From Halobellus sp. MBLA0158 (GTDB lineage Archaea > Halobacteriota > Halobacteria > Halobacteriales > Haloferacaceae): DNA of 64,000 nt. A program made the translations under genes and the position numbers. The DNA is taken from the NCBI RefSeq assembly GCF_041477585.1, contig NZ_JBGNYA010000001.1, positions 2,976,001 through 3,040,000 of the forward strand, written 5' to 3'. Of the stretch, positions 1 to 64,000 are shown piece after piece (position 1 is the first letter of the stretch; the number at the start of each line of letters is the position of its first letter). The notes under the pieces were generated by a model. The model saw nothing but the letters and a program-made list of their open reading frames with translations. It had not been told where the DNA came from and did not search any database.

Positions 1-711
1 GCCCGCATCGAGGGCGGCCTCGCGGACCGCGTCGTAGCCGGTGATCAGTTCCGCACGGGCCGGCGTGACGACGCGTTCGTCCATCCCGCTGCCGACGAGG
101 GCGGGGTCGTTCCGACACATCCCGACCGAGAGCGTCGCCGCCGAGCCGATCGTGTGGACGATGTCCTCCATCGACGCCGACTCGGGGACGACCCGGCGGG
201 CGTCGCGGGTCGAGACCGCGATCTCCGGCAGGCACGCGACGAGCGGGATCGACGCGTCGACGGTCGTGACGGCGTCGCCGCGGGCGACGGTGAAGCCGCC
301 GAGGAGGGCGGGCGCGACGTTGTCGGCGTGGGCCTCGCCGGAGACGACGGCTTCGCCCTCGGCGGCGACGGCGACCAACTCCTGCCGGGAGTAGCCGCGG
401 TCGTAGAGGGCGTTCAGCGCGACCGCGGCCGCGGCCGAGCTCGCCGCCGAGGAGCCGAGGCCCGAGGAGGGGCGGACGCCCTTGTCGATCTCGATATGCG
501 CCGGCGCGTCCAGGGCGTCGGCGACCGCGCCAACGACGTTCTTGTCCGGGTCCTCGGGGATGTATTGGCTGCCGACGCCGCGCATCTCGATGGTGGTCCG
601 GTCGGCCTTCTCGACGCGGACGACGTCGGCGGGACGGTCCAGGGCCACGCCGAACACGTCGAATCCGCTTCCGAGATTCGCGCTCGTCGCGGGGGCCCTG
701 ACCGTCTGCAT
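1..711 (-). CDS. thrB: homoserine kinase (3' end beyond window)
   Basis: Phosphorylates homoserine to O-phosphohomoserine on the way to threonine, in the cytoplasm. About 237 residues from the N-terminus are visible; the family usually has about 290-300, so the C-terminus lies outside the window. The protein opens MQTVRAPATSANLGSGFDVF, the typical GHMP-kinase start. The ATP-binding GHMP motif RPSSGLGSSAASSAA lies near residues 80-95. The ATG at 711 is chosen because it opens exactly at this conserved start, and a T-rich TATA-like stretch lies about 30 nt upstream. It is divergent from the FAD oxidoreductase at 879. Confidence 0.93.
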   Translation of the reverse strand, partial: MQTVRAPATSANLGSGFDVFGVALDRPADVVRVEKADRTTIEMRGVGSQYIPEDPDKNVVGAVADALDAPAHIEIDKGVRPSSGLGSSAASSAAAAVALNALYDRGYSRQELVAVAAEGEAVVSGEAHADNVAPALLGGFTVARGDAVTTVDASIPLVACLPEIAVSTRDARRVVPESASMEDIVHTIGSAATLSVGMCRNDPALVGSGMDERVVTPARAELITGYDAVREAALDAG

Positions 712-878
712 ACGCGTTTCGTTGCCCAACGGCCGGTAAAAAGGTAGCGAACGGTAGCGAACGGAACGCGGGCGACGGCGACGGGATAGCCGGGAGCGCC
801 GTCGAGACGGCCGCGGCCTCGCGGGACTCAGACCGGACGGAACGGAAAGCACTTTTCGTCGCTCCGAGTAGGCGGCGT

Positions 879-2285
879 ATGATCGGCGTCGTCGGCGGCG
901 GGATCGCGGGACTCGCGGCCGCCTATCGGTTGCAACAGCACGGCCACGAGGTCCAGGTGTATGAGGCGTCGGACCGGATCGGCGGACTGGCGGCGACCTA
1001 CGAGACCGCCGGCGACGACGTCGAGCAGTTCTATCACCACCTCTCCAAGTCCGAAGAGACCATCGTCGAACTCGCCGAGGAGCTGGGCCTCGGCGACCGG
1101 ATCGAGTGGCGCGTCGGCACCAACGGCTACTACGTCGACGGCGTCGTCCACCCGCTCGACACGCCCTGGGAGATCCTCGCGTACCCGCACATGAGCCTCT
1201 ACGACAAGTACAGACTGGGAATGCTCACCCTCGGGGTCGACGTCCGCGGGCTCGTCCCCGACTTCGACGCCTACGACGAACTCGCCGAGTACGAGCACGT
1301 CACCGTCCGGGACTTCGTAGAAGAACACACCACAGAGAGCGTCTACGAGAACTTCGTGGATCCCCTTCTCGACGGGAAGTACGGAGATCGAAAAGACGAC
1401 ATCTCGGCGGCGTGGTTCCTCGGCCGCGTCCGCTTCCGGGGCGAGCGCGACCTCCTCCGCGGCGAGATCCTCGGCTACTTCGACGGCGGCTTCGGCGTCC
1501 TCCTCGACGCCCTGCTCGACGCCGTCGGCCGCGAGAACGTCACGACGAACGCGCCCGTCACCGACCTCACGGTCGCGGACGGCCGGGTGCAGTCGCTGAC
1601 GGTCGACCGCGGCGGCACGGAGGCCGCGCCGGGCGCAGATGCCGAGGATACCCACGACGTCGACGCCGCGGTCGTCGCGACGATGCCGAACGTCCTCGAA
1701 TCGCTGACGGGCTACGCCTGCGAGATCGACTTCCAGGGCGCGGTCTGCGGGCTCGCCACGTTGGACGAGTCCCTGCTCGACACCTACTGGCTGAACGTCG
1801 CCCACGACGCGCCCTTCGGCGCGCTCATCGAGCACACGAACTTCGTCGAGCGGGCGCGCTACGGCGGCGACCACCTCCTCTACGTCGCCGCGTACGTCCA
1901 GGATCGCGAGGAGGAGCTGTGGCGGATGGACGACGACGAGGTCCGGGAGATATGGCTCGACGAGATCGAGTCGATGTTCCCCGACTTCGACCGCGAATCG
2001 GTCTCGGAGTTCAGGATCGCCCGCAACCCCCGCGCGGCGCCGATCTACGAACGCGGCTACCTCGACCTCGTGGTCCCCTACCACCTCGACAGCGAGGTCG
2101 GCGAGGGCGTCTACTACGCCGGGATGGCCTCGGCGGCGCAGTACCCCGAGCGGTCGCTCAACGGCGGCATCCTCGCGGGCTACGAAGTGGCCGATCGGAT
2201 CGACGAGCGGGTCGAGAGCGACGCGGGCCACGATGGCGACCGCGACACCGAAGCGAGCGGCTTCGAGTTCGGGAGACTACAATAA
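879..2285 (+). CDS. FAD-dependent NAD(P)-binding oxidoreductase (amine oxidase/protoporphyrinogen oxidase-like)
   Basis: Soluble flavoprotein of 468 residues; substrate unknown. The N-terminus carries a Rossmann dinucleotide motif GVVGGGIAGLAAAY at residues 3-16, then an acidic residue ending the second strand (VYEAS) and RIGGLAATY, as in amine oxidase, HemY and UDP-galactopyranose mutase relatives. A C-terminal FAD-contact segment YYAGMASAAQYPERSLNGGILAG closes the fold (key residues G, S, N and the GG pair). Similar genes are often annotated as protoporphyrinogen oxidase or as polysaccharide-linked oxidoreductases in haloarchaea; the family call is firm, the reaction is not. The gene stands alone, with a TATA-like box near 849. 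Confidence 0.75.
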   Translation: MIGVVGGGIAGLAAAYRLQQHGHEVQVYEASDRIGGLAATYETAGDDVEQFYHHLSKSEETIVELAEELGLGDRIEWRVGTNGYYVDGVVHPLDTPWEILAYPHMSLYDKYRLGMLTLGVDVRGLVPDFDAYDELAEYEHVTVRDFVEEHTTESVYENFVDPLLDGKYGDRKDDISAAWFLGRVRFRGERDLLRGEILGYFDGGFGVLLDALLDAVGRENVTTNAPVTDLTVADGRVQSLTVDRGGTEAAPGADAEDTHDVDAAVVATMPNVLESLTGYACEIDFQGAVCGLATLDESLLDTYWLNVAHDAPFGALIEHTNFVERARYGGDHLLYVAAYVQDREEELWRMDDDEVREIWLDEIESMFPDFDRESVSEFRIARNPRAAPIYERGYLDLVVPYHLDSEVGEGVYYAGMASAAQYPERSLNGGILAGYEVADRIDERVESDAGHDGDRDTEASGFEFGRLQ

Positions 2286-2389
2286 GAGCCCGCTCGTCTT
2301 CCTGCCGATCCGGGACGATTCGCCGACCCGACGTTCCGGGTGCCCCGTCCGAGACGAAACAGTGCGGTGTCCGGAGTCCGACGCGCCGG

Positions 2390-2959
2390 TCACGCCCCGG
2401 GGGCCTTCCCCACGTCGACGTCGTCCGGCTCGTCCTGCCCGCCGACCACGAGCCCGTCTTCCGTCTCGACGTAGACGTCGTCGGCGAAGCCGCCCTCCGC
2501 GTGGGGGTGCTCCGGATCGTCCAGCTTCTCCGGCGTCGACGGGGCGTCCGCGATCCCGCCCTCCGGGCGGAAGTCACCGAGCGGATCGGCGATGGTGATC
2601 GAGTAGCGCTCGAAGAACTCCTCGTACCGCTCGTAGTGGGCTTCGACCTCGTCGGTCGGGTACTCCATCATCTCGGTCCACCCGTGGTTGTAGAAGTCCA
2701 TATTCGCCTGAACGTGCGTGATCTCGCGGGCCTTCGCCTCCGTGTAGCCCGCCTCCAGCGCCGCGACGTAGGTGTCCATCGTCGCGTCGAAGAAGTCGTC
2801 CAGATGCGCCTCGCGCTCGTCCCGCCGGTCCGCTTCGGCCTTCTCCAGGAAGACGCGGGTGTGCAGATCGACCAGTTTGTCGTTGACCGCGTTGCCGACG
2901 ACCGGGAGCGTCAGCGCCTGCTTCGCCGCAAAATGTCGGACGTTCTGTTTCAGCTTCAT
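2390..2959 (-). CDS. haloarchaeal conserved protein, DUF6149-like
   Basis: An acidic soluble protein of 189 residues starting MKLKQNVRHFAAKQALTLPV. It has a helical, hydrophilic composition with the conserved-looking segments NMDFYNHGWTEMMEYP and HPHAEGGFADDVYVE. I recognise it as a conserved haloarchaeal family, probably DUF6149, from memory only; no function is known to me. The ATG at 2959 is preferred over an in-frame TTG eight codons upstream. It is tail-to-tail with the oxidoreductase, and no partner gene suggests a role. Confidence 0.6.
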   Translation of the reverse strand: MKLKQNVRHFAAKQALTLPVVGNAVNDKLVDLHTRVFLEKAEADRRDEREAHLDDFFDATMDTYVAALEAGYTEAKAREITHVQANMDFYNHGWTEMMEYPTDEVEAHYERYEEFFERYSITIADPLGDFRPEGGIADAPSTPEKLDDPEHPHAEGGFADDVYVETEDGLVVGGQDEPDDVDVGKAPGA

Positions 2960-3083
2960 CGATACGTTCCGGTTGTCGCCCAATGCAAATGAAGGCGACG
3001 GCCCTGTCGACGCCCCGCCTCGGTATCACGAGGTCGCTCCCGAGAGGTCGCTGAGAGCGCAGGAGCGGCGACCGCAGCCGTCC

Positions 3084-6000
3084 TCAGTCGTCGCTAGCGC
3101 CCCACGACTCGATGCGGCGCGGCCGGTCGGAGACGGCCTCGACGTCGATCGGGTCGTCCTTGACGTCGAGCGCTTCGAGCGCGGCGAACGCCGAGGGCGT
3201 CGTCGAGAAGTAGGTGATCTCCTCTTCGACGCAGATTTCGAGGGGGTCGCGGTCGCGGGAGACCACGAGGTCGATCTCGCCGGCGCGGAGCGCCGCGGCC
3301 AGGTCCTCCTCGTCGTCGAACTCGACGAGGTCGAAGTGCGTCGCGTAGCCCTCGCTGAGCGCTTTGCCGTCCTCGGAATCCGGCTCGGGGAACTCCTCGG
3401 CCGAGAGGTCGACCCACGCGGTGCCCGATTCGGGGATGGGCTTGCCGGTGGCGTCCTGGGCCTTGTCGTAGGCCTTCGCGAACGTCGAGGCCGTCCCCAT
3501 CACCTCGCCCGTCGACTTCATCTCGGGGCCGAGGCGCGGGTCCGAGCCCGGCAGGCGGTCGAACGGCAGGACGACCTCCTTGACGCTGACGTCCTCGGGG
3601 ATCTTCTCGTCGACGGCGAGGTCTTCGAGCGTCTCGCCGGCCATCACCTTCGCCGCGAGCTTCGCGATCGGGACGTCCGTCGCCTTCGAGACGAAGGGGA
3701 CGGTGCGCGAGGAGCGGGGATTGGCTTCGAGCACGTAGACGTCGCCGTCCTTCACGGCCAGCTGGACGTTCAGCAGGCCGACGGTGTCGAGCGCGGTCGC
3801 GATGTCCTCTGTGACCTCGCGGACGCGCGCCATCGTCTCCTTGTCCAGGGAGCGCGGCGGGATCATACACGCCGAGTCGCCGGAGTGGACGCCCGCGCTC
3901 TCGACGTGCTCCATCACGCCGCCGATGATCGCGCGCTCGCCGTCGGAGACGGCGTCGACGTCGAGTTCGATCGCGTCCGCGAGGAACTCGTCGATGAGGA
4001 TCGGCTTGTCGGGGGAGACCCGAACCGCCTCCTCGATGTACTCTTTGAGCTCCTCGTCGTCGTAGACGACGTCCATCGCGCGGCCGCCGAGCACGTAGGA
4101 GGGGCGGACGAGCACCGGGTAGCCGATGTCGTTCGCCAGTTCGAGCGCCTCCTCCTCGCTGGTCGCCGAGCCGCCCTCGGGCTGGAGGATGCCGAGGCCG
4201 TCCATCAGGCGGTTGAAGCGGTCGCGGTCCTCCGCGAGGTCCATCGCGTCGACGCTCGTGCCGAGGATCTCACAGTCGAGCCCGCGGCGGTCGATCTCGG
4301 ACTGGAGCGGGTGGCCGATGTTGACCGAGGTCTGGCCGCCGAACTGGACCATCACGCCGTCGGCGTCGGTCGCTTCGATCACGTCGGCGACCTCTTCGGC
4401 GGTGATGGGCTCGAAGAACAGCCCGTCGGAGGTGTCGTAGTCGGTCGAGACCGTCTCGGGGTTGTTGTTCACGACGTGGGCGTCGATGCCCATCTCGCGC
4501 AGCGCCTGGACGGCGTGGACCGAGCAGTAGTCGAACTCGACGCCCTGGCCGATCCGGATCGGGCCGCCGCCGACGACGACGACGCTCTCGACGTCGCGGT
4601 CGACGCGGAGTTCGCCCGCGGCCGCGTCGCCCTCGTAGGGGCCCTTGTAGAACTCGGGCTTGCGCGAGGAGTAGTAGTACGGCGTCTGGGCGGCGAACTC
4701 GCCGGCGCAGGTATCGACCTGCTTGTACGTGCGGCCGGGGACGTCGGTCTCGACCTCGCTGACGGTCGCGCCCGTCGCCGAGGCGATCTCGGCGTTCGTC
4801 ACGCCGGCGGTCGCCGCGGTGGTGAAGTCGCCCTCCTGGGCGGCGTCCATCGACTCGGAGACGCGCTTGTAGCGTTCGAGGTACCACTCCTTGATGCCGG
4901 TCAGCTCCTGGACCTCGTCGACGGTGTAGCCGCGGTCGAACGCCTCGAAGATGGCGAAGGTGCGGTCGGGCGTCGGGCGTTCGAGCAGGTCGGTTTCGAG
5001 CTCCTCGTCGGAGACGCTCTCGACGTCGGTGGCGGGCTCGTACTCCGTCGAGCGGATCGCCTTCAGCATCGACTCCTCGAAGGTCCGGCCGATCGCCATC
5101 GCCTCGCCGGTGGACTTCATCGCCGTCGAGAGCGTGAAGTCGACGTCGTCGAACTTGTCCTTGGGCCACCGCGGGATCTTCGTGACCACGTAGTCGATCG
5201 CGGGCTCGAAGGCGGCGGTCGTCTCGCCGGTGATCTCGTTTTCGATCTCGTGGAGCCGCTTGCCGAGCGCGACCTTCGCGGTCACGCGGGCGATCGGGTA
5301 GCCGGTCGCCTTCGACGCCAGCGCCGACGAGCGGGAGACGCGGGGGTTCACTTCCACGACCCGGTACTCGCCGCCGGGGGTGCCGTCGTCGCGCCAGGCG
5401 AACTGGATGTTACAGCCGCCCTGGATGCCGAGTTCCCGGATCACTTCCAGCGCGGCGTCGCGCATCTCCTGGTGGCCCTCGTCGGGGATGACCTGCGAGG
5501 GCGTGACGACGATCGACTCGCCCGTGTGGATGCCCATCGGGTCGATGTTCTCCATATTGCAGATGATGATACAGGAGTCGTCGGCGTCCCGCATCACCTC
5601 GTACTCCAGTTCGACCCAGCCCGAGATGGACTCGGTGATGAGCACCTCGTTGTTGCGCGAGAGCCGCAGGCCCTTGCGGACGCGCTCGTAGAGCTCCTGC
5701 TTCTCGTGGACGACGCCCGATCCCGACCCGCCGAGGGTGTAGGTCGTCCGGGCGATCACGGGGAGGCCGCCGACCTCCTCGACGGCGTCGTCGACGCGGT
5801 CCCGGAGGTCGGCTTCGGTGAGGCTCTGGACCTCCTCGCCCTCGTCGAGGTCGATGGTCGTCGAGGCGGGAACGGGCTGGCCGATGTTCTCCATCCGCTG
5901 GCGGAAGAGGTCCCGGTCCTCCGTGGCGTAGATGGTGTCCAGCGGTGTGCCCATAATCTCGACGTCGTGCTCCTCGAGGATGCCCTGCTCGGCGAGCTCG

Positions 6001-6320
6001 GCGGTGACGTTCAGGCCCGTCTGGCCGCCGAGGCCGGCGATCACGCCATCGGGGTTCTCCTCGCGGATGATCTCGGCGATCGCCTCCGGCGTGATTGGCT
6101 CGATGTAGACCCGGTCTGCCATCTCCGGGTCGGTCATGATCGTCGCGGGGTTCGAGTTGACGAGGACGACTCGGGCCCCCTCCTCCTGGAGCGCGCGGCA
6201 GGCCTGCGCGCCGGAGTAGTCGAACTCGGCCGCCTGTCCGATCTGTATGGGTCCGCTGCCGATGAGCAGGATCGTCCGGTCTTCGGACGCCGTCCCTGGC
6301 GAAGTGTCCTCGTCAGTCAT
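3084..6320 (-). CDS. carB: carbamoyl-phosphate synthase large subunit
   Basis: Makes carbamoyl phosphate from bicarbonate, ammonia and two ATP for pyrimidine and arginine synthesis, with the glutaminase subunit CarA, which is not in this window. At 1078 residues it has normal full length. It has two homologous ATP-grasp halves: each opens with a glycine-rich motif (LIGSGPIQIGQAAEFDYSG near residue 20 and VVGGGPIRIGQGVEFDY near 560). The C-terminal MGS-like regulatory domain covers the last 140 residues. The ATG at 6320 is chosen because upstream residues are unlike the family and a TATA box (CTTATTAC, 6344-6352 on this strand) sits 28 nt before it. Palindromes overlap the promoter. Confidence 0.97.
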   Translation of the reverse strand: MTDEDTSPGTASEDRTILLIGSGPIQIGQAAEFDYSGAQACRALQEEGARVVLVNSNPATIMTDPEMADRVYIEPITPEAIAEIIREENPDGVIAGLGGQTGLNVTAELAEQGILEEHDVEIMGTPLDTIYATEDRDLFRQRMENIGQPVPASTTIDLDEGEEVQSLTEADLRDRVDDAVEEVGGLPVIARTTYTLGGSGSGVVHEKQELYERVRKGLRLSRNNEVLITESISGWVELEYEVMRDADDSCIIICNMENIDPMGIHTGESIVVTPSQVIPDEGHQEMRDAALEVIRELGIQGGCNIQFAWRDDGTPGGEYRVVEVNPRVSRSSALASKATGYPIARVTAKVALGKRLHEIENEITGETTAAFEPAIDYVVTKIPRWPKDKFDDVDFTLSTAMKSTGEAMAIGRTFEESMLKAIRSTEYEPATDVESVSDEELETDLLERPTPDRTFAIFEAFDRGYTVDEVQELTGIKEWYLERYKRVSESMDAAQEGDFTTAATAGVTNAEIASATGATVSEVETDVPGRTYKQVDTCAGEFAAQTPYYYSSRKPEFYKGPYEGDAAAGELRVDRDVESVVVVGGGPIRIGQGVEFDYCSVHAVQALREMGIDAHVVNNNPETVSTDYDTSDGLFFEPITAEEVADVIEATDADGVMVQFGGQTSVNIGHPLQSEIDRRGLDCEILGTSVDAMDLAEDRDRFNRLMDGLGILQPEGGSATSEEEALELANDIGYPVLVRPSYVLGGRAMDVVYDDEELKEYIEEAVRVSPDKPILIDEFLADAIELDVDAVSDGERAIIGGVMEHVESAGVHSGDSACMIPPRSLDKETMARVREVTEDIATALDTVGLLNVQLAVKDGDVYVLEANPRSSRTVPFVSKATDVPIAKLAAKVMAGETLEDLAVDEKIPEDVSVKEVVLPFDRLPGSDPRLGPEMKSTGEVMGTASTFAKAYDKAQDATGKPIPESGTAWVDLSAEEFPEPDSEDGKALSEGYATHFDLVEFDDEEDLAAALRAGEIDLVVSRDRDPLEICVEEEITYFSTTPSAFAALEALDVKDDPIDVEAVSDRPRRIESWGASDD

Positions 6321-6321
6321 C

Positions 6322-6397
6322 ACTCGATTCGAGTCCGTACATCGTAATAAGCCCGGCGGATTACTACGAGATACGAAAGGCAATTTCGAAATTCGTA
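6322..6397 (-). promoter_or_regulatory. carB promoter with candidate operator palindromes
   Basis: On the carB strand a TATA box lies at 6344-6352, so transcription should start only a few bases before the ATG. Three palindromic sites surround it: ACTCGATTCGAGT (6322-6334) over the likely transcription start, AATTTCGAAATT (6382-6393, perfect) upstream of the TATA box, and TACGAA/TTCGTA half-sites (6372-6377 and 6392-6397) bracketing that palindrome. The layout suits a dimeric regulator; which one is not shown by the sequence. Confidence 0.45.
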
Positions 6398-6548
6398 ACT
6401 CCCGCGGCGACGGCCGAAGAGCGCGGTCGCGATACGTGAGACTCACGCGGGAGCGCCAAGAGCGATGCGGAAACGGACGGGTGGACCGCGAGAAGGACCG
6501 CGGACGCGGCGGGTGGCGCTGTCGACCGCGACGCCGCCGGGGGAGCGC

Positions 6549-6773
6549 TCACTCGGCGAGCCGATACCGGTACGGACTGCCCTCGACGACGTCGATGGCC
6601 TCGCCGCGCTCTGCCGCCTGGCCGAGCACGGTCGCGACGCGGTAGGGGGTATCGAAGGCGTCGACGCCGCGCTCGCGCAGGCGGTCCAGAATCTCGCGGG
6701 CGGTCAGCGGCTCGTCGGCGGCCGCGAGGACGTCGCGCACGTCCTCGAACCCGGACGGCCGGGTCGTGCTCAT
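6549..6773 (-). CDS. small winged-helix-like protein
   Basis: A 74-residue protein. The sequence GFEDVRDVLAAADEPLTARE followed by ILDRLRERGVDAFDTPYRVATVLGQ and a final SPYRYRL strand resembles a small winged helix-turn-helix: three helices, then a short beta wing. A DNA-binding or adaptor role is inferred only from this pattern. It lies just upstream of carB on the same strand with about 230 nt between, too far to assume regulation of carB. The ATG at 6773 is the only good start. Confidence 0.55.
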   Translation of the reverse strand: MSTTRPSGFEDVRDVLAAADEPLTAREILDRLRERGVDAFDTPYRVATVLGQAAERGEAIDVVEGSPYRYRLAE

Positions 6774-6908
6774 AGGGGTATGCAGGGTCCGACGGGGCTT
6801 AGATTTCAGTGTGACGCGCGTCTGACGCGGCCGGGAGCGGTCCGGCGGTCCGCACGTCCGACGCGTGTGAGACGGGTCGGACGCGGGCGCTGGACCGCGG
6901 CGGCGAGA

Positions 6909-7439
6909 CTACCGCGCGTAGACGTCGTCGCCGTCGAGGTCCCGCTCGGCGCGGTACTCCTCGACGAACTCGCTCACGTCGAACTCCAGCATCTGCGCCT
7001 CGAACTGCGAGACGGCCGCGTCGTCGTCGGCGTGGCTGACGGCGTGGTCCATCAGCTCGATAACGAGCTCGACGACGACCTCGTGGAGCCGTCGAGAGTC
7101 GAAGTCAGTCACCCAGACGATCCCGGCGCCGACGTCGCCGTCGTCGGAGACGTCCGCGGAGACGACCTTCCCGGGGAACTCCTCCAGGACGATCCCGAGC
7201 AGGTGGGCCGTGCCGAACTCGGGCATCTCGTCGCTCGTCGTCTCGACGGCCTCCCTGAGCACCGACACGAGGAAGTCCGGGAGGAACCGCTCCGGCGGGT
7301 GGACGTCCATCACGACCGCGTGGCGCTCCCCGCAGGCGCACTCGAACTCGCGCATTCCCAGGTCGAGCGCGCGGACGCGCTTTGTCTCCCCGCACGGCAG
7401 TTCGAGCGTCTCACCCCCGCCCGGAGTCCCGTCGCTCAT
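6909..7439 (-). CDS. haloarchaeal DUF5815-like protein
   Basis: A 176-residue acidic soluble protein. The N-terminus has a possible metal site: a Cys in LELPCGE and a CxC pair in EFECACGERHAVVMDVHP. The middle contains WVTDFDSRRLHEVVVELVIE and HAVSHADDDAA. From memory this matches the haloarchaeal DUF5815 family, for which I know no function. The start ATG at 7439 is followed by the conserved-looking cysteine segment. Neighbours on both sides are unrelated small proteins on the same strand, with separate spacing. Confidence 0.6.
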   Translation of the reverse strand: MSDGTPGGGETLELPCGETKRVRALDLGMREFECACGERHAVVMDVHPPERFLPDFLVSVLREAVETTSDEMPEFGTAHLLGIVLEEFPGKVVSADVSDDGDVGAGIVWVTDFDSRRLHEVVVELVIELMDHAVSHADDDAAVSQFEAQMLEFDVSEFVEEYRAERDLDGDDVYAR

Positions 7440-7521
7440 AGTTCGCGTTGCGGACGGCCGCGGTTAAGGGTCGCGTTCCGGGGCGCGGGGCGCGCGGTAC
7501 GGAGTCGGGACACGGGTAGAA

Positions 7522-7773
7522 TCAGTCGCTCGCCGTGGCGTAGAGGATCGGGCCGATGACGAGCAGGGCGATGCCCAGGAACAGGTAGTGGATCGGCACG
7601 ATCGACTGCGGCGTCAGCGCGAAGAGCAGCCCGAACACGATGACGTTGATCGCGAGCAGTTTCTGGGATTTCAGGGGGAGTACGCCCACCGTCGCGAACG
7701 CGAAGACGAGCAGGAGCGCCTGCCCGACGTTGTAGTTGAGCAGGAAGCTGTCGACGAGCTGTAGGGGGAGCAT
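7522..7773 (-). CDS. small integral membrane protein
   Basis: An 83-residue very hydrophobic protein with three predicted membrane helices: VGQALLLVFAFATVGVLPL (about 16-34), LLAINVIVFGLLFAL (about 39-53) and VPIHYLFLGIALLVIGPILY (about 58-77). No signal or catalytic motif is visible. I do not recognise the family. It is transcribed in the same direction as the flanking genes, separated by about 80-100 nt from each. Confidence 0.6.
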   Translation of the reverse strand: MLPLQLVDSFLLNYNVGQALLLVFAFATVGVLPLKSQKLLAINVIVFGLLFALTPQSIVPIHYLFLGIALLVIGPILYATASD

Positions 7774-7875
7774 CCTTACCCGGGAGTTCGGCGCGAATCG
7801 AGTATTAAAGTTCCGTTCTTCCCGGCACGGGCCGGGCCTCGTCGCGCGTCGCGAGCGTCCCGCGGCCGCTTGGTA

Positions 7876-9090
7876 TCAGACCGGGAGGCGCCGCCCGGCG
7901 ACGACGGCGCCGAGACAGCCCACGCAGACGACGCCGAGCCCCGCGGCGTAGGTCCCGGTGAGGTCGTACAGCGCGCCGACGAGGAACGGCCCGAGGAAGC
8001 CGCCGAGCTCCCCCACGGCGAAGACGAGCCCGACGGCCGTGCCCGTGAGTTCGGGCCCGACGCCGTCCAGTTCGGGCGGGACCATCCGGACGAGCGGGGA
8101 GAGCCCGCCCACGCCGAACCCGACGACGAGCGCGCCGACGACGGGCACGGCCAGCGGGACCGGCGCGAAGAGGAGCGCGCCAGTCCCGACCGAGCAGAGC
8201 GTCGCACAGCCGGCGATGACCGACCCGCGCGCGCCGAGGCGGTCCGAGAGCGTGGGGACGAAGAGCGTCCCGGCGGCCTGCGCGGCGACGAACCCGCTCA
8301 CCAGCGAGGCCGAAAGCGCCGCGCCGACCCCGCGGGACTGGAGGACGGTCGCGAGCCAGTTCTGGAGCCCGTGGGTCACGAGCAGATAGACCACGCCCAC
8401 GACGACGAGGAGCCGCATCGAGCGGTTCGAGAACACGCGCGCGAGGTCGCGGCGGAGCGCGGCGACCGAGGGGAGGTCCTCGCGGCCGTCTGCGTCCGCG
8501 GCGTGCCGGACCGCATCGAGCGGCGTCCGCCTGACGACGACCCACCAGCAGACGGCGTACGCGAGCACCGCGAGCCCGGTGTAGCGGAACAGCGGCCGCC
8601 ACCCGCCGAGGGGGTCGCCCAGGACGGCCCGGCCGATACTGAACGCCGCGGCCGTGCCCGCCAGCGACCCCACGACGTAGATGGACGACGGCGTCCCCGA
8701 TTCCGCGGGCGGGAAGAGCTCCGAGACGAGCTTCGGGAGTCCGAACGTCATCGCCGTCCCGCCGATCCCGACGAGGACGGTCAGCGCGAGCAGCACGGGA
8801 AAGGTCTCCGCGGCCGCGCGCCCGACCTGCGCCGCCCCGAACAGCACGAGCCCCGCGCCGATCGCGCGGTAGGGGCCGACGTAGTCGGTGACGACACCCG
8901 AGAAGAGCGCGACCGGGACGTAGGTGAGCGGGATCGCGCCCGTGAGCAGCCCGGCCTGCGTGCTCGTCAGGCCGAAGTCGGCGACGACGACGTCAAGCCA
9001 CGCCGGCACGGAGAACCAGACGAAGGTCAGCGCGGCGTAGGCGATCGATCCGAGCCCCAAGAGCACGTAGCGGCGGCGTCTCGTCGACAC
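7876..9090 (-). CDS. MFS transporter (CynX/NimT-like)
   Basis: A 404-residue secondary carrier with about twelve membrane helices in two six-helix halves joined by a charged cytoplasmic loop near residues 190-220 (DAVRHAADADGREDLPS). The first inter-helix loop has an MFS-type signature (GVVTDYVGPYRAIGAG). The overall pattern is closest to the CynX/NimT group, which takes up small anions or nitroimidazole-like compounds, but substrate cannot be read from the sequence. Translation starts at GTG 9090. A palindromic element (9146-9228) lies just upstream of its start. Confidence 0.8.
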   Translation of the reverse strand: MSTRRRRYVLLGLGSIAYAALTFVWFSVPAWLDVVVADFGLTSTQAGLLTGAIPLTYVPVALFSGVVTDYVGPYRAIGAGLVLFGAAQVGRAAAETFPVLLALTVLVGIGGTAMTFGLPKLVSELFPPAESGTPSSIYVVGSLAGTAAAFSIGRAVLGDPLGGWRPLFRYTGLAVLAYAVCWWVVVRRTPLDAVRHAADADGREDLPSVAALRRDLARVFSNRSMRLLVVVGVVYLLVTHGLQNWLATVLQSRGVGAALSASLVSGFVAAQAAGTLFVPTLSDRLGARGSVIAGCATLCSVGTGALLFAPVPLAVPVVGALVVGFGVGGLSPLVRMVPPELDGVGPELTGTAVGLVFAVGELGGFLGPFLVGALYDLTGTYAAGLGVVCVGCLGAVVAGRRLPV

Positions 9091-9145
9091 GGTCGTCGAT
9101 GGGGCGGGGGCGGCGTCAAAGGTCGGGTTGCGGCAACCGTTCGGC

Positions 9146-9228
9146 TCGTAGTGATTACGCTCGTCTCGTACCGACGAAGGCCACCCCAGTGACGGCGTTC
9201 GGCGGAACAGTGAGAGTAGTCCCTATCA
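9146..9228 (-). repeat. 83-nt stop-codon palindrome, copy A1
   Basis: Read on the minus strand it starts TGATAGGGACTACTCTCAC, contains the core CCGCCGAACGCCGTCA near its centre and ends GTAATCACTACGA. The first TGA is the stop codon of the gene at 9226-9471. The two arms form an imperfect inverted repeat. The far flank is CGA rather than TGA, as expected for a decayed direct repeat. Length and central sequence match the copies at 24837-24919 and 43536-43618. Confidence 0.75.
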
Positions 9229-9471
9229 GTTCGGCCCGGTGATGTCCATCGGGCGGATCCAGCCATACCAGATAGCGAAGATCATCCCGCCGTACCCGAG
9301 GACGAACACGATCGCGCCGAGGTCGTTGTAGCCGAGTTCGCCGAGGAAGCGGCGGACGAGCCCCGAGCCCGCGATCCCGACGACGAGCAGGGCGACGAGC
9401 AGCACCTTGTCCCGCGTGAGTTCGAAGAGCTGTCCGTCCGCCGGCTCGGCCTCGGCGTCCTCGTCGGTCAT
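9226..9471 (-). CDS. small two-helix membrane protein
   Basis: An 81-residue protein with an acidic, soluble N-terminus (TDEDAEAEPADGQ) and two membrane helices, KVLLVALLVVGIAGSGLV (about 22-39) and LGAIVFVLGYGGMIFAIWYGWI (about 51-72). I do not recognise the family; similar short proteins are common in haloarchaea. Its TGA stop is the first three bases of a palindromic element. It is preceded on the same strand by the sensor kinase at 9524, only 52 nt away, so the two may share a transcript. Confidence 0.6.
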   Translation of the reverse strand: MTDEDAEAEPADGQLFELTRDKVLLVALLVVGIAGSGLVRRFLGELGYNDLGAIVFVLGYGGMIFAIWYGWIRPMDITGPN

Positions 9472-9523
9472 CGACTCGTCGTTGGGGCCGGAGGGGCCTG
9501 AGACTGTCGGATGCGGTCGCGTC

Positions 9524-11065
9524 CTACTCGGCCGCGGTCCGGATCTCGAACCGGGCCCCGCCGCCGTCGCTCTCTGCGATCGAGATCGACCAGTCGTGGG
9601 CGTCGACGACCTGCTTGACGATCGCCAGCCCGTAGCCCGTCCCCTCGGCGTCCGTGCTGTATCCGAACTCGAAGACGGAGTCGCGGTCTTCGGCGGGGAT
9701 TCCGGGGCCGTCGTCGGCGACGTAGAACCCCGAGTCGTCGTCGAGGTCGCCGACGGTGATCGCCACGCCCGTCCCGGCGTGTTCTACGGCGTTGCGGAAG
9801 AGGTTCTCGAAGAGCTGTTTGAGCCGGCCCGGCTCGGCCTCGACCGATCGCTCGGTCTCGACGTGGAGCGTGGCCTGTGGGGTCTCGACGAAGTCCCACG
9901 ACTCGCGCGCGAGCGCGTCGAGGTCGGCCCACTCGGTGTCGGTGACGGACTCGCCCTCGCGCGCCAGCAGGAGCACGTCGTCGATCAGCGAGCCCATCCG
10001 GTCGACCGCGCTGGCGATCGTATCGAGGTGCTCGCTCTCGAACTCCTCGCGGGCGAGTTCGAGCCGCCCGCCCGCGACGTTCAGGGGGTTCCGGAGGTCG
10101 TGGGCGAGGACGCTCGCGAACGCTTCGAGCCGCTCGTTCTGCCGTTCGAGTTCGCTCGTCACTCGCTCGTGTTCCAGCTCGTAGCTCGCCCACTTGCTCA
10201 TCAGCCGGATCAGCGTCTTCTCCGCGTCGGTGAAAGGGACGCCGCGGGGCTCCGTGGACGCGAAACACAGCGTCCCGTAGAGCTCGCCCTCGACGATGAC
10301 CTTCCCCCCGATGTAGCTCCCGAGCTCGAAGACCTCGTAGGCGGGGTCGTCCTCCCAGCCCTCCGCGAGCGCGTCCGAGACCGCGAGGAAGCTGTCTGTC
10401 TTGATCGTCTTCCGGCAGTACGCCTCCGAGAGCGGACACGACTCGCCGGGCTGGAGCAGCTCGTGGTCGCCGCGGGCCTGGACGATCCGCTGGGTCGGGC
10501 TCTCGGCTTCCGGGTCGATCCGCGAGAGGAAGCCGTACGGGAGGTCGAGCCGCTCGCAGCCGAGCGCCAGTATGCGGTCTGTCTTCTCCTCGAACGACAG
10601 CTCCGTGTCGGTCGTCACGTCGTAGAGATCCCGGATCAGCTCGACGGTCGTGTACTCGCCCGGGCCGCGCTCGTCGTCGATCCGCTCCCGGTAGGCGTCG
10701 ACGCTCGTCTCGATCCGGGTCGCGAGCGCGTCGAACTGCTCGGGGGAGTCCGACCGGGGGACGTACTCGGAGACGCCCGCGGCGATCGCCTCGCTCGCGA
10801 CCTCCTCGGAGCCGTCGGCGGTGAACAGGACGAAGGGGAGATCCGGGTGGTCGGCCCGGACCGCATCGAGGAACGACAGCCCCTCGAAGCCGGGGAGATC
10901 GTAGTCGCTGACGACGCAGTCGATCGCCTCGGCCGCGAGGAGTTCCAGGGCGCGGTCCGGGCCGCTCGACGTCACGTCGATCCGGTCGCTCTCGGCCGCC
11001 AGCCGTTCGGCGCCGGCCGGGTCGGCCGCCCCGGTGACGTACAGCGTCCGGATCTGGTTCGCCAT
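9524..11065 (-). CDS. receiver-GAF-histidine kinase
   Basis: A soluble signalling protein of 513 residues. Domains in order: response-regulator receiver (1-125, phosphoacceptor Asp54 in VVSDYDLPG), GAF sensor (about 150-315, with CPLSEAYCRKTI), HisKA dimerisation helix with SVLAHDLRNPLNVAGG (phospho-His near 330), and HATPase (N box LFENLFRNAVEHA, G boxes DDGPGIP and GYGLAIVKQ). No membrane segment is present. This hybrid order is common in haloarchaea. The ATG at 11065 is chosen because the receiver fold starts there and the upstream extension is not conserved-looking. The partner regulator and signal are unknown. Confidence 0.88.
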   Translation of the reverse strand: MANQIRTLYVTGAADPAGAERLAAESDRIDVTSSGPDRALELLAAEAIDCVVSDYDLPGFEGLSFLDAVRADHPDLPFVLFTADGSEEVASEAIAAGVSEYVPRSDSPEQFDALATRIETSVDAYRERIDDERGPGEYTTVELIRDLYDVTTDTELSFEEKTDRILALGCERLDLPYGFLSRIDPEAESPTQRIVQARGDHELLQPGESCPLSEAYCRKTIKTDSFLAVSDALAEGWEDDPAYEVFELGSYIGGKVIVEGELYGTLCFASTEPRGVPFTDAEKTLIRLMSKWASYELEHERVTSELERQNERLEAFASVLAHDLRNPLNVAGGRLELAREEFESEHLDTIASAVDRMGSLIDDVLLLAREGESVTDTEWADLDALARESWDFVETPQATLHVETERSVEAEPGRLKQLFENLFRNAVEHAGTGVAITVGDLDDDSGFYVADDGPGIPAEDRDSVFEFGYSTDAEGTGYGLAIVKQVVDAHDWSISIAESDGGGARFEIRTAAE

Positions 11066-11171
11066 AGGAGGTAGTGACCCCTCGGGTGCAAAAAGGTGTT
11101 CGCCGGCGGCAGGTCGCGGCCCCGGATCGCCGTGCGGATCGCCCGACGCCCCGCGGACGACCACGGGACCG

Positions 11172-11179
11172 CTTATACC
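11172..11179 (+). promoter_or_regulatory. TATA box of the K+ channel gene
   Basis: CTTATACC centred 26 nt before the ATG at 11202, so the transcript should be nearly leaderless. Confidence 0.55.
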
Positions 11180-11201
11180 CCGGTGGCCACAACGGGCGGG
11201 T

Positions 11202-12044
11202 ATGGTTCCCTCCGCGTCGGGCAGCGAGACGCGCGCTCCCCGCGAGGCGGTCCGGTTCTACCTCCTCGATCACGAGACGCCGATCGGAAAGGCGATCGAC
11301 GTCGCGCTGCTCGGGCTGAACCTCGTCTTCGTCGCGGTCTTCGTCGTCGAGACCTACCCGATCGGCGATCGGTTCCGCGGCGACCTGTGGGCGCTCGAAG
11401 TCGCCATCGCGCTCGTGTTCGCCGCCGAGTACGCGCTCCGGCTCTACGGGGCCCGGGACCGGACGGCGGAGGCCCTCAATCCGTACACGGTCGTCGACCT
11501 GCTCGCCATCCTCCCGACGCTCTCGATCCTCGTGCTCCCGGCGTCGCTCGGCGTGCTGAACGTCGGCTTCCTGCGCGTGGTCCGGGTCGTCCGGGTGCTC
11601 CGGTTCTACCGCTTCACCCGCGACGCCGAGTTCTTCTTCGGGACCGTCTCGGACAACACCCTGCGCGCGATGAAGCTGTTCCTGACGATCCTCGTGCTGC
11701 TCTTCGCGGCCGCCGGGCTGTTCTACAGCGCCGAGCACGCCGCCAACCCCGACGTGGCGACGTTCGGCGACGCGTTCTACTATACCGTCGTCACCCTCTC
11801 GACGGTCGGGTTCGGCGACATCGTCCCCCACACCGAGCTGGGGCGGTGGGTGACGGTGGCGGCGATCCTCGCGGCTATCGTCGTCATCCCGCGGCAGGCC
11901 GGGCGGGTCCTCCGGGAGTGGACCTCGCGGGAGAAGGTGAACGTCACCTGTCCGAACTGCGGGCTCGCACACCACGACCCGGACGCCTCCCACTGCAAGG
12001 CCTGCGGGCACGTGATCTACCAGGAGTTCGACTCGCGGGAGTGA
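11202..12044 (+). CDS. voltage-gated-type potassium channel with C-terminal zinc ribbon
   Basis: A 280-residue ion channel subunit. Four S1-S4-type helices occupy about residues 30-140. The fourth is followed by an arginine ladder RVVRVVRVLRFYRFTR (125-140). S5 spans about 156-175, and the pore loop carries the K+ selectivity filter TVGFGD at 201-206, followed by S6. The tail holds a CxxC...CxxC zinc ribbon (Cys250, 253, 265, 268), an unusual addition. As a tetramer it would conduct K+ across the cell membrane, relevant to osmotic balance in a salt-in halophile. It is divergent from the sensor kinase; no operon partner is present. Confidence 0.88.
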   Translation: MVPSASGSETRAPREAVRFYLLDHETPIGKAIDVALLGLNLVFVAVFVVETYPIGDRFRGDLWALEVAIALVFAAEYALRLYGARDRTAEALNPYTVVDLLAILPTLSILVLPASLGVLNVGFLRVVRVVRVLRFYRFTRDAEFFFGTVSDNTLRAMKLFLTILVLLFAAAGLFYSAEHAANPDVATFGDAFYYTVVTLSTVGFGDIVPHTELGRWVTVAAILAAIVVIPRQAGRVLREWTSREKVNVTCPNCGLAHHDPDASHCKACGHVIYQEFDSRE

Positions 12045-12090
12045 GCGGGAGGGAGCGGACGGAGCGAGAGCCGAAAGCGGAATCCGGGGG

Positions 12091-13236
12091 TCAGAACAGG
12101 CGCTCGGAGGCGACCTCGGCGCCCTCGACGAGCGCTTCGAGCTTCTTCCAGGCGATGTCGGGGTGGACCATCGCGAGGCCGGCCTGGGTGTCGAAGCCGC
12201 AGTCGGGCGCGGCGACGATCCGGGTGGGGTCCTCGACGGCGTCGGCGACGCGTTCGAGGCGGTCGGCGACGACCTCGGGGTGTTCGACGACGTTCGTCTT
12301 CACGTCGACGACGCCCGGGATGAGCGTCCAGTCTTCGGGCAGAGGGTGCTCGCGGAAGACGCGGTACTCGTGCTGGTGGCGAGGGTTCGCCTCCTCGATC
12401 GAGAGGCCGCCGATATCGAGGTCATAGATGATCGGCAGGACCTCTTCGAGGGGCTTGTCGCGGTGGTGCGGGCCCTCGTAGCTCCCCCAACAGGTGTGGA
12501 CGCGGATCTGCTCGTCGGGGATGGACTCCGTCGCCTCGTTGAGCGCCTCGACGTGCATCCGCACGACGGGCTTGAGCTTCTCGATCGGGCGGTCGCCGAA
12601 GCCGCGGTGGCCCGTCGTCAGGAGGTCGGGCGCGTCCAGTTGCAGGGTCGCGCCGGTCTCGGCGATCAGTTCGTACTCGCGCTTGAGCGCGTCGCCGACG
12701 ACAGAGAGGAACTCCTCGTGGGAGTCGTAGTAGTCGTTGACGAGCGTCGCGGCCGCGACGCCGGGCGAGGCCGCGGTGATGAACGTCCCCTCGAAGTCGG
12801 CGTCCGATTCCGCCAAGAGTTCGTAGAAGGTGTCGATCTCCTCTTTCGCGGCCTCTTCACCGTCGTACTCGACGGGGCCGACGACCGAGGGCTGTTTAGT
12901 GAGGTCGATTCCCTCCGCGGAGAAGGCGTCCTCGGCGTAGCCGGGGAAGTCCGCGAGATCGTCCCACAGCGGCGCCTCGCGGGTGTCGCCGATGCCGGAG
13001 AGGCGGTTCGCGACGTACCAGTTGAAGGAGACGCGCGGCTGCTCGCCGTTGTTCACGATGTCGAGGCCGATGTCGGCCTGCTTTTCGATCGTCGTCTTCG
13101 TCGCCTCGACGACGGTCTCGTGCCAGACGTCCTCGTCGACCGCCTCGCCGTCCTGCCGGCGCTTCAGCAGTTCGAGCAGGTCCGGCGCTCGCGGGAGGCT
13201 TCCGATGTGTGTCGTCAGAATGCGGTCGTCGGTCAT
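12091..13236 (-). CDS. MetE-like cobalamin-independent methionine synthase
   Basis: A 381-residue single-domain protein resembling the C-terminal catalytic half of MetE, which transfers a methyl group to homocysteine. It opens TTHIGSLPR, as the family does. Candidate zinc ligands are His and Cys of HTCWGSY (near residue 247) and Cys of PDCGFDT (near 344), with Glu in the IEEANPR segment. Archaeal short MetE proteins are thought to use a corrinoid protein or another simple methyl donor, so the donor is uncertain. A TATA box (13262-13272) lies about 30 nt upstream of the ATG, making it independent of the desaturase gene behind it. Confidence 0.85.
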   Translation of the reverse strand: MTDDRILTTHIGSLPRAPDLLELLKRRQDGEAVDEDVWHETVVEATKTTIEKQADIGLDIVNNGEQPRVSFNWYVANRLSGIGDTREAPLWDDLADFPGYAEDAFSAEGIDLTKQPSVVGPVEYDGEEAAKEEIDTFYELLAESDADFEGTFITAASPGVAAATLVNDYYDSHEEFLSVVGDALKREYELIAETGATLQLDAPDLLTTGHRGFGDRPIEKLKPVVRMHVEALNEATESIPDEQIRVHTCWGSYEGPHHRDKPLEEVLPIIYDLDIGGLSIEEANPRHQHEYRVFREHPLPEDWTLIPGVVDVKTNVVEHPEVVADRLERVADAVEDPTRIVAAPDCGFDTQAGLAMVHPDIAWKKLEALVEGAEVASERLF

Positions 13237-13261
13237 TCGTGGATGGAACTGACCACGCCGC

Positions 13262-13272
13262 GGTTAATATGA
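13262..13272 (-). promoter_or_regulatory. TATA box of the metE-like gene
   Basis: On the minus strand GTCATATTAACC, about 30 nt before the ATG at 13236, giving a short or absent leader. Confidence 0.5.
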
Positions 13273-13305
13273 CTTATGGTAGTATATTCGTGGAAATTAT
13301 GCTTT

Positions 13306-14826
13306 TCAGTTATTTGTCGGTGGCGGTGCCTCGGCGGCGACCTCCGGGTAGTCCGCACAGACCGCCTCCGCGGCGTGCTCGCCGCTGACGAGGCACATCG
13401 GCATCCCGATGCCCGGCGCGGTGTAGGCGCCGGTGTAGTAGAGGCCGTCGAGGTCGGCCCGGTGGGCGGGGCGGAGCGGCCCGGTCTGCCGGAGCGTGTG
13501 GGCGAGCCCCATCGCCGTCCCGCGCGGGTCGTCGAACCGCGCCGCGAAGTCGTCGACGCAGGCGGACTCCTCGACGACGATCCGATCGCGGAGGTCGACG
13601 CCCGTGGTGGTCGCGAGGTCGGCGAGGACCTTTTCCGCATAGCGCTCGCGGATCTCCGGCCCGTCGTCCAGGCCGGGGGCGATCGGGACGAGCACGACGA
13701 CCGCGTGGTGGCCCGCGGGGGCGACGCCGTCGTCGGTCTTCGAGGTGACAGAGAGGTAGTACGCCGGGTCCTCGGGCCAGCGGGGCTCCTCGAAGATGGC
13801 GTCGAAGTGGTCGTCCCAGTCGGTCGGGAAGACCAGCGTGTGGTGGGCGAGCGGGTCGACGTCTCCCTCGACGCCCAGATAGAGGAGGAACGCCGAGGGC
13901 GCGTACGTCCGCGACGTCCAGTAGTCGGCGTCGTAGCTCCGGGCCGTCGGCGGCAGGAGGTCCCGCTCCACGTGCGCGGGGTTGGCGTTGCTGACGACGA
14001 GTTCGGACTCGACGGGGCTGGCGTCGGTTCCGAGCACGAAGTCGCCCGCCGCGCCCGTGATCTCCGCGACGTCGACGCCGGTCTCGATCTCGACGCCCTG
14101 CTCGCGCGCCAGTTCCGCGAGCGCGTCGACGACGCCGGCGATGCCGCCCTCGGGGTAGAAGACGTTCAGGTTCAGGTCGACGTGGCTCATAATGCTGTAC
14201 AGCGCCGGGGTGTTGTGCGGCGAGCCGCCCAGGAAGACGAGGGTGTACTGAAGCAGCTGCTTGAGCTTCGGGTGCTCGACGAACCGGGAGACGTAGTCGT
14301 CCATCGTCCCGAACAGCCGGAGGCGGGGCGCCAGGGGCAGAAGCGCCGGGTCGACGAAGTCCCGCAGGCGATCGCGCCGCTCGTAGACGACCCGGTTCAT
14401 CGCCAGTTCGTAGTTCCGCTCGGCGCGGTCGAGGTACTCCCGAAGCGCCTCGCCCGCGCCCGACTCGTAGGACTCGAACACCTCGTGGGCGTTCTCGCGG
14501 TCGGGGCGGATAGCGACGCTGTCGCCGTCCTTCCAGAACACCCGGTACTGGGGATCGAGCCGTTCGAGGGCGTAGTAGTCGCTCGGCTCGCGGTCGAAGT
14601 GCCCGAAGAAGCGCTCGAAGGCGTCGGGCATCAGGTACCACGACGGGCCGGTGTCGAACCGGAACCCCTCGCGTTCGAGGACGCCGGCGTGGCCGCCGAG
14701 CCGGTCGTGGCGTTCGAGCACGCGGACGTCGGCGCCGGCCGCGCCGAGGTACGCGGCCGCCGCGAGCCCGCCGAATCCGCCGCCGACGACCGTCACGGTC
14801 GCGTCGTCCGGGAGGCGGTGTGACAT
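13306..14826 (-). CDS. phytoene desaturase family carotenoid oxidoreductase
   Basis: A 506-residue FAD enzyme that would introduce double bases into C40 or C50 carotenoids at the membrane. It has the N-terminal dinucleotide motif VVGGGFGGLAAAAYLGAAG (about 13-31), ERHDRLGGHAG after the second strand, and the C-terminal FAD signature LYYTGAYTAPGIGMPMCLVS. Length matches CrtI/CrtD proteins. Whether it is the phytoene desaturase proper or a later bacterioruberin-pathway desaturase cannot be told here. It is divergent from a Brp/Blh gene 103 nt away, which supports a carotenoid role and joint control. Confidence 0.87.
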   Translation of the reverse strand: MSHRLPDDATVTVVGGGFGGLAAAAYLGAAGADVRVLERHDRLGGHAGVLEREGFRFDTGPSWYLMPDAFERFFGHFDREPSDYYALERLDPQYRVFWKDGDSVAIRPDRENAHEVFESYESGAGEALREYLDRAERNYELAMNRVVYERRDRLRDFVDPALLPLAPRLRLFGTMDDYVSRFVEHPKLKQLLQYTLVFLGGSPHNTPALYSIMSHVDLNLNVFYPEGGIAGVVDALAELAREQGVEIETGVDVAEITGAAGDFVLGTDASPVESELVVSNANPAHVERDLLPPTARSYDADYWTSRTYAPSAFLLYLGVEGDVDPLAHHTLVFPTDWDDHFDAIFEEPRWPEDPAYYLSVTSKTDDGVAPAGHHAVVVLVPIAPGLDDGPEIRERYAEKVLADLATTTGVDLRDRIVVEESACVDDFAARFDDPRGTAMGLAHTLRQTGPLRPAHRADLDGLYYTGAYTAPGIGMPMCLVSGEHAAEAVCADYPEVAAEAPPPTNN

Positions 14827-14897
14827 ACGGGACGGCAGGGACGCGACGCCCTTGCGCTCCGACCGCCGTTCTCAGTTCGTTGGACTGCCCGCCGCCG

Positions 14898-14905
14898 TTT
14901 ATGTG
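14898..14905 (+). promoter_or_regulatory. TATA-like box of the Brp/Blh gene
   Basis: TTTATGTG centred 29 nt upstream of the ATG at 14930, inside the short divergent gap shared with the carotenoid desaturase. Confidence 0.45.
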
Positions 14906-14929
14906 TGCCACGTCCTAACATCCCGACCG

Positions 14930-15985
14930 ATGAGCGCGATCGGCCTCCGTTCGGTGCGGCGGCGGTTCCTGCACAGCGACGCGCACCCGTCCCTCGCCCT
15001 CTCCCGGCTGTCGCTCCTCGCGTTGCTCGTCGCCTTCGCGGGCGCGAGCGCGGCCGGGATCGAGGTCCCGTTCGCGGCGCAGATGGTGGTGTACCTCGTG
15101 GGGATGGTCGCGCTGAACCTCCCGCACGGCGGCTACGAGCACTTCGAGAACCTCCGGCGGCGACGCCCCTCGTTCCGCTGGCGGTACGTCGCCGCCTACC
15201 TGGCCCTCATCGCGGGCTTCGTCGCCCTCCTGCTCGCGGCCCCGGTCGCGGGCGTCGCGCTCGCGATCGGCGTCGCGATGGCGAAGGGCGGCCTCGGCGG
15301 GCTGTCGGTCCTGGACGCCACTACCGGGACCGACCACCTGCAGACGCGGCCGCAGCGCCTGCTCGCCGCGGGCGTCCGCGGCGGGGCCGTGATGCTCGTC
15401 CCGCTGGTGTTCCACCCGGGGACCTTCCACACCTTCAGCGCGCTGATGGTCGGCCTCGTCGAGCCCGGCGGGCTCGCGCCCTACGCCGAGCACTTCGGGG
15501 CGACCCGGGCGCTCGCCGCGGGCGGCTACGGCCTCGCGCTCGCGGCCCACGTCGGCCTCGGGTACGTCCGCGGCGGCGGGCGGTCGTGGCTCGTCGACGC
15601 CGGCGAGAGCCTGCTCCTGGCGTCGTACTTCGCGGTCGTGCCCGTCCTCGTCGCCGTCGGGCTCTACTTCCCGTTCTGGTACTCGGCCAGGCAGGTCGCC
15701 CGGACGGTCACGGTCGGCGACGACGACGTCGGCGACCCCGAGTGGGACCTCATCGGCGACTCGCGGGTGGCGCTCCGGGCCTGGGGCGTGCTCGTCGCGG
15801 GCGCGTTCGCAACGTTCGCGGTGCTGGCGGCGGTCTACTGGCTCGTCCCGAACCCCCTGGGGAACAGCGGCCTCCTCCCGGGCGCGGTGGCGTTCTGGAG
15901 CGTCTTCATCAGCGTCGTCGCCCTGCCGCACGTCGTGATCGGCTCGCTCCTCGACACCGAGCGCGGGATCTGGTACGTGCCCTGA
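14930..15985 (+). CDS. Brp/Blh family beta-carotene 15,15'-dioxygenase-like membrane protein
   Basis: A 351-residue membrane protein with about eight helices. It has the family's histidines: LNLPHGGYEHFE (near residues 63-74), FHPGTFHTFSALM (near 160-172) and ALPHVVIGSLLD near the C-terminus. Members cleave beta-carotene into two retinals and supply bacteriorhodopsin-type proteins. The usual first motif is DxxHGxxD/E; here it reads PHGGYEHFE, so this may be a divergent paralogue. Its place beside a carotenoid desaturase, and the presence of a sensory rhodopsin gene 6.7 kb away, fit retinal or apocarotenoid production. Activity is inferred, not shown. Confidence 0.75.
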   Translation: MSAIGLRSVRRRFLHSDAHPSLALSRLSLLALLVAFAGASAAGIEVPFAAQMVVYLVGMVALNLPHGGYEHFENLRRRRPSFRWRYVAAYLALIAGFVALLLAAPVAGVALAIGVAMAKGGLGGLSVLDATTGTDHLQTRPQRLLAAGVRGGAVMLVPLVFHPGTFHTFSALMVGLVEPGGLAPYAEHFGATRALAAGGYGLALAAHVGLGYVRGGGRSWLVDAGESLLLASYFAVVPVLVAVGLYFPFWYSARQVARTVTVGDDDVGDPEWDLIGDSRVALRAWGVLVAGAFATFAVLAAVYWLVPNPLGNSGLLPGAVAFWSVFISVVALPHVVIGSLLDTERGIWYVP

Positions 15986-16054
15986 GGAGCGCGACGGCGA
16001 CGTCGCCGCCGCGCCGGCCGACGCGTTCACTACCGTCCGGACCCTACCTCGTCC

Positions 16055-16681
16055 GTGCCCGACCCCCCGACCGTCGAGACCGCGCCGTGGGCGAAGACGG
16101 ACGAGTGGACCGAGACGGCCTTCGAGAACCGATTCGTCACCGTGATGTCGACGAACGTGGTCTACGAGGACCCCGCGTTCCTCGACCGCGTCGGGGCGCT
16201 GCTCCCCGACGGCGTCGACCAGTCCCCGCGGGCGGTCTTCACGACCGGTCTCTCCTTCGACCCGCCGCCGCCCGGCGACAGGACGCCCGAGCGACTGCTC
16301 TCGATCGCGGCGAAGTACGCGAGCCGGGAGTTCGAGACGAGCCTCGCCGAGGACGGCCTGCGGGACGTCCGCCTGACCGACTCCCAGGATCTCCGGCTCC
16401 GCGGCCGCCGGACGGCGAAGGCGTTCCAGTACGACGCCGCGTACCCGCTCGACCCCGACGCCGTCGGGGCCCCGGGCGCAGAGCCGACGCTCGCGGTGCG
16501 CGTGTGGGCCGCGATCTGTCCGACCGCCGACGCCTTCGCGATGGCCGGCGGGATCTACCCGCTGGAGGACCTCGCGGACGCCGTCTCCCGGGTCGGCGGG
16601 GAGACGGAGGCGACGATCGAGGCCCGACCCGGCGGCGACCGCCGCGAGGTGCTCGATCGGATCCGCGAGGCCGCGGCGTAG
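16055..16681 (+). CDS. haloarchaeal protein of unknown function
   Basis: A 208-residue soluble protein beginning at GTG 16055, 69 nt after the Brp/Blh stop and on the same strand. Visible segments include TAPWAKTDEWTETAFENRFV, AVFTTGLSFDPPPPG, and a C-terminal VRVWAAICPTADAFAMAGGIYPL. No membrane helix, metal motif or known domain was recognised. It may be cotranscribed with the Brp/Blh gene. Function unknown. Confidence 0.6.
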   Translation: MPDPPTVETAPWAKTDEWTETAFENRFVTVMSTNVVYEDPAFLDRVGALLPDGVDQSPRAVFTTGLSFDPPPPGDRTPERLLSIAAKYASREFETSLAEDGLRDVRLTDSQDLRLRGRRTAKAFQYDAAYPLDPDAVGAPGAEPTLAVRVWAAICPTADAFAMAGGIYPLEDLADAVSRVGGETEATIEARPGGDRREVLDRIREAAA

Positions 16682-16701
16682 GCGTCCGGCTCCGCGACGG
16701 C

Positions 16702-16784
16702 TCATACTGTCGGACACAACTGTTTCAAGATATTCGCCGCCCCGGGCGGCGAAATTCTTCACAGACTTGTGTCCGACAGTATCA
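16702..16784 (-). repeat. 83-nt stop-codon palindrome, copy B
   Basis: On the minus strand it begins TGATACTGTCGGACACAA and ends TTGTGTCCGACAGTATGA. A 15-bp perfect terminal inverted repeat (TACTGTCGGACACAA) is flanked by TGA on both sides. The centre forms a second perfect stem TTCGCCGCC/GGCGGCGAA with a 3-nt loop. The first TGA is the stop codon of the ASCH gene. The internal sequence differs from the A copies, but the length, ends and placement are the same. Confidence 0.85.
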
Positions 16785-17105
16785 GTCCCGCCGCTCGAAC
16801 CGATACGTGAGCACCTCGTCGCTGTCGTCCCACTCGAAGTCGCCGGGGTGGACTCGCTCCATTCGGCGCTTGTACGCCTCCAGGGACTCCGAGCCCTCCC
16901 GTCGAGCGTCGGCGTCGGTGAAGTCGCCGAGCGTCCGCCGCTCGACGCTCGTCACCTCGAACGTCGCGCCGCCGAGCTCGAAGGTGTCGCCCTCGCCGGC
17001 GTAGCGGTTGCTCGCGCCGCGCGTCAACTGCGTCACGTCGCCGTCGAGCACGGACTGCTGGACGCGGTCGTTCGGCAGGAGGTCGTCGGGGTCGATTTCG
17101 GCCAT
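16782..17105 (-). CDS. ASCH-domain protein
   Basis: A 107-residue single-domain protein. The run RGASNRYAGEGDTFELGGAT followed by FEVTSVERRTLGDFTDADARREG is typical of ASCH domains, a PUA-like beta-barrel that binds RNA or modified nucleosides; some members are ribonucleases or amidohydrolases for N4-acetylcytidine. The conserved Glu-Gly after DADARRE and the SLEAYK helix are present. The role here is unknown. The stop codon is the first triplet of palindrome B. Confidence 0.8.
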   Translation of the reverse strand: MAEIDPDDLLPNDRVQQSVLDGDVTQLTRGASNRYAGEGDTFELGGATFEVTSVERRTLGDFTDADARREGSESLEAYKRRMERVHPGDFEWDDSDEVLTYRFERRD

Positions 17106-17194
17106 AGCGGGCCGTAGGGGCGGCCGGCCAAAAGACCCGTCGGCTGTCGTGTGGTTTCAAGTGGTGAACCGAACAACGGCCGGTATCCGCGCAG

Positions 17195-18319
17195 ATGAGC
17201 ACCGACACGCCGGAGGGGACGGGAGGGAGACTGCCGAGGCTCGCGCGGGCGGCGCAGTACCGACCGCCGCTGCTGCTCGTCGCCGGGTGGGGGGCGCTGA
17301 CGGGCGTCGCCCTGAGCCAGGCGGTCGTCGACCCCGAGCCGCCGGCGGTCCAGGTCTTCGAGATCGGCGTGCCGCTGTTGCTCCTCCTGCCGATCGGCTA
17401 CGCGGTCCGGTACGTCGGCGGGTCCGAGCGCGCGACCGAGCGGCAGTCGCGGATCCTGCTCGTGGCCTCCCTCTTCGCGGTGATCGGAGCCGGCGTCGTG
17501 TTCCTCACCTACCTGTCCGCGCTGGCCGACGGGGTCCGGTTCCACGAGCTGCTGTTTCCGATCCTGACCGGCGCCGCGACCGGGGCGAGCGTCGGCAGCC
17601 TCGCCGGGGTCAACTACGACCAGGTCCGGGAGACCCGAGCCGAACTCGAAGCGGAGCTCCGGCGGGGCCGTCGCCTCAATCAGCGCCTGACCGTCGTCAA
17701 CCGCGTGCTGCGGCACAACGTCCGCAACACGCTGGCGCTCGTCTTCGGATTGCTCGATCAGGTCCTCGACGGGGCCGATGACACCGAGGACACGGCTCGG
17801 CTCCGACGCGCGCGGAGCGCGCTGGAGACGCTCCACTCGAACACCGAGAACGCGCTCCACGTCGAGCACCTCTGGGACAGAGAGACCGAGACGGTGCTGA
17901 CCGACCTCGAACCGATGCTCGCGACGGCCTGCGAGCGCGTCCGCGAGGAGGCTCCCGCGGCGACAATCGACGTCTCGGCGCCGTCGAGCGTCCGGGTCCG
18001 GGCGCATCCGCTGCTCCCGGTGGCGCTCGAAGAGATACTCGAAAACGCGGTCGAACACAACGACGCTGAGGCCCTGACCGTCGAGGTCGTCGTCACGCGC
18101 GACAACGAGTGGGCCACGATCACGGTCGCAGACGACGGGAACGGGATTCCGGAGTCGGAGATCGAGTCGCTCGGCCTCGACGAGGAGACGCCGCTGCAAC
18201 ACACGAGCGGCGTCGGCCTCTGGGTCATCAAGTGGGTCGCGGAGGCCTCCGACGGCGACTGGGCGATCCGCTCGACCGACGACGGGACGACGGTCGAACT
18301 GCGGATTCCGCGGGAGTGA
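17195..18319 (+). CDS. membrane histidine kinase
   Basis: A 374-residue sensor kinase. The N-terminal third has about four membrane helices (near 25-45, 52-70, 85-105 and 115-140) without a large extracellular domain. A coiled segment follows, then a haloarchaeal-type HisKA with VVNRVLRHNVRNTLALVFG (phospho-His near residue 175), and a HATPase with LEEILENAVEHN, ADDGNGIP and GVGLWVIKW. The signal is probably sensed within the membrane region. No response regulator gene is adjacent. It is divergent from the ASCH gene. Confidence 0.85.
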   Translation: MSTDTPEGTGGRLPRLARAAQYRPPLLLVAGWGALTGVALSQAVVDPEPPAVQVFEIGVPLLLLLPIGYAVRYVGGSERATERQSRILLVASLFAVIGAGVVFLTYLSALADGVRFHELLFPILTGAATGASVGSLAGVNYDQVRETRAELEAELRRGRRLNQRLTVVNRVLRHNVRNTLALVFGLLDQVLDGADDTEDTARLRRARSALETLHSNTENALHVEHLWDRETETVLTDLEPMLATACERVREEAPAATIDVSAPSSVRVRAHPLLPVALEEILENAVEHNDAEALTVEVVVTRDNEWATITVADDGNGIPESEIESLGLDEETPLQHTSGVGLWVIKWVAEASDGDWAIRSTDDGTTVELRIPRE

Positions 18320-18375
18320 AGGCTCTCATCCGAAATCCCGGTCTGTTCACCACGTTTACTGACTGTCTGAGACGC

Positions 18376-18864
18376 CTATGGATCGTGCTCGTTCCGGTGG
18401 CCGTCCAGCATCCGGATGCCGCGCTCGACGACGGCCTCGGACACGAAGAGACTCGCCTCTCGCTGGAGCGCCCGCATACGCGATGCCGCATCGTCCCGGT
18501 CCAGTAACCCACGGCTGTACCCGAGTGCGACGACACCGATCGAGCCGTGTACGTCGATGCCGTCTGCCGACGCCGAGTCCCGGGCGGCGAGATCGTCCGT
18601 CAGGAGAACGATCTCACGGTCCCCGGCGACGGCGATTGCGGCGCGTTCACCCGGATCCAGTTCGTCGGATTCGACGCTGCTCCACTCGGCGTCGACGAGG
18701 TCGTACGAGAGATCCGAGATCCCGTCCGGAAGACCGCCTCGTTCGATCTCGTCGTAGACCGTCTCCGGGATCAGGAGCGTCTCAAACGCCGACAGAAGAG
18801 CTAGCGAATCGATTTCGGCGAGGTGAATGAGCGGTCCCGCGTCCGAGACGGCAGCGAGCGTCAC
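18376..18864 (-). CDS. PIN-domain toxin (DUF3368-like)
   Basis: A 162-residue probable endoribonuclease. PIN acidic residues are visible: Asp8 in AVSDAGPLIH, Glu39 in PETVYDEIE, and Asp90/Asp91 in LLTDDLAARD. The GTG start at 18864 overlaps the stop of the upstream antitoxin gene by four bases (GTGA), implying translational coupling. The arrangement is that of VapBC-type modules: antitoxin first, toxin second. Upstream in-frame residues are arginine-rich and shadow the antitoxin, so they were not included. Confidence 0.82.
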   Translation of the reverse strand: MTLAAVSDAGPLIHLAEIDSLALLSAFETLLIPETVYDEIERGGLPDGISDLSYDLVDAEWSSVESDELDPGERAAIAVAGDREIVLLTDDLAARDSASADGIDVHGSIGVVALGYSRGLLDRDDAASRMRALQREASLFVSEAVVERGIRMLDGHRNEHDP

Positions 18865-19112
18865 GCATTCAACGCCCAGTCTACGTCTTTCTCGACGAGG
18901 TCGCGCTCCCGCTCTGCCCGTTCGACTTTCGCCCGGCCGACGCGTTCGACGGCCTCCTCGCGGTCGAGCTCGCGGTCGAGGTACTGCGCGAGTACGAGGT
19001 CCTCCCACAGGTCTTCGAGTCCGCGTTCGAGCGCTCGTTCGAACACCTCGGACTCCTGAAGGTCGCGAGCCTCCGCTATCTCACGGACCCGGTCGGAAAT
19101 CTCGGCGACCAT
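18861..19112 (-). CDS. antitoxin of the PIN module
   Basis: An 83-residue acidic helical protein starting MVAEISDRVREIAEARDLQE, with a charged tail RAKVERAERERDLVEKDVDW. The N-terminal SDRVREIAEARDLQESEVFERAL resembles a ribbon-helix-helix-like dimerisation unit. Such antitoxins bind the PIN toxin and usually repress their own operon. It has its own TATA box (GATTTAAGACC, 19135-19145) and overlaps the toxin gene by four bases. Confidence 0.75.
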   Translation of the reverse strand: MVAEISDRVREIAEARDLQESEVFERALERGLEDLWEDLVLAQYLDRELDREEAVERVGRAKVERAERERDLVEKDVDWALNA

Positions 19113-19134
19113 ACCGACCGATTGCTTGGCGACG

Positions 19135-19145
19135 GTCTTAAATCC
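19135..19145 (-). promoter_or_regulatory. TATA box of the toxin-antitoxin operon
   Basis: GATTTAAGACC on the minus strand, 28 nt before the ATG at 19112; a leaderless transcript is expected. Confidence 0.5.
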
Positions 19146-19353
19146 GTGTCTGCCCGCTCACTGGGGTCTGACCGAGGCTGTTTCGAGCTACGACAGGAGT
19201 TCCTCGGCTGCATCGATCGTCAAAAATGCCGGCCTCGGCACTCATAGGGCTCGTCGTCGTCGAGCGCCACCCCGACTCGGAGCGGTGCCGTCGTCATCGG
19301 CCGTCCGAAGCGAGGGCGGCGACTCAAAAGAGCGTTGCGAGCGTGGCGGAGCG
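19146..19353. other. intergenic region with a possible gene fragment
   Basis: No intact gene was found. On the minus strand near 19188-19240 a short open stretch ends ...PAFLTIDAAEELLS before a TAG. It looks like the C-terminus of a lost protein, perhaps debris from turnover next to the toxin-antitoxin module. The call is weak. Confidence 0.2.
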
Positions 19354-19962
19354 TCAGACCACGCGAGCGAACGCGAGGGTGCCGCTCGTGCGCTCGATGA
19401 GCGCGCGGACGGTCTGGCCTTCCTGCGCGCCGGAGACGAAGATCGTGTATTTGCCCTTCTCGGCGACGCCGTCGCCCTTCCGGCCCGTGCCGGTGATCTC
19501 CAGTTCGTAGGTCGTGCCTTCCTCGACGGCAGGGCCCGACGACGACTGGGTCTTGGCGGCGCGCTTGGCGACCGGACGGAACGCCCCGCAGGCCTCACAG
19601 CGCAGCATATCGACGCCGTCCTCGGTCACGAGGCGGGTGTCGGGGAGGCCGCACTCGGTACAGGTGACGTACTCGTCGACGTACTCGTCGATGGCGGCCT
19701 GGAAGTCCGCGACGGTGAACGAGCCGTTGTAGCGCGCGCGGTCGCCGTTGAACTGGCCGTTGGTCCCGAGTTCGCGCTGGACGTTCCGGTGGACGTGCTC
19801 GGCGTCGCGGCCGAGGGCGTCGGCGATCTCGCCGAGGTTCGTCAGCCGGGTGAACGCCCCGTCGGTCTCGCCCGCGGGATCGGGGACGTCGAGGCGGGAC
19901 TCCTCTTCGTTTCGCTCCGGGAGCGCGTCGATCGCTCTGTCGAGAGAATCAGCGTAGTTCAT
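19354..19962 (-). CDS. translation initiation factor aIF2 subunit beta with TRAM domain
   Basis: A 202-residue haloarchaeal aIF2-beta. The central helix-rich domain is followed by a C4 zinc ribbon (VTCTECGLPDTR ... MLRCEACGAFRPV). The C-terminal 65 residues form a TRAM domain (TYELEITGTGRKGDGVAEKG), a predicted RNA-binding barrel seen in haloarchaeal versions. It joins aIF2 alpha and gamma to deliver initiator tRNA. A TATA box (GCTATACATCC, 19981-19991) lies about 24 nt upstream of the ATG, so the gene is monocistronic and probably leaderless. Confidence 0.92.
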   Translation of the reverse strand: MNYADSLDRAIDALPERNEEESRLDVPDPAGETDGAFTRLTNLGEIADALGRDAEHVHRNVQRELGTNGQFNGDRARYNGSFTVADFQAAIDEYVDEYVTCTECGLPDTRLVTEDGVDMLRCEACGAFRPVAKRAAKTQSSSGPAVEEGTTYELEITGTGRKGDGVAEKGKYTIFVSGAQEGQTVRALIERTSGTLAFARVV

Positions 19963-20027
19963 ACCACACAGAACCGCCGGGGATGTATAGCCGTTCCGTG
20001 TGTCGCGTTCGCGAGCGACAATCGACG

Positions 20028-20333
20028 CTACTCGTCGCCCGGCGAGATGACGACGAGATTCGACTCGTCGACGAGGTTCGCCAGCCGGTCGGTCGCGCGC
20101 GGTTCGAACTGGCGCTGGCAGCGCTGCGTCCAGGAGTCAGTCCCGGAATCGAGGTCGGCCGACCGCGGCTCCGGTGCCGCTCCGGAGGCGGCCCCCGGTG
20201 AGGTCGTCGTCGACGGTTCGGGCGTCGTCGACGGCGCGTCGGCCGTCGAGGCGGCGGACGGACGCGTCTCGGTGTCGTCTTCGGTCGGTCGATCGGTGCG
20301 GTTCGGGCGTGCGTGTTCGACGTTCGTGCTCAC
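20028..20333 (-). CDS. small unknown protein with Ser/Thr/Pro-rich N-terminus
   Basis: A 101-residue protein from GTG 20333. The first 60 residues are low-complexity and rich in Thr, Ser, Pro and Ala. The last 35 (SWTQRCQRQFEPRATDRLAN then LVDESNLVVISPGDE) look like real folded sequence. No known domain was recognised. A TATA box near 20436 and a roughly 75-nt leader containing a tiny open frame precede it. It lies downstream of the deoxyhypusine synthase gene on the same strand. Confidence 0.45.
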   Translation of the reverse strand: MSTNVEHARPNRTDRPTEDDTETRPSAASTADAPSTTPEPSTTTSPGAASGAAPEPRSADLDSGTDSWTQRCQRQFEPRATDRLANLVDESNLVVISPGDE

Positions 20334-20454
20334 AGGCGGTGGGATCGGATCGGGCGGTCGTACGGCGGTACACGTCTCGGAGAAGGATTACTCGTGTACG
20401 CGTACGACGGGCATACGACGACCGACGCCCCAGTATATAATAAATGTTTATGAT
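20334..20454 (-). promoter_or_regulatory. promoter and leader with an eight-codon reading frame
   Basis: On the minus strand ATTATATACTGG (about 20433-20444) is a good TATA box. About 26 nt later an ATG opens the frame MPVVRVHE followed by TAA. This frame would be leaderless and lies upstream of the GTG-started gene at 20333. It may be a leader peptide or an accident. Confidence 0.35.
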
Positions 20455-21573
20455 CTACTCGCCGGCGCGCTCGCGGGCTGCGGCGACGACAAGCGGCAGC
20501 GTGACGGTGGCGTCGGCGACGACGGTGACGTTCCGGGCGGACTTCTCCAGTTTGCCCCACGATCGGGCCTCGTCGAGCGTCGCGCCCGAGAGGCCGCCGG
20601 TCCGGTGGGAGTCCATCGTTAGCTGGACCGCGTAGTCGTAGGCGTCCGGGATGGTCAGCATCGTCTGGAGGACGTAGTTCTTCGGGACGCCGCCGCCGAC
20701 GAGCATCGCGCCCGCGCGTTCGGCCTCGAACGCGAGGTCCGAGAGGTGGGTCATATCTTCGAGGGCGTTCAGGCCGAACTCGGAGGTCTGCGAGTAGATC
20801 CACGCCTGGATCCCCAGCACCGAGTCCTGGATCGCCGGGCAGTAGATCGGCACGTCGTGCTCGTAGGCGGCCGCGGCGATGCCGGCGTCCTCCTCGACGT
20901 CGCGCTCGCGGTTCTGCTCGGCGTTCGCCCGGCCGAGTTCGGCGGTGAACTCCTGGATCGAGACGCGGCGCTCGACGGCCGGAAAGACGTTGTCGCGGAG
21001 GTGCGACTCGAACAGCGCGAAGTGCTCCTGGGGGAGGTAGACGTTGTAGATCCGGTCGACGCCCTCGTCGCGGAGGTGCTCGTCGTGGTCCCGCGCCGTC
21101 TCGCCGGTCGGCTCCGCGTCGGGGTTCGCGGGGTGGGGGTCGTGCGGCTCCGCGCGGCCGTGGTGGTGCTTGCCGCCGATCGCCTCGATGGCGTCGTGGG
21201 TGAGGTTCGCGCCGGTCGTCACCAGGACGTCGATGTGGCCGTCGCGGATCAGGTCGACGACGATCTGCCGCATCCCGGCCGGGACCATCGCGCCCGCGAG
21301 CCCGAAGAAGTTCGTCACGTCCTCGTCGGCGAGCATCTCGGCGTAGACGTCGACCGCCTCGTCGACGGTGGCCGCGCCGATGCCCGCCTTGCCGTACTCG
21401 TCGGCGAGCTCGCCGACCGACATCCCGCCGCGGACCCGCGCGTGACCGATCGGCGCCTCGTGGAACTCCTCGCGGTGGGACTCCGGCGCGTCGTCGGCGC
21501 CGTGCGGTTCGGCGTCGTGCGACTCGGCGTCGCCCGGACCCTCGCCGTCCGGACCGTGGTTCTCGTCGCTCAT
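20455..21573 (-). CDS. dhs: deoxyhypusine synthase
   Basis: A 372-residue NAD-dependent enzyme that transfers an aminobutyl-type group to the conserved lysine of aIF5A. Key features: TTGANLTHDAIEAIGGKHHH, the segment PIYCPAIQDSVLGIQAW, and the C-terminal SGATLDEARSWGKL with catalytic Lys341 (equivalent to human Lys329). The first 45 residues are a His- and Asp-rich extension. Haloarchaea are reported to hypusinate aIF5A by a route using agmatine rather than spermidine, which fits the agmatinase gene 4 kb away beside aIF5A. Confidence 0.94.
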   Translation of the reverse strand: MSDENHGPDGEGPGDAESHDAEPHGADDAPESHREEFHEAPIGHARVRGGMSVGELADEYGKAGIGAATVDEAVDVYAEMLADEDVTNFFGLAGAMVPAGMRQIVVDLIRDGHIDVLVTTGANLTHDAIEAIGGKHHHGRAEPHDPHPANPDAEPTGETARDHDEHLRDEGVDRIYNVYLPQEHFALFESHLRDNVFPAVERRVSIQEFTAELGRANAEQNRERDVEEDAGIAAAAYEHDVPIYCPAIQDSVLGIQAWIYSQTSEFGLNALEDMTHLSDLAFEAERAGAMLVGGGVPKNYVLQTMLTIPDAYDYAVQLTMDSHRTGGLSGATLDEARSWGKLEKSARNVTVVADATVTLPLVVAAARERAGE

Positions 21574-21654
21574 ACCGCTGCTGGACGGGCCGAGCGGTTA
21601 TGTCCCGCGATTCGTCGGCGGCGGGGGCGAAGAGAAGAGAGCCGCGAGCCCCGC

Positions 21655-22350
21655 TCAGTCGGCCGTCACGCTCATATCGGAGCGCGCGTCCGACAGCGCC
21701 GTCATCCCGCGGATCGCGACGGCGACGAAGCCGACCTTCGAGACGATGTCGAGGTAGGTGAACACGAGCACCTGCGTCTCCGGCAGCAGCAGGCCGACGC
21801 CGGTCGGCGCCAGCAGCCACACGACCGGATACAGCGTCCAGACGATGACGGTGAGGTTCCGCAGCGTCGTGAACGACGACTCCTCGCGCGGCGTCGAGAA
21901 CGTCGCCCGCTCGGGCAGTGTCTGCACCAGCAGCTGGACGAGCACGAGGTACGCGATCGTCCCCACGCCGAAGAAGACGTACTGGAGGAGCCCGGCCACC
22001 GCCGTCGCGGCGATCCCGGCGAGCACGACCACGACGTCGACGGCGACAAGCCGCCGGAGGACCCGCCGTCCGGGCCGCGAGAGCAGCCCGAGGTAGAGGA
22101 CCATGAGCGGCGTCGTGAGCAGCCAGTCAACGTAGCGGACGATCTCGACGCTCTGGGAGCCGACCGCGATCGTCCCGTAGCCGAGCGCCATCAGCAGGTA
22201 CGCCACGGCCGCGATGCCCGTCACGCCGAAGAGGACGGCGTTGAGTTCGCGGTGCTCGTCGGTCGTCACGAGGCGATAGCCCGTCGGGAGCGACCCCGCG
22301 GTCATCCCCGCGACGCCGATCCACAGCCACAGGCCGGTGGTGAACTCCAT
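21655..22350 (-). CDS. sopII: sensory rhodopsin II
   Basis: A 231-residue seven-helix retinal protein for blue-light avoidance. Numbering from ATG 22350 aligns without gaps at key positions with the Natronomonas protein as I recall it: counterion region Arg72 and Asp75 in RYVDWLLTTP, Tyr174, Tyr199, Asp201 and retinal Lys205. Residue 86 is Tyr, not the Asp of proton pumps, which marks a sensor. Position 204, Thr in the Natronomonas protein, is Ser here. This match favours the ATG over the GTG two codons upstream. It is the second gene of an operon with its transducer. Confidence 0.94.
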   Translation of the reverse strand: MEFTTGLWLWIGVAGMTAGSLPTGYRLVTTDEHRELNAVLFGVTGIAAVAYLLMALGYGTIAVGSQSVEIVRYVDWLLTTPLMVLYLGLLSRPGRRVLRRLVAVDVVVVLAGIAATAVAGLLQYVFFGVGTIAYLVLVQLLVQTLPERATFSTPREESSFTTLRNLTVIVWTLYPVVWLLAPTGVGLLLPETQVLVFTYLDIVSKVGFVAVAIRGMTALSDARSDMSVTAD

Positions 22351-22352
22351 GC

Positions 22353-24710
22353 TCACTCACCCCCTCCGGTCTCCCACTCGCCGGGCCAGTCCGCGTCGCC
22401 CCGGCGCGTCGAATCCGGGGTGCCGCCGTCGGTGCGGTGCGAGTCCGGCGGCGTCCCGCCGTCGGCGCCGACGCGTCGGTCCGACCCGGGCGCCGCCGAG
22501 CCGGGAGTCCCGGTGCTGAGCCCTGTGCCGGCGTCGTCGGGGACGGTGAAGTCCTCCAGCGCCGTCCGGAGTTCGCGTGCCTGTGCCGTCAGCCGCTCTG
22601 CCTCCTCGCTCACTGTCGTCATCGTGCTCGTCTGTTGTTGGGCCGCGGCGGCCGCGTCGGTCGCCTCCTCGGCGGTCTGGTCGCCGATCGCGGCCACGTC
22701 GTCGACCCGGTCGACGACCGCCGTCGCCGACGAGGCCTGCTGGGCCGTCGCGTCGCGGATCTCCTGGATCGAGTTGTCCGTCTCCTCGACGGCCGCGGCG
22801 ACGTTGTCGAGCGCGTCGATCGCGTCCTCGACGGTGTCGACGCCGCTTTCGATCCGTTCCTGGGTCGAGAGCATCGCCTCCGTCGTCTCGTCGGCGCGCG
22901 CCTGGATCCCCTCGATGCGCTCTTCGATCTCGGCCGCGGACTCGGCGGTCTCTTCGGCCAGCTGCTTGACCTCGTCGGCGACGACCGCGAAGCCGTCGCC
23001 GGCCTCGCCCGTCCGCGCGGCCTCGATCGAGGCGTTCAGCGCCAGGAGGTTCGTCTCCTCGGCGATGTCGCTTATCACCTCGACGACCTCGCCGACGGCG
23101 TCGAGTTCGTCGGCCAGGTCCGTGACCTCCTGTGCGGTCTCGGCGGTGGTCTGCTCTACGGCGTCCATCTCGTCGACGGCGGCCTCGGCGTGGGACTGGC
23201 CCTCGTCGCCGAGTTCGGCCGCGCGCTCGGAGGCCTGGGCGACCTCGTCGACCGTCGCGGCGATCTCCTCGGCGGAGGACGAAAGCGCGTCCATCTCGGT
23301 CGAGACCTCGTGGAGCGCTTCGGTCTGCTGTTCGGCGCCGTCCGAGATCTCGGTCGTCGCCGTCGTCACCTTCGCGGAGGCCGCCTGGACCTCCTCGGCG
23401 CCCTCGTCGACGTGCTCTGCGGTCTCGACGACGTGCGCGGAGAAGGCCTTCACCTCGGCCATCGTGTCGGCGACGGCGTCGAGCATCTGATTGAACGAGA
23501 CGGCGATGTCGGACATCGCCTCGTGCTCCGTGTCGGGGTCGAGCCGCCGGGTGAGGTCGCCGTCGGCGACGTCGTCCATCACCTGACCGTACTCCGCGGC
23601 CGTCGATTCGAGCGTCTCGTTCTTCTCTTCCATCGCCCCAATCTGTTCGCGGAGCGCGGTCCGCATCTCGTCGAAGGAGCGGTACAGCGTCCCGAACTCG
23701 TCGGTCCGCGTCGTCGAGAGGTCGACGTCGAGGTCACCCTCGGCCATCGCGTTCGCCCGGCGGGCGAGATACCGGAGCGAGACGATCGAGTTCGACCCGA
23801 CGACAACCCCGACGAACGAGAGGCTAATCAGCGCGAGCAGGATCAGCCCGAGGATCGAGGAGGTGATCTGCGAGCCCAGCGCGTAGGCGCTCGCGCGGTC
23901 GGTCCGCACGAGGACCGTCCAGTCGAGCGACTCCATTCCCGCCCCGGCGACGAGCAGGTCGCCGCGGCGTTCGAGGCCGCCATCCGAGAGCGACGCGAGG
24001 TCGCCCTCGTACTGGCTCAGCAGCTCGACGTGGTGGCCGTCCTCGGTGCTGTCGGGGTGGGCGATGACGCGGCCCTCGCCGTCGACGACGACCGTCGAGC
24101 CCTGCCCGGCGATGTCGGCGAACTCGGCCGCGTGCGCCCGGAGGTCGATCATGTACACGAGCATCTTCCCGTCAGCGCCCTCGATCGGCGAGATCACAGA
24201 GAGGACCGGGAAGTCGACGACCGGGACCCGGAACGGCGAGCTGACGTAGGTGTCGTCCGGCCCGGAGAACGTCGGCGGGTCGGTCGCGAAGGGCGCGCCC
24301 TGCTCGGCGGGGTTTACGCCCTCCATCTTCGCCATCGAACTGGCGCGGATGGTCTGGGAGTCGGCGTCGTAGTAGTGGACGGCGACGACGCCCTCGGGGA
24401 CGGCGTCGCTCTCGACGGTCTCGCGCAAGTGCGCGGAGATCTCGCTCGCATCGTCCGACTGCAACACCGCCTGTGTCGAGTGCAGTCGCGTCTGTCGTTC
24501 GATTCCGCTGATCCAGGTGTCGAGCTCTGCGGCCCGGGTCTCGGCGGAGGTGGTCAGTTCCGTCCTGACCTCCTCTTGCAGCGTCGCCGAGGTCTCCTCG
24601 TGGACGACGACGCCGAACCCGACCACGAGGGCGACGACCGCGAGCAGCGCCACGGCGAGCTTCGCCCCGAAACTCGACCGGACGGACTCGAGCGCTCCGT
24701 TGTGTGACAT
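22353..24710 (-). CDS. htrII: sensory rhodopsin II transducer (HtrII-type chemotaxis protein)
   Basis: A 785-residue membrane transducer. Membrane helix 1 spans about 17-37 and helix 2 about 281-303. Between them is a large extracellular Cache-like domain of roughly 240 residues, as in the Halobacterium transducer that also senses a chemical; the Natronomonas one lacks it. HAMP domains follow (about 300-410), then the MCP hairpin with the tip [20 protein letters not shown] near residue 550, and an acidic, Gly/Ser-rich tail. It pairs with SRII in the membrane and signals through CheA. The stop codon lies 3-4 nt before the sopII ATG, so the two are coupled. Confidence 0.93.
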
Positions 24711-24836
24711 CTACACGCGATAGCCCGGTGTGAAGTAAAAAGCCACCCCGCCGATTATCGACGCTGATACTGCTCTACTAACTGTTGTGGCCGAATCACG
24801 GAGCCGCGGTACTGGAGCGGAAGGTCGCCGGCCGCC
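24711..24836. other. intergenic region upstream of htrII
   Basis: On the minus strand a T-rich TATA-like stretch (GGCTTTTTACTTC, about 24737-24749) lies about 30 nt before the htrII ATG and is the likely promoter. No gene was seen. Confidence 0.4.
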
Positions 24837-24919
24837 TCATAGCGAGTACTCTCACTGTGTACCGTCGAATGACCCCGATTACGGCGTTCGGCGGTAAGAG
24901 ACGAGCGTAATCAGTATCA
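24837..24919 (-). repeat. 83-nt stop-codon palindrome, copy A2
   Basis: On the minus strand it begins TGATACTGATTACGCTCG, contains CTTACCGCCGAACGCCGTAA, and ends GAGTACTCGCTATGA. Both ends carry TGA. The first TGA terminates the Nif3-like gene. The arms are complementary with mismatches. It aligns along its full length with copies A1 and A3. Confidence 0.82.
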
Positions 24920-25708
24920 GAGCCCCGTCGGATGCGAGAGGACCGTCGTCTCGACGCCCCACTCTCCGACTAGGTCCGCCAGACGCGCGACGCCGAAGGT
25001 CTCGGTGGCGTAGTGGCCGCCGAGGAAGACGTGGATCCCGGCCTCGCGGGCTTCGTGGTAGACCTGCTGTTTGCCCTCACCCGTCACGAGCGCATCGACG
25101 CCGGCGTCGGCGGCCTCGCCGAGCCAGTCGACGCCCGAGCCCGTGACGATGGCGATATCGCGGATCTCCTCGGGGCCGAAGTCGAGCACCTGGGGCTCCC
25201 GACCGTCGGTGTCGAGGTCGGCGAGTCGCGAGCGGACGTCGTCGACGGCGTAGGGTTCGGGGGTGCGGCCGCGACGCCCGATCGTCACGGGCCCCAGTTC
25301 GCCGAAGGCCGCCTGCCGTTCGAGGCCGAGGTGGTCGGCGAGCCCCGCGGCGTTGCCGAGCGAGGCGTGGCCGTCGAGCGGGAGGTGCGAGACGTACAGC
25401 GCGATATCGTGTTCGACGAGCGCGGAGACGGTCTCGTACGCCCGGCCGGTCACGCGGTCGAGTCCGCCCCAGACGAGGCCGTGGTGGGTCACGAGCAGGT
25501 CCGCGCCCGCCTCGGCGGCGGCCCCGATGGTGGCCGCGGCGGCGTCGACCGCGAAGGCGGCGCGCTCGATCTCGGGCGAATCCTCCCGAGGAGTGTGCTG
25601 GAGGTCGCCGGGGCCGACCTGGAGGCCGTTGGCGCTGGCGTCGACGTCGGCGTACGCGTCGGTGTCGAGTCGGTCGTCGAGTCGCGCGGTGAGCGTCGCG
25701 AGGTCCAT
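24917..25708 (-). CDS. Nif3-like dinuclear metal centre protein
   Basis: A 263-residue cytosolic protein of the Nif3/YbgI family, toroidal hexamers with a two-metal site. Likely metal ligands are the paired histidines of LLVTHHGLVWGG (near residue 75), His/Asp near YVSHLPLDGH, and the C-terminal LGGHYATETFG (His and Glu). Function is unsettled; some members are called GTP cyclohydrolase I type 2. The ATG at 25708 opens MDLATLTARLDDRL, as in relatives. It is downstream of the agmatinase gene, separated by a palindrome that may terminate transcription. Confidence 0.88.
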   Translation of the reverse strand: MDLATLTARLDDRLDTDAYADVDASANGLQVGPGDLQHTPREDSPEIERAAFAVDAAAATIGAAAEAGADLLVTHHGLVWGGLDRVTGRAYETVSALVEHDIALYVSHLPLDGHASLGNAAGLADHLGLERQAAFGELGPVTIGRRGRTPEPYAVDDVRSRLADLDTDGREPQVLDFGPEEIRDIAIVTGSGVDWLGEAADAGVDALVTGEGKQQVYHEAREAGIHVFLGGHYATETFGVARLADLVGEWGVETTVLSHPTGL

Positions 25709-25750
25709 ACCCCGTGTTCTCGGCCTCCGGGGAATAGGTCTTGTCTCCGC

Positions 25751-25762
25751 GGTCCGCGGACC
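25751..25762 (-). terminator. perfect 12-nt palindrome after agmatinase
   Basis: GGTCCGCGGACC lies two bases beyond the agmatinase stop codon, in the 56-nt gap before the Nif3-like gene. It could form a small hairpin that ends or pauses transcription. No T-run follows, so the call is tentative. Confidence 0.3.
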
Positions 25763-25764
25763 AA

Positions 25765-26634
25765 TCAGTCGTCCGCCGTGTCGGCGTGCGCGTAGACGAA
25801 CTCCCGGCAGAGCTTCGCCGCCAGCGACGCGGCCTGGCCGTCGTCGCGGTCGTTGACCTCCACGACGTCGAAGCCCGCGGCGCGGGGCGCGACGGTCCGC
25901 ACGACGTCGCGGAGCGCTCGGGGGTCGAGGCCGAACGGCTCGGGCGTGCCGGTGCCCGGTGCGAACCCCGGATCGGCGGCGTCGACGTCGACGCTCAGGT
26001 ACGCGGTGCGGTCGCCGACAGCGGCGTCGAGATCGAAGTCCGCGACATCCTCGGGCGCGACGACGGTCACGTCGTCGGCCTCGGCGCGCTCCCACTCCTC
26101 GGGGCTGCCGGTCCGGGCGCCGAGGACGATCGCCTCGTCGACGTCCGGATCGGCGCTCCCGCCGTCGCTGTCGACGTCTGGGTCCGAGTCCGCGACGCCG
26201 TCGAGGATCCGCCGCGTCACCGTCGCGTGGCTGTAAGGGTTGCCGTCGTAGTCGGCCCGCAGGTCGAGGTGGGCGTCCAGACAGACGAACACGTCGGGAT
26301 CGACGGCCGCGACGCCCGCCGAGGAGACGGTGTGTTCGCCGCCCAGGAGGAGCGGCACGGCGTCAGAATCGACGACGTCGCGGAGTTCGCCCGCGAGCCA
26401 CGACAGGTACTCGGACGCGTCGTCCCACGCGCGGACGTCGCCGTGGTCGTGGACGGAACAGTCCGAAAAGCGCAGGTCGGTCCGCCGGTCGTAGTCGTCG
26501 AACGGCCGGGCGAACCGCCGGATTCTCTCGGGGCCGAAGCGGGCCCCGGGTCGGAACGAGGTCGAGATATCCAGCGGGGCGCCCACGACGACGTACGCGG
26601 CGTCGGTACGCGATGCGGTCGCCCCGGGGAACAT
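25765..26634 (-). CDS. speB: agmatinase-family ureohydrolase
   Basis: A 289-residue manganese ureohydrolase converting agmatine to putrescine and urea or, in haloarchaea, acting on an agmatine-modified aIF5A. Metal motifs are all present: GGEHTVSS (His), CLDAHLDLRADYDG (Asp-His-Asp) and LSVDVDAADPGFAPG (Asp-Asp). A 25-residue Asp-rich insert (DSDPDVDSDGGSADPDVDE) interrupts the middle. The gene starts 6 nt after the aIF5A stop on the same strand. This tight pairing, with deoxyhypusine synthase nearby, supports a role in hypusine formation rather than general polyamine catabolism. Confidence 0.9.
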   Translation of the reverse strand: MFPGATASRTDAAYVVVGAPLDISTSFRPGARFGPERIRRFARPFDDYDRRTDLRFSDCSVHDHGDVRAWDDASEYLSWLAGELRDVVDSDAVPLLLGGEHTVSSAGVAAVDPDVFVCLDAHLDLRADYDGNPYSHATVTRRILDGVADSDPDVDSDGGSADPDVDEAIVLGARTGSPEEWERAEADDVTVVAPEDVADFDLDAAVGDRTAYLSVDVDAADPGFAPGTGTPEPFGLDPRALRDVVRTVAPRAAGFDVVEVNDRDDGQAASLAAKLCREFVYAHADTADD

Positions 26635-26640
26635 CGCCGA

Positions 26641-27015
26641 TCAGACGATCTTCCGCTGGCCCTCGTACTCGAGGTACTCGATCTCGTCGTCGGGCGAGAG
26701 GTCCTCGTCGTCGGGGACGCGCATCGTGAACGTCTCGTAGGTGTCCAGATCCATGATCTGGGCGTCCTCGCCGGTGACCGAGACGACCTGGCCCCCCTTT
26801 CGCTCGATGATCGGCACCCAGACCTTCGCGTCGACCGGCTGGCTGAGGGATCGCTTCTTGCCGTCGAAGACGCCGCGGCCTTCGATGCGGGCCTTCGCGC
26901 TGCCGTGTTTCCCGGGCTTGGCCGTGCTGTAGGCGTTGATCTTGCACGGGGAGTCTTCCATCATCACGTAGCTGCCCTCTTGCAGTTCGCGGACCTGCTT
27001 TTGCTCTTTCGCCAT
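26641..27015 (-). CDS. eif5A: translation factor aIF5A
   Basis: A 124-residue factor that binds the ribosomal E site and helps peptide-bond formation at difficult sequences. The hypusine loop reads [13 protein letters not shown], with Lys36 the modified residue. An N-terminal SH3-like barrel and C-terminal OB fold match the family length. A TATA box (CCGTTTATACCGG, 27037-27047) lies about 27 nt before the ATG, so it is leaderless. It heads an operon with agmatinase. Confidence 0.96.
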
Positions 27016-27036
27016 ATCCCGGGATTGTCGTGTGGC

Positions 27037-27047
27037 CGGTATAAACG
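27037..27047 (-). promoter_or_regulatory. TATA box of the aIF5A-agmatinase operon
   Basis: TTTATACC on the minus strand, centred 27 nt upstream of the aIF5A ATG. Confidence 0.6.
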
Positions 27048-27121
27048 GTTTGGAAACGCGCGGGAGCGCCGGAATCGCCCGATCCGCGAACGAGCGTCTG
27101 CGGATCGGGGTCGAGACCGGC

Positions 27122-27562
27122 TCACGCCTCGTCGACGTCGCCGTCGGCGCGCCGGCGCTGCGGTCGCTCGCCGTCGCGTCGGGCCCGCTCGTCCTGACTC
27201 CGCGTGTAGCTTCCGATGGCCCCGGCGGCGACGTTCGGGAGGCTCGCCGTCAGGAGAATTGCCGCCGTTGCCTCGCCGGCGCTGTCGAGGTACGGGACCA
27301 GATACTCGATCGGAAACGGAAGCGGCGCGTCGGTGACGACAGAGAGGGCGACGAGTCCGGGGATCAGGACGATCCCCCACGCCATCGCCGTCAACAGCCC
27401 GTGCCAGGCGCCCTCGGCGGACCCGCCGCCGGCCAGATAGCCCGCGAGGGCGCTCCCGGCGAGGCCGCCGAGCAGCGTCACCCGGCCGGTCCAGGCGAAG
27501 ACGAGCGCCTCGCTACAAGCGGCGAGGGCGAACCCGCCCGCGACGGCGCGCCACCGCGTCAT
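27122..27562 (-). CDS. small membrane protein, DUF5518-like
   Basis: A 146-residue protein with four predicted membrane helices. The glycine-rich segment [22 protein letters not shown] followed by [13 protein letters not shown] is characteristic of haloarchaeal DUF5518 proteins as I remember them (key residues are the GYLAGG run and the WHG). The C-terminus is a 30-residue Arg/Glu/Asp tail. Function unknown. Confidence 0.55.
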
Positions 27563-27668
27563 AGCCCCCGGTTTCAGCCCGCACCGAATAAAGCTACCCT
27601 CCGAATGATCAACTCTGATAACTGAACGGCCCGAAAGGCCGCAACGGAACCGGAATCGGTAGGTCCCG

Positions 27669-29351
27669 CTACTCGCGTCCCTCGCGGCGCTCGCGCATAC
27701 TCTGCCGGGTGAACTGCGGCTTGGCTCGGATGCCGCGCTTCCGCCGGAAGGAGCGGTACAGCGCGATCAGCGGCGGGATCGTCAGCGCCGCGGCGACGGC
27801 CGCCGGTATCACGCTGGACTGGTCGAACGCGTAGAGGATCGCCGTCGAGAGCGCGCCGACGGCGACGAACAGGCCGTAGACGATCCGGCGGGCCAGCTTT
27901 GAGAGCACGTCGTTTTCGTCTTCGAGCCGGACGTTGACGGTGAGGTTCTCGTTTTCGACCCGATCGAGCGTGCGGTTCAGCTTCGGCGGCACCTCGAAGA
28001 GCGCCCGGGAGGTGTCTCTGACCTGCTCGCCGCCCTGCTGGATCAGCTCGCGGGCGGTCTGCTCGTAGTAACCCTCGTCCTGGAGGTAGTCGGTCGCGAC
28101 CGAGATGAAGTCGAAGTCGGGATCGAGCGTCACACAGACGCCCTCGACGACGGTCGCGACCCGGAGCACCAAGGCGAGGTTCCGCGGGAGCCGCAGGGGG
28201 AACTCATAAATCGTCGACTCGACCTGCTCGATGATCTGCTGGACGCGGTACTGCTCGATGTCCTCGCCGCGGGCGTCCGCGATGGCCAGTTCCATCACCT
28301 CGCCCATCACCTGCCGGTCGGCCTCCGGCGAGAGCGTCCCCATCTCGATGAGGGTATCGAGGATGGCGTCGATGTCCTGGTTCGCGACCGCGACGTAGAA
28401 GTCGATGATCTTCTCCTGGATGAACGGCTCCACCGTGCCGGACATCCCGAAGTCGTAGAAGATGATCTTCCCGTCGTCGGTCACGGCCAGATTCCCCGGG
28501 TGGGGGTCGGCGTGGAACACGCCGTCGTCGACGATCATCTGGAGGTAGACGCGCTGAAGCGTCGTCGCCAGCTCCGTCCGGTCGATCCCCTTTCGATCCA
28601 GGGTCTCGACGTCGTTGATCTTCGTCCCGGGGAGGTACTCCATCGTGAGCACGCGCGGCCCCGAGCGCTCCTCGATCGGCTTCGGGATCAGGATCTCGGG
28701 CGCGTCGGCGAAGTTGCCGCGGATCTCTTCGAGGATGCGCTTCTCGCGGCTGTAGTCCATCTCCTGGCGGATCGTCTTCGCGAACTCGTCGGCGAGGTTC
28801 TCAAGCGAGAAGGCCCGCCCCTGGCCGATGAACCGCCGGACGAGCGGCAGCGACCAGCGGATCACCCGCAGGTCGGCCTCGACGAGGTCTTCGATCCCCG
28901 GGCGGCGTATCTTCACCGCCACGGGATCGCCCTCGTGGGTCGCGGTGTAGACCTGCCCGAGGCTCGCGCCGCTGATCGGGTCCCGATCGAAGTCGTCGAA
29001 GGCGTCGTCGACGTCGCCGAGTTCCGCCTCGATGACGCGCCGCGACTCCTCCCAGGGCGCCGGCGGGACGTCGTCCTGGAGGCTCGACAGCACGTCGATG
29101 TACTCCGCGGGGAGGATGTCGGGGCGCGTCGACAGCAGCTGTCCCAGTTTGATGAACGTCGGCCCGAGCGTGAGAAGCGAATCGAGCAGGACCTCGGCCC
29201 GCTCGATCCGCGTCTCGGGGTCGACCCGGCGGCTTCCGCCGAACAGGACGTACTTGCGGCGGTCCCGTGTGTAGGCGACGATCAGGGGGAAGAACTGCCG
29301 GACGACGACGAGGAACCGCCAGTACGCACGGAGATTCACCAGCGTGACCAC
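27669..29351 (-). CDS. UbiB/ABC1 (AarF) family kinase-like ATPase
   Basis: A 560-residue atypical kinase, in other organisms linked to quinone synthesis or lipid handling. Family motifs: KLGQLLSTRPDILP (KxGQ motif, where an Ala-rich loop replaces the normal glycine loop), ISGASLGQVYTATHEGDPVAVKIRRPG (Lys of VAVK), DGVFHADPHPGNLAV (catalytic Asp) and IIFYDFGMSG. Two C-terminal membrane helices anchor it (about 490-540). The GTG at 29351 was chosen because it follows the Hsp20 stop by 7 nt; a GTG four codons on is possible. It is cotranscribed with Hsp20. Confidence 0.88.
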   Translation of the reverse strand: MVTLVNLRAYWRFLVVVRQFFPLIVAYTRDRRKYVLFGGSRRVDPETRIERAEVLLDSLLTLGPTFIKLGQLLSTRPDILPAEYIDVLSSLQDDVPPAPWEESRRVIEAELGDVDDAFDDFDRDPISGASLGQVYTATHEGDPVAVKIRRPGIEDLVEADLRVIRWSLPLVRRFIGQGRAFSLENLADEFAKTIRQEMDYSREKRILEEIRGNFADAPEILIPKPIEERSGPRVLTMEYLPGTKINDVETLDRKGIDRTELATTLQRVYLQMIVDDGVFHADPHPGNLAVTDDGKIIFYDFGMSGTVEPFIQEKIIDFYVAVANQDIDAILDTLIEMGTLSPEADRQVMGEVMELAIADARGEDIEQYRVQQIIEQVESTIYEFPLRLPRNLALVLRVATVVEGVCVTLDPDFDFISVATDYLQDEGYYEQTARELIQQGGEQVRDTSRALFEVPPKLNRTLDRVENENLTVNVRLEDENDVLSKLARRIVYGLFVAVGALSTAILYAFDQSSVIPAAVAAALTIPPLIALYRSFRRKRGIRAKPQFTRQSMRERREGRE

Positions 29352-29358
29352 CCGACGG

Positions 29359-29727
29359 TTACGCGTCGTCTCCGGCCGACGTGATCGGAATCGTCTGCTC
29401 GGGGGCGGCGTCGCGCTTCGGCAGGCGGACCGTGAAGACTCCGCGGTCGACCTCCGCCGACGCGCCCGCGCCGGTCGCATCCGGCGGCAGCGGCAGTTCG
29501 GCGTCGAGGAAGAGCGGTCGGTCCTCGGAGACGTAGCGGAACTCCGGCGGCACCGCCTTCTCGCGCCGGGCCTCGATGACGAGCCGCCCGCGCTCGACCC
29601 GCAGGTCGGCGGTGTCGGCCGTCACGCCGGGGAGATCGAGCACGATCAGGTAGGCGTCGTCGGCCTCCAACAGATCGGCGAACACCGACTCCGGAAGCTC
29701 CTGGAGTGCGTCCCGCAGTGCTGACAT
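29359..29727 (-). CDS. Hsp20/alpha-crystallin small heat-shock protein
   Basis: A 122-residue chaperone that holds unfolding proteins. The alpha-crystallin domain spans about residues 22-112: AYLIVLDLPGVTADTADLRV, then RLVIEARRE, and the final GVFTVRLPK signature near residue 97-105. The C-terminal TIPIT resembles the IxI dimer-docking motif. It is the first gene of a pair with the UbiB kinase. Confidence 0.85.
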   Translation of the reverse strand: MSALRDALQELPESVFADLLEADDAYLIVLDLPGVTADTADLRVERGRLVIEARREKAVPPEFRYVSEDRPLFLDAELPLPPDATGAGASAEVDRGVFTVRLPKRDAAPEQTIPITSAGDDA

Positions 29728-29879
29728 ACGCCGGGGTTAGGGCGGCGGATCGAAAAAGGCCGCGGTCGCGTCGGCCAAAATCGGCCACAAGAGCCATATC
29801 GGGGTAGCAGAGCGCCTCGCGCGAGCGGGGATCGACCGCCGTCGCGGCTCTTTTTGTACTCGCGCGCGGACCGTCCCGT

Positions 29880-31178
29880 ATGGATTCCTCGGACGCAGAC
29901 GAGACAGCCCACGACCGGCGGTCGGCCGGGTTCAAAGACCGGACCCGGCTGGCCGTCGCCCGCCGCCGGCTCCTGGAGGCGGCGACGCCCCACGAGCGGA
30001 CCGAACGCCTCTCGCTCATCCCCGCGGACGGCCGCGCGCTCGCGGAGACGGTCACCTCGCCGACCGCGGTCCCGGACTACGAGCGCGCCGCGATGGACGG
30101 CTGGGCGGTCCGCGCCAGCGACACCTTCGGCGCCTCCGACCGCTCGCCGGGCATCCTCCGCGTCGCCGACGCCGACCCCCAGACCTCGCCCGACACGAGC
30201 GTCGGCCCCGAGTCGGCGGTCCGCGTCCACACGGGCAGCGAACTCCCCGAGGGCGCCGACGCGGTCGTGATGATCGAGCACGCCGACGAGGTCGGCGGCG
30301 ACCTGGAGGTGTTCGACGCGGTGACCGAGGGCGAGAACGTCGCGCCCGTCGGCGAGGACGTCGCCGAGGGCCAGGAGCTCTTCGAGCCGGGCCACCGGCT
30401 CCGCCCCTCCGACCTCGGCCTGCTGAAGTCGGTCGGCATCGACCGCGTGACCGTCTACGAGAAGCCCACCGTCGGCGTCGTCCCGACCGGCGAGGAGCTG
30501 GTACAGGAGGATCCAGGCCCCGGTGAAGTGATCGAGACAAACGGCCTGACCGTCTCGCGGCTGGTCTCCCGCTGGGGCGGCGTCCCCACCTACCGCAACG
30601 TCGTCACCGACGACGAGGCCGCCCTGCGCGCGGCGATCCAGCGCGACCTGACGAAGGACGTCGTCGTCACCACGGGCGGCTCCTCGGTCGGCGAGCGCGA
30701 CCTCATCCCCGAAGTCGTCTCCGAGCTCGGCGAGGTGCTCGTCCACGGCGTCGCGCTCAAGCCGGGGCATCCGGTCGCGCTCGGCGTCGTCGAGGACACG
30801 CCCGTCGTGATGCTCCCCGGCTACCCCGTCGCGGCGATCATCAACGCCGTGCAGTTCCTCCGGCCCGTGCTGAAGCACGTCGGTCACCTCCCGGACGACC
30901 CGCCGCCGACGACCAGGGCGGTCCTCGACCGGAAGATCCCGAGCGAGCCCGGGGTGCGGACGTTCGCCCGCGTGCAGGTGGACGACGGAGTCGCGGACGG
31001 GGACGACGCGGACGAAGGACCGGACGCGCTCCCGACCGCGACCCCGACGCGCGCCTCCGGCTCGGGCGTGCTCTCCTCGGTCGCGCTGGCGGACGGCTGG
31101 GTCGCCGTCCCCGAGGAACGAGAGGGCTTCGACGAGGGCGAGACCGTGACCGTCGAGCGCTGGGAGTGGTCCGCGTGA
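29880..31178 (+). CDS. moeA: molybdopterin molybdenumtransferase MoeA (first copy)
   Basis: A 432-residue enzyme that inserts molybdate into adenylylated molybdopterin. Motifs: PDYERAAMDGWAVRASDTFG (substrate loop), TGSELPEGADAVVMIE, VVPTGEEL, VVTTGGSSVGERDLI and LPGYPVAAI. The C-terminal domain IV includes an Asp/Glu-rich insert. It overlaps the second moeA by four bases (GTGA), so the pair is coupled. It should serve the nitrate reductases at 41-46 kb. A TATA-like stretch lies near 29850. Confidence 0.93.
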   Translation: MDSSDADETAHDRRSAGFKDRTRLAVARRRLLEAATPHERTERLSLIPADGRALAETVTSPTAVPDYERAAMDGWAVRASDTFGASDRSPGILRVADADPQTSPDTSVGPESAVRVHTGSELPEGADAVVMIEHADEVGGDLEVFDAVTEGENVAPVGEDVAEGQELFEPGHRLRPSDLGLLKSVGIDRVTVYEKPTVGVVPTGEELVQEDPGPGEVIETNGLTVSRLVSRWGGVPTYRNVVTDDEAALRAAIQRDLTKDVVVTTGGSSVGERDLIPEVVSELGEVLVHGVALKPGHPVALGVVEDTPVVMLPGYPVAAIINAVQFLRPVLKHVGHLPDDPPPTTRAVLDRKIPSEPGVRTFARVQVDDGVADGDDADEGPDALPTATPTRASGSGVLSSVALADGWVAVPEEREGFDEGETVTVERWEWSA

Positions 31179-33058
31179 GCGACCGCAAGCAGTTCCGCGA
31201 CCTCGTCGACCCGGAGGTCGCTCACGACGCCATCGACTCGCTCGACCTCGCGCCGGAGCCCGAGACGGTCCCGCTCTCGGAGGCGCGCGGCCGCGTGCTG
31301 GCCGAGCGGGTCGATGCCGATCTCGACGTGCCCGGCTTCGACCGCGCGACCGTCGACGGCTACGCCGTCCGCGGCCGCGACACCTTCGGCGCCGACGAGG
31401 CCGACCCGGTGACGCTCGATTTAGTGGGCACGGTCCACGCGGGCGAGGAGCCGGACGTCCCGATCGGCGAGGGCGAGGCCGTCGAGATCTCCACGGGCGC
31501 GGTGATGCCCGACGACGCCGACGCGGTCGTGATGGTCGAGCGGACCGAAATCGATGGGGAGAGGGTCCGCGTCCGCACCGCCGTGGCCCCCGGCGACAAC
31601 GTGATGGTCGCCGGCAGCGACGTCGCCGCGGGCGCGCGGGCGCTCGGCCCGGGCACGCGGCTCACCGCCCGCGACATCGGCCTGCTCTCGGCGCTCGGCC
31701 GCGACGCGGTCCCCGTCCGCGGCCGGCCGAAGATCGGCATCGTCTCGACGGGCGACGAGCTGGTCCGGCCGGGCGAGGAGTTGAACAGCGCGCGCGGCGA
31801 GATCTACGACGTCAACAGCTACACCATCGCCGCGGGCGTCGAGGAGGCGGGCGGGGAGGCCGTGCTCTACCCCCACGCCGGCGACGACTACGACGAGATG
31901 GAGCGGCTCCTCCTCGAAGCGGCCGACGAGTGCGACCTCGTTCTCTCGTCGGGGTCGACCTCCGCGTCGGCGGTCGACGTGATCTACCGCGTCGTCGAAG
32001 AGCGCGGCGAGCTCCTCCTCCACGGCGTCGCGGTCAAGCCCGGCAAGCCGATGCTGATCGGCGAACTCGGCGACAGCGCCTACGTCGGCCTCCCCGGCTA
32101 CCCGGTCTCGGCGCTCACGATCTTCCGGACGTTCGTCGCGCCCGCGATCCGCGAGGCCGCCGGGCTTCCGGAGCCGCAGACCGCGACCGCCAGGGGAAGA
32201 ATGGCCGTCCGCGAGCGCTACAGCGAGGGGCGGCTCCGCCTGATGCCGGCCGGGCTGGTGACCGATTCCGACGGCGAGACGCTCGTGTACCCGGTCGACA
32301 AGGGCTCGGGCGCGACGACCTCGCTCGTCGAGGCCGACGGCGTCGTCGCGGTCGATCCCGACACCGAATATCTGGATCAGGGAGAGGAGGTCGACGTTCA
32401 ACTGTTCTCGCCGGACGTCCGCGCGCCCACCCTCTTGGCCGTCGGCGAGGACGACCCCGCGCTGTCGCGCATACTCGACGCCCTCGAACGACCGCGGTTC
32501 CTCCCGGTCGGGAGCCGCGAGGGGCTCCGCCGGCTCTCCAATTCGGTGCCGGACGTCGCTGTCGTCGCCGGGCCCACCGAGAGGGACGTCGAGACGGTCG
32601 ACCTCGGCGGCTGGGAGCGCGAGTGGGGGCTGGTCGTCCCCGACGGGAACCCGGATGCCGTCGACGGCCTTTCGGACCTGATCGACCGCGACCTCGCGTT
32701 CGTCAACCGCGGTCGCGACGCCGGGCTCCGGGCGAGCCTCGACGCCGCTCTGTCGGATCTCGCCGACGAGCGCGGCGCGTCGCTCGCGGACCTGACAGAG
32801 TCGATCCGCGGCTTCGAGGCCGGCACGAAGGGCTTCGAGAGCCCCGCGCGAGCGGTCGCGCGGGGCGAGGCCGACGCGGGGCTCGGGCTCCGGGCGACCG
32901 CCGAGAAACTGGGGCTGACGTTCGTCCCGGTCGGCGTGGAGGACGTCCGCGTCCGCGCGAACCCCGACCGGGTGGAAAAGCCCGGCGTTCGAGAACTGGA
33001 AGCGACGCTGGCCGAGACGGACGTCTACGAGTCGCTGCCCGGCTACGAGCGGGCGTAG
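31175..33058 (+). CDS. MoeA fused to a PBP-like domain (second copy)
   Basis: A 627-residue fusion. Residues 1-395 are a complete MoeA (DVPGFDRATVDGYAVRGRDT, STGAVMPDDADAVVMVE, IVSTGDEL, LSSGSTSASAVDVIY, LPGYPVSAL). Residues about 405-627 form a periplasmic-binding-protein-like domain (FVNRGRDAGLRASLD and FESPARAVARGEADAGLGLR), which in relatives is thought to sense or hold oxyanion or cofactor. It is cytoplasmic here since no signal peptide exists. The motif SSGSTSAS differs from the GGSSVGE of the first copy, so the two may differ in metal (Mo versus W). Start GTG 31175 overlaps moeA1. Confidence 0.9.
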   Translation: MSDRKQFRDLVDPEVAHDAIDSLDLAPEPETVPLSEARGRVLAERVDADLDVPGFDRATVDGYAVRGRDTFGADEADPVTLDLVGTVHAGEEPDVPIGEGEAVEISTGAVMPDDADAVVMVERTEIDGERVRVRTAVAPGDNVMVAGSDVAAGARALGPGTRLTARDIGLLSALGRDAVPVRGRPKIGIVSTGDELVRPGEELNSARGEIYDVNSYTIAAGVEEAGGEAVLYPHAGDDYDEMERLLLEAADECDLVLSSGSTSASAVDVIYRVVEERGELLLHGVAVKPGKPMLIGELGDSAYVGLPGYPVSALTIFRTFVAPAIREAAGLPEPQTATARGRMAVRERYSEGRLRLMPAGLVTDSDGETLVYPVDKGSGATTSLVEADGVVAVDPDTEYLDQGEEVDVQLFSPDVRAPTLLAVGEDDPALSRILDALERPRFLPVGSREGLRRLSNSVPDVAVVAGPTERDVETVDLGGWEREWGLVVPDGNPDAVDGLSDLIDRDLAFVNRGRDAGLRASLDAALSDLADERGASLADLTESIRGFEAGTKGFESPARAVARGEADAGLGLRATAEKLGLTFVPVGVEDVRVRANPDRVEKPGVRELEATLAETDVYESLPGYERA

Positions 33059-33065
33059 CGGGATT

Positions 33066-33779
33066 CTATTTCCGAACGGGGTCGCTGACGCCGCCGTCGG
33101 CGGCGACGTCGCGGTCGGGGCCCAGCGGGAGGTCGTCGAACGACGAGACGCGGTAGTCCGCGAGGACACAGCGGCCGCGCCGGTCCGGCGAGTGCCGCTC
33201 GACGTGGATGCCGTCGAGCCCCGCGTTCCAGGCCGCGCCGACGTCGCTTGCGCCGTCGCCCGCGAGGACGCCTCTTCCCGGCGTATCGGGGTTCCGTCCG
33301 AGCCGTTCGATCGCGTGACGGACGGGCGCGGGGTCGGGCTTCCAGCCGAGTTCCGGCGTGCAGGAGACGAAGGCGTCGAACCAGTCGCCGACGTCGAGGT
33401 GGTCGATCACGGGCTCGGCCAGGAACGCCTGGCAGTGGGTCACGACGCCGACCGGCCGGCCGGCGGCGACGAGGTCGGCCACGAGCGCCGCGGCGTCGTC
33501 GTGGAGGTAGGTCGCCTCCGCGCGGGCTTGCGGGTCCTCGACCGCGTGGAACGCCGGCCAGAACTCCTCGGGGTCGATCCCCCACTCGCGGAGCTGCGGG
33601 TCCCGCGCGCCGCCGAGGCCGTGCCAGAGGACCTCGGCCTCGCGGTCGGTGAACTCCCGGCCGATCCGGTCGCCGACCCGGTCGAACACCTCGCGGGTGT
33701 AGGACCACTCGGCGTCGACGAGCGTGCCGTCGAGGTCGAACAGCCAGAAGTCGTAGTCGGCGGGAGCGTCGGAGACCAT
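33066..33779 (-). CDS. HAD-superfamily phosphatase
   Basis: A 237-residue hydrolase of the HAD subfamily IA type. Motif I is FWLFDLDGTLVDAEW (nucleophile Asp15, acid Asp17), motif II GVVTHCQAF (Thr), motif III the Lys of GWKPDPAP, and motif IV VLAGDGASDVGAAWNAG (Asp). A helical cap sits between motifs I and II. The family includes phosphoglycolate phosphatase-like enzymes; the substrate is unknown. It ends tail-to-tail with moeA2, 7 nt apart. The ATG at 33779 opens just before motif I. Confidence 0.85.
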   Translation of the reverse strand: MVSDAPADYDFWLFDLDGTLVDAEWSYTREVFDRVGDRIGREFTDREAEVLWHGLGGARDPQLREWGIDPEEFWPAFHAVEDPQARAEATYLHDDAAALVADLVAAGRPVGVVTHCQAFLAEPVIDHLDVGDWFDAFVSCTPELGWKPDPAPVRHAIERLGRNPDTPGRGVLAGDGASDVGAAWNAGLDGIHVERHSPDRRGRCVLADYRVSSFDDLPLGPDRDVAADGGVSDPVRK

Positions 33780-33834
33780 CGGACCTCCTCTACGGCGCGC
33801 CGGCGTAAGTCGATTTCGCCGCGCCGGGCGAGTG

Positions 33835-33844
33835 TTTATATACC
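33835..33844 (+). promoter_or_regulatory. TATA box of candidate RNA copy 1
   Basis: TTTATATACC followed by exactly 20 nt and then the conserved RNA start GTGCGCTGAG. Spacing is identical at the second locus (63797). On the other strand the same bases lie 55 nt before the HAD gene start, so dual use is possible. Confidence 0.55.
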
Positions 33845-33864
33845 AAAATGGGGACACCGACGGC

Positions 33865-33950
33865 GTGCGCTGAGTGCAGCCCCGGGCCGGGCAGCGGTCG
33901 TTCGGCACGACGGTCCGGGAGCCGGATGCGGAAGTGCCGACTGTTCGCCA
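33865..33950 (+). ncRNA. candidate structured small RNA, copy 1
   Basis: An 86-nt conserved segment with no open frame. It starts GTGCGCTGAG and ends AGTGCCGACTGTTCGCCA; both ends are shared with the locus at 63827. A first hairpin GCCC-N6-GGGC and a second stem TCGGCAC/GTGCCGA are preserved in both copies although the loop and linker sequences differ. Its TATA box has identical spacing in both copies. I do not recognise it as a known RNA class, and function is unknown. Its 3' end points toward the LWR-salt gene on the opposite strand. Confidence 0.6.
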
Positions 33951-33957
33951 TCGCGAC

Positions 33958-34329
33958 TCACCCGTCGATGACTCGCAGACTGGAGCCGAGGTGCCGGTGA
34001 AGCACCTCGCGGGGGCCGTCGCCGCCGAACGCCTCGGGTTGGGACTCGATGGCGTCCGCCAGCGCCGTCCGGTACGCCTCGTCGAGGCGGAGCTCGCTGA
34101 AATTCACACGCTCGACCGGCGCCGCGACCCACGATTCGGCCAGATCGCGAGCGTGCGCCTCGTCGTTCACCTCGCCGCGCCAGAGCGCGTCGCGGAAGAG
34201 CAGCCAGCCCTCCTCGCCGGGGTCGGCGGCCTCGACCTCGGCGACCGTCTCGACGGTCGCGGGGGTGACGGCCACGTCGTCGCGGGCCCGCAGACGGACC
34301 GTGACGCGGAAGACGTACGCGGCGCGCAC
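33958..34329 (-). CDS. LWR-salt protein
   Basis: A 123-residue haloarchaeal family member named for its Leu-Trp-Arg motif, present here in GWLLFRDALWRGEVND. The start is read as GTG 34329 (VRAAYVFRVTVRLRARDD), five bases after the pterin dehydratase stop, so the two are probably cotranscribed. Function unknown. Confidence 0.8.
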   Translation of the reverse strand: MRAAYVFRVTVRLRARDDVAVTPATVETVAEVEAADPGEEGWLLFRDALWRGEVNDEAHARDLAESWVAAPVERVNFSELRLDEAYRTALADAIESQPEAFGGDGPREVLHRHLGSSLRVIDG

Positions 34330-34334
34330 GCGCG

Positions 34335-34610
34335 TCAGTACTCGGCGTCGAAGAGGTTCGCCAGTCGGATGTCCTGGCCGGTGATCCCGCCCTCCTCGTG
34401 GCTCGTCAGGCGCACCTCGACCTCCTTGTAGCCCACGCGGATCTCCGGGTGGTGGAACTCCTCTTCGGCGACCTCGCCGACCTGGGTGACGAAGGCGATG
34501 CCCGAGAGGTAGTCGTCGAACTCGTAGGTTCGGACGATCTCGTCGCCGTCGCGCTCCCACTCGCCGGGGAGTCGCGTCCGGATCTCGTCGTCTGAGAGTA
34601 GCTCGGCCAT
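34335..34610 (-). CDS. pterin-4a-carbinolamine dehydratase
   Basis: A 91-residue enzyme that dehydrates 4a-hydroxytetrahydropterin, or a structural relative with an accessory role. It has EEEFHHPEIRVGYKEVEVRL (catalytic His pair) and the preceding EFDDYLSGIAFVTQVGEVAE helix. Length is typical. The ATG at 34610 opens MAELLSDDEI, the usual start. It heads a pair with the LWR-salt gene. Confidence 0.88.
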   Translation of the reverse strand: MAELLSDDEIRTRLPGEWERDGDEIVRTYEFDDYLSGIAFVTQVGEVAEEEFHHPEIRVGYKEVEVRLTSHEEGGITGQDIRLANLFDAEY

Positions 34611-34680
34611 ACCGGGGGTGTCTCTCGCCGGGCGGATAACGTTTCGCCTCGGATCGACCACGCCGGCAGAACCGGCGGCG

Positions 34681-36024
34681 TCAGTCGTCGGAGATGCTCT
34701 CGAGAACGTACTGCGGGACCTCGGAGTCGCCGCGCTCGGGGTCGTTCGATCCGGCACCCGTACGGCCGGTCGGAGCGTCGCCGAACTCGGGGTTGAAGAG
34801 CGCCATCGCCGTCTGGATCGTCGACCAGTCGTCCTCGACGGCGGCCTCGCGGAGGCTCTTCGTCGGCGCCGAGAGCAGCTGTCCGACGAGCGCGTCCGCC
34901 ATCGACTCGACGATCTCGCGTTCCTCCTCGGAGAGGTCGCCGTCGGAGTGCGCTTCGAGCCGCGAGAGGGCCGTCTCGACCTCCCGGGACTTCACCCGCT
35001 CTGCGGCCTCGTACATCGTGCTGATCGCCTCGTCTGCCTGCCGGCGCTTGTAGGCGTCGAGCAGCCGGTCGAACTCCTCGTCGATCATCGCTTCGACCGC
35101 CTCGGCGGCGTCCTGTCTGATCTCGCGGGTCTCCTCTGTGACCGACTCCAGGGCGTCGATGTCGTGGACGACGACCTCGTCGACGGTCGCGGCGTCGGGG
35201 TCGACGTCGCGCGGCTGGGCGAGGTCGATGAGCAGCGTCTCGCCCGCGCCGTCGACGTCCCCGGAGTCGAGGAGGTACTCGGGGTGGCTCGTCGCGGTGA
35301 CGACGATCGTCGCGTCCGGCAGGACGTCGCCGACGCCGTCGATCGGGATCGCGCGGGCCTCGGTGTCGACCGTCTCCGCGAGGTGCTCGGCGTGCGGCAC
35401 CGTGCGGTTGGCGACGATCAGTTCGGCCACGCCCGCGTCGGCCAGCGCCTCGGCGGTGAGCTTGCCCATCTCGCCGGCGCCGACGACGAGCGCGGTCGCG
35501 CCCACGAGGTCGGCCTCCGTCTCGACCAGCCGGACGGCCGCCGAGCCGATCGAGGTCACGCCCTCGTTGATCTCGGTCTCGGTCCGGGCGCGCTCGCCGA
35601 CGTGGACGGCCTTGGTCAGCCCGGTCTCCAGGATCGGACCGAGGGCGCCGAGTCCCCGGGCGGTCTCGACCGCGCGCTTGAACTGGCCGAGGATCTGGTC
35701 CTCGCCGAGGACGAGCGACTCAAGCCCCGCGGCGACGCGCATCAGGTGGACGAGGCTCTCCTCGTGGCCCGTCTCGACGACCACGTCGTCGTCGACGCTC
35801 GATTCGAACGGGGCGAGCGCGCGCCGCCCGGCGGCGACGCTGTCGGCGACGACGTAGACCTCGGCGCGGTTGCACGTCTGGATGGCGAACGCCTCGCTGA
35901 CGCCGTCGCGACTCAACAGATCCTCGATCACCGTGCGGACGTCCTCGCCCGCCGCGGCTTCGATCTGGTCGACGCTAGCCCTGTCGTGCGACACACGAGC
36001 GCCACAGATCACTCCGGTTTCCAT
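34681..36024 (-). CDS. hemA: glutamyl-tRNA reductase
   Basis: Reduces glutamyl-tRNA with NADPH to glutamate-1-semialdehyde, the first step of tetrapyrrole synthesis. The protein has 447 residues: catalytic domain with Cys51 in AFAIQTCNRAEVY, the motif LGEDQILGQ (near 105), NADPH-binding LVVGAGEMGKL (near 178), and a C-terminal helical dimerisation domain. It overlaps the upstream sirC gene by 16 nt, so the two are translated together. Product flow leads to siroheme and haem through the neighbouring genes. Confidence 0.95.
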   Translation of the reverse strand: METGVICGARVSHDRASVDQIEAAAGEDVRTVIEDLLSRDGVSEAFAIQTCNRAEVYVVADSVAAGRRALAPFESSVDDDVVVETGHEESLVHLMRVAAGLESLVLGEDQILGQFKRAVETARGLGALGPILETGLTKAVHVGERARTETEINEGVTSIGSAAVRLVETEADLVGATALVVGAGEMGKLTAEALADAGVAELIVANRTVPHAEHLAETVDTEARAIPIDGVGDVLPDATIVVTATSHPEYLLDSGDVDGAGETLLIDLAQPRDVDPDAATVDEVVVHDIDALESVTEETREIRQDAAEAVEAMIDEEFDRLLDAYKRRQADEAISTMYEAAERVKSREVETALSRLEAHSDGDLSEEEREIVESMADALVGQLLSAPTKSLREAAVEDDWSTIQTAMALFNPEFGDAPTGRTGAGSNDPERGDSEVPQYVLESISDD

Positions 36025-36713
36025 CGGTCACCCCCCGTGTTCCGTATCACGCGTGTCGCCTCTTGGCGGGGATTGGACGCCCCCGTACGTAAAGCCTTCC
36101 AAACTTCCGGGTCTCTCACAACCGCCCGAATCGCATCACGACGCGTCGCCGGATCGAGGTCGGAAGCGCGTAGCTCCCGCCGCAGGTCCGCCGTCAGTTC
36201 GGCCATCGCCTCCGCGCCGTCGATCTCGTCTTCGATCCGCTCGCGGAGGTGCTTCGCGAGCGCGGGGCTCCGCCCGCCGGTCGAGATCGCGACCCGGACG
36301 TCGCCGTCCTCGACCGTCGCGGGCACGACGACGTCGCGGTGACCGTCGTCGTCGACCGCGGCCGCCGATTCCGCGTTCCCTTCGTCGCCGTCGACGCTCG
36401 CGCTCCGGTCGGCGCGGTTGAGGAGGACGCCGCGTTCCCGACTCGCCGCGGCGACGGCATCGTTCACGCGCTCGCTGTCGGTCGCGGCGACGACGAGCGC
36501 GGGCTCCGTCCGGTCGAACCACGCGGGGACGTCGTCCGGATCCGGGAGAGCGCGAACCAACTCCGCGCCGCCGAAGTCGGCGTCGGCGAAGTCGGGACTG
36601 ACGACGACGACTCGCGCCTCCGCGGCGAAGCGACGCGCCTTCCGCGCGCCGACTGAGCCGCCGCCGAAGACCAGCACCGTCTCGCCGGTGAAGTCGTGGT
36701 ACAGGGGGATCAT
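36009..36713 (-). CDS. precorrin-2 dehydrogenase (SirC-type)
   Basis: A 234-residue enzyme that oxidises precorrin-2 to sirohydrochlorin with NAD. It starts MIPLYHDFTGETVLVFGGGS, with the Rossmann motif GGGSVGARKARRFA, and has LLNRADRSASVDG and the DVVVPATVEDGDVRVAISTGGRSPALAKHLR region (motif TGGRSPALA). Length fits a SirC/Met8 protein without a methyltransferase domain. An Asp/Ala-rich insert lies near residues 105-125. It is followed by hemA with a 16-nt overlap and preceded by the siroheme decarboxylase gene. Confidence 0.9.
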   Translation of the reverse strand: MIPLYHDFTGETVLVFGGGSVGARKARRFAAEARVVVVSPDFADADFGGAELVRALPDPDDVPAWFDRTEPALVVAATDSERVNDAVAAASRERGVLLNRADRSASVDGDEGNAESAAAVDDDGHRDVVVPATVEDGDVRVAISTGGRSPALAKHLRERIEDEIDGAEAMAELTADLRRELRASDLDPATRRDAIRAVVRDPEVWKALRTGASNPRQEATRVIRNTGGDRWKPE

Positions 36714-36795
36714 CGCGTGGATCGTCCGCGTCTTCGTCCGCTCGCACTCCCGCCCCGTCGTCGGGGGCGCCCACGTCGGCCCGGGCTGTTCCGGA

Positions 36796-37863
36796 TCACT
36801 CGGTGTTGGCCGCCGCGCGTTCGTCCAGACGGATGCCCGTCTTCTTCAAGATTCGCGTCGAGAACAGCGTGTCCCAGTCGCCGTCGTCGACGTCCCAGTG
36901 CGCTTCCATCGTCTCGCGCACCCGCTCGATACGGCGGTCGCTCTCCGCCTCGGAGCGCCCGTGGGTCATCGCGAAGAAGTTGTACGGCCAGACGCCCTCG
37001 TGTCGCGGCCGGTGGTAGCAGTGGGTGACGAAGGGCAGCGACGCCACGGCGGGACCGACCGTCGCGAGGCGGTCGTCGGGGACGTCCCAGACGGTCATCC
37101 CGTTTTCCGTGTAGCCGAGCGCGTAGTGGTTCGGGACGACGCCGACCCGGCGGACCTTCCCCTCGCGCTCGAAGCGCTTTATCGTCTCGACGACCCACTC
37201 GGTGTCCTGGCCGATCGCGTCGGCGACGTCCGCGTACGGCGTCGCCGTGATCGGCAGTCCACCCTGGATCTCGACGACGAGGTCGCGCTCGGCCGGCGTC
37301 AGGGTCTTTCTCTCTTCGGGCGTCACGTCGGGCCCGAGATCCGAGCGGTCGACGTCGCCGTCGGCGATCGGCCCGTCGACCAGGAACTTCGCCTCGACCC
37401 GAAACTCCTCCTGCTTCGGCAGATTGTACGTCTCCTGGCCGGTCTCGGCCTCGATCTCGGCGAGGACTTCCTCGACTCGATCTTCGTCGGCGACGCTGAC
37501 GACGAACCACATATTCAGGTGCGGGTGCTCGCGCTCGTAGTTGTGCGCGACCTCCCGGTGGGCGTTGACCGCCTCGGCGACCTCCTCGAAGCGCTCTTCG
37601 GGCGCGTGCATCGCGACGAGCGTCGCGGTCCCGCCGATCTCCTCGGCGTTCACGAGCGCCCCGAAGCGGCTCAGCGTGCCCGCCTCGTCGAGGTCGCGGA
37701 CGCGCTCGACGAGCTCGTCCGCGGTCACGTCGATCTCGCGCTCGCGGAGGGCGGCCGCGGCCGGCTCGAACGGCCGCTCGACGACCGGAAAGCCGCCCTG
37801 GAACGCGTTGATGACGGCGCGGTCGAGGTCCGACAGCGCCGCCTCTCCGGCTGTGTCGCTCAT
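36796..37863 (-). CDS. siroheme decarboxylase, fused AhbA-AhbB
   Basis: A 355-residue protein made of two Lrp/AsnC-like halves (about 1-170 and 190-345), each a winged helix plus an alpha-beta domain. This matches the two subunits AhbA and AhbB that decarboxylate siroheme to didecarboxysiroheme in the archaeal haem pathway. Conserved pieces are GGFPVVERPFEPAAA and RFGALVNAEEIGG in the first half, and GGLPITATPYADVA, RRVGVVPNHYALGYT and HCYHRPRHEGVWPYNFFAM in the second. The second half holds the His-rich active-site-like segment. Older annotations call it a transcription regulator. Context with sirC and hemA favours the enzyme. Confidence 0.88.
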   Translation of the reverse strand: MSDTAGEAALSDLDRAVINAFQGGFPVVERPFEPAAAALREREIDVTADELVERVRDLDEAGTLSRFGALVNAEEIGGTATLVAMHAPEERFEEVAEAVNAHREVAHNYEREHPHLNMWFVVSVADEDRVEEVLAEIEAETGQETYNLPKQEEFRVEAKFLVDGPIADGDVDRSDLGPDVTPEERKTLTPAERDLVVEIQGGLPITATPYADVADAIGQDTEWVVETIKRFEREGKVRRVGVVPNHYALGYTENGMTVWDVPDDRLATVGPAVASLPFVTHCYHRPRHEGVWPYNFFAMTHGRSEAESDRRIERVRETMEAHWDVDDGDWDTLFSTRILKKTGIRLDERAAANTE

Positions 37864-37927
37864 AGCGATCGTTCGGGGTCGCGCGAGGATAAGCGTCTCG
37901 GAGGCGTCCGATTAGGACGCCGACGGG

Positions 37928-39310
37928 TCAGACGACGGACGACGCGGGGAGTTCGATGCGGACCCGGCACTCGTCTTCGCCCTGCGGAAACGCGAGCGAT
38001 CCGTTGGAGTTCTCGGTGATCCACTTCACCATCCAGAGCCCGATCCCGCGGCCGTGCAGGAGCGAGGTCTCGCGGCCCCGCCGGAGCGCCCGCTGGTCGT
38101 CCTCGGGGATCGGCTCGCCGGGGTTCACGACGTCGATCGCGACGGCGTCGCCGCGGCGCCGCACCGAGACCGACACCGACGGCGGCGTGCGGCCCTGGTG
38201 ACGAACTGCGTTTTCGATCAGTTCCTCGACCGCCCGCGGGAGGTCCTCGTCCGCGATCACCGTCCACGGCTCGTCGACGGCGGTCGTGATCCCGGCGTCG
38301 GGGTACCGCTCGGACAGTTCGTCCGTGACCTCGTCGACGACCCGCCCGAGGTCGAACGGCTCCAGTTCGTCCCCCGAGAGCGTCTGTTCGACGTACCGGG
38401 CCTTCTCGGAGGTCCGGGAGATGTTCTCGGCGTACCGCCGCGCGGTCTTGATCCGCTGGCGGTCGGACTCCGAGAGGGCCTCCTCGGGGCGATGGAGGAC
38501 GTCGCCGAGATAGCCGAGGACGACGTTGATCTCGTTGCGGATGTTGTGCCGCAGCGTCCGGTTCAGCACCTCGATGCGCTGTCGGCGGCGGCCGACCTCC
38601 CGCCGCGCCTGCGCCAGGCTGTAGGTCTGTTCCAGCAGCAGTTCCGCCTCCGACTGGTCGGACTTCGACGCGCGGAACTCGCTCGGCGGCACGTAGAAGG
38701 GGTTCTCGCAGATCCGGCCCCGGTAGACGATGTGCTCGTGCGTCCACAGGGCCTTCGATACCGACTCCGGATCGAACCGCGCGAGGTCGTACTGGCACAT
38801 CGCCCTGACGGGCAGTTCGGGCGCGCGGGCGTCGAAGTCGGCCTCGAACTCCAGGATGTGATCGAAGGAGGAGTCGGTGTGGAAACACCACGTGTTCTCC
38901 CCGGCGACCGCGAGCCCCCCGTAGCCGTCCGCGACCGCGTCGCGGGTGGCCGCCTGGAGCGAGTCGATCATCCGGTCGGGGTCGAATCCCTCGTCGAGAT
39001 ATACCTCACTGGCGTCCTCGATCAGGAGGTCGCCCGCGTCCCGACGCCGCTCGACGTCGATGTCGATCATCCGGAGGGCCGCCGCGATCTCGGTCGGATC
39101 GTTCTCGTCGTACAGGTAGAGGACGCGCCGGCCGTCGTCGAGCTCGCGCTTCGCGAAGGCGGCGCAGGTCGCGAGCTGGGCCTCGACGGAGTGGTAAAAC
39201 AGCGCGAGGTGACGGGGGAGGTCCTGTCCGAGGAACTCCGGGAGGACCGCCTCCGGCGATAGTTCCGGCGTGCGGTCCTCCGCCCAGGCCCCCGCCGCGT
39301 TAGACCCCAT
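37928..39310 (-). CDS. MEDS-domain histidine kinase
   Basis: A 460-residue soluble kinase. The N-terminal 200 residues are a MEDS/DcmR-like sensory domain (HLALFYHSVEAQLATCAAFA, RVLYLYDENDP, then ENTWCFHTDSSFDHILEFEA), a RecA-like fold found in sensors of methanogens and methylotrophs and often in haloarchaea. A coiled linker leads to HisKA with LNRTLRHNIRNEINVVLGYL and a HATPase with VEELIENAVRHQ and GRGIGLWMVKW. It lies between the haem and nitrate genes; a link to either is only positional. Confidence 0.85.
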   Translation of the reverse strand: MGSNAAGAWAEDRTPELSPEAVLPEFLGQDLPRHLALFYHSVEAQLATCAAFAKRELDDGRRVLYLYDENDPTEIAAALRMIDIDVERRRDAGDLLIEDASEVYLDEGFDPDRMIDSLQAATRDAVADGYGGLAVAGENTWCFHTDSSFDHILEFEADFDARAPELPVRAMCQYDLARFDPESVSKALWTHEHIVYRGRICENPFYVPPSEFRASKSDQSEAELLLEQTYSLAQARREVGRRRQRIEVLNRTLRHNIRNEINVVLGYLGDVLHRPEEALSESDRQRIKTARRYAENISRTSEKARYVEQTLSGDELEPFDLGRVVDEVTDELSERYPDAGITTAVDEPWTVIADEDLPRAVEELIENAVRHQGRTPPSVSVSVRRRGDAVAIDVVNPGEPIPEDDQRALRRGRETSLLHGRGIGLWMVKWITENSNGSLAFPQGEDECRVRIELPASSVV

Positions 39311-39477
39311 ACACGACCCGTTGCACCGGAGTCACATCTATCTTTGCCGTCGAGCGGGCGCTCGCGCCCGCGACCTCCACGGCGTACTGGCCCGGCGCGG
39401 TTGTTCCCCGTTGTCACCGCGGTCGGTGCGGTGAGCGCCGGAACGGGGTCGCGGCGGCCCTCCTCAGTCGTCAGTCA

Positions 39478-40794
39478 TCAGTCGTCGGACGTCACGACCG
39501 AACTCTTCCGCGTGACGACCCCGTCGTCGGTCGCCCGCTCGGCGCGGTGCGGCTGGAAGACCCACGCCGCGAGCAGGACGATCGGGATCATCGAGACCGC
39601 GACGATCGAGTAGCCGAGATGGAGGTTCGCGAGGAACGGCGCGGAGTAGACGAGCGGGTAGACGATCCCGCCGACGGTGCCGACGCCGCCGACGACGCCG
39701 GCCACGGCACCGGAGCTGTCCGGGAACATCGCGGGGACCTGTGCGAAGATCGCGCCCTCGGCGAAGGCACAGCCCATCCCCACGAGGAAGCCGGTCCCGA
39801 CCGCCAGCAGCACCTGCCCGCTCAGGCCGGCGAGCGTCATCGCGAACATCATCAGGACGACGAAGCACAGCGAGACGAACGTCCACTGCTCGCGGTACCG
39901 GCCCGTGAAGAACGGGAGGATGTCGCGCTCGTTCCGCGCCAGCCGGTCGCTCATATACCCGCCGATCGGCCGGAGCAGCCCGGCGGCGACCGAGAAGGTC
40001 GCCGCGAACGTCGACGCCAACACGAGGTTCTGGGTGTTGAAGCCCTCGCGGTAGTAGGTGGCCAGCCACCCGTTCATCGACAGCTCCAGGCCGAAGGTCA
40101 TCACGTAGGCCAGCGCGAGGACGAGCGTCCCGTACCGCGTGGCCGTGTAGAGCCACTCCCTGATGCTGGCGCTGTCCTTCGTCGCCTGGCGCTTGGCCTC
40201 GCTCTTTGCGGCCTCGCCGAAGACGAAGTAGACGACGGCGAGCCCGATGGCGACGACGCCGGTGTAGAAGAACGCGGCGCGCCAGCTCGTGTCGAACAGC
40301 GGGCCGGCCCAGCCCGTCGGGAACACCCGCGGCAGGATCAGCGCGCCGCCCGCGGCGCCCGCGTTCCCGATGCCGGCGTAGATGCCCTCGGCGGTGCCGA
40401 GTTCCTCCTCTTCGAACCACTCGGAGACGTGCTGGATGCCGATGACGAACGTGATCCCCGCGGTCGCGACGATCAGGCGCGTCCCGAAGAAGACCGAGTA
40501 CGACTCCGCGAAGGCGCTCCACATCGAGAAGACGCCGACGTACGCCAGCACGATCGCGAAGACGGTCGGCGCCCCGAACTTGTCGGAGAGCCACCCGGTG
40601 AGGATCCGGCCGAACGGCGCGAGCCAGATCGCCGCGCTCGCCAGCACGCCGATCTCGGCCAGCGAGAGACCGAACTCGTCGGCGATCGGCCCCGTGAACG
40701 GCGCGAACGAGAACCAGATCAGGAACGAGAAGTTGAACCCGACCGTCGCGAGCAGCAGCGTCCGGTACTTCGTCATCTTGATCGGGCTCTTCAT
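39478..40794 (-). CDS. narK: nitrate/nitrite transporter (NarK/NasA-type MFS)
   Basis: A 438-residue carrier with twelve membrane helices of the nitrate-nitrite porter family. The two glycine-rich nitrate signatures are present: [16 protein letters not shown] in helix 5 and [15 protein letters not shown] in helix 11. A conserved arginine lies in helix 2 ([14 protein letters not shown]). It imports nitrate for the assimilatory reductases directly upstream. A start at MTKYRT (40776) is possible. The nearest TATA box (about 40983-40995) predicts a leader of roughly 165 nt, unusually long for this genome. Confidence 0.92.
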
Positions 40795-41271
40795 ACGGCA
40801 CCACCCCCGTGCTGTGGGAGCCGCGCGGCCGACCCGTCGATCCGGGACCGGTCGCCGGCGAAGTGCCGCGTCGGGCGGCGGATCGTCGACCGTTTCGCCC
40901 GATCGGGTGTCCGATCAGGCACCGATGCGAACTGATTTCTTCTTGATTTTGAATTTATCACGCTTAGACGACATAGTTGCTATATTTATAAGATATTCGG
41001 TGAACAAATGGACATCTATCGAGCAGTGCGGATGACAATGCGAAGAAGGGCGTCGAGACGAGTATATTTCATATTTTCCAAACCTGAATTAAAATTGTCT
41101 GCACATTTCTCCCGGTATTCATTAGAACATCAATAGTGCGTTGGCGAAATAATTATAATTATTGTTGTTTTCAGCCGTGCGTTCGACGGCGGTGACTGTA
41201 TGGGATACTGCTCACGGAAGAGAATCACCGACGGAGTGCAATCGAAAAAACAGCGTGTGGCGCGGCTCGCG
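40795..41271. promoter_or_regulatory. AT-rich 477-nt gap between narK and nasA
   Basis: This gap is much richer in A and T than its surroundings. A strong TATA element on the minus strand, TCTTATAAATATAG (about 40981-40995), probably drives narK. A 19-codon frame (40915-40974) lies just downstream of that TATA box but starts before the expected transcription start, so it is unlikely to be translated. The rest, 41000-41270, shows no convincing gene, RNA or terminator. Confidence 0.4.
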
Positions 41272-43377
41272 TTACTGCGAGGTCGGGACCGGGCCGGCCC
41301 CGAAGGACGCCTCGGCGCCCGAGTCGGACCGGCAGTTCTCGGGCGCGCCGATCGTCACGGCGCACTGTTTCAGGTTCGGCTCCGCCGACTCGGGATCGAC
41401 CGCAGACAGGGTGAGCCGATTGGCGGCCGCGTTGTGGATTGGGAGCCAGACGACGCCGGGCGGGATGCCCTCGTTCGGGACGACCTCGACGACGACCTCG
41501 GCGCGCCGGGATTCGAGGACGGTCCGCGCCCGGTCGAACGCCGGGAGCCACTGGGCGATCGTCTCGGGGTGCATCCGCGCGGTCGGCACCGCGCTGTCCT
41601 CCCCGTTGCGGGTCCGGACCCCCGTGTTGTAGACGTCGGAGCTCCGCCCGGTCGTGAGCGTGAGCGGGTACTCGTCGTCGATGGGTTCCGGGAGAGTGCT
41701 GTGGGTGGCCGTCGAGAACTGCGCCCGGCCCGATTCCGTGTAGAACGACCAGTCCTCGCCGTCGTAGTACCGGTACTCCCCCTGGCCCTCGGTGTCGGGC
41801 GCGGGCCAGCGGACCGCGTACTCCTCGTCCAGCCGGTCGTAGGTGATCCCCGAGAGGTCCGCGGGGGTCCCCTCGGTCAGGTCGCGGATCTCGTCGAAGA
41901 TCGTCTCGGGGGCAAGCGGCGGCTCCGCGAACAGGTCCGGGTGGATGCGGTTGCCGATCGCCGCGATGACGTCCAGATCGGTCCGTGCCGACCCTGGCGG
42001 GTCCGAGACGGCGGTGACCCGGGAGATGCGGCGCTCCATATTCGTGGTCGTCCCCTCGGACTCGCCCCACGTCGCCGCCGGCAGCACCACGTCGGCGCAC
42101 TCGACCGTGTCCGAGCGGAAGGCGTCCTGGACGACGACGAAGGCGTCGTCGAGGGCGGTCCTGACGTGGCCCGCGTCGGGCATCCCGGCCGCGGGGTTCG
42201 TGGCGACGGCCCAGCAGACGTCGATGTTGTCGCGGGCGAGTTCGTCCACGATCCGGACGAAGCCCGGCCCCGCCGACGTCGGGAGTCGGCTCAGCGGGAC
42301 GTCCCACGTCTCGGCGACGAGCTCGCGGCTCGCCGGGTCCTCGAACTCGCGGTGGCCCGGCCAGGTCCCCTTCGACGCACAGACGCGGTTGCCCATCGAA
42401 TTGGCCTGGCCCGTGAGCGAGAAGGGGCCGCTGCCAGGACCCATATTCCCGGTCGCCAGACAGAGATCGATCAGCGCCCGCGCCGTGGCCGTCCCCTGGA
42501 TGTTCTGATTGACGCCCATCCCCCAGTAGACGAGCGTCGGGTCCGCGAACGCGTCCGCGATCGCCGCGACGTCGTCGACGTCGACGCCGGCGACCTCGGC
42601 CGCGGCCTCGACCTCGGGGAGCGCCTCGACGGTCTCCTCGAAGCCCTCTGTGTGATCGAGGAACGACTCGTCGACTCCGTCCTCGTCGACCAGATACGCC
42701 AGGACCGCCCGCGCCAGGGCGAGGTCGGTCCCGGGCTCGGGTCGGACGTGCGTGTCGGCCTCGCTGGCCGTCCGCGTCGTGACGGGGTCGACGACGACGA
42801 GCCGCCCGTCCTCGTCGGCGCTGTTGGCGATCCAGCGGTGCAACACGGGGTGGGCCACCGACGGGTTCGCCCCCCAGACGACGTGGGAGGTCGCCCGCGG
42901 GATGTCGTCGTAGGTCGGCGGCGGGGCGTCGCTGCCGAACGCCTGGTAGTACGCCGTCACCGCCGACGCCATACACAGCGTCGTGTTCGCGTCGTAGTAC
43001 CGCGTCCCGAACGCCCCGCGGGCGACCTTCCCGAGCGCGTAGGCCGCCTCGTTCGTCTGCTGGCCGCTCCCCAGCACGGCGACGTTGTCCGGATCGTCCC
43101 GGAGCGCCTCGATGAGCCGCGTCGTGACGACGCCGAGGGCCGTGTCCCAGTCGGTCGGCTGGAGCTCGCCGCCGCGGCGGATCAGCGGCTCGGTCAGGCG
43201 CTCGCCGTCCGGATCGACCGTCTCACGGACGCCGCGCTGGCACTTGAGGCCCTCGTTCGTCGGATGGTCGGGGTTGCCACGGGCTTCCGCGACGCCGACG
43301 CCGTCGGTTCCGTTCCGCTGGAGGTAACCGCAGCCGACGGCACACCGCATACACGTCGTCGGATGCCAGTCACTCAT
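41272..43377 (-). CDS. nasA: assimilatory nitrate reductase (copy 1)
   Basis: A 701-residue bis-molybdopterin enzyme reducing nitrate to nitrite in the cytoplasm. An N-terminal [4Fe-4S] site (Cys9, 12, 16, 46 in CMRCAVGC ... GLKCQRG) is followed by the DMSO-reductase fold. Cys135 in NTTLCMASA is the likely molybdenum ligand. Further family motifs are YWGMGVNQNIQGT, GQANSMGNRVC and the C-terminal LTLTTGRSSDVYNTG oxyanion/cofactor region. No C-terminal second cluster or membrane subunit is present, fitting ferredoxin-dependent NasA. It is closely related to the next gene, 43616-45730. Confidence 0.93.
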   Translation of the reverse strand: MSDWHPTTCMRCAVGCGYLQRNGTDGVGVAEARGNPDHPTNEGLKCQRGVRETVDPDGERLTEPLIRRGGELQPTDWDTALGVVTTRLIEALRDDPDNVAVLGSGQQTNEAAYALGKVARGAFGTRYYDANTTLCMASAVTAYYQAFGSDAPPPTYDDIPRATSHVVWGANPSVAHPVLHRWIANSADEDGRLVVVDPVTTRTASEADTHVRPEPGTDLALARAVLAYLVDEDGVDESFLDHTEGFEETVEALPEVEAAAEVAGVDVDDVAAIADAFADPTLVYWGMGVNQNIQGTATARALIDLCLATGNMGPGSGPFSLTGQANSMGNRVCASKGTWPGHREFEDPASRELVAETWDVPLSRLPTSAGPGFVRIVDELARDNIDVCWAVATNPAAGMPDAGHVRTALDDAFVVVQDAFRSDTVECADVVLPAATWGESEGTTTNMERRISRVTAVSDPPGSARTDLDVIAAIGNRIHPDLFAEPPLAPETIFDEIRDLTEGTPADLSGITYDRLDEEYAVRWPAPDTEGQGEYRYYDGEDWSFYTESGRAQFSTATHSTLPEPIDDEYPLTLTTGRSSDVYNTGVRTRNGEDSAVPTARMHPETIAQWLPAFDRARTVLESRRAEVVVEVVPNEGIPPGVVWLPIHNAAANRLTLSAVDPESAEPNLKQCAVTIGAPENCRSDSGAEASFGAGPVPTSQ

Positions 43378-43535
43378 CGGTGCTCACGGGTCGTCTCGCT
43401 GAAGTGGTTTGCGAACGTTCGGACATCGTTCGGGGAGTCAGTTGTCCGTTCAAAATGTGCGCGGTAAATAACGGTTCGTATAACCATCTTTGCTCGGCTT
43501 ATATTCATTATACAGATTCGAGGCCGAACGGCGCG
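43378..43535 (-). promoter_or_regulatory. nasA copy 1 promoter and leader
   Basis: Candidate TATA boxes on the minus strand are GAATATAAG (about 43498-43506) and GGTTATACG (about 43478-43485), giving a leader of roughly 80-100 nt. The leader holds two direct CCGAACG repeats (43414-43430 region) and an 18-codon frame, MSERSQTTSARRPVSTDE (43370-43426), whose stop overlaps the nasA start. Confidence 0.4.
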
Positions 43536-43618
43536 TCATAGTGAGTACTCTCGTCTCTTACCGCCGAACGCCGTCATCGGGGGTCGTTCGGCGTGAGAGA
43601 CGAGCGTAGTCACTATCA
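43536..43618 (-). repeat. 83-nt stop-codon palindrome, copy A3
   Basis: The best-preserved A copy. On the minus strand it reads TGA, then TAGTGACTACGCTCGTCTCT..., a short central loop, and ...AGAGACGAGAGTACTCACTA, then TGA. The arms pair over about 31 nt with three mismatches and one bulge. The first TGA is the stop codon of the second nasA gene. Confidence 0.88.
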
Positions 43619-45730
43619 GTCGCTATCGATGCGCGTGGGGTCGTCCGGGACGGAGATCCCCTGATCGATGAGCGGCGCCGAGCGGCCGGGCACCTGCATC
43701 GTCACGGCGCACTGCTTGAAGTTCGGCTCGTCCGACTGCGGGTCGACCGCCGGGAGCGTGAGCGCGTTCACCGCCGGGTGGTGGATCGGGAGCCACACCA
43801 TCCCGGGCGGGATCCCGTCGTCGGGCTGGACCGTCACCGTGACCGAGGCCCGCCGCGAGGTCAGGACGGTCCGGCCGCGGTCCAAGGCCTCCATATTGTC
43901 CAGCGTCGTCTCCGGGTGGATGCGCGCGACCGGCGACTCGTCGGTCTTCCCGTTCCGCGTCCGGACGCCGGTGTTGTACGCGTCGGGGGTCCGGCCGGTC
44001 GTGAGCGTGAGCGGATACGACTCGTCGGTCGGTTCGGCGAGCCCGTCGTGGGTGCCCGTCGAGAACCGTGCGCGGCCCGAGGAGGTCGGGAACGCCCAGC
44101 CGTCGTCGCTGTGGTAGCGATAGCCGCCCTGGACGTCGGGCTCGGGCGCGGGCCAGCGGACCGCCAGCTCCGCGTCCAGGCGGTCGTAAGAGATGCCCGA
44201 GAGGTCCGCGGGCGTTCCCGCGGTCAGGTCGCGGAGCTCGTCGAAGATCGACTCGGGATCGAGCGGCGGCTGTGCGAAGAGGTCCGGCGCGAGCCGATTG
44301 CCGATCGTCGCGATGATGTCGAGGTCCTGCTTGATCTTCGGCGGCACCTCGGTCGCCGCGCGGACCCGCGAGACCGTCCGCTCCATGTTCGTGGTCGTCC
44401 CCGCGGACTCGCCCCACGTCGCGGCCGGCAGCACCACGTCCGCGACCTCGACGGTCTCGGTGTGGAAGGCGTCCTGAGCCACCAGGAACGTCTCCGAGAG
44501 CGCCTCGCGGACGTCGTCGGCGTCGGGCATCCCCGCGACCGGGTTGGTGGCGACCGTCCAGCAGGCCTCGACCGGCCCGTCGGCGACGGCGTCGACGATC
44601 CCCACGGGACCGGGACCCGGATCGTCCGGGAGGCGGTCGACCGGCACGTCCCAGGTCTCGGCGACGGTCTCGCGGTGTTCGGGGTCGGTAAAGGGACGGT
44701 GGCCCGGCCAGGTCCCCTTCGACGAGCAGACCCGCGTGCCCATCGAGTTGGCTTGCCCCGTGAGCGAGAACGGGCCGCTTCCGGGACCCATATTCCCGGT
44801 TGCCAAGCAGAGGTCGATCAGCGCCCGCGCCGTCTTCGTCCCCTGGACGCTCTGATTGACGCCCATCCCCCAATAGACGAGGGTCGGGTCCGCGAGCGCC
44901 GCAGCGACGCGTTCCACGTCGTCGACGTCGACGCCGGCGACCTCGGCCGCGGCCGCGACCTCGGGGAGCGAATCGAGGAGCGCGTCGAAGCCCGTCGTCG
45001 ACGCCTCGACGAACTCGCGGTCGACGAGGCCCGACTCGACCGCGCTCGCCAGGACCGCCCGGGCGAACGCGAGGTCGGTGCCGGGGTCGACCTGGACGTG
45101 GTGGTCCGCGTCGTCGACGGTCTCGCTCTCGACGGGGTCGACCACGAGCAGTTCGCTGTCGGTGTCGCCCGCGCTGTCGACGATCCAGCGGTACATCACG
45201 GGGTGGGCCGCCGCGGGGTTCGCCCCCCAGACGAGGTGCGTCTCGGCCTCGGGGATGTCGTCGTAGGTCGGCGGCGGGGCGTCGCTGCCGAACGCCTGGT
45301 AGTACGCCGTCACCGCAGACGCCATACACAGCGTCGTGTTCGCGTCGTAATACCGCGTTCCGATGCCGCCGCGGGCGACCTTCCCGAGCGCGTAGGCCGC
45401 CTCGTTCGTCTGCTGGCCGCTCCCCAGCACCGCGATGCCGTTCCTGTCGCGGTCGAGAACCTCGGCGAACCGCGAGGTCACGACATCGAGCGCCTCCTCC
45501 CAGGTCGTCGCGACGAGCTTGCCGTCCTCGCGGACCAGCGGCCGGGTGAGCCACTCGCCGTCGGGATCGGCCGTCTCCCGGACGCCCCGCTGACAGGCCA
45601 GCCCGCGGTTCACCGGGTGGTTGGCGTCGCCCCGGACCGTATCGAGCCCGTAGCCGTTGTCCACGCTCTGCTGGAGGTGACCGCACCCGACCGCACACCG
45701 CATACACGTCGTCGGCGTCCACTCGGTCAT
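43616..45730 (-). CDS. assimilatory nitrate reductase (copy 2)
   Basis: A 704-residue paralogue of the gene at 41272, with the same cofactor residues (Cys9, 12, 16, 46 and Cys135) and matching motifs throughout. A 178-nt stretch (45254-45431) is about 96 percent identical in DNA to 42901-43078, far above the genes overall, suggesting recent gene conversion. It may differ from copy 1 in kinetics or regulation. It is divergent from nirA across a 497-nt AT-rich gap. Its stop codon is the first triplet of palindrome A3. Confidence 0.92.
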   Translation of the reverse strand: MTEWTPTTCMRCAVGCGHLQQSVDNGYGLDTVRGDANHPVNRGLACQRGVRETADPDGEWLTRPLVREDGKLVATTWEEALDVVTSRFAEVLDRDRNGIAVLGSGQQTNEAAYALGKVARGGIGTRYYDANTTLCMASAVTAYYQAFGSDAPPPTYDDIPEAETHLVWGANPAAAHPVMYRWIVDSAGDTDSELLVVDPVESETVDDADHHVQVDPGTDLAFARAVLASAVESGLVDREFVEASTTGFDALLDSLPEVAAAAEVAGVDVDDVERVAAALADPTLVYWGMGVNQSVQGTKTARALIDLCLATGNMGPGSGPFSLTGQANSMGTRVCSSKGTWPGHRPFTDPEHRETVAETWDVPVDRLPDDPGPGPVGIVDAVADGPVEACWTVATNPVAGMPDADDVREALSETFLVAQDAFHTETVEVADVVLPAATWGESAGTTTNMERTVSRVRAATEVPPKIKQDLDIIATIGNRLAPDLFAQPPLDPESIFDELRDLTAGTPADLSGISYDRLDAELAVRWPAPEPDVQGGYRYHSDDGWAFPTSSGRARFSTGTHDGLAEPTDESYPLTLTTGRTPDAYNTGVRTRNGKTDESPVARIHPETTLDNMEALDRGRTVLTSRRASVTVTVQPDDGIPPGMVWLPIHHPAVNALTLPAVDPQSDEPNFKQCAVTMQVPGRSAPLIDQGISVPDDPTRIDSD

Positions 45731-46227
45731 CGGTCGCCCCGTGCCACCGGCGTCCGTGTCCGGTTCCGGACCCCGCCCGCTACGGGGACCGACCGATCAC
45801 GGCGGCCGTCGCGGAGGTGTGTTCCTTCGTTCATTGTTTCGTGCTGTTGCCGAATGATTTCCCAATGATGGACTATAATCTTTCGATGAAGCTAATATTA
45901 ACAGATTTTGTATCAAAAATGGACAAACGTGCGCACCTGCACACGCTCGCGTGGAAGGACCTTCCTGGTCGAAAATCGGGGCGCAGAGTAGACAGATGAA
46001 ATTTCGAAGCCCCCATTTCTGGAATTAGAAAATTTCGTGATTATATCTCGGAAATAATATCGCTATGCGCTCCCTGTTTCCCGTCCGTCTCCTTTTTCTC
46101 CATAATTTCCGTATTTTTTAAATGAGTACTATTTTACCCCCGAAGCTAAAGCTAGATCCATACAGACAATGCAATCGTACACTCTAATCGAATTAGGCTG
46201 TCGGGAACGCGTTCCGGGTGATCGCTG
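45731..46227. promoter_or_regulatory. divergent control region between nasA copy 2 and nirA
   Basis: This is a 497-nt AT-rich gap. For nasA on the minus strand, TATA-like CTGTTAATATTAG lies near 45892-45904. For nirA, TATTTTTTAAATG lies near 46111-46123 with a leader of about 80 nt. Candidate operators are GGAAGGACCTTCC (45953-45965, perfect inverted repeat), CTAATCGAATTAG (46186-46198, in the nirA leader) and two GAAGCTAA copies (about 45888 and 46142). A 35-codon frame (45727-45834) ends over the nasA start codon. No other gene was seen. Confidence 0.45.
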
Positions 46228-47997
46228 ATGGCGAACAAGAAGGAAGAGTGGAAAGCGGGGATGTACGGCGACGAGGTCCGCGAGAAGATCATCAAGTTCG
46301 CCGAGAAGGGTTGGGACTCGATCCCCGAAGACGAGCGCGAGATGTGGTTCTCGCGCTTCAAGTTCTGGGGGGTCTTCCACCAGCGGTCGGGCCAGGAGAG
46401 CTACTTCATGATACGGCTGGCCAACACGAACGGCGTGCTCGAACCCGGCCAGCTCCGGGCGATCGGTGAGGTCGCGCGGGACTACGCCCGCGGCCCGGCC
46501 TCGAACCCCGAGTTCGGCGACGCGTGGATCGACCTCACGACGCGTCAGTCCGTCCAGCTCCACTGGCTGAAACTGGAGGACATCCCCGAGATCTGGGAGA
46601 AGCTGGAGGCCGTCGGCGTGAGCTCGCGGTCCGCCGGTGGCGACACGATGCGGAACATCTCGGGCTGTCCCGTCGCCGGGCGGGACAAACACGAGTTCGT
46701 CGACTCCCAGTCGGTCCTCGACGAGATCTCCGAGAAGCTCCGCGGCGACGACTCCTTGGCGAATATGCCCCGGAAGTTCAACATCAGCGTCACGGGCTGC
46801 CGCGAGGGCTGTGCCCAGGACTCGATCAACGGCATCGGCCTCGAACCCGCCGAGAAGACGATCGACGGCGAGGCGGTCCGCGGCTTCAACGTCCGCGTCG
46901 GCGGCGGCCTGGGCGGCCGCGAGCCCCGCCGGGCGCGGAGCCTCGACGTCTTCGTCGAACCCGACCGCGCCTACGACGTGGTCCGCGGATTCGTCGAACT
47001 CTACCACGAGCACGGCAACCGCGAGAACAGACAGAAGAACCGGAGCCGGTTCTTCGTCGACGAGTGGGGCACAGAGAAGATCCGCGACCTGCTCCAGGCC
47101 GAGTACGTCGACTTCGAGCTGCGCGAGGCGGGGACGAACCTCCGCGAGGAGTACACCTACAACGCGGGCAGGTCCCCCGAGGCGGGCAAGCACGACCACG
47201 TCGGCGTCCACGAGCAGAACGACGGCAAGTACTACGTCGGCCTGTCGGTGCCGATCGGCCGGCTGACCGCCGCGGAGACGATCGAGCTCGCGGACCTCGC
47301 CGACGAACACGGCTCCGGCGCGGTCCGGCTCACCCGGCGGCAGAACCCCCTGATTATGGACGTGCCTGAGGGGGAACTGGACGAGCTCCTCGATGCGTCC
47401 CTGCTCGACACCCACAGCCCGGACCCGAACGTCTTCACCCGCGGCGCGATGGCCTGCACGGGCACGGAGTTCTGCTCGCTCGCGCTGACCGAGACGAAGG
47501 CGCGGATGGCGGCGACGCTCCGCTGGCTGCGCGCGAACGTCGACCTGCCGGACGACGTCCAGCAGATCAAGATGCACTACTCGGGCTGTACCGCCGACTG
47601 CGGCCAGGCGCTGACCGCCGACATCGGGCTGCAGGGAATGCGCGCCCGGAAGAACGGCGAGATGGTCGAGGCGCTCGACGTCGGCGTCGGCGGCGGCATC
47701 GGCACGGAGCCCTCGTTCGTGGAGTGGATCCGCCAGCGGGTGCCGGCCGACGAGGTCCCCGGCCTCCTGCGGAACCTCCTCGAAGCGTTCGCGGCCAACC
47801 GCGAGGCGGGACAGACCTTCCGCGAGTGGGTCGAGGCCACCGGCGAGGAGGCGCTCGTCGAGTTCGCCGAGCCCGAAGAGACCGACTACGAGGACCCTTG
47901 TCTGTACGACGCAAAGCAGTCGTGGTACCCCTTCGCGGAGGGCGAGAGCCCGGCGCCGACCGACGCTGGCGGCGAGCCGATGTCGGCCGACGACTGA
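46228..47997 (+). CDS. nirA: ferredoxin-nitrite reductase
   Basis: A 589-residue enzyme reducing nitrite to ammonium with six electrons from ferredoxin. It has two ferredoxin-like/siroheme half-repeats. The siroheme-[4Fe-4S] ligands are Cys410 and Cys416 (ACTGTEFCSLA) and Cys454 and Cys458 (YSGCTADCGQ). The first repeat keeps GCPVAGRD and SVTGCREGCAQD. Siroheme is supplied by the hemA-sirC genes at 34-37 kb. The nitrate-specific set narK-nasA-nasA is divergent from it. It ends 9 nt from a convergent chemotaxis transducer gene. Confidence 0.94.
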   Translation: MANKKEEWKAGMYGDEVREKIIKFAEKGWDSIPEDEREMWFSRFKFWGVFHQRSGQESYFMIRLANTNGVLEPGQLRAIGEVARDYARGPASNPEFGDAWIDLTTRQSVQLHWLKLEDIPEIWEKLEAVGVSSRSAGGDTMRNISGCPVAGRDKHEFVDSQSVLDEISEKLRGDDSLANMPRKFNISVTGCREGCAQDSINGIGLEPAEKTIDGEAVRGFNVRVGGGLGGREPRRARSLDVFVEPDRAYDVVRGFVELYHEHGNRENRQKNRSRFFVDEWGTEKIRDLLQAEYVDFELREAGTNLREEYTYNAGRSPEAGKHDHVGVHEQNDGKYYVGLSVPIGRLTAAETIELADLADEHGSGAVRLTRRQNPLIMDVPEGELDELLDASLLDTHSPDPNVFTRGAMACTGTEFCSLALTETKARMAATLRWLRANVDLPDDVQQIKMHYSGCTADCGQALTADIGLQGMRARKNGEMVEALDVGVGGGIGTEPSFVEWIRQRVPADEVPGLLRNLLEAFAANREAGQTFREWVEATGEEALVEFAEPEETDYEDPCLYDAKQSWYPFAEGESPAPTDAGGEPMSADD

Positions 47998-48006
47998 CCC
48001 GACCGA

Positions 48007-48918
48007 TCAGGCGTCGTCGAGCAGCTGCCGGAACCCGTCGTTGACGTCGGCGACCATCGCGGCCTGCTCTTCGACGGCGGCGCTTATGCCGTCTGTCTCC
48101 TCGCTGATCTCCTCGGCGTTCGAGGCGGTCTGGTCGACCATCGACGCGATCTCCTCGGTGCTCGCGGCCTGCTCGTCGGTCGCGTGGGCGACCTCCTCGA
48201 TGCCGGCGCTCAGTTCGTCCATCGAGTCGTCGATGTCTTCGAGGCGCGACAGCGTCGATTCGACCTTCTCGCGGCCCTCGTCGACGGCCGACTCGTTTTC
48301 TTCCAGTTCCTCGACGGCCTCCTCGGTGTCCTCTTGGATGCGGTCGACCAGCTCTTCGATGTCGTTGGCGCGGTGCTGGGACTTCTCGGCCAGCGACTTG
48401 ATCTCCTCGGCGACGACCGAGAAGCCGTCGCCGGCCTCGCCCGCGCGGGCGGCCTCGATCGAGGCGTTCAGCGCCAGCAGATTCGTCTGGTCGGCGATGT
48501 CGTTTATCACCGCGACCATCTCGTCGATCGCCTCGACGCTGTCTTCGATCGCGCGGACGCGGTCGTCGAGCTCCGCGGCGGAGTCGTCGATCCGGTCCAT
48601 CGCCGTGCGGGTCTCGCGCGCGGCGCTCCGGCCCTCGGAGGCGAGCTGATTCACCTGCTCGCCCTCGCTCGCGACCTCCTCGGCCGAGGAGGCGATCTCT
48701 TCGACCGCCGCACTCATGTCCGATACTTCGCCCTGGACCTCGGCCATCCCGTCGGCCTGCTCCCGCAAGAGCATCGCGATCTCCTCGGTGCGCGAGGCGA
48801 TGTCGTCGGAGGTGTGCTGTAACTCCTCGATGGCGTGAGCCGCGTCTTCGACGTCTTCCTGTCCGTGAGCCGTCGCCGCGTCGGTGGCGGCGTTCGCGTG
48901 CGATTGGGGACGAGACAC
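48007..48918 (-). CDS. cytoplasmic methyl-accepting chemotaxis protein without sensor domain
   Basis: A 303-residue, entirely helical protein from GTG 48918. It has no membrane helix and no recognisable sensor domain: only about 50 residues precede the MCP coiled coil. The signalling tip reads [20 protein letters not shown] (near residue 145). The surrounding heptads are rich in Glu and Ala methylation-type pairs. It should pair with CheA/CheW in a cytoplasmic array, perhaps with a separate sensor. It is convergent with nirA, 9 nt apart, so a nitrogen signal is an attractive but unproven idea. Confidence 0.85.
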
Positions 48919-48958
48919 GCCTGGGTCGACGCCCGGGCCGGTGAAAAGCGCACTGGCC

Positions 48959-48982
48959 CCGAGTATCAGATCCGATACTCGG
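48959..48982 (-). terminator. 9-bp perfect hairpin abutting a stop codon
   Basis: On the minus strand CCGAGTATC-GGATCT-GATACTCGG begins on the base after the TGA stop of the gene at 48983. The stem is perfect with a 6-nt loop. It sits in the 64-nt gap before the chemotaxis gene and may terminate or attenuate read-through. Confidence 0.45.
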
Positions 48983-49381
48983 TCAGGGGACGGCCGTCAC
49001 GCGGTCGACGTGGTCGATCGCCGCCAGGTCCTCGGCCAGGTCGTCCTGGTCGGGGCCGGCCTCGTAGTAGAACACGATGTCGAAGGTGCCCTCCCGGAGG
49101 AGCTGTTGGCACTCCCAGACGAACGAGTCGTCGTCGAGGGTGAGCCCCTGAAACTGATTCGAGGCGAAGTCCTCGGTGTCGTTGCCGGCGTAGATGTAGG
49201 TCTCGCCCTTTTCGGCGTGGTCGGCGATCACGTCGTTGACCGTCACCGTGAGCTCGTGCATCTCCAGGTCCTCGTCGCTCCCGAGGTCGGTGTGGACGAT
49301 CGCACCGACGAGTTCGATCTCGCCGGGTTCGAGGAGTTGCAGCGTCCGCTGGTAGAGGTCCTCGTCGAGTGTCTCGCTCAT
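48983..49381 (-). CDS. haloarchaeal DUF5778-like protein
   Basis: A 132-residue acidic protein. Conserved-looking runs are [40 protein letters not shown] and [15 protein letters not shown] match it from memory to the haloarchaeal family DUF5778; no function is known to me. It starts at ATG 49381, divergent from the metallo-hydrolase gene. A perfect hairpin follows its stop codon. Confidence 0.65.
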
Positions 49382-49491
49382 ACCCGACCCTCGAACCGGC
49401 GTGATAAACGGGTGGCGGTTTCCGTCGCGGCCGTCGTGTCTCTCGGCCCGCGGGACGGAACGCTTTTTTCGCCGCGCGTCGCGGATCCGCT

Positions 49492-50400
49492 ATGGCTATC
49501 GGCGATCTCTCCCCCGTCAACGGCGCCGAGGACGTCTACTACGTCGACGTCGGCACGCACGGGGTTCCGCGACACGGCGCGGTCTACGTAATCGACGCCG
49601 ACGAGCCCGCCTTCATCGACACCGGGCTCGGACGCAACCGCGAGCACCTCCTGGACGCGCTCGACGAACTCGACATCGACCGGGAGGCCGTCCGGCACGT
49701 CCTCCCGACGCACGCGCACCTGGACCACGCGGGCGGGGCGGGCTACCTCGCGGCGGCGTGTCCGAACGCGACCGTGCGGACCCACGAGGTCGGCGCGCCC
49801 CACCTCGTCGACCCCGAGCGCCTCGTCGCCGGGACGAAGGAGGCCGTCGGCGAGATGTGGGAGTACTACGCGGAGCCCGAGCCCGTGCCCGACGCCCGGA
49901 TCGAGGGGCTCGCGGACGGCGACGAGATCGACCTCGGCGACCGGACCCTCTCGGTCATCGAGGCGCCGGGGCACGCGCCCCACCAGGTGGTCTTCCACGA
50001 CTCGCGGGACGACCTGCTCTTCACCGGCGACGCCGCCGGGATCTACGTCCCCCAGCGCGATACGGTGCGGCAGACGACCCCGCCGCCGCAGTTCGACCTG
50101 GAGGGCTGTCTGGCGGACGTCCGGACGATCGAGGACCTCGCGCCCGCGACGCTCTGTTTCGGCCACTTCGGGCCGCGGGCGTACGACCCCGACCTGATGG
50201 AGGAGTACAAGCGCGCGCTCGTCGAGTGGGTCGAGGCCGTCCGGCAGAAGCGCGACGAGCTCGGCGACGACGAGGCCGTGATCGAACACTTCGCCGACCA
50301 CTCGGAGATGGTCGAGGTCTGGGGCGAGCGCAAGGCCCGCGCGGAAGAGCGGCTGAACGCGAGCGGCGTGCTCGTCGCGCTCGACCGCGACGCGGCGTGA
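49492..50400 (+). CDS. metallo-beta-lactamase-fold hydrolase
   Basis: A 302-residue zinc hydrolase. Metal motif THAHLDHAGG places His74, His76, Asp78 and His79. Later ligands are His in EAPGHAPHQVV, Asp in LFTGDAAG and His in CFGHFGP. A C-terminal helical region of about 80 residues follows. The arrangement resembles glyoxalase II-like and MBL-fold esterases; substrate unknown. A TATA-like run of T lies at about 49464-49469. Confidence 0.87.
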   Translation: MAIGDLSPVNGAEDVYYVDVGTHGVPRHGAVYVIDADEPAFIDTGLGRNREHLLDALDELDIDREAVRHVLPTHAHLDHAGGAGYLAAACPNATVRTHEVGAPHLVDPERLVAGTKEAVGEMWEYYAEPEPVPDARIEGLADGDEIDLGDRTLSVIEAPGHAPHQVVFHDSRDDLLFTGDAAGIYVPQRDTVRQTTPPPQFDLEGCLADVRTIEDLAPATLCFGHFGPRAYDPDLMEEYKRALVEWVEAVRQKRDELGDDEAVIEHFADHSEMVEVWGERKARAEERLNASGVLVALDRDAA

Positions 50401-50453
50401 GAGGGGATCGTCGCCGGGTGAACGTTTTGTCGCTCGGCCGAGAATGGAAGCGT

Positions 50454-50744
50454 ATGCTCCGCACGGCTCTGGCCCGGATCGTCGGCCGCCTCCGATCCCG
50501 CGAGCGCGACGGGGACGGGACGGGTGACGACGCGGACGTCGATACCGCCGGCCCCGACGGGAGCGCCGAGAGCGAGTCCGGGAGCGGGAACCGTGGCGAC
50601 GAGTCGAGGGGCTCGCGCTTCGTCCCGTCGGTGCTCGACTGGTCGGTCCGCTACGGCCACGGCGGCGCCGACGCCGAGGCCGACAGGGAGCTCGCGCGGG
50701 TCAGCGACGAGGCCGACCGACTCTCCCGTACGCGCGAGAAGTGA
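50454..50744 (+). CDS. small unknown haloarchaeal protein
   Basis: A 96-residue protein with a basic N-terminus (MLRTALARIVGRLRSRERDG), a low-complexity Asp/Gly/Ser middle and a conserved-looking C-terminus FVPSVLDWSVRYGHGGADAE followed by ADRELARVSDEADRL. It starts 53 nt after the metallo-hydrolase and may share its transcript. Whether it is expressed is uncertain. Confidence 0.45.
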   Translation: MLRTALARIVGRLRSRERDGDGTGDDADVDTAGPDGSAESESGSGNRGDESRGSRFVPSVLDWSVRYGHGGADAEADRELARVSDEADRLSRTREK

Positions 50745-50947
50745 CGGCGCCCCCGCGTCGGGTGGCGTCTGACCGGAGCCGCCGCTGTGTCGTTCGACCA
50801 GCGCGATGAAAATCGGGGCGCGTGGTTCGACCCCGCCCGCGTCCGCGTGCGGCCGCCGTTCCGGCGTCGCGCGCCGCGACGACGCCCACGATCCGGGCTC
50901 AGGACCGGACCGGCATCAGTGTTGCCGTCCGAGGGCGGCGGGTGCGA
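50745..50947. other. intergenic region, nothing recognised
   Basis: This is the convergent gap between the small protein and the aldehyde oxidoreductase gene. No promoter, hairpin or frame could be supported. Confidence 0.3.
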
Positions 50948-52885
50948 TCAGTCGTCGGCCGGGGCCGGGCTGTCGCCGCTGGAGACGCCCGTGCCGGGGC
51001 CGACCTCGATGCCGAGCTCGTCGAGGCGCTCGTCGGGGACGACGCCGTCGACCCACTCGCGGCGCTCGTAGTACTCGTCTTTCATCTTCTCGAGCTCGCA
51101 GAGCTCGCCCTCGACGCCGCCCTGGCCGGGGATCGCCTCGTCGCCCTCGACGAACCGACCCGGCAGCGAGTCGTCGTCGCCGTCGAAGCCGACGAGGTTG
51201 TTGTAGTAGCGTTCGAGGGTGTAGATGCGGTCGCCCGCCTCCATCAGCTCGTCCTCGGTGACGTCGCGGCCGGTCATCCCGTTGTACTGCGCGACGTACT
51301 CGTCGATGCCCTCGGCGAAGGCGTTGAATTTGCAGATGTCGAAGGAGTCCGAGATCGCGTGGAGGTCCTGGAAGAGCGCGCACAGCTCGCCCTTGCCCTC
51401 CCACTCGCTCGGGTCGACCTTCTCCGGGATGCCGAGGATTTCGGCCGACGGCGTGTAGCCGCGCAGGTGGCACGCGCCGCGGTTGGAGGTGGCGTAGCCG
51501 ATGCCCATTCCCTTCATCGCGCGCGGGTCGTAGGCCGGGATCGTCTGGCCCTTCACCGCGAGGGAGTTGTCGTGGGCGTCGCGCGCCTCGGCGATGCGGC
51601 GGGCGCCCTTCGCCAGCAGCTCGCCGAGATCGGAGCTGTGGTGGGCGATCTCGTCGAGCAGCTCGATCATGTGCTCGGCGTCGCCCCACTCGATCCCGTC
51701 GTCGAGGTCGTCGAGCTTGCCCTGCTCTGTCATCTCCATCGCCATCGCGATCATGTTCCCGGCCTCGATGGTGTCGATGCCGAGGTCGTTGCACTTGTTG
51801 ATCATCACCGCGATGGAGTCGCGGTCGTCGTTCATCGAGTTCGGGCCGAGCGCGAACGCCGACTCGTACTCGTAGGACTCGCCGCGGACGTTCAGCTCCT
51901 CGCCCTTGTGCTCGTAGGTGACCTCGGTCTCCTTCTTACAGGCGACCGGACAGGAGTGACACGTCGGCTCGTCGACGAGGATGTTCTCGCGGACGTTCTC
52001 GCCGGAGACGTTCTCGGCGTCGATGTTGGGTTCGCTCGGGTCCGCGTCCGCCTCGGAGTGGGTCGAGGTGTACCTGCCATTTCGCGTCGGCAGCCCGTCC
52101 ATCTCCTCGGTGAGGTTCATCAGGACGTTGGTGCCGTACAGCGAGAGGCCGCCCTCGTTGGGACCGGTGACGTCGGACTCGCGGATGAGGTTCATCGCCT
52201 CCTGGTAGCCCTCGGTGAACGTCTCGGGATCTGCGGGCTTGGGCATCCGCGTACCCGATTTGATCACGATCGCCTTGAGGTTCTTCGAGCCCATCACGCA
52301 GCCGGTGCCGCCGCGGCCGGAGGCGCGGTCGTCCTCGTTGACGATGCAGGCGTACTTGGTGCCGTTCTCGCCGCCCGGGCCGATCGCCATCGCCGAGAGG
52401 TTCTTGCCGAACTGGCCGTCGTGGTCCGCCTCGATCTTGTCCATCGCGTCGTGGACGCCGAGGCCCCACAGGTCGGAGGCGTCGCGGAGTTCGACCTCGC
52501 CGTCCTCGACGTAGGCGTAGACGGGCTCGTCGGCCTGGCCCTCGAAGAGCAGGCCGTCGAAGCCCGACCACTTGAGTCGGGCGCCGGACCAGCCGCCGTG
52601 GTGGGAGTCCGTGACCGTCCCCGTGAGCGGGGATTTCGTACAGACGGCGATGCGACCGCTCATCGGGGCCTGTGTGCCCGTGAGCGGGCCGTTCATAAAC
52701 GCCAACAGGTTCTCCGGGCCCTCGGGGTCGACGTCGACGCCCTGGTCGAAGACGTACTTCACGCCGAGGCCGCGTCCGCCGATGTACTTCTTCGCGTCCT
52801 CGTCGTCGATGCCCTCGTACCGCACGTCGCCGCTCGACAGGTCGATGCGCGCGACGTGATCGTTGAATCCGCCTAAATCTGTCAT
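50948..52885 (-). CDS. aor: aldehyde ferredoxin oxidoreductase
   Basis: A 645-residue tungsto- or molybdo-bis-pterin enzyme oxidising aldehydes to acids with ferredoxin. Motifs: YIGGRGLGVKYVFD near the N-terminus, GPLTGTQAPMSGR, DSHHGGWSGARLKWSG and the [4Fe-4S] ligands Cys309, 312 and 316 (CHSCPVAC) with the distal Cys518 (FDICKFNAF). All four cluster cysteines are present. The enzyme may detoxify aldehydes from amino-acid or sugar breakdown. The nearby MoeA pair could load its metal. A TATA-like box (CCTATGTAAA, about 52910-52919) precedes the ATG by 29 nt. Confidence 0.93.
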   Translation of the reverse strand: MTDLGGFNDHVARIDLSSGDVRYEGIDDEDAKKYIGGRGLGVKYVFDQGVDVDPEGPENLLAFMNGPLTGTQAPMSGRIAVCTKSPLTGTVTDSHHGGWSGARLKWSGFDGLLFEGQADEPVYAYVEDGEVELRDASDLWGLGVHDAMDKIEADHDGQFGKNLSAMAIGPGGENGTKYACIVNEDDRASGRGGTGCVMGSKNLKAIVIKSGTRMPKPADPETFTEGYQEAMNLIRESDVTGPNEGGLSLYGTNVLMNLTEEMDGLPTRNGRYTSTHSEADADPSEPNIDAENVSGENVRENILVDEPTCHSCPVACKKETEVTYEHKGEELNVRGESYEYESAFALGPNSMNDDRDSIAVMINKCNDLGIDTIEAGNMIAMAMEMTEQGKLDDLDDGIEWGDAEHMIELLDEIAHHSSDLGELLAKGARRIAEARDAHDNSLAVKGQTIPAYDPRAMKGMGIGYATSNRGACHLRGYTPSAEILGIPEKVDPSEWEGKGELCALFQDLHAISDSFDICKFNAFAEGIDEYVAQYNGMTGRDVTEDELMEAGDRIYTLERYYNNLVGFDGDDDSLPGRFVEGDEAIPGQGGVEGELCELEKMKDEYYERREWVDGVVPDERLDELGIEVGPGTGVSSGDSPAPADD

Positions 52886-53087
52886 AGTTATTGCCCGTGT
52901 TTACATAGGGCCCGAATTCTGTTAGGCGTTACCACGAGCGAATAACGACATTCGGTTACGGCGCGGACCGACGCGTCGGCGACGGGATCGACGGACCGCA
53001 CACAGGACCGCAGAAAGGCGTCGCGGCGCGCTCGCGGGGGCCGCACAGACGGAGGAGATATACCGGCCCGCGGGCTACGGGGCGGTA
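52886..53087. promoter_or_regulatory. divergent promoter region of aor and RaSEA genes
   Basis: It contains the aor TATA-like box at about 52910-52919 (minus strand) and a clear TATA box AGATATACC at 53056-53064 (plus strand), 28 nt before the RaSEA ATG. Both transcripts should be almost leaderless. No gene lies between. Confidence 0.5.
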
Positions 53088-54185
53088 ATGAGTCAGCCGA
53101 GCCCCGAGGTCTACGAGCGCGGGAAGGGGATGGACGCCCACAATCAGGTGATGCGGGAGATCCGCTCGCAGAAGGACAAGCACTACGACCCCCACGAGCC
53201 GACGCGCGTCTGGCTCGACGAGGACAACACGCCCGACGGCGTGGTGCAGTCGCTGACGATCATCCTCAACACCGGCGGCTGTCGGTGGGCCCGCGCCGGC
53301 GGCTGCACGATGTGCGGCTACGTCGCCGAGTCCGTCGAGGGCGGCAGCGTCGCCCACGACGCGCTGATGGACCAGATCGAGGTCTGCCTGGAGCACGAAG
53401 CCGAAAACGCCGACGAGCCCGCCGACCTGATCAAGATCTACACCTCCGGGTCGTTCCTCGACGAGCGGGAGGTCGGCGCCGAGACCAGACGGGCGATCGC
53501 CGAGACGTTCGCCGACCGGCAGCGGATCGTCGTCGAGTCGCTCCCGGACTTCGTCGAGCGGGAGAAGATCGCCGACTTCACCGACGTCGGCCTGTCGACG
53601 GACGTCGCCGTCGGCCTGGAGACCGCGACCGATCGGATCCGCCACGACTGCGTGAACAAGTACTTCGACTTCGCGGACTTCGAGGCCGCCTGCGCGGAGG
53701 CGCGCGACGCCGACATCGAGGCGAGCGGCGTCGACGCCGGCGTGAAGGCCTACCTCCTGATGAAGCCCCCGTTCCTCTCGGAGTCGGAGGCGATCGAGGA
53801 CATGGTGTCGTCGATCCGGCGGTGCGCGAAGGTCGACGGCTGCCACACCGTCTCGATGAATCCCACGAACGTCCAGCGGTACACGATGGTCGACGAGCTC
53901 TTTTTCGAGGGCGGCTACCGCCCGCCGTGGCTCTGGTCGGTCGCGGAGGTGCTGGACCGCACCGCCGACGTCGACGCGATCGTCGTCTCCGACCCCGTCG
54001 GACACGGCTCCGATCGGGGCGCGCACAACTGCGGCGAGTGCGACGACCGGGTGCAGAAGGCGATCAAGGATTTCGACAAGCGGCAGGATCCCGCGGTCTT
54101 CGGACAGGTCTCCTGCGACTGCAAGGCCACCTGGGAGTACGTCGTCGAGGCCGAGACGAGCTACGGGATGCCGCTGTCCCGCTGA
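53088..54185 (+). CDS. archaeosine biosynthesis radical SAM protein RaSEA
   Basis: A 365-residue radical-SAM enzyme that works with ArcS to convert a lysine-modified preQ0 base at position 15 of tRNA to archaeosine. The unusual cluster motif is GGCRWARAGGCTMCGY with Cys65, Cys73 and Cys76 (CX7CX2C). TYTSGSFLDEREV-like segment appears as IKIYTSGSFLDERE. The C-terminus has extra cysteines (NCGECDD and SCDCKATWEY) likely to bind zinc. Archaeosine stabilises tRNA. Its stop codon opens a short palindromic element. Confidence 0.92.
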   Translation: MSQPSPEVYERGKGMDAHNQVMREIRSQKDKHYDPHEPTRVWLDEDNTPDGVVQSLTIILNTGGCRWARAGGCTMCGYVAESVEGGSVAHDALMDQIEVCLEHEAENADEPADLIKIYTSGSFLDEREVGAETRRAIAETFADRQRIVVESLPDFVEREKIADFTDVGLSTDVAVGLETATDRIRHDCVNKYFDFADFEAACAEARDADIEASGVDAGVKAYLLMKPPFLSESEAIEDMVSSIRRCAKVDGCHTVSMNPTNVQRYTMVDELFFEGGYRPPWLWSVAEVLDRTADVDAIVVSDPVGHGSDRGAHNCGECDDRVQKAIKDFDKRQDPAVFGQVSCDCKATWEYVVEAETSYGMPLSR

Positions 54186-54206
54186 TACTGAGCACTCTCG
54201 GTATGA
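54183..54206 (+). repeat. short derivative of the stop-codon palindrome, copy A4
   Basis: TGA-TACTGAGCACTCTCGGTA-TGA. The first TGA is the RaSEA stop codon. The outer bases TAC...GTA and the ACTCTC segment resemble the ends of the 83-nt A copies, with the middle missing. A 5-bp stem CTCTC/GAGAG spans the end. It is interpreted as an internally deleted copy. Confidence 0.45.
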
Positions 54207-54242
54207 GAGCCGCCGATTCCGCGATTCGATAACGGCGTACCA

Positions 54243-54254
54243 GCATTAATAGCC
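54243..54254 (+). promoter_or_regulatory. TATA box of the pilin operon
   Basis: GCATTAATAGCC, centred about 27 nt upstream of the ATG at 54276. Confidence 0.5.
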
Positions 54255-54275
54255 CTGGCCCGCCGAGGGGGCGGT

Positions 54276-55505
54276 ATGGAGTTCCGGCGGGACGACCGGG
54301 GGGTCTCGGGGGTGATCGGCGCGGTCCTCATCTTGGGGTTTCTGATCATCCTGCTGTCGATCTACCAGGCGTCGTACGTGCCGAGCGAGAACGAGGGGGT
54401 CGAGTTCGCGCACAGCCAGCAGGTCCAGAACGATATGCTGGAGGTGCGGAACGCGATCCTCTCGGCCGACGCCAGCGGCGAGACCACCTACAGTTCGGTC
54501 AAGCTCGGCACCCGGTATCCCGTCCGGGTCCTCGGCATCAATCCGCCGCCCGCCTCGGGGACGCTCCGGACCGGCCCGGCGGAGCCGGTCAGCATCGTTG
54601 ACGGCGACGGCGACGCGCGAACCAACATCTGCCCCTCCTCGGGCCCAATCCAGACCCGTACCCTCGAATACGTCCCCGGCTACAACGAGTATCAGAACGC
54701 CCCGACGATCGTTTACGAGAACACGGTCCTGTATCTCGATTTCGGCGACCGGACGGTGCTTCTGACCGGGCAACAGTTAGTGCAGGGCGATACCGTGACG
54801 GTCCGCCCGCTGAACACGAGCCTCTACGAGGTCGGCGTCGAGCGGACGCCAGTCGAGTCGGTGCCGGGGAACGTCAACGATGAAGAAGTTCAAGATGCCG
54901 ACGTCACCGTCCCGACCGGGCTCAGCGAAGACACCTGGGAGCAACTGCTGGCCGGGCAGGTCGACCCCGCGAACGTGGCCGTCTCCGGCGGCGAATTGAC
55001 GATCGACTTTTCGGGCGAGGTCGCGGTGGCGTGCGCGCCAGTCGGCCTGAACGAAGCGCCGCCCGGCGGGGAGCGCCAGCAGGGCGGGATCGAGATCAAT
55101 CCTGCGGGGCCGAACGACGTGTACCTGCAGGATATTGAGCCTGGAGACGATCAGGATACGATCGACATCACGCTAAATAATACTGCGAGTCAAGATACGA
55201 ATATCACGCAGGCCCGGATGTCGTTCTATTTCAACGCGCAATCCACCGGCGGCAACGCTGTAGACCCGTTCGATATTAATAATTCCACAGCTGATATCAT
55301 CTACGCAGACGATTTCACCATCTTGGACTCGATGCGCGCTCTCGATCGGGACATCAAGCTTCCAGGAAACGAAACTGAAACGACAATTTCGTTCGAGTTT
55401 GATCAAGATGGAGGGAGCGAAAAGATAGGGCAACGTGACTTCTTCGTCGTCGAGTTCCGCTTCGAAACCGGCGAGAAGGGAACGTACTTCGTCGACATCC
55501 CATAG
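54276..55505 (+). CDS. type IV pilin-like secreted protein
   Basis: A 409-residue protein with a class III signal: RRDDRGVSGVIGAVLILGF, cleavage expected after the Gly of RRDDRG, then a hydrophobic helix of about 20 residues that would pack in a pilus core. The remaining 370 residues are extracellular, acidic and rich in Asn, Thr and Gly. The part encoded by about 55130-55430 is distinctly AT-rich compared with the rest, suggesting a swapped or recently acquired segment. It is translated with the following pilin-like gene (2 nt apart). Confidence 0.78.
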   Translation: MEFRRDDRGVSGVIGAVLILGFLIILLSIYQASYVPSENEGVEFAHSQQVQNDMLEVRNAILSADASGETTYSSVKLGTRYPVRVLGINPPPASGTLRTGPAEPVSIVDGDGDARTNICPSSGPIQTRTLEYVPGYNEYQNAPTIVYENTVLYLDFGDRTVLLTGQQLVQGDTVTVRPLNTSLYEVGVERTPVESVPGNVNDEEVQDADVTVPTGLSEDTWEQLLAGQVDPANVAVSGGELTIDFSGEVAVACAPVGLNEAPPGGERQQGGIEINPAGPNDVYLQDIEPGDDQDTIDITLNNTASQDTNITQARMSFYFNAQSTGGNAVDPFDINNSTADIIYADDFTILDSMRALDRDIKLPGNETETTISFEFDQDGGSEKIGQRDFFVVEFRFETGEKGTYFVDIP

Positions 55506-55507
55506 TA

Positions 55508-57013
55508 ATGGATTCCCGCGCCCAGAGCGAGACGGTCGGCACGCTCCTCATCACTGCCGTCGTCATCATTTCGGTCTCCACCGTGGGCGTGGGGCTCCTC
55601 GTCAACTACGACCGCCAGGTGAGCGCCGAGCGGCCCTCTGCGGCGTTCCAGTCCGAACTGGATGAGACGTCGCTCACGCTTACGCACGTCGGGGGCGAGA
55701 ATCTGCCGCTTTCCGAACTCGATCTCATACTGAGGAACGAAAGCGGTGAAAAGTCATACGACCTGGAGAATCTGACCAAATCCGACCATAATCTCGATAC
55801 CAACGAGCTGTTCGAGGGCGGCGAGTCGGTGACGGTAGAGAACCCATTCACGGGGCGAATCCGAATCCTCCTGATCAGGACCACCCAGAACGGTGCGATC
55901 CTCTACGACGACTACGAGACGCTGCCGGGGGGTGGGGGAGCGCCGACTACGTCGACCGCAACCCCGACTCCGACGCCGACACCCACACCCACGCCAACGC
56001 CAACTCCCACGCCGACGCCGACACCGACGCCCACGCCGCAAGAGCCGATGCTGGAGGGCTACACCCTACAGGACACCTCGGCGAACTCCAACACCGAGTA
56101 CACGCTGTACTACGACGTCAACAACACCGCGCGGTTCGATCGCGTCGAGGTGACCTTCGACAACCGGAACAACGACTGGGGCGACGAGACCGTGACCGCG
56201 ACCGACCCCCGCGGCGACGTCACGTTCTCGCAGGGCGGCCAGCAGGGCAGCGAGTACGAGATCACGATCCGCGTGTTCGACACCGACGGGACCGTCACCG
56301 ACTCGGTCACGTTCACCGACGTCGCCGACGGCGACTCCCAGTCCGGCGGCGACACGACAGACCCCGGCAGCCCGCAGTTCGCCGGGACCGTGATCGACGA
56401 CCTCGGCGGCGCGGAGGCGAACTACGAGGTCTCCTACAACGTCACGAACCGCGCGGACTTCGGCTCGGTGCGGGTGCGCTACGAGAACCTCGACAGCGGC
56501 GGAGCCGACGCGACCTACACCAGCGCGGACCCGCGGAACAACGTCGACGACTACGCCGAGGCGAGCTACGGCGGCACCGAGGGCGACGAGTACCGCATCA
56601 CGGTCCAGCTGCTCGATTCGGCGGGCGTCGTGGTCGATCAGCGCGTGGTCACCGACGTCGCCGACGGGGCCGATCCGTCGGGCAACGCGGACCTCAGCCG
56701 CCCGACGAGCCCGACCCTCGACAGCGTGACCGTGCAGGACCGCTCCAGAAACAGCAACGGCGACTACCGGATCCAGTACCGGGTGTCGGATCCGAACGGG
56801 GAGTTCGTCCAGGCCGAAGTGCTGGTCCGCGACCTCAACAACTCCTGGGCGAGCACCGAGCTCTCGGGCACGAACACGAACGGCAATCTCCAGTACTCGC
56901 AGGGCGGCACCGAGGGCGATACCTTCCGGTTCACCGTCCGCGTGATCGACACCGACGGCATCGTCGTCGATGAGCGCGTGATCACCGACGTCGCCGACGG
57001 GGCCGATCCGTAG
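55508..57013 (+). CDS. pilin-like protein with Thr-Pro hinge and three tandem extracellular repeats
   Basis: A 501-residue surface protein. The N-terminus is DSRAQSETVGTLLITAVVII, a pilin-type signal and helix. About 120 residues follow, then 13 consecutive Thr-Pro pairs (residues 152-177), a stiff linker. The C-terminal half holds three repeats of about 105 residues, each starting near (V/L)(Q)D..(N)Y and each ending TDVADG, likely Ig-like beta-domains. The protein stops right after the third TDVADGADP. The layout suggests an adhesin displayed at a pilus tip or on the cell surface. It forms an operon with the previous gene. Confidence 0.75.
   Translation: MDSRAQSETVGTLLITAVVIISVSTVGVGLLVNYDRQVSAERPSAAFQSELDETSLTLTHVGGENLPLSELDLILRNESGEKSYDLENLTKSDHNLDTNELFEGGESVTVENPFTGRIRILLIRTTQNGAILYDDYETLPGGGGAPTTSTATPTPTPTPTPTPTPTPTPTPTPTPTPQEPMLEGYTLQDTSANSNTEYTLYYDVNNTARFDRVEVTFDNRNNDWGDETVTATDPRGDVTFSQGGQQGSEYEITIRVFDTDGTVTDSVTFTDVADGDSQSGGDTTDPGSPQFAGTVIDDLGGAEANYEVSYNVTNRADFGSVRVRYENLDSGGADATYTSADPRNNVDDYAEASYGGTEGDEYRITVQLLDSAGVVVDQRVVTDVADGADPSGNADLSRPTSPTLDSVTVQDRSRNSNGDYRIQYRVSDPNGEFVQAEVLVRDLNNSWASTELSGTNTNGNLQYSQGGTEGDTFRFTVRVIDTDGIVVDERVITDVADGADP
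55961..56038 (+). repeat. in-frame Thr-Pro hexanucleotide repeat
   Basis: Thirteen degenerate ACNCCN units in a row. The tract may expand or shrink by slippage in steps of six bases, changing linker length without breaking the frame. Confidence 0.8.
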
Positions 57014-57039
57014 GAGAAAATGGGGATCCGACGCCCGAT

Positions 57040-57717
57040 TCAGGCGAACGCCGACAGCACGCCCTGACCGTCGGTGCCCCGGCCGAGGTCGGGAAGGGTC
57101 GCCCGCTCGGGGTGGGGCATCAGCACCGCGACGTGGTCCGACTCGCCGGTGATACCCGCGACGTTGCCGCGGGAGCCGTTCGGGTTCGCGTTGTCGGTTA
57201 TGTTGCCCGCCGAATCGCAGTACCGGAAGAGAATCCGGTCGTCGGCGACGAGGTCGTCGTACTTGGACTCCGAGATCTCGAAGCGGCCCTCGCCGTGGGC
57301 GATGGGGACCTCGATCACGTCGCCCTCGTCGTAGGCGGCGGTCCACGGCGTCTCGGCGTTCTCGACGCGCAGGTGGACGGGTTCGCACTGGAAGCGCGCG
57401 CTGGCGTTCGTGGTGAACGCGCCGGGGGTGAGCGCCGACTCGCAGCCGATCTGGGCGCCGTTGCAGACGCCGAGTACGGGCGTTCCCGCCTCGGCCGTCG
57501 CGCGGACGTCGTCCATAATCGGCGAGCGCGCGGCCATCGCCCCCGCGCGGAGGTAGTCCCCGTAGGAGAAGCCGCCGGGGAGGATCACGCCGTCGACGTC
57601 GCTCGGGAGCCCGTCCTCGTGCCAGACGCGCTCGGCGTCGACGCCGAGGTGCGAGAGCGCGCGGACGGCGTCGCGGTCGCAGTTGGAGCCGCCGAACTGA
57701 ACTACTGCGACGGTCAT
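57040..57717 (-). CDS. purQ: phosphoribosylformylglycinamidine synthase subunit PurQ
   Basis: A 225-residue glutaminase subunit giving ammonia to PurL in purine synthesis. The class I amidotransferase nucleophile is Cys85 in VLGVCNGAQIG, with the His-Glu pair in LMPHPERATLP near residue 207. The N-terminal VAVVQFGGSNCDRDAVRAL is typical. It overlaps purS by four bases (ATGA). Confidence 0.96.
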   Translation of the reverse strand: MTVAVVQFGGSNCDRDAVRALSHLGVDAERVWHEDGLPSDVDGVILPGGFSYGDYLRAGAMAARSPIMDDVRATAEAGTPVLGVCNGAQIGCESALTPGAFTTNASARFQCEPVHLRVENAETPWTAAYDEGDVIEVPIAHGEGRFEISESKYDDLVADDRILFRYCDSAGNITDNANPNGSRGNVAGITGESDHVAVLMPHPERATLPDLGRGTDGQGVLSAFA

Positions 57718-57968
57718 TCCGCCTCGGCCACCTCAACGTCGTAGTCGTGGATGGTCGGGTTCGCCAGCAGCCGCTCGGCCATCTCGTCGGCCCGTTCGGC
57801 CGCCGCCTCCGCGGAGTCGGCGTCGAGGTCGACCTCGAACTGGTCCGCCGAGCGGAGCGCGTCCAGCTCGAACCCCAGGCGTTCGAGCGCGCGCTTCGTC
57901 GTCTCCGCCTCGGGGTCCAAGACGCCCCGCTTGAGGCGGACGGTCACCGTCGCGGTGTAGGTCGTCAT
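57714..57968 (-). CDS. purS: phosphoribosylformylglycinamidine synthase subunit PurS
   Basis: An 84-residue small subunit bridging PurQ and PurL. It shows YTATVTVRLKRGVLDPEAET and ALERLGFE, the family signature. The ATG at 57968 gives the usual length. It lies between purC and purQ on the same strand, with a 4-nt overlap into purQ and 81 nt from purC. Confidence 0.93.
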   Translation of the reverse strand: MTTYTATVTVRLKRGVLDPEAETTKRALERLGFELDALRSADQFEVDLDADSAEAAAERADEMAERLLANPTIHDYDVEVAEAE

Positions 57969-58049
57969 CGGGCGAACGTGCGCGGTCGTGTGTAAAAGTC
58001 GTTTTGGACTGGCTCGGGTGTACACGAACGTGAACTGGTCGGCCGGCGG

Positions 58050-59084
58050 TCAGAGGTCGCGGACGCGGTCTACCGCGGCCCCGACCTCGGGGGCGTCGAA
58101 CCACGCCGTGCCGGTGTAGGCGTTCGTTCCCGCGGCGTAGAGATCCGAAACGGCCTGGAGCACGTCGTCGGGGAGCGGGTCCGGCGAGCGCTCGCAGAGC
58201 CCGCGCCAGTCGGCGACGCCCTCCTCGCGCGCTCGGGACTTCGCGGCGGAGACGGCCTCGACCCACTCGGGGTCGGTCCGCTTGTAGTACTGCCGGACGA
58301 CCTCCTTGGAGACCTCCTGGCCGCCGTACGAAAAGCGGTTCTCGTCGAAGGTGCCGACGACATCGGCGACCCGAACCTCGCCGTCGTGGTAGAGACACTC
58401 GATCTTGCCGTCCTCGTGGACGAATCCGCGCTTTTCGGCTTCGCGGTTCAGCAGGTCGTTGACCGCGAGCGCGACGTCCTCCAACGCTCCGAGGTCGGCC
58501 GCGCCGGCGATCCGGTCGGCCTCGGTTCTGGAGAGGTAGCGGTCCTGTTCTTCGTACTTCGTCGAGAACTCGACGACCGGCTCGGGCAGGTCGACGACCT
58601 CGTCGGGCCAGGTCTCGGCGTCGAGGCCGTACTCTTCCGGACTGCCGCGCGAGCGGAGGCTCGACCCCACGGGGACGGTGTTCCGAAAGACGATCTCCAA
58701 GGGGATCAGGTAGTTCTCGCCCGCCGCGTCGTGGTAGGCGTCGTAGTCGTACTCGTCGTCGCCGAGGTACGGGAGGTCCGGGACCTGCGTGAGTTCGATC
58801 GCCATCTCCGTCGGCGGCGCGTCGCAGTCGCCGAGCGGGACCGGATCCGTGGCTTCGGTGCCGGGATCGGACACGCCGACGTAGTGGGTCGGGATCCCCT
58901 CCTCGTCCAGGCGCTCGAAGTTGTACGCGCCCATCGTACACAGCGACGCCCCCTTTTCCGAGATCAGATCGGGCATCTCGCCCCAGTCGAAGACGGAGTA
59001 CTGATCGGTGAAGACGAACCGCCCGCGGCCCAACTCTTCGGCCGTGGGCTCCGCCTCCACGCGGAACTCCTTGACGCTCGTCAT
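58050..59084 (-). CDS. purC: SAICAR synthetase
   Basis: Joins aspartate to the carboxylated aminoimidazole ribotide in purine synthesis. The protein has 344 residues: [19 protein letters not shown] near the N-terminus, [20 protein letters not shown] (substrate loop), [20 protein letters not shown] and [13 protein letters not shown] with [13 protein letters not shown]. It is longer than bacterial PurC (about 240) but matches the haloarchaeal form. MTSVKEF at 59084 is preferred over an upstream in-frame ATG seven codons earlier. It heads the purC-purS-purQ group. Confidence 0.93.
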
Positions 59085-59279
59085 ACGCCGAACTGGCGTC
59101 GGCATCGCACAAGAAGGCTTCCACTGGCGTGTGTAGGCACCGCGTCCGTCGGACCGATCTATTCACGATCGTGACTACTGCATCCGGCGCGGCCGTCGGT
59201 CACGCGCTTCGTCGAAGCGTCGAGGCCGGACCGTCGCTATCGCCCAGCTTTTTGTCCACCGACGCCGTGTCACCCGGGT

Positions 59280-60707
59280 ATGCGCGAGACGGCTGGACGA
59301 GGGGACGGCGGCGCAGATTCCGGGCCCGGGACGGGCGCCCGCGACCCCGACCTCGACTTCGATATCGTCCCCGAGACCGACCAGTCGTTCGAGAACGCGC
59401 TGGCGAAGGCGCGGGCGGGCGAGCGCCTGACCGTCGACGACGGGATCGAACTCATCACGACCGGCACCGATCGGGCGGGGATCGACCCCGTGCGGAAGGA
59501 ACAGGTCCTGGAGGCCGCAGACCGCCGGCGCGCGGAGGTCGTCGGCGAGGACGTCACGTTCGTCGCGAACCTCAACAACAACGTCACGACCGCCTGCAAC
59601 ACGGGCTGTCTGTTCTGCAACTTCAAGGACACCGCCCACCGGTTCGAGAGCGACCACGACGGCGAGCATGCGGGGTTCACCAAGACGCCCGCGGAGTCGC
59701 GCGCGATCGTCGACGACGCCCTCGATATGGGCATCTACGAGGTCACCTCCGTCTCGGGGCTCCATCCCGCGTTCGCGCTGAACGACGAGCACCGGGAGGT
59801 CCTCGCGGCGTTCGACGATCCCGCACGGGAGGTGAACTACAAGCCGCCGGCCGTCTACGACACCGACCCCGGCACGTACGTCGACCAGATGCGCGCGATG
59901 TCCGTCGGCGGCGTCCACCTCCACTCGATGACGCCCGAGGAAGCCCAGCACGCCCGCCGCGGGACCGACTGGTCCTACGAGGAGGTCTACCGCGACCTCG
60001 CGTCGGCGGGGCTGGATTCGGCGCCCGGGACCGCCGCCGAGATCCTCGTCGAGGAGGTCCGCGAGGTGATCTGCCCGGGCAAGATCTCCACAGAGGAGTG
60101 GGTCACGGCGATGGAGGGCGCCGTCGCCGCCGGCCTCGACGTCACCGCGACGATGATGTACGGCCACGTCGAGAACGCGGCCCACCGGGTCCGCCACCTC
60201 AAGGTGATCCGGGATCTCCAGGACCGAGTCGGGGGAATCACCGAGTTCGTCCCGCTGTCGTTCGTCCACGAGAACACCCCGCTGTTCGAGCGCGGCGTCG
60301 TCTCCGGGGGCGCGACAGATGCCGAGGACGAGCTGGTGGTCGCGGTCGCGCGGCTCTTCCTCGACAACGTCGAGAACGTCCAGTCCTCGTGGGTCAAATT
60401 TGGCGACGCGAAGGCCCTCAAACTGCTGAACTGCGGCGCGAACGACTTCATGGGGACGATCCTCTCAGAGGAGATCACCACTCGCGCGGGCGGCACCTAC
60501 GGGGAGTTCCGCTCGTTCGACGACTACGTCGATATGATCGGCGCGATCGGTCGCCCGGCGGTCGAGCGCTCGACCGACTACCGGACGCGGCGGCCGATCG
60601 ACCCCGACGACGGCCCGCACGGCCCCGAACTCGGCCCGCGCGCCGACGGGACGCCGATGCTCGGGGCGTCGAGGGAGGCGGACGAGGGGATGGCCGCGGA
60701 CGACTGA
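59280..60707 (+). CDS. cofH: FO synthase subunit CofH
   Basis: A 475-residue radical-SAM enzyme that makes 5-amino-6-(D-ribitylamino)uracil-tyrosine adduct for the deazaflavin FO of coenzyme F420. The cluster motif TACNTGCLFCNF gives Cys106, 110 and 113. SVSGLHPAFALNDEH and SMTPEEAQHARRG follow. N- and C-terminal tails are acidic extensions. A T-rich box at about 59250 precedes the ATG. The partner CofG lies 1.9 kb downstream on the opposite strand. Confidence 0.94.
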   Translation: MRETAGRGDGGADSGPGTGARDPDLDFDIVPETDQSFENALAKARAGERLTVDDGIELITTGTDRAGIDPVRKEQVLEAADRRRAEVVGEDVTFVANLNNNVTTACNTGCLFCNFKDTAHRFESDHDGEHAGFTKTPAESRAIVDDALDMGIYEVTSVSGLHPAFALNDEHREVLAAFDDPAREVNYKPPAVYDTDPGTYVDQMRAMSVGGVHLHSMTPEEAQHARRGTDWSYEEVYRDLASAGLDSAPGTAAEILVEEVREVICPGKISTEEWVTAMEGAVAAGLDVTATMMYGHVENAAHRVRHLKVIRDLQDRVGGITEFVPLSFVHENTPLFERGVVSGGATDAEDELVVAVARLFLDNVENVQSSWVKFGDAKALKLLNCGANDFMGTILSEEITTRAGGTYGEFRSFDDYVDMIGAIGRPAVERSTDYRTRRPIDPDDGPHGPELGPRADGTPMLGASREADEGMAADD

Positions 60708-60782
60708 GGCCGCGGCGGGAAACGATCGCGGACCGGACGGCGCCGGAGTCTTTTACCCGACCGCGCCGAACGGGAGAGTGAA

Positions 60783-61940
60783 ATGAACATCGCGATCATC
60801 GGGGTCGGACAGGCGGGCGGGAAGGTCGCGGACGCGGTCCTGGAGTACGAGTCGAACAGCCGAACCGACTTCGTCACCCAGGCCGTCGCCATCAACTCGG
60901 CGAAGGCGGACCTGCTCGGCCTCCGTCGAGTGCCGGTCGAAAAGCGGATCCTCATCGGGCAGTCGCGCGTGAAGGGCCACGGCTGCGGCGCCGACAACGA
61001 ACTCGGCGTCCGGATCGCCGAGGAGGACCTCGACGAGGTGACCGCGGCCGTCGACGACGTCCCCCTCCACGAGGTCGACGCGTTCCTCGTCGTCGCCGGG
61101 CTCGGCGGCGGGACCGGCTCGGGCGCGGCGCCGGTCATCGCGCGCGAACTCGGCCGGCTCTACACCGAACCGGTGTACGGCCTGGGGCTCCTCCCCGGGA
61201 GCGACGAGGGAGGAATCTACACGCTGAACGCGGCGCGATCGTTCCAGACGTTCGTGCGGGAGGTCGACAATCTGCTCGTCTTCGACAACGACGCCTGGCG
61301 GAAGACCGGCGAGTCCGTCCAGGGCGGCTACGCCGCCATCAACGAGGAGATCGCGCGCCGCCTGGGCGTCCTCTGCAGCGCCGGCGAGGTCGACGACGGC
61401 CCCGTTCCCGAGTCGGTCGTCGACGCCTCCGAGATCATCAACACCCTCGCGGGCGGCGGCGTGACGACCGTCGGCTACGCGAACGCGCACCTGGACCGCC
61501 CCGCCCGCGGCATCTTCGGCCGCCGCGAGGCGGCGCCCGACGAGACCGAGGTGGTGAACCGCATCTCGACGACGGTCCGCCGGGCGACCCTCGGGAACCT
61601 CACGCTCCCGGCCAACGTCAAGAGCACAGAGCGGGCGCTCCTGATCGTCAGCGGCCCGCCGCAGTACCTGAGTCGGAAGGGCGTCGAGGACGCTCGCCGG
61701 TGGCTCGAAGACGAGACGGGCACGATGGAGGTCCGCGGCGGCGACTACCCGATCCCCGACTCCGAGTACGTCGCGGCGCTCGTGGTGCTGTCGGGCGTCA
61801 CCGACGTCCCCCGGATCAAGGAGCTCCAGGAGGTCGGCCGCGAGACCCAGCGGAACCTCGAAGAGCGCGCCGCCGAACGCCCGGAGGCGCTCCGGAACCT
61901 CGTGTGGGGCGGCGAGGGCGGTATCGACCCGCTGTTCTGA
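60783..61940 (+). CDS. cetZ: CetZ tubulin-like GTPase
   Basis: A 385-residue cytoskeletal GTPase of the archaeal CetZ group, which controls cell shape and motility. The N-terminus IAIIGVGQAGGKVADAV binds nucleotide, and the tubulin signature GLGGGTGSG lies at 107-115. A T7-like segment appears as NAAR... followed by VDNLLVFDNDAW. GTP hydrolysis would occur at subunit contacts. It lies between cofH and a membrane protein, 75 nt after cofH, with its own T-rich promoter at about 60751-60757. Confidence 0.9.
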   Translation: MNIAIIGVGQAGGKVADAVLEYESNSRTDFVTQAVAINSAKADLLGLRRVPVEKRILIGQSRVKGHGCGADNELGVRIAEEDLDEVTAAVDDVPLHEVDAFLVVAGLGGGTGSGAAPVIARELGRLYTEPVYGLGLLPGSDEGGIYTLNAARSFQTFVREVDNLLVFDNDAWRKTGESVQGGYAAINEEIARRLGVLCSAGEVDDGPVPESVVDASEIINTLAGGGVTTVGYANAHLDRPARGIFGRREAAPDETEVVNRISTTVRRATLGNLTLPANVKSTERALLIVSGPPQYLSRKGVEDARRWLEDETGTMEVRGGDYPIPDSEYVAALVVLSGVTDVPRIKELQEVGRETQRNLEERAAERPEALRNLVWGGEGGIDPLF

Positions 61941-61983
61941 CCGGGAATCAGACTCAAGGCCGTCGCGCCCCTCCCGTCGCCCG

Positions 61984-62532
61984 ATGATGGTCACCACCCA
62001 CGTGGCGGCAGGGCTGCTGCTGGCGACGCCCGTCGCGCTCCTGGCGCCGGAGTTCGCCCTCCCGGCCGCCGCCGGCGCCGTCCTGGGCGGCGTCGTCCCC
62101 GACCTCGACCTCTTCGTCGGGACCCACCGGAAGACGCTCCACTTCCCCGTCTACTACTCGGTCGCCGGCGTCGTCGCGGGCGTCGCGGCCGTACTGGCGC
62201 CCGGCCCGCTGACCGTGGCGGCCGCGCTCTGTCTCCTCACCGCCGGGATCCACTCCGCGTCGGACTGGCTCGGCGCCGGCGACGAACTCCGCCCGTGGGA
62301 GCGCACCTCCCAGCGCGCCGTCTTCCTCCACCCGCGGCGCCGGTGGCTCCGCCCGCGGTACCTCGTCCGGTACGACGGCGCTCCCGAGGACCTGGTCCTC
62401 ACGGTCGTCCTCGCGACGCCCGCGGCCCTGGCGTTCGAGGGGTGGCCCCGCGCGCTCGTCGTCGGTGGCGTCGCGCTCGCGGCCGCGTACACGGTAGTCC
62501 GCAAGCGCGTGCCCGAGTGGCTGGGGATCTGA
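61984..62532 (+). CDS. membrane-bound metal-dependent hydrolase (YdjM/DUF457-like)
   Basis: A 182-residue membrane protein with about five helices. It begins MMVTTHVAAGLLLATPVALL with a conserved His, and has VVPDLDLFVGTHRKTLHFPV (Asp, His, His), which matches the YdjM/LexA-binding-like family predicted to be a membrane metal hydrolase. The central GIHSASDWLGAGDELRPWE is also typical. Substrate unknown. It begins 43 nt after cetZ. Confidence 0.8.
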   Translation: MMVTTHVAAGLLLATPVALLAPEFALPAAAGAVLGGVVPDLDLFVGTHRKTLHFPVYYSVAGVVAGVAAVLAPGPLTVAAALCLLTAGIHSASDWLGAGDELRPWERTSQRAVFLHPRRRWLRPRYLVRYDGAPEDLVLTVVLATPAALAFEGWPRALVVGGVALAAAYTVVRKRVPEWLGI

Positions 62533-62565
62533 GACCGGCATCCGAGTCTGAGTGCCGAGCGGGCG

Positions 62566-63744
62566 TCAGTCCGCGGATCCGCTCTCCGTCGAGGGAGAAT
62601 CGACCGCGAGCGGGCCGTCGCGCCGCGCCACGCCGCGGTACCGCTCGCCGTGGACGTCGTCGGCGGTGATCGCCGCGGCGATCCGGTCGGAGAGCCACTC
62701 GCCCGCTGCGACGCGTCCAGCGAAGTCGGCGCGCCTGATCGGCTCCGGGAGGTACCGGTCGTAGACCGGGAGGCGCTCGTACAGCGGCACGCCCGCGTCG
62801 GCGGCGATCTCTTCGAGCTCCCGCAGCGCGGGCCAGGCGTAGTCGGGGTTGATGTAATCCTCCGTCACGGGCGAGACGCCCCCGAGGTCGTCGACGCCGC
62901 AGTCGAGCAGGTCCCGCGTCGGCGAGAGGTTCGGCGGGACCTGGATCGACACTTCCTCGGGAAGGGCCGCCCTGGCCATCGCGACGGTCCGGCGCATCGT
63001 CTCGACCGACGGCCGCTCGAAGTCCGAGCGCTCGTTCGGGACGACGTTCTGGACGATCACCTCCTGGACGTGGTCGTAGCGCTCGTGGAGCGCGCGGATC
63101 GCCAGCAGGCTCTCGGCGCGGTCCCGCCAGGTCTCGCCGATGCCGACGAGGATACCCGTCGTGAACGGCATCCCCACTTCGCCCGCGGCGCGGATCGTGT
63201 TCAGCCGCTGGCCGGGCGTCTTCCGCCGGGCGCCCGCGTGGGCGTCGACGTCGGCGGTGGTCTCCAGCATCACGCCCATACTGGCGTTGACGGGCCCGAG
63301 GCGCTCGAAGTCGGCCTCGGTGAGATCCCCGGGGTTCGAGTGTGGGAGCAGCCCCTCCTCGAGCGCGATCTCACAGCAGTCCCGGAGGTACGCGAGGACG
63401 TCGTCGTAGCCCCACTCCGCCAACTGCTCGTGGATCTCGGTGTACCGGTCGTCCGGCCGGTCGCCGAATGTGAAGAGCGCCTCGGTGCAGCCGGCGTCGG
63501 CGCCGACCCGCAGGCGCTCGCGGACCTCCTCGGGGGAGAGCAGCGCGGCCTCGCCGGGGACGTCGTAGTAGGTGCAGTAGGTGCAGGTGTACCGACAGGC
63601 GGTCGTGAGCGGGAGGAAGACGTTCCGCGAGAAGGTGAGTTCGGGCGCCGGCGCGACGTCGGACGGGCGGGCGTCCAGCAGTCGCTCGACGTCGGTGTCC
63701 GAAATCTCGATGTCGACGTCGTACTCTGCGGCCGCGGGGAACAT
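62566..63744 (-). CDS. cofG: FO synthase subunit CofG
   Basis: A 392-residue radical-SAM enzyme, second half of FO synthase in F420 synthesis. The cluster motif is TACRYTCTYCTYY with Cys50, 54 and 57. Downstream LLPHSNPGDLTEADFERL, ASMGVMLETTADVDAHAGA and PFTTGILVGIGETWRDRAES (motifs SMGVMLE and GIGET) match CofG. The ATG at 63744 was chosen because the extension upstream is Arg-rich and lies beyond the T-rich promoter box. Its promoter region adjoins the second copy of the candidate RNA. Confidence 0.95.
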   Translation of the reverse strand: MFPAAAEYDVDIEISDTDVERLLDARPSDVAPAPELTFSRNVFLPLTTACRYTCTYCTYYDVPGEAALLSPEEVRERLRVGADAGCTEALFTFGDRPDDRYTEIHEQLAEWGYDDVLAYLRDCCEIALEEGLLPHSNPGDLTEADFERLGPVNASMGVMLETTADVDAHAGARRKTPGQRLNTIRAAGEVGMPFTTGILVGIGETWRDRAESLLAIRALHERYDHVQEVIVQNVVPNERSDFERPSVETMRRTVAMARAALPEEVSIQVPPNLSPTRDLLDCGVDDLGGVSPVTEDYINPDYAWPALRELEEIAADAGVPLYERLPVYDRYLPEPIRRADFAGRVAAGEWLSDRIAAAITADDVHGERYRGVARRDGPLAVDSPSTESGSAD

Positions 63745-63796
63745 CGTGCCATTCCTCGTCGGGTGACGTACAAAAACTGTCGCTCCGCGGCGAAGG

Positions 63797-63806
63797 TTCA
63801 TATACC
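63797..63806 (+). promoter_or_regulatory. TATA box of candidate RNA copy 2
   Basis: TTCATATACC, followed after exactly 20 nt by the conserved RNA start, the same spacing as at 33835. Confidence 0.55.
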
Positions 63807-63826
63807 GACGCGCGGCCAGCGGCGGT

Positions 63827-63914
63827 GTGCGCTGAGAGACGCCCCGCGTCGGGCCGCGGTTGCTCGGCACGTCGGCGCGGGGGCGGTTCGGAACGGAGTG
63901 CCGACTGTTCGCCA
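63827..63914 (+). ncRNA. candidate structured small RNA, copy 2
   Basis: An 88-nt relative of 33865-33950. The first ten bases (GTGCGCTGAG) and the last 18 (AGTGCCGACTGTTCGCCA) are identical between copies. The internal hairpin GCCC-N6-GGGC and the stem TCGGCAC/GTGCCGA are kept, while loops and linkers have diverged. No open frame spans it on this strand. Function unknown. Confidence 0.6.
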
Positions 63915-63940
63915 CGAGAGCCGTCACGGGAGCGGACGGG

Positions 63941-64000
63941 CTACCCGTCCGGTCGCCGAACCGCGACGCGCGATTCGCCGCCGGTGTCGACCGCGAAGCC
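63941..64000 (-). CDS. C-terminal end of a gene continuing beyond the window
   Basis: Nineteen codons and a TAG stop are visible on the minus strand (GFAVDTGGESRVAVRRPDG). The composition is protein-like, but it is too short to identify. The gene's main part would lie to the right. Confidence 0.35.
   Translation of the reverse strand, partial: GFAVDTGGESRVAVRRPDG

Follow-up and report, generated by a model that had tools for sequence, protein, structure and literature searches.

Palindromic MITE-type elements of Halobellus and other haloarchaea that duplicate a TSA target and often lie exactly on stop codons

In the analysed 64-kb stretch of the Halobellus sp. MBLA0158 genome (the window, to which all positions refer), an 83-nt palindrome, copy B, lies at 16702-16784 between two convergent genes. 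Copy B and three related palindromes of the window (copies A1, A2 and A3) share one architecture and are flanked by a target duplication within a recurrent target motif. They lie exactly at stop codons, and the element is absent from orthologous stops. Most probably they belong to a superfamily of MITEs mobilised in trans, 77-81 nt long in Halobellus and measuring about 108 nt in certain other haloarchaea, which duplicates a TSA target and is harmless at stops (probability about 0.8).

The length and position of copy B had been given correctly in the first-pass annotation of this DNA. Both flanking triplets are included in the 83 nt, and the strand was left implicit, the reading being that of the minus strand. 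This strand reads TGATACTG...CAGTATGA and the plus strand TCATACTG...CAGTATCA. Without the outer triplets, the core comprises 77 nt, TACTGTCGGACACAA...TTGTGTCCGACAGTA, and has TCA on each side (Table 1). Copy B tops the list of inverted repeats in the window (arm distance ≤120). The 15-bp perfect terminal repeat and the inner 9-bp stem, both described before, are present in the sequence and in the RNA fold, respectively. The predicted RNA forms a long hairpin plus the inner stem with -50.3 kcal/mol (z -9.1), and 0 of 200 shuffles folded equally well. Between positions 8500 and 45000, none of the palindromes matched an Rfam family at the gathering threshold. The only match in this region was the C/D-box RNA sR-tMet at 19231-19302 on the minus strand, which with 71.5 bits is above the gathering score.

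Table 1. Positions of copy B, its parts and neighbouring genes, and of the A copies in the window
Feature	Position	Strand	Remarks
Copy B element core, 77 nt	16705..16781		TACTG...CAGTA, 15-bp perfect terminal inverted repeats; genomic copies 99-100% identical over 79 nt
Copy B left target-duplication triplet TCA	16702..16704		Direct repeat of 16782-16784
Copy B right target-duplication triplet TCA = TGA stop codon of gene 16782-17105	16782..16784	-	ORF list and sequence
Copy B left terminal inverted repeat, 15 bp (TACTGTCGGACACAA)	16705..16719	+	
Copy B right terminal inverted repeat, 15 bp	16767..16781	-	
Copy B mismatch bubble, left half (CTG.. vs GTC.. on opposite arm)	16720..16724	+	Arm disagreement in B-like elements
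Copy B mismatch bubble, right half	16762..16766	-	Arm disagreement in B-like elements
Copy B inner 9-bp stem, left arm	16733..16741	+	RNA fold
Copy B inner 9-bp stem, right arm	16745..16753	-	RNA fold
Copy B target gene, 107 aa	16782..17105	-	Weak ASCH-domain match below Pfam cut-off
Copy B convergent neighbour gene, 208 aa	16055..16681	+	No Pfam match; stop 23 nt before core
Copy A1 with flanking triplets	24837..24919		83-nt TCATA...TATCA palindrome; on stop of gene 24917-25708(-), DUF34/NIF3
Copy A2 with flanking triplets	43536..43618		83-nt TCATA...TATCA palindrome; on stop of gene 43616-45730(-), molybdopterin oxidoreductase
Copy A3 (decayed), core 9149-9225, with right triplet	9149..9228		On stop of gene 9226-9471(-); left triplet decayed to TCG

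Stop-codon placement is common to A and B, as had been noted earlier: in 4/4 window copies a flanking triplet is the stop of a gene (Table 1). Folding of each copy, which had been proposed as a check, gave strong hairpins in three of the four (-47 to -55 kcal/mol). Copy A1 folds only weakly (z -1.5) and has therefore decayed. Grouping of the palindromes over the 3.29 Mb host genome, also proposed, yielded three B copies and 68 A matches over both strands. The latter correspond to about 40 places, which is a lower bound with 40 of 55 first-look candidates scored. The core measures 80 nt in most A copies (76-81 nt in well-resolved ones) and 77 nt in B. The identical length claimed for A and B thus holds for the 83-nt copies of the window and is partly a coincidence of it, given these genome-wide values and the elements of about 108 nt elsewhere. 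Copy A2 is flanked by tandem paralogous genes of the molybdopterin oxidoreductase type (41340-43111 and 43687-45464), which are 77-86% alike over long stretches. Two A copies (L013 and L014) have an identical loop and outer arms in swapped order, which suggests that the inner part was flipped by exchange between the arms.

A and B have their ends, TA[C/G]TG...CA[G/C]TA, in common. They also share co-varying arms, a mismatch bubble 15-19 nt from each end, a TNA duplication (mostly TGA or TCA) and the seating on stops. The tetramer pairs ACTG/GTCT of A and ACTG/AGTC of B are located at nearly equal distance from the ends. In 27 A copies of the own genome, the arms disagree at positions 15-19 in 93-96%. 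In 80 short B-like elements they differ at positions 16 and 18 in 97% each, compared with 0-20% at positions 1-14, and the arms of 121 distinct B-like elements agree at positions 1-14 and then diverge. Among 62 elements, hand-chosen for diversity, positions 1-14 pair in 52-62 of the 62; at positions 6-14 the arms match in 52-61, where shuffling gives means of 21-37. This co-variation alone does not demonstrate an RNA function. It may stem from the end sequences that members of a subfamily have in common, with a different enzyme acting on each subfamily. Judged by these sequence features, we read A and B as one MITE superfamily of full-length palindromes with TSA duplication and frequent exact seating on stops. 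The first-pass annotation had argued for a common insertion or a functional constraint and against chance; the ends, TNA duplication, bubble and stop seating speak for one kind of inserted element, and the part on host function found no support. Copy B is also no fragment of an unrelated IS with a different duplication, an option considered there, since its duplication is the same as that of the A copies. At one further locus (L072), a second 80-nt palindrome with the ends TAGTAGCGTTTGCA, an AGTC/ACTG bubble and unequal flanking triplets was found at most 130 nt from a B-like match; it is possibly a third subfamily.

Equal flanking triplets were found in 25/35 well-resolved copies of the own genome (TCA/TCA, TGA/TGA and once TTA/TTA) and in 55 of the 59 B-like copies scored in four other Halobellus genomes, G014, G005, G004 and G007 (60 loci examined, one dropped for unclear ends). 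In named haloarchaea and MAGs the duplication is present in 64/73. It reads TGA or TCA regardless of the orientation of the element, and the triplet therefore belongs to the target. Over 93 copies the target shows C at -1 (73%), G at +3 (64%), G at -3 (63%) and C at +5 (52%), which gives the palindromic consensus G-N-C-T-S-A-G-N-C. In G005, one copy (L220, about 3004-3027) has collapsed to 24 nt, in which the two ends are fused, with a TCA triplet on each side; it looks like the product of a deletion of the hairpin core.

B-like matches were identified in 31 of 197 relatives searched and A-like matches in 13 of 148 genomes of the family, of which nine, the own one among them, are Halobellus genomes. 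An exact-pattern scan of contigs, with at least 120 loci, has Natrialba, Natronorubrum, Halostella, Halobellus and many Halobacteriales MAGs among the matches listed; a few bacterial matches are scattered and due to chance. Many elements of this set measure about 108 nt (48 of 73 two-ended copies, drawn from the at least 120 loci).

A match of the subfamilies to the ends of resident IS elements, as suggested in the first-pass annotation, did not appear: none of the loci scanned contained a resident IS with these ends. For an autonomous element with these ends, a pattern search in G005 gave only MITE-size elements among the 100 listed of 119 end matches. Thirteen sequence stretches likewise contained only MITE-size copies, some with decayed ends. 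Scanning for far end partners (80 listed of at least 120 contig loci) showed that the unpaired ends are mostly truncated or matched by chance. At one locus (L370), a far partner with an equal triplet was observed 3.7 kb away, beside separate short copies. Phages gave no match to the element, and none of nine pattern matches in viral contigs was a palindromic copy. PF01609 transposases of six Halobellus genomes (30 loci from 47 matches) included none with these ends and no IS5-type element with TACTG-type ends. The IS1031 group of the IS5 family makes a 3-bp TNA duplication, as the Halobellus palindromes do, and its ends start with GAG, which differs from TACTG. The lack of a linked transposase and the ends specific to subfamilies in each species group would be compatible with a single-copy enzyme acting in trans. 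Correia elements and other bacterial palindromic MITEs are also small and intergenic; they differ in their TA target and their hosts.

MITEs are described as short, non-coding, multicopy and intergenic elements with terminal inverted repeats and target duplication (PMC10969869), and the Halobellus palindromes share these traits. These are short and without a transposase gene, have terminal inverted repeats and a target-site duplication, and are dispersed in multiple copies with insertion polymorphism between relatives. They differ from prokaryotic MITEs in being palindromic over the whole length, in their frequent exact seating on stops and in that a parent transposon was not found in the loci scanned. 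The term "stop codon" has 0 occurrences in the accessible text of that review (PMC10969869). SMR-A and SMR-B of Haloquadratum walsbyi are 80-110 bp long with terminal inverted repeats unrelated to known transposons and, in the part of the report available, are described as inserting in PATEs and other mobile elements without target duplication (PMC3119063). The Halobellus palindromes resemble them in size, terminal inverted repeats, haloarchaeal host and strong target preference; in contrast to what is reported for SMRs, they duplicate TSA and sit at gene ends. By the definition given there (PMC3119063), the duplication sets the Halobellus palindromes apart from SMRs. Searches of open-licence papers returned no published description of these elements.

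In the own genome, the stop codon lies at distance 0 in 31/35 copies compared with 69/399 (17%) other non-coding TSA sites. For these counts 43 places were examined, and eight were dropped for unclear ends, among them A1 (24837), which is itself on a stop. Without the window, 35 of 277 non-coding TSA sites of the own-genome loci are on stops. A copies lie on stops in 23/40 cases in G010 and 10/13 in G008, where all rows were kept, some with doubtful ends. For B-like copies the counts are 9/19 (G014), 4/10 (G007), 3/10 (G004) and 2/19 (G005), after two of 60 rows, one each in G014 and G005, had been dropped. G005 contains about 60 near-identical CTATA-type copies, a recent burst without stop-codon preference. 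In the set from named haloarchaea and MAGs, 29 of the 73 copies with both ends coincide with a stop, compared with 263/3517 control sites. Gene calls were made with a simple codon model of our own, which agreed with RefSeq in 6/6 cases for the copies on the H. limi plasmid (NZ_CP031312.1). In six of 12 annotated plasmid copies, a RefSeq CDS stop lies exactly on the flanking triplet. When the triplets are unequal at a stop, the gene-side triplet is an intact stop in 21/21, which shows that the far triplet is the decaying one, though this number partly follows from the definition.

The naive enrichment at stops (p = 4e-24; motif-weighted 7e-15) was at first sight a proof of targeting and is weakened by a conditional case-control model. 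In this model, each hit site was compared with other non-coding TSA sites within 1 kb. The covariates were local GC, the distance from gene starts and the motif, which was derived solely from 112 copies not at stops. For the three Halobellus genomes G000, G010 and G008 combined (31 of 35, 34 of 35 chosen and 12 of 12 chosen copies; 77 cases, 60 at stops), the odds ratio falls from a crude 22.7 to an adjusted 6.3 (p = 6.9e-6). Much of the stop effect is therefore due to the target sequence and composition, and the residual ratio argues against a full account by motif and GC. These two terms are strong in all data sets, and the adjusted ratios range from 0.2 to 9.5, with 3.9 (p = 0.022) for G014 and G007 and 0.5 (p = 0.41) for G005 and G004. 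Thus, much of the enrichment reflects the target motif with GC-rich flanks, and a part is unexplained in some subfamilies. This part could be due to active targeting, in which insertion is also guided by the end of translation or transcription, for example by single-stranded DNA behind an uncoupled polymerase. Adjusted ratios of 9.5 in G000 (p = 0.0008), 5.1 in G010 (p = 0.0075), 5.5 in G014 (p = 0.013) and 2.4 over the 73 copies from many haloarchaea (p = 0.009) point in this direction, as do the tandem gaps of G000, where 16 of 17 copies occupy the stop codon, and the young B copies, which are on stops in 3/3. However, stops are not preferred in the G005 burst (2 of 29 cases, adjusted odds ratio 0.6, p = 0.61), and G004 behaves likewise. 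A signal linked to transcription should, moreover, act across the 3' region instead of marking a single triplet, and with simple gene calls an unmodelled sequence preference could leave a residual odds ratio. We therefore regard active targeting as unlikely. It seems doubtful, too, that archaeal mini-transposons actively home to stops in the sense that the motif around TGA and a signal of the translated DNA end together place the 77-81-nt hairpin exactly after the stop. If they did, rebuilding of the stop by the 3-bp duplication would provide a built-in harmless landing site at any gene end.

The seating on stops could also result from exaptation, with copies at stop codons retained as a terminator or mRNA-stabilising hairpin while others decay. 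The RNA hairpins are very stable in the three of four copies mentioned above, and a large share of copies lies at stops in the older A family, compared with a small one in the young burst of G005. However, the orientation of the arms relative to the gene is random (31 versus 32, one tie), copies with an intact duplication are at stops as often as decayed ones, and a terminator does not need a distance of exactly 0. The element is also absent at orthologous genes. In other Halobellus species, ten loci orthologous to the copy B gene end in TGA at the same position without the element, and for the copy A1 gene 11/11 orthologues (species) have a stop (TGA, TAA or TAG) there, again without it. In an M48 protease gene the element is present in Haloarcula hispanica, decayed in Haloarcula sp. 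CBA1115 and absent in H. marismortui and H. sinaiiensis, with an identical TGA. Since orthologues of all three genes have the stop without the element, the insertion is secondary to the stop codon. An exact empty site between near-identical genomes was not obtained in these comparisons because the downstream flank differs each time. In the CBA1115 case (L252), the decayed copy contrasts with the nearly perfect one of H. hispanica at a flanking gene about 94% alike, which suggests that one copy was repaired with another as template or that this stop was hit twice. In one orthologous gap, G000 carries an A copy (L104), and the copy of G014 (L131) is B-like and lies on the stop codon. Shared gaps are rare among 125 loci compared and, together with the random orientation, leave no sign that copies are retained for a host function. 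The terminator reading was rejected for this orientation and the lack of conservation at orthologous genes, and exaptation in general appears improbable. A hairpin with a conserved internal mismatch would also fit palindromes derived from IS200/IS605 (PATE) or REP-like hairpins moved single-stranded by a Y1 transposase, and PATEs are abundant in Haloquadratum (PMC3119063, in the part available). According to the same accessible description, however, PATEs have neither terminal inverted repeats nor target duplications (PMC3119063), and the Halobellus palindromes have both. The 3-bp direct repeats largely refute this origin, which we consider very improbable.

For the preferred trans-mobilised MITE superfamily, the following course can be proposed. 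A putative transposase supplied in trans would recognise the terminal arms, with the mismatch bubble probably marking the site of binding or strand transfer. The enzyme would cut the G-N-C-T-S-A-G-N-C target with a 3-base stagger, and gap repair would give the observed duplication of TSA, that is TGA or TCA. In these GC-rich genomes the last codon with the stop, e.g., GAC-TGA-G, is among the commonest non-coding matches to this target. At a stop, the duplication leaves a full TGA beside the gene, so that the protein would be unchanged and the insertion tolerated. It would be harmless there because the duplication rebuilds the stop. Insertions within genes would be eliminated, and insertions upstream of genes would probably be at a disadvantage.

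If this reading is right, gene ends would be a recurrent safe harbour, in which a selfish element with a target duplication identical to the stop codon can multiply in a genome of about 90% coding sequence with little damage. Identical hairpins would thereby be added to the 3' ends of unrelated genes, and effects on transcript ends could be tested. The subfamilies of G005/G004 and G000/G010 differ in their stop preference, so that target choice and selection could be separated. In addition, the elements point to a putative haloarchaeal transposase with a 3-bp TSA stagger.

Follow-up and report, generated by a model that had tools for sequence, protein, structure and literature searches.

Why should an 83-nt palindrome begin with the stop codon of a gene and end with a second copy of the same triplet? 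The window analyzed here, i.e., the whole 64,000-nt stretch from 2976001 to 3040000 of contig 1 in the 3.29-Mb genome of Halobellus sp. MBLA0158 (69% GC in the window), carries such an element at the end of nasA, the gene for assimilatory nitrate reductase. An earlier note on this DNA had read it as a tiny, non-autonomous mobile element, a hairpin that duplicates the TGA into which it inserts, so that the host gene keeps its stop. The arrangement itself stands: on the minus strand, 43536–43618 reads TGA TAGTGACTACGCTCGTCTCTCACGCCGAACG...CGGTAAGAGACGAGAGTACTCACTA TGA around a 77-nt core, and its RNA fold of ~30 pairs reaches -46.6 kcal/mol against -22.1 +/- 2.9 for shuffles (z = -8.5), a hairpin strength well beyond chance. 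The host gene was also correctly named, its 704-aa ORF scoring 1233 bits with the NasA_Halo model NF041323 (cut-off 1000). The coordinates of this and the related features are collected in Table 1.

Table 1. Hairpin elements, their host genes and 12-nt remnants. Positions are those of the window, except in the last row (own genome, G000).
Feature	Position	Strand	Remarks
HbM1 copy D, including both TGA duplicates	43536..43618	-	the 83-nt palindrome itself
TGA, nasA stop codon and gene-side target duplicate of copy D	43616..43618	-	
Palindromic core (77 nt) of HbM1 copy D	43539..43615	-	
Distal target duplicate of copy D, TGA	43536..43538	-	
nasA, assimilatory nitrate reductase, host gene of copy D	43616..45730	-	
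HbM1 copy A, decayed	9146..9228	-	TCG as distal triplet; TCA on the gene side still serves as stop
Host gene of copy A	9226..9471	-	81 aa; no family match
HbM2 copy B	16702..16784	-	TACTGTCGGACACAA ends; the genome has two further near-identical copies
Host gene of copy B	16782..17105	-	107 aa; no family match
HbM1 copy C, decayed hairpin	24837..24919	-	TCA/TCA flanks
Host ORF of copy C	24917..26095	-	Nif3-like domain at end
12-nt HbM1 remnants (L201, L202, L206, L207, L209)	G000:C1 612192, 2356582, 1310334, 2431158, 325723		

Three further loci in the window had been described as alike in length and arrangement. Their coordinates, their 83-nt length and the minus-strand stop at the right-hand triplet are borne out, with the exception that the distal triplet at 9146 is TCG, not TCA. 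What did not hold is the single family of four: the elements at 9146, 24837 and 43536 belong together (HbM1), whereas the one at 16702 is unrelated in sequence and represents a second family (HbM2). Nor is total length constant, since HbM1 cores are mostly 80 nt genome-wide and range from 72 to 97 nt; a fixed length is thereby excluded, and the 83 nt common to the window's four hairpins is a coincidence. Fold z-scores of 0.19 (9146) and -1.5 (24837) show that both of these hairpins have decayed. In a relative (G007), the host gene of copy A has the same stop and the element is absent.

With a covariance model built from the own-genome copies, we located 46 HbM1 loci in this genome, all on the chromosome-size contig, and the search of relatives that the earlier note had called for found the family in 8 of 16 other Halobellus genomes (H. 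limi 115 matches, H. inordinatus 54, H. clavatus 33, G008 26, G004 17, G005 10, G012 7 and G002 1; palindromic copies are often counted on both strands). The same model found none in the remaining 8, and viral contigs contained no HbM1 pattern. More than 20 copies in H. inordinatus are near-identical, which points to a recent burst. HbM1 cores end in TA(G/C/A)TGATTACTCTC, mostly TA(G/C)TGATTACTCTC, and these terminal repeats (TASTGATTACTCTC) are inverted at either side. Because the arms differ in a conserved inner stretch (GTCTCTT vs. ACTGTTT), the element has a direction, and both directions relative to the host gene are seen. Copy D is without this asymmetry—both of its arms are of the GTCTC type—and gives the impression that one arm was replaced by a copy of its partner.

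HbM2 is represented in the own genome by three loci that are 99–100% identical, with flanks TCA/TCA, TTA/TTA and TCA/TCA on the stops TGA, TAA and TGA (3/3) and with TACTGYCGG as terminal inverted repeat at either side. Among 293 haloarchaeal genomes, 59 (23 genera) contain its end pattern TSATACTGYCGGMYRYA, while a reversed control pattern gave 0 matches; relatives reside on plasmids of Haloarcula, Halomicrobium and Haloplanus, and the first triplet of an HbM2 copy in Haloarcula sp. CBA1115 coincides exactly with the annotated end of a CPBP-protease CDS. One Halobellus genome (G005) holds ~50 HbM2 copies at fixed spacing, of which the sampled ones are 98.7% identical with matching flanks, as in a recent burst. 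Each family is essentially one hairpin of ~78–80 bp, although some HbM2 relatives reach 102–109 bp; these longer elements, which share the ends and the TSA flanks, were seen in other haloarchaeal families (G042:C16 and C30, loci L297 and L301; G126, loci L348–L351). Matches to the HbM2 end pattern in viral contigs are unpaired and look like chance.

The flanks bear most directly on how these elements arrived. Identical triplets flank 77 of 111 HbM1 copies from five Halobellus species (TGA/TGA in 43, TCA/TCA in 34), and in most of the others one triplet, usually the gene-distal one, has decayed; a single exceptional copy has GCC/GCC flanks. Among sampled HbM2 copies 54 of 58 have matching flanks, under a search pattern that already required TNA on one side. 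The duplicate is 3 bp long and is TSA with few exceptions, TTA/TTA and TAA/TAA among them, within the insertion context C-TSA-G. Orthologues in congeners have the same stop and no element. Empty sites were compared between species and spacer divergence blurs most of them, so that this check, also proposed in the earlier note, is answered at one near-clean locus, 278085, where G004 reads GCTATGAGCGACTTCGGGCTGACAGTCGGCACC against our own GCTTTGAGCG-GGAAGAGCGAACAGTCGGCACC (element and one duplicate omitted), with a single TGA. Together with the HbM2 burst, the duplicated flanks uphold the idea of a tiny mobile hairpin that preserves the stop, with the target given more exactly as TSA than as TGA. 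As the flanks are identical TGA or TCA triplets, the copies lie in either orientation and the bursts appear recent, both families can be taken as MITEs: they are short (cores of 72–97 nt), lack coding capacity and are multi-copy (in the own genome, 46 loci for HbM1 and 3 for HbM2), and MITE-like behavior is, at the level of sequence, well supported.

The mobilizing enzyme suggested before, an IS5-group transposase, is not borne out by our scans, and an IS with TACTG/TAGTG-type terminal repeats did not emerge. No autonomous partner with matching ends, IS5-type or other, was found in whole-genome pattern scans, at PF01609 loci, at loci with unpaired ends or in 1.76 Mb of further DNA. A pattern scan for an IS with the same 12–14 nt ends yielded MITE ends and remnants only. 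The PF01609 transposase loci of the own genome and of G014 have the inverted repeats GGCTCTATTGAATC and GAGCCTGTCATAG, neither TACTG nor TAGTG, and an IS1031-like element with such ends was not located at these loci. The scans lend no support to deriving HbM1 and HbM2 from a particular named IS.

How strong, then, is the association with stop codons? With genes called by a codon-periodicity model, 85–89 of 111 HbM1 copies (~80%) lie directly against the in-frame stop codon of an ORF with coding character. In the independent PGAP annotation of an H. limi plasmid, 5 of 9 copies start exactly at the stop of a CDS (the PLSDB gene table is incomplete), and the stop-codon fraction thus varies between samples. 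HbM2 copies lie on stops in 35 of 58 cases in the multi-genus sample (~60%) and in 7 of 12 in the G005 burst. Stops constitute 13–24% of non-coding TSA sites, or ~29% after CTSAG weighting, and over this 13–29% null the HbM1 excess in the own genome has P below 1e-14. We rejected this simple null as overstating the bias and used a 3-prime refuge null instead, i.e., the share of stops (61–64%) among TSA sites that lie away from start codons and no more than 80 nt past the end of a gene. CTSAG sites are few (in the window, 5 free stops and 4 element hosts vs. 8 intergenic), and these small counts, together with our codon-periodicity gene calls, underlie the nulls. The HbM2 fraction fits the 3-prime refuge null, and HbM1 exceeds it modestly (P about 1e-3 to 1e-5). 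Because stops make up such a large part of the TSA sites in the safe zone 3' of genes, the bias is largely explained: target choice plus selection account for all of it in HbM2 and for most of it in HbM1. Copies away from stops and of varying length had been named in advance as counting against the mobile-hairpin reading; lengths do vary, and ~20% of HbM1 and ~40% of HbM2 copies lie off stops, so that the objection applies by half. HbM1 copies that begin with TAGTGA create an in-frame TGA-TAG-TGA, three consecutive stops. At G010:C1:2872122 the gene-side triplet is CGA, and the ORF continues into the element, whose TACTGA end supplies a TGA as an inbuilt backup.

After insertion the hairpins appear to decay, since arm pairing in the own genome is not convincingly above that of shuffled arms (z = 1.8, within the range of shuffles). 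Five identical 12-nt remnants of HbM1 have the form TCA (once TCG), 12 nt, TCA, and 5/5 sit on gene stops (Table 1). They probably arose by deletion between the inner TCA and the duplicate, an event that would be recurrent and identical in outcome; for Haloquadratum, excerpts of PMC3119063 describe deletion between short direct repeats of at least 4 bp.

We consider it probable that HbM1 and HbM2 are two unrelated, very small haloarchaeal MITE families for which stop codons are a refuge through TSA targeting and selection. Specifically, a transposase supplied in trans would move them into TSA sites, and insertion at a TGA stop would give gene-TGA-hairpin-TGA with the protein unchanged, while selection would purge insertions within coding sequence or close to promoters. 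Where genomes are GC-rich and spacers short, as here, stop codons would account for most of the TSA sites that are left, and they would be the most frequent place where an insertion does no harm, since the duplication restores them. The hairpin would then decay, in some copies down to the 12-nt remnant, and the gene-side triplet would be retained because it is the stop codon. Alternatively, the mobilizing machinery could recognize gene ends (e.g., zones of translation or transcription termination, or an extended motif at stops), such that stops are targeted and not just tolerated. That ~80% of HbM1 copies are at stops, a higher share than even the 3-prime refuge null predicts, and that two unrelated families show the pattern would fit this, but the youngest sampled burst (HbM2 in G005) and the multi-genus HbM2 sample show the fractions expected if any TSA just 3' of a gene is safe, and the CTSAG preference is the same for non-stop insertions. 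We hold such recognition to be improbable, and it is similarly doubtful that haloarchaea possess a transposition system coupled to gene ends that would place hairpins precisely at stops with the host gene unharmed.

Less probable again is the alternative raised in the earlier note, a co-opted family of transcription terminators or mRNA 3-prime stabilizers kept because they function at gene ends. While very stable hairpins right after stop codons, arms that co-vary between subfamilies and the 59% termination by a hairpin in one Haloferax volcanii reporter (PMC7237163) speak in its favor, shuffled sequences fold as well, or almost as well, as the copies at 9146 and 24837, own-genome arm pairing does not rise above shuffled arms, tandem and convergent settings (49 to 37) are near background, the distribution among species is patchy, and the hairpins have no U-tract, whereas T stretches are the main haloarchaeal signal. 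Between 43300 and 43900, no terminator-like site or T-rich tract after the stem was found. Because old hairpins decay freely and the U-tract is missing, a general terminator role is unlikely, and this alternative is weakened. That the palindromes arose by chance, or that recombination and not transposition spread a static repeat, would suit a search in which no transposase was identified, but 46 homologous loci, near-identical bursts and copies in either orientation argue against it and the exact 3-bp flanking duplicates already contradict it, so that we give it almost no credence.

A 3-bp, TNA-type target duplication is characteristic of the IS1031 group of the IS5 family and of the eukaryotic PIF/Harbinger Tourist MITEs, and HbM1 and HbM2 share the TNA duplication with the IS1031 group. 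They resemble REP/RAYT systems as small extragenic palindromes near gene ends in high copy number, but REPs have a GTAG-type foot and no target duplication, unlike the 3-bp duplication here. The pneumococcal SPRITE, RUP and neisserial Correia elements are likewise small, mobile and palindromic and lie between genes; the target duplicated by RUP and Correia elements, in bacterial hosts, is TA, and we know of no preference of RUP, Correia or SPRITE elements for the stop triplet itself. SPRITEs are terminator-like (PMC10969869). As portrayed in excerpts of PMC3119063, the MITEs, SMR-A and SMR-B of Haloquadratum walsbyi are similar in being transposase-free and short (HqIRS41, 80 bp), with inverted terminal repeats and many copies; the SMRs, compared by description only, differ in that they lack target duplication and target other mobile elements, and those excerpts do not mention stop-codon placement for the MITEs. 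The literature searched, by end sequence and by insertion at stop codons, contained no earlier description of either family. HbM1 and HbM2 are new MITE families, ordinary in kind and notable for their landing sites and breadth. A 3-bp target rule can make stop codons safe landing sites, as the stop is rebuilt, the cost to the protein is nil and a strong hairpin is gained in the 3-prime UTR. Haloarcula hispanica, which is genetically manipulable, carries copies, such that target choice and 3-prime UTR effects are directly testable there. For haloarchaea, the two families also make it harder to annotate gene ends and to predict terminators.

Three minor observations concern the surrounding DNA and the end sequences. 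The promoter-like CCGACAGTATAA upstream of genes at G000:C1 2627647 and at two G005 loci (L399, L402) resembles an outward-facing HbM2 end (CCGACAGTA plus TNA), a likeness that is probably a coincidence with a TATA box. Among Rfam covariance models at the gathering threshold, the window's only match is an sR-tMet C/D box RNA (RF02163; minus strand, 19231–19302), with none at the hairpins. Next to nasA lies a similar large minus-strand ORF (41272–43377) with 72–86% DNA identity to it in blocks, which may be its tandem paralogue.
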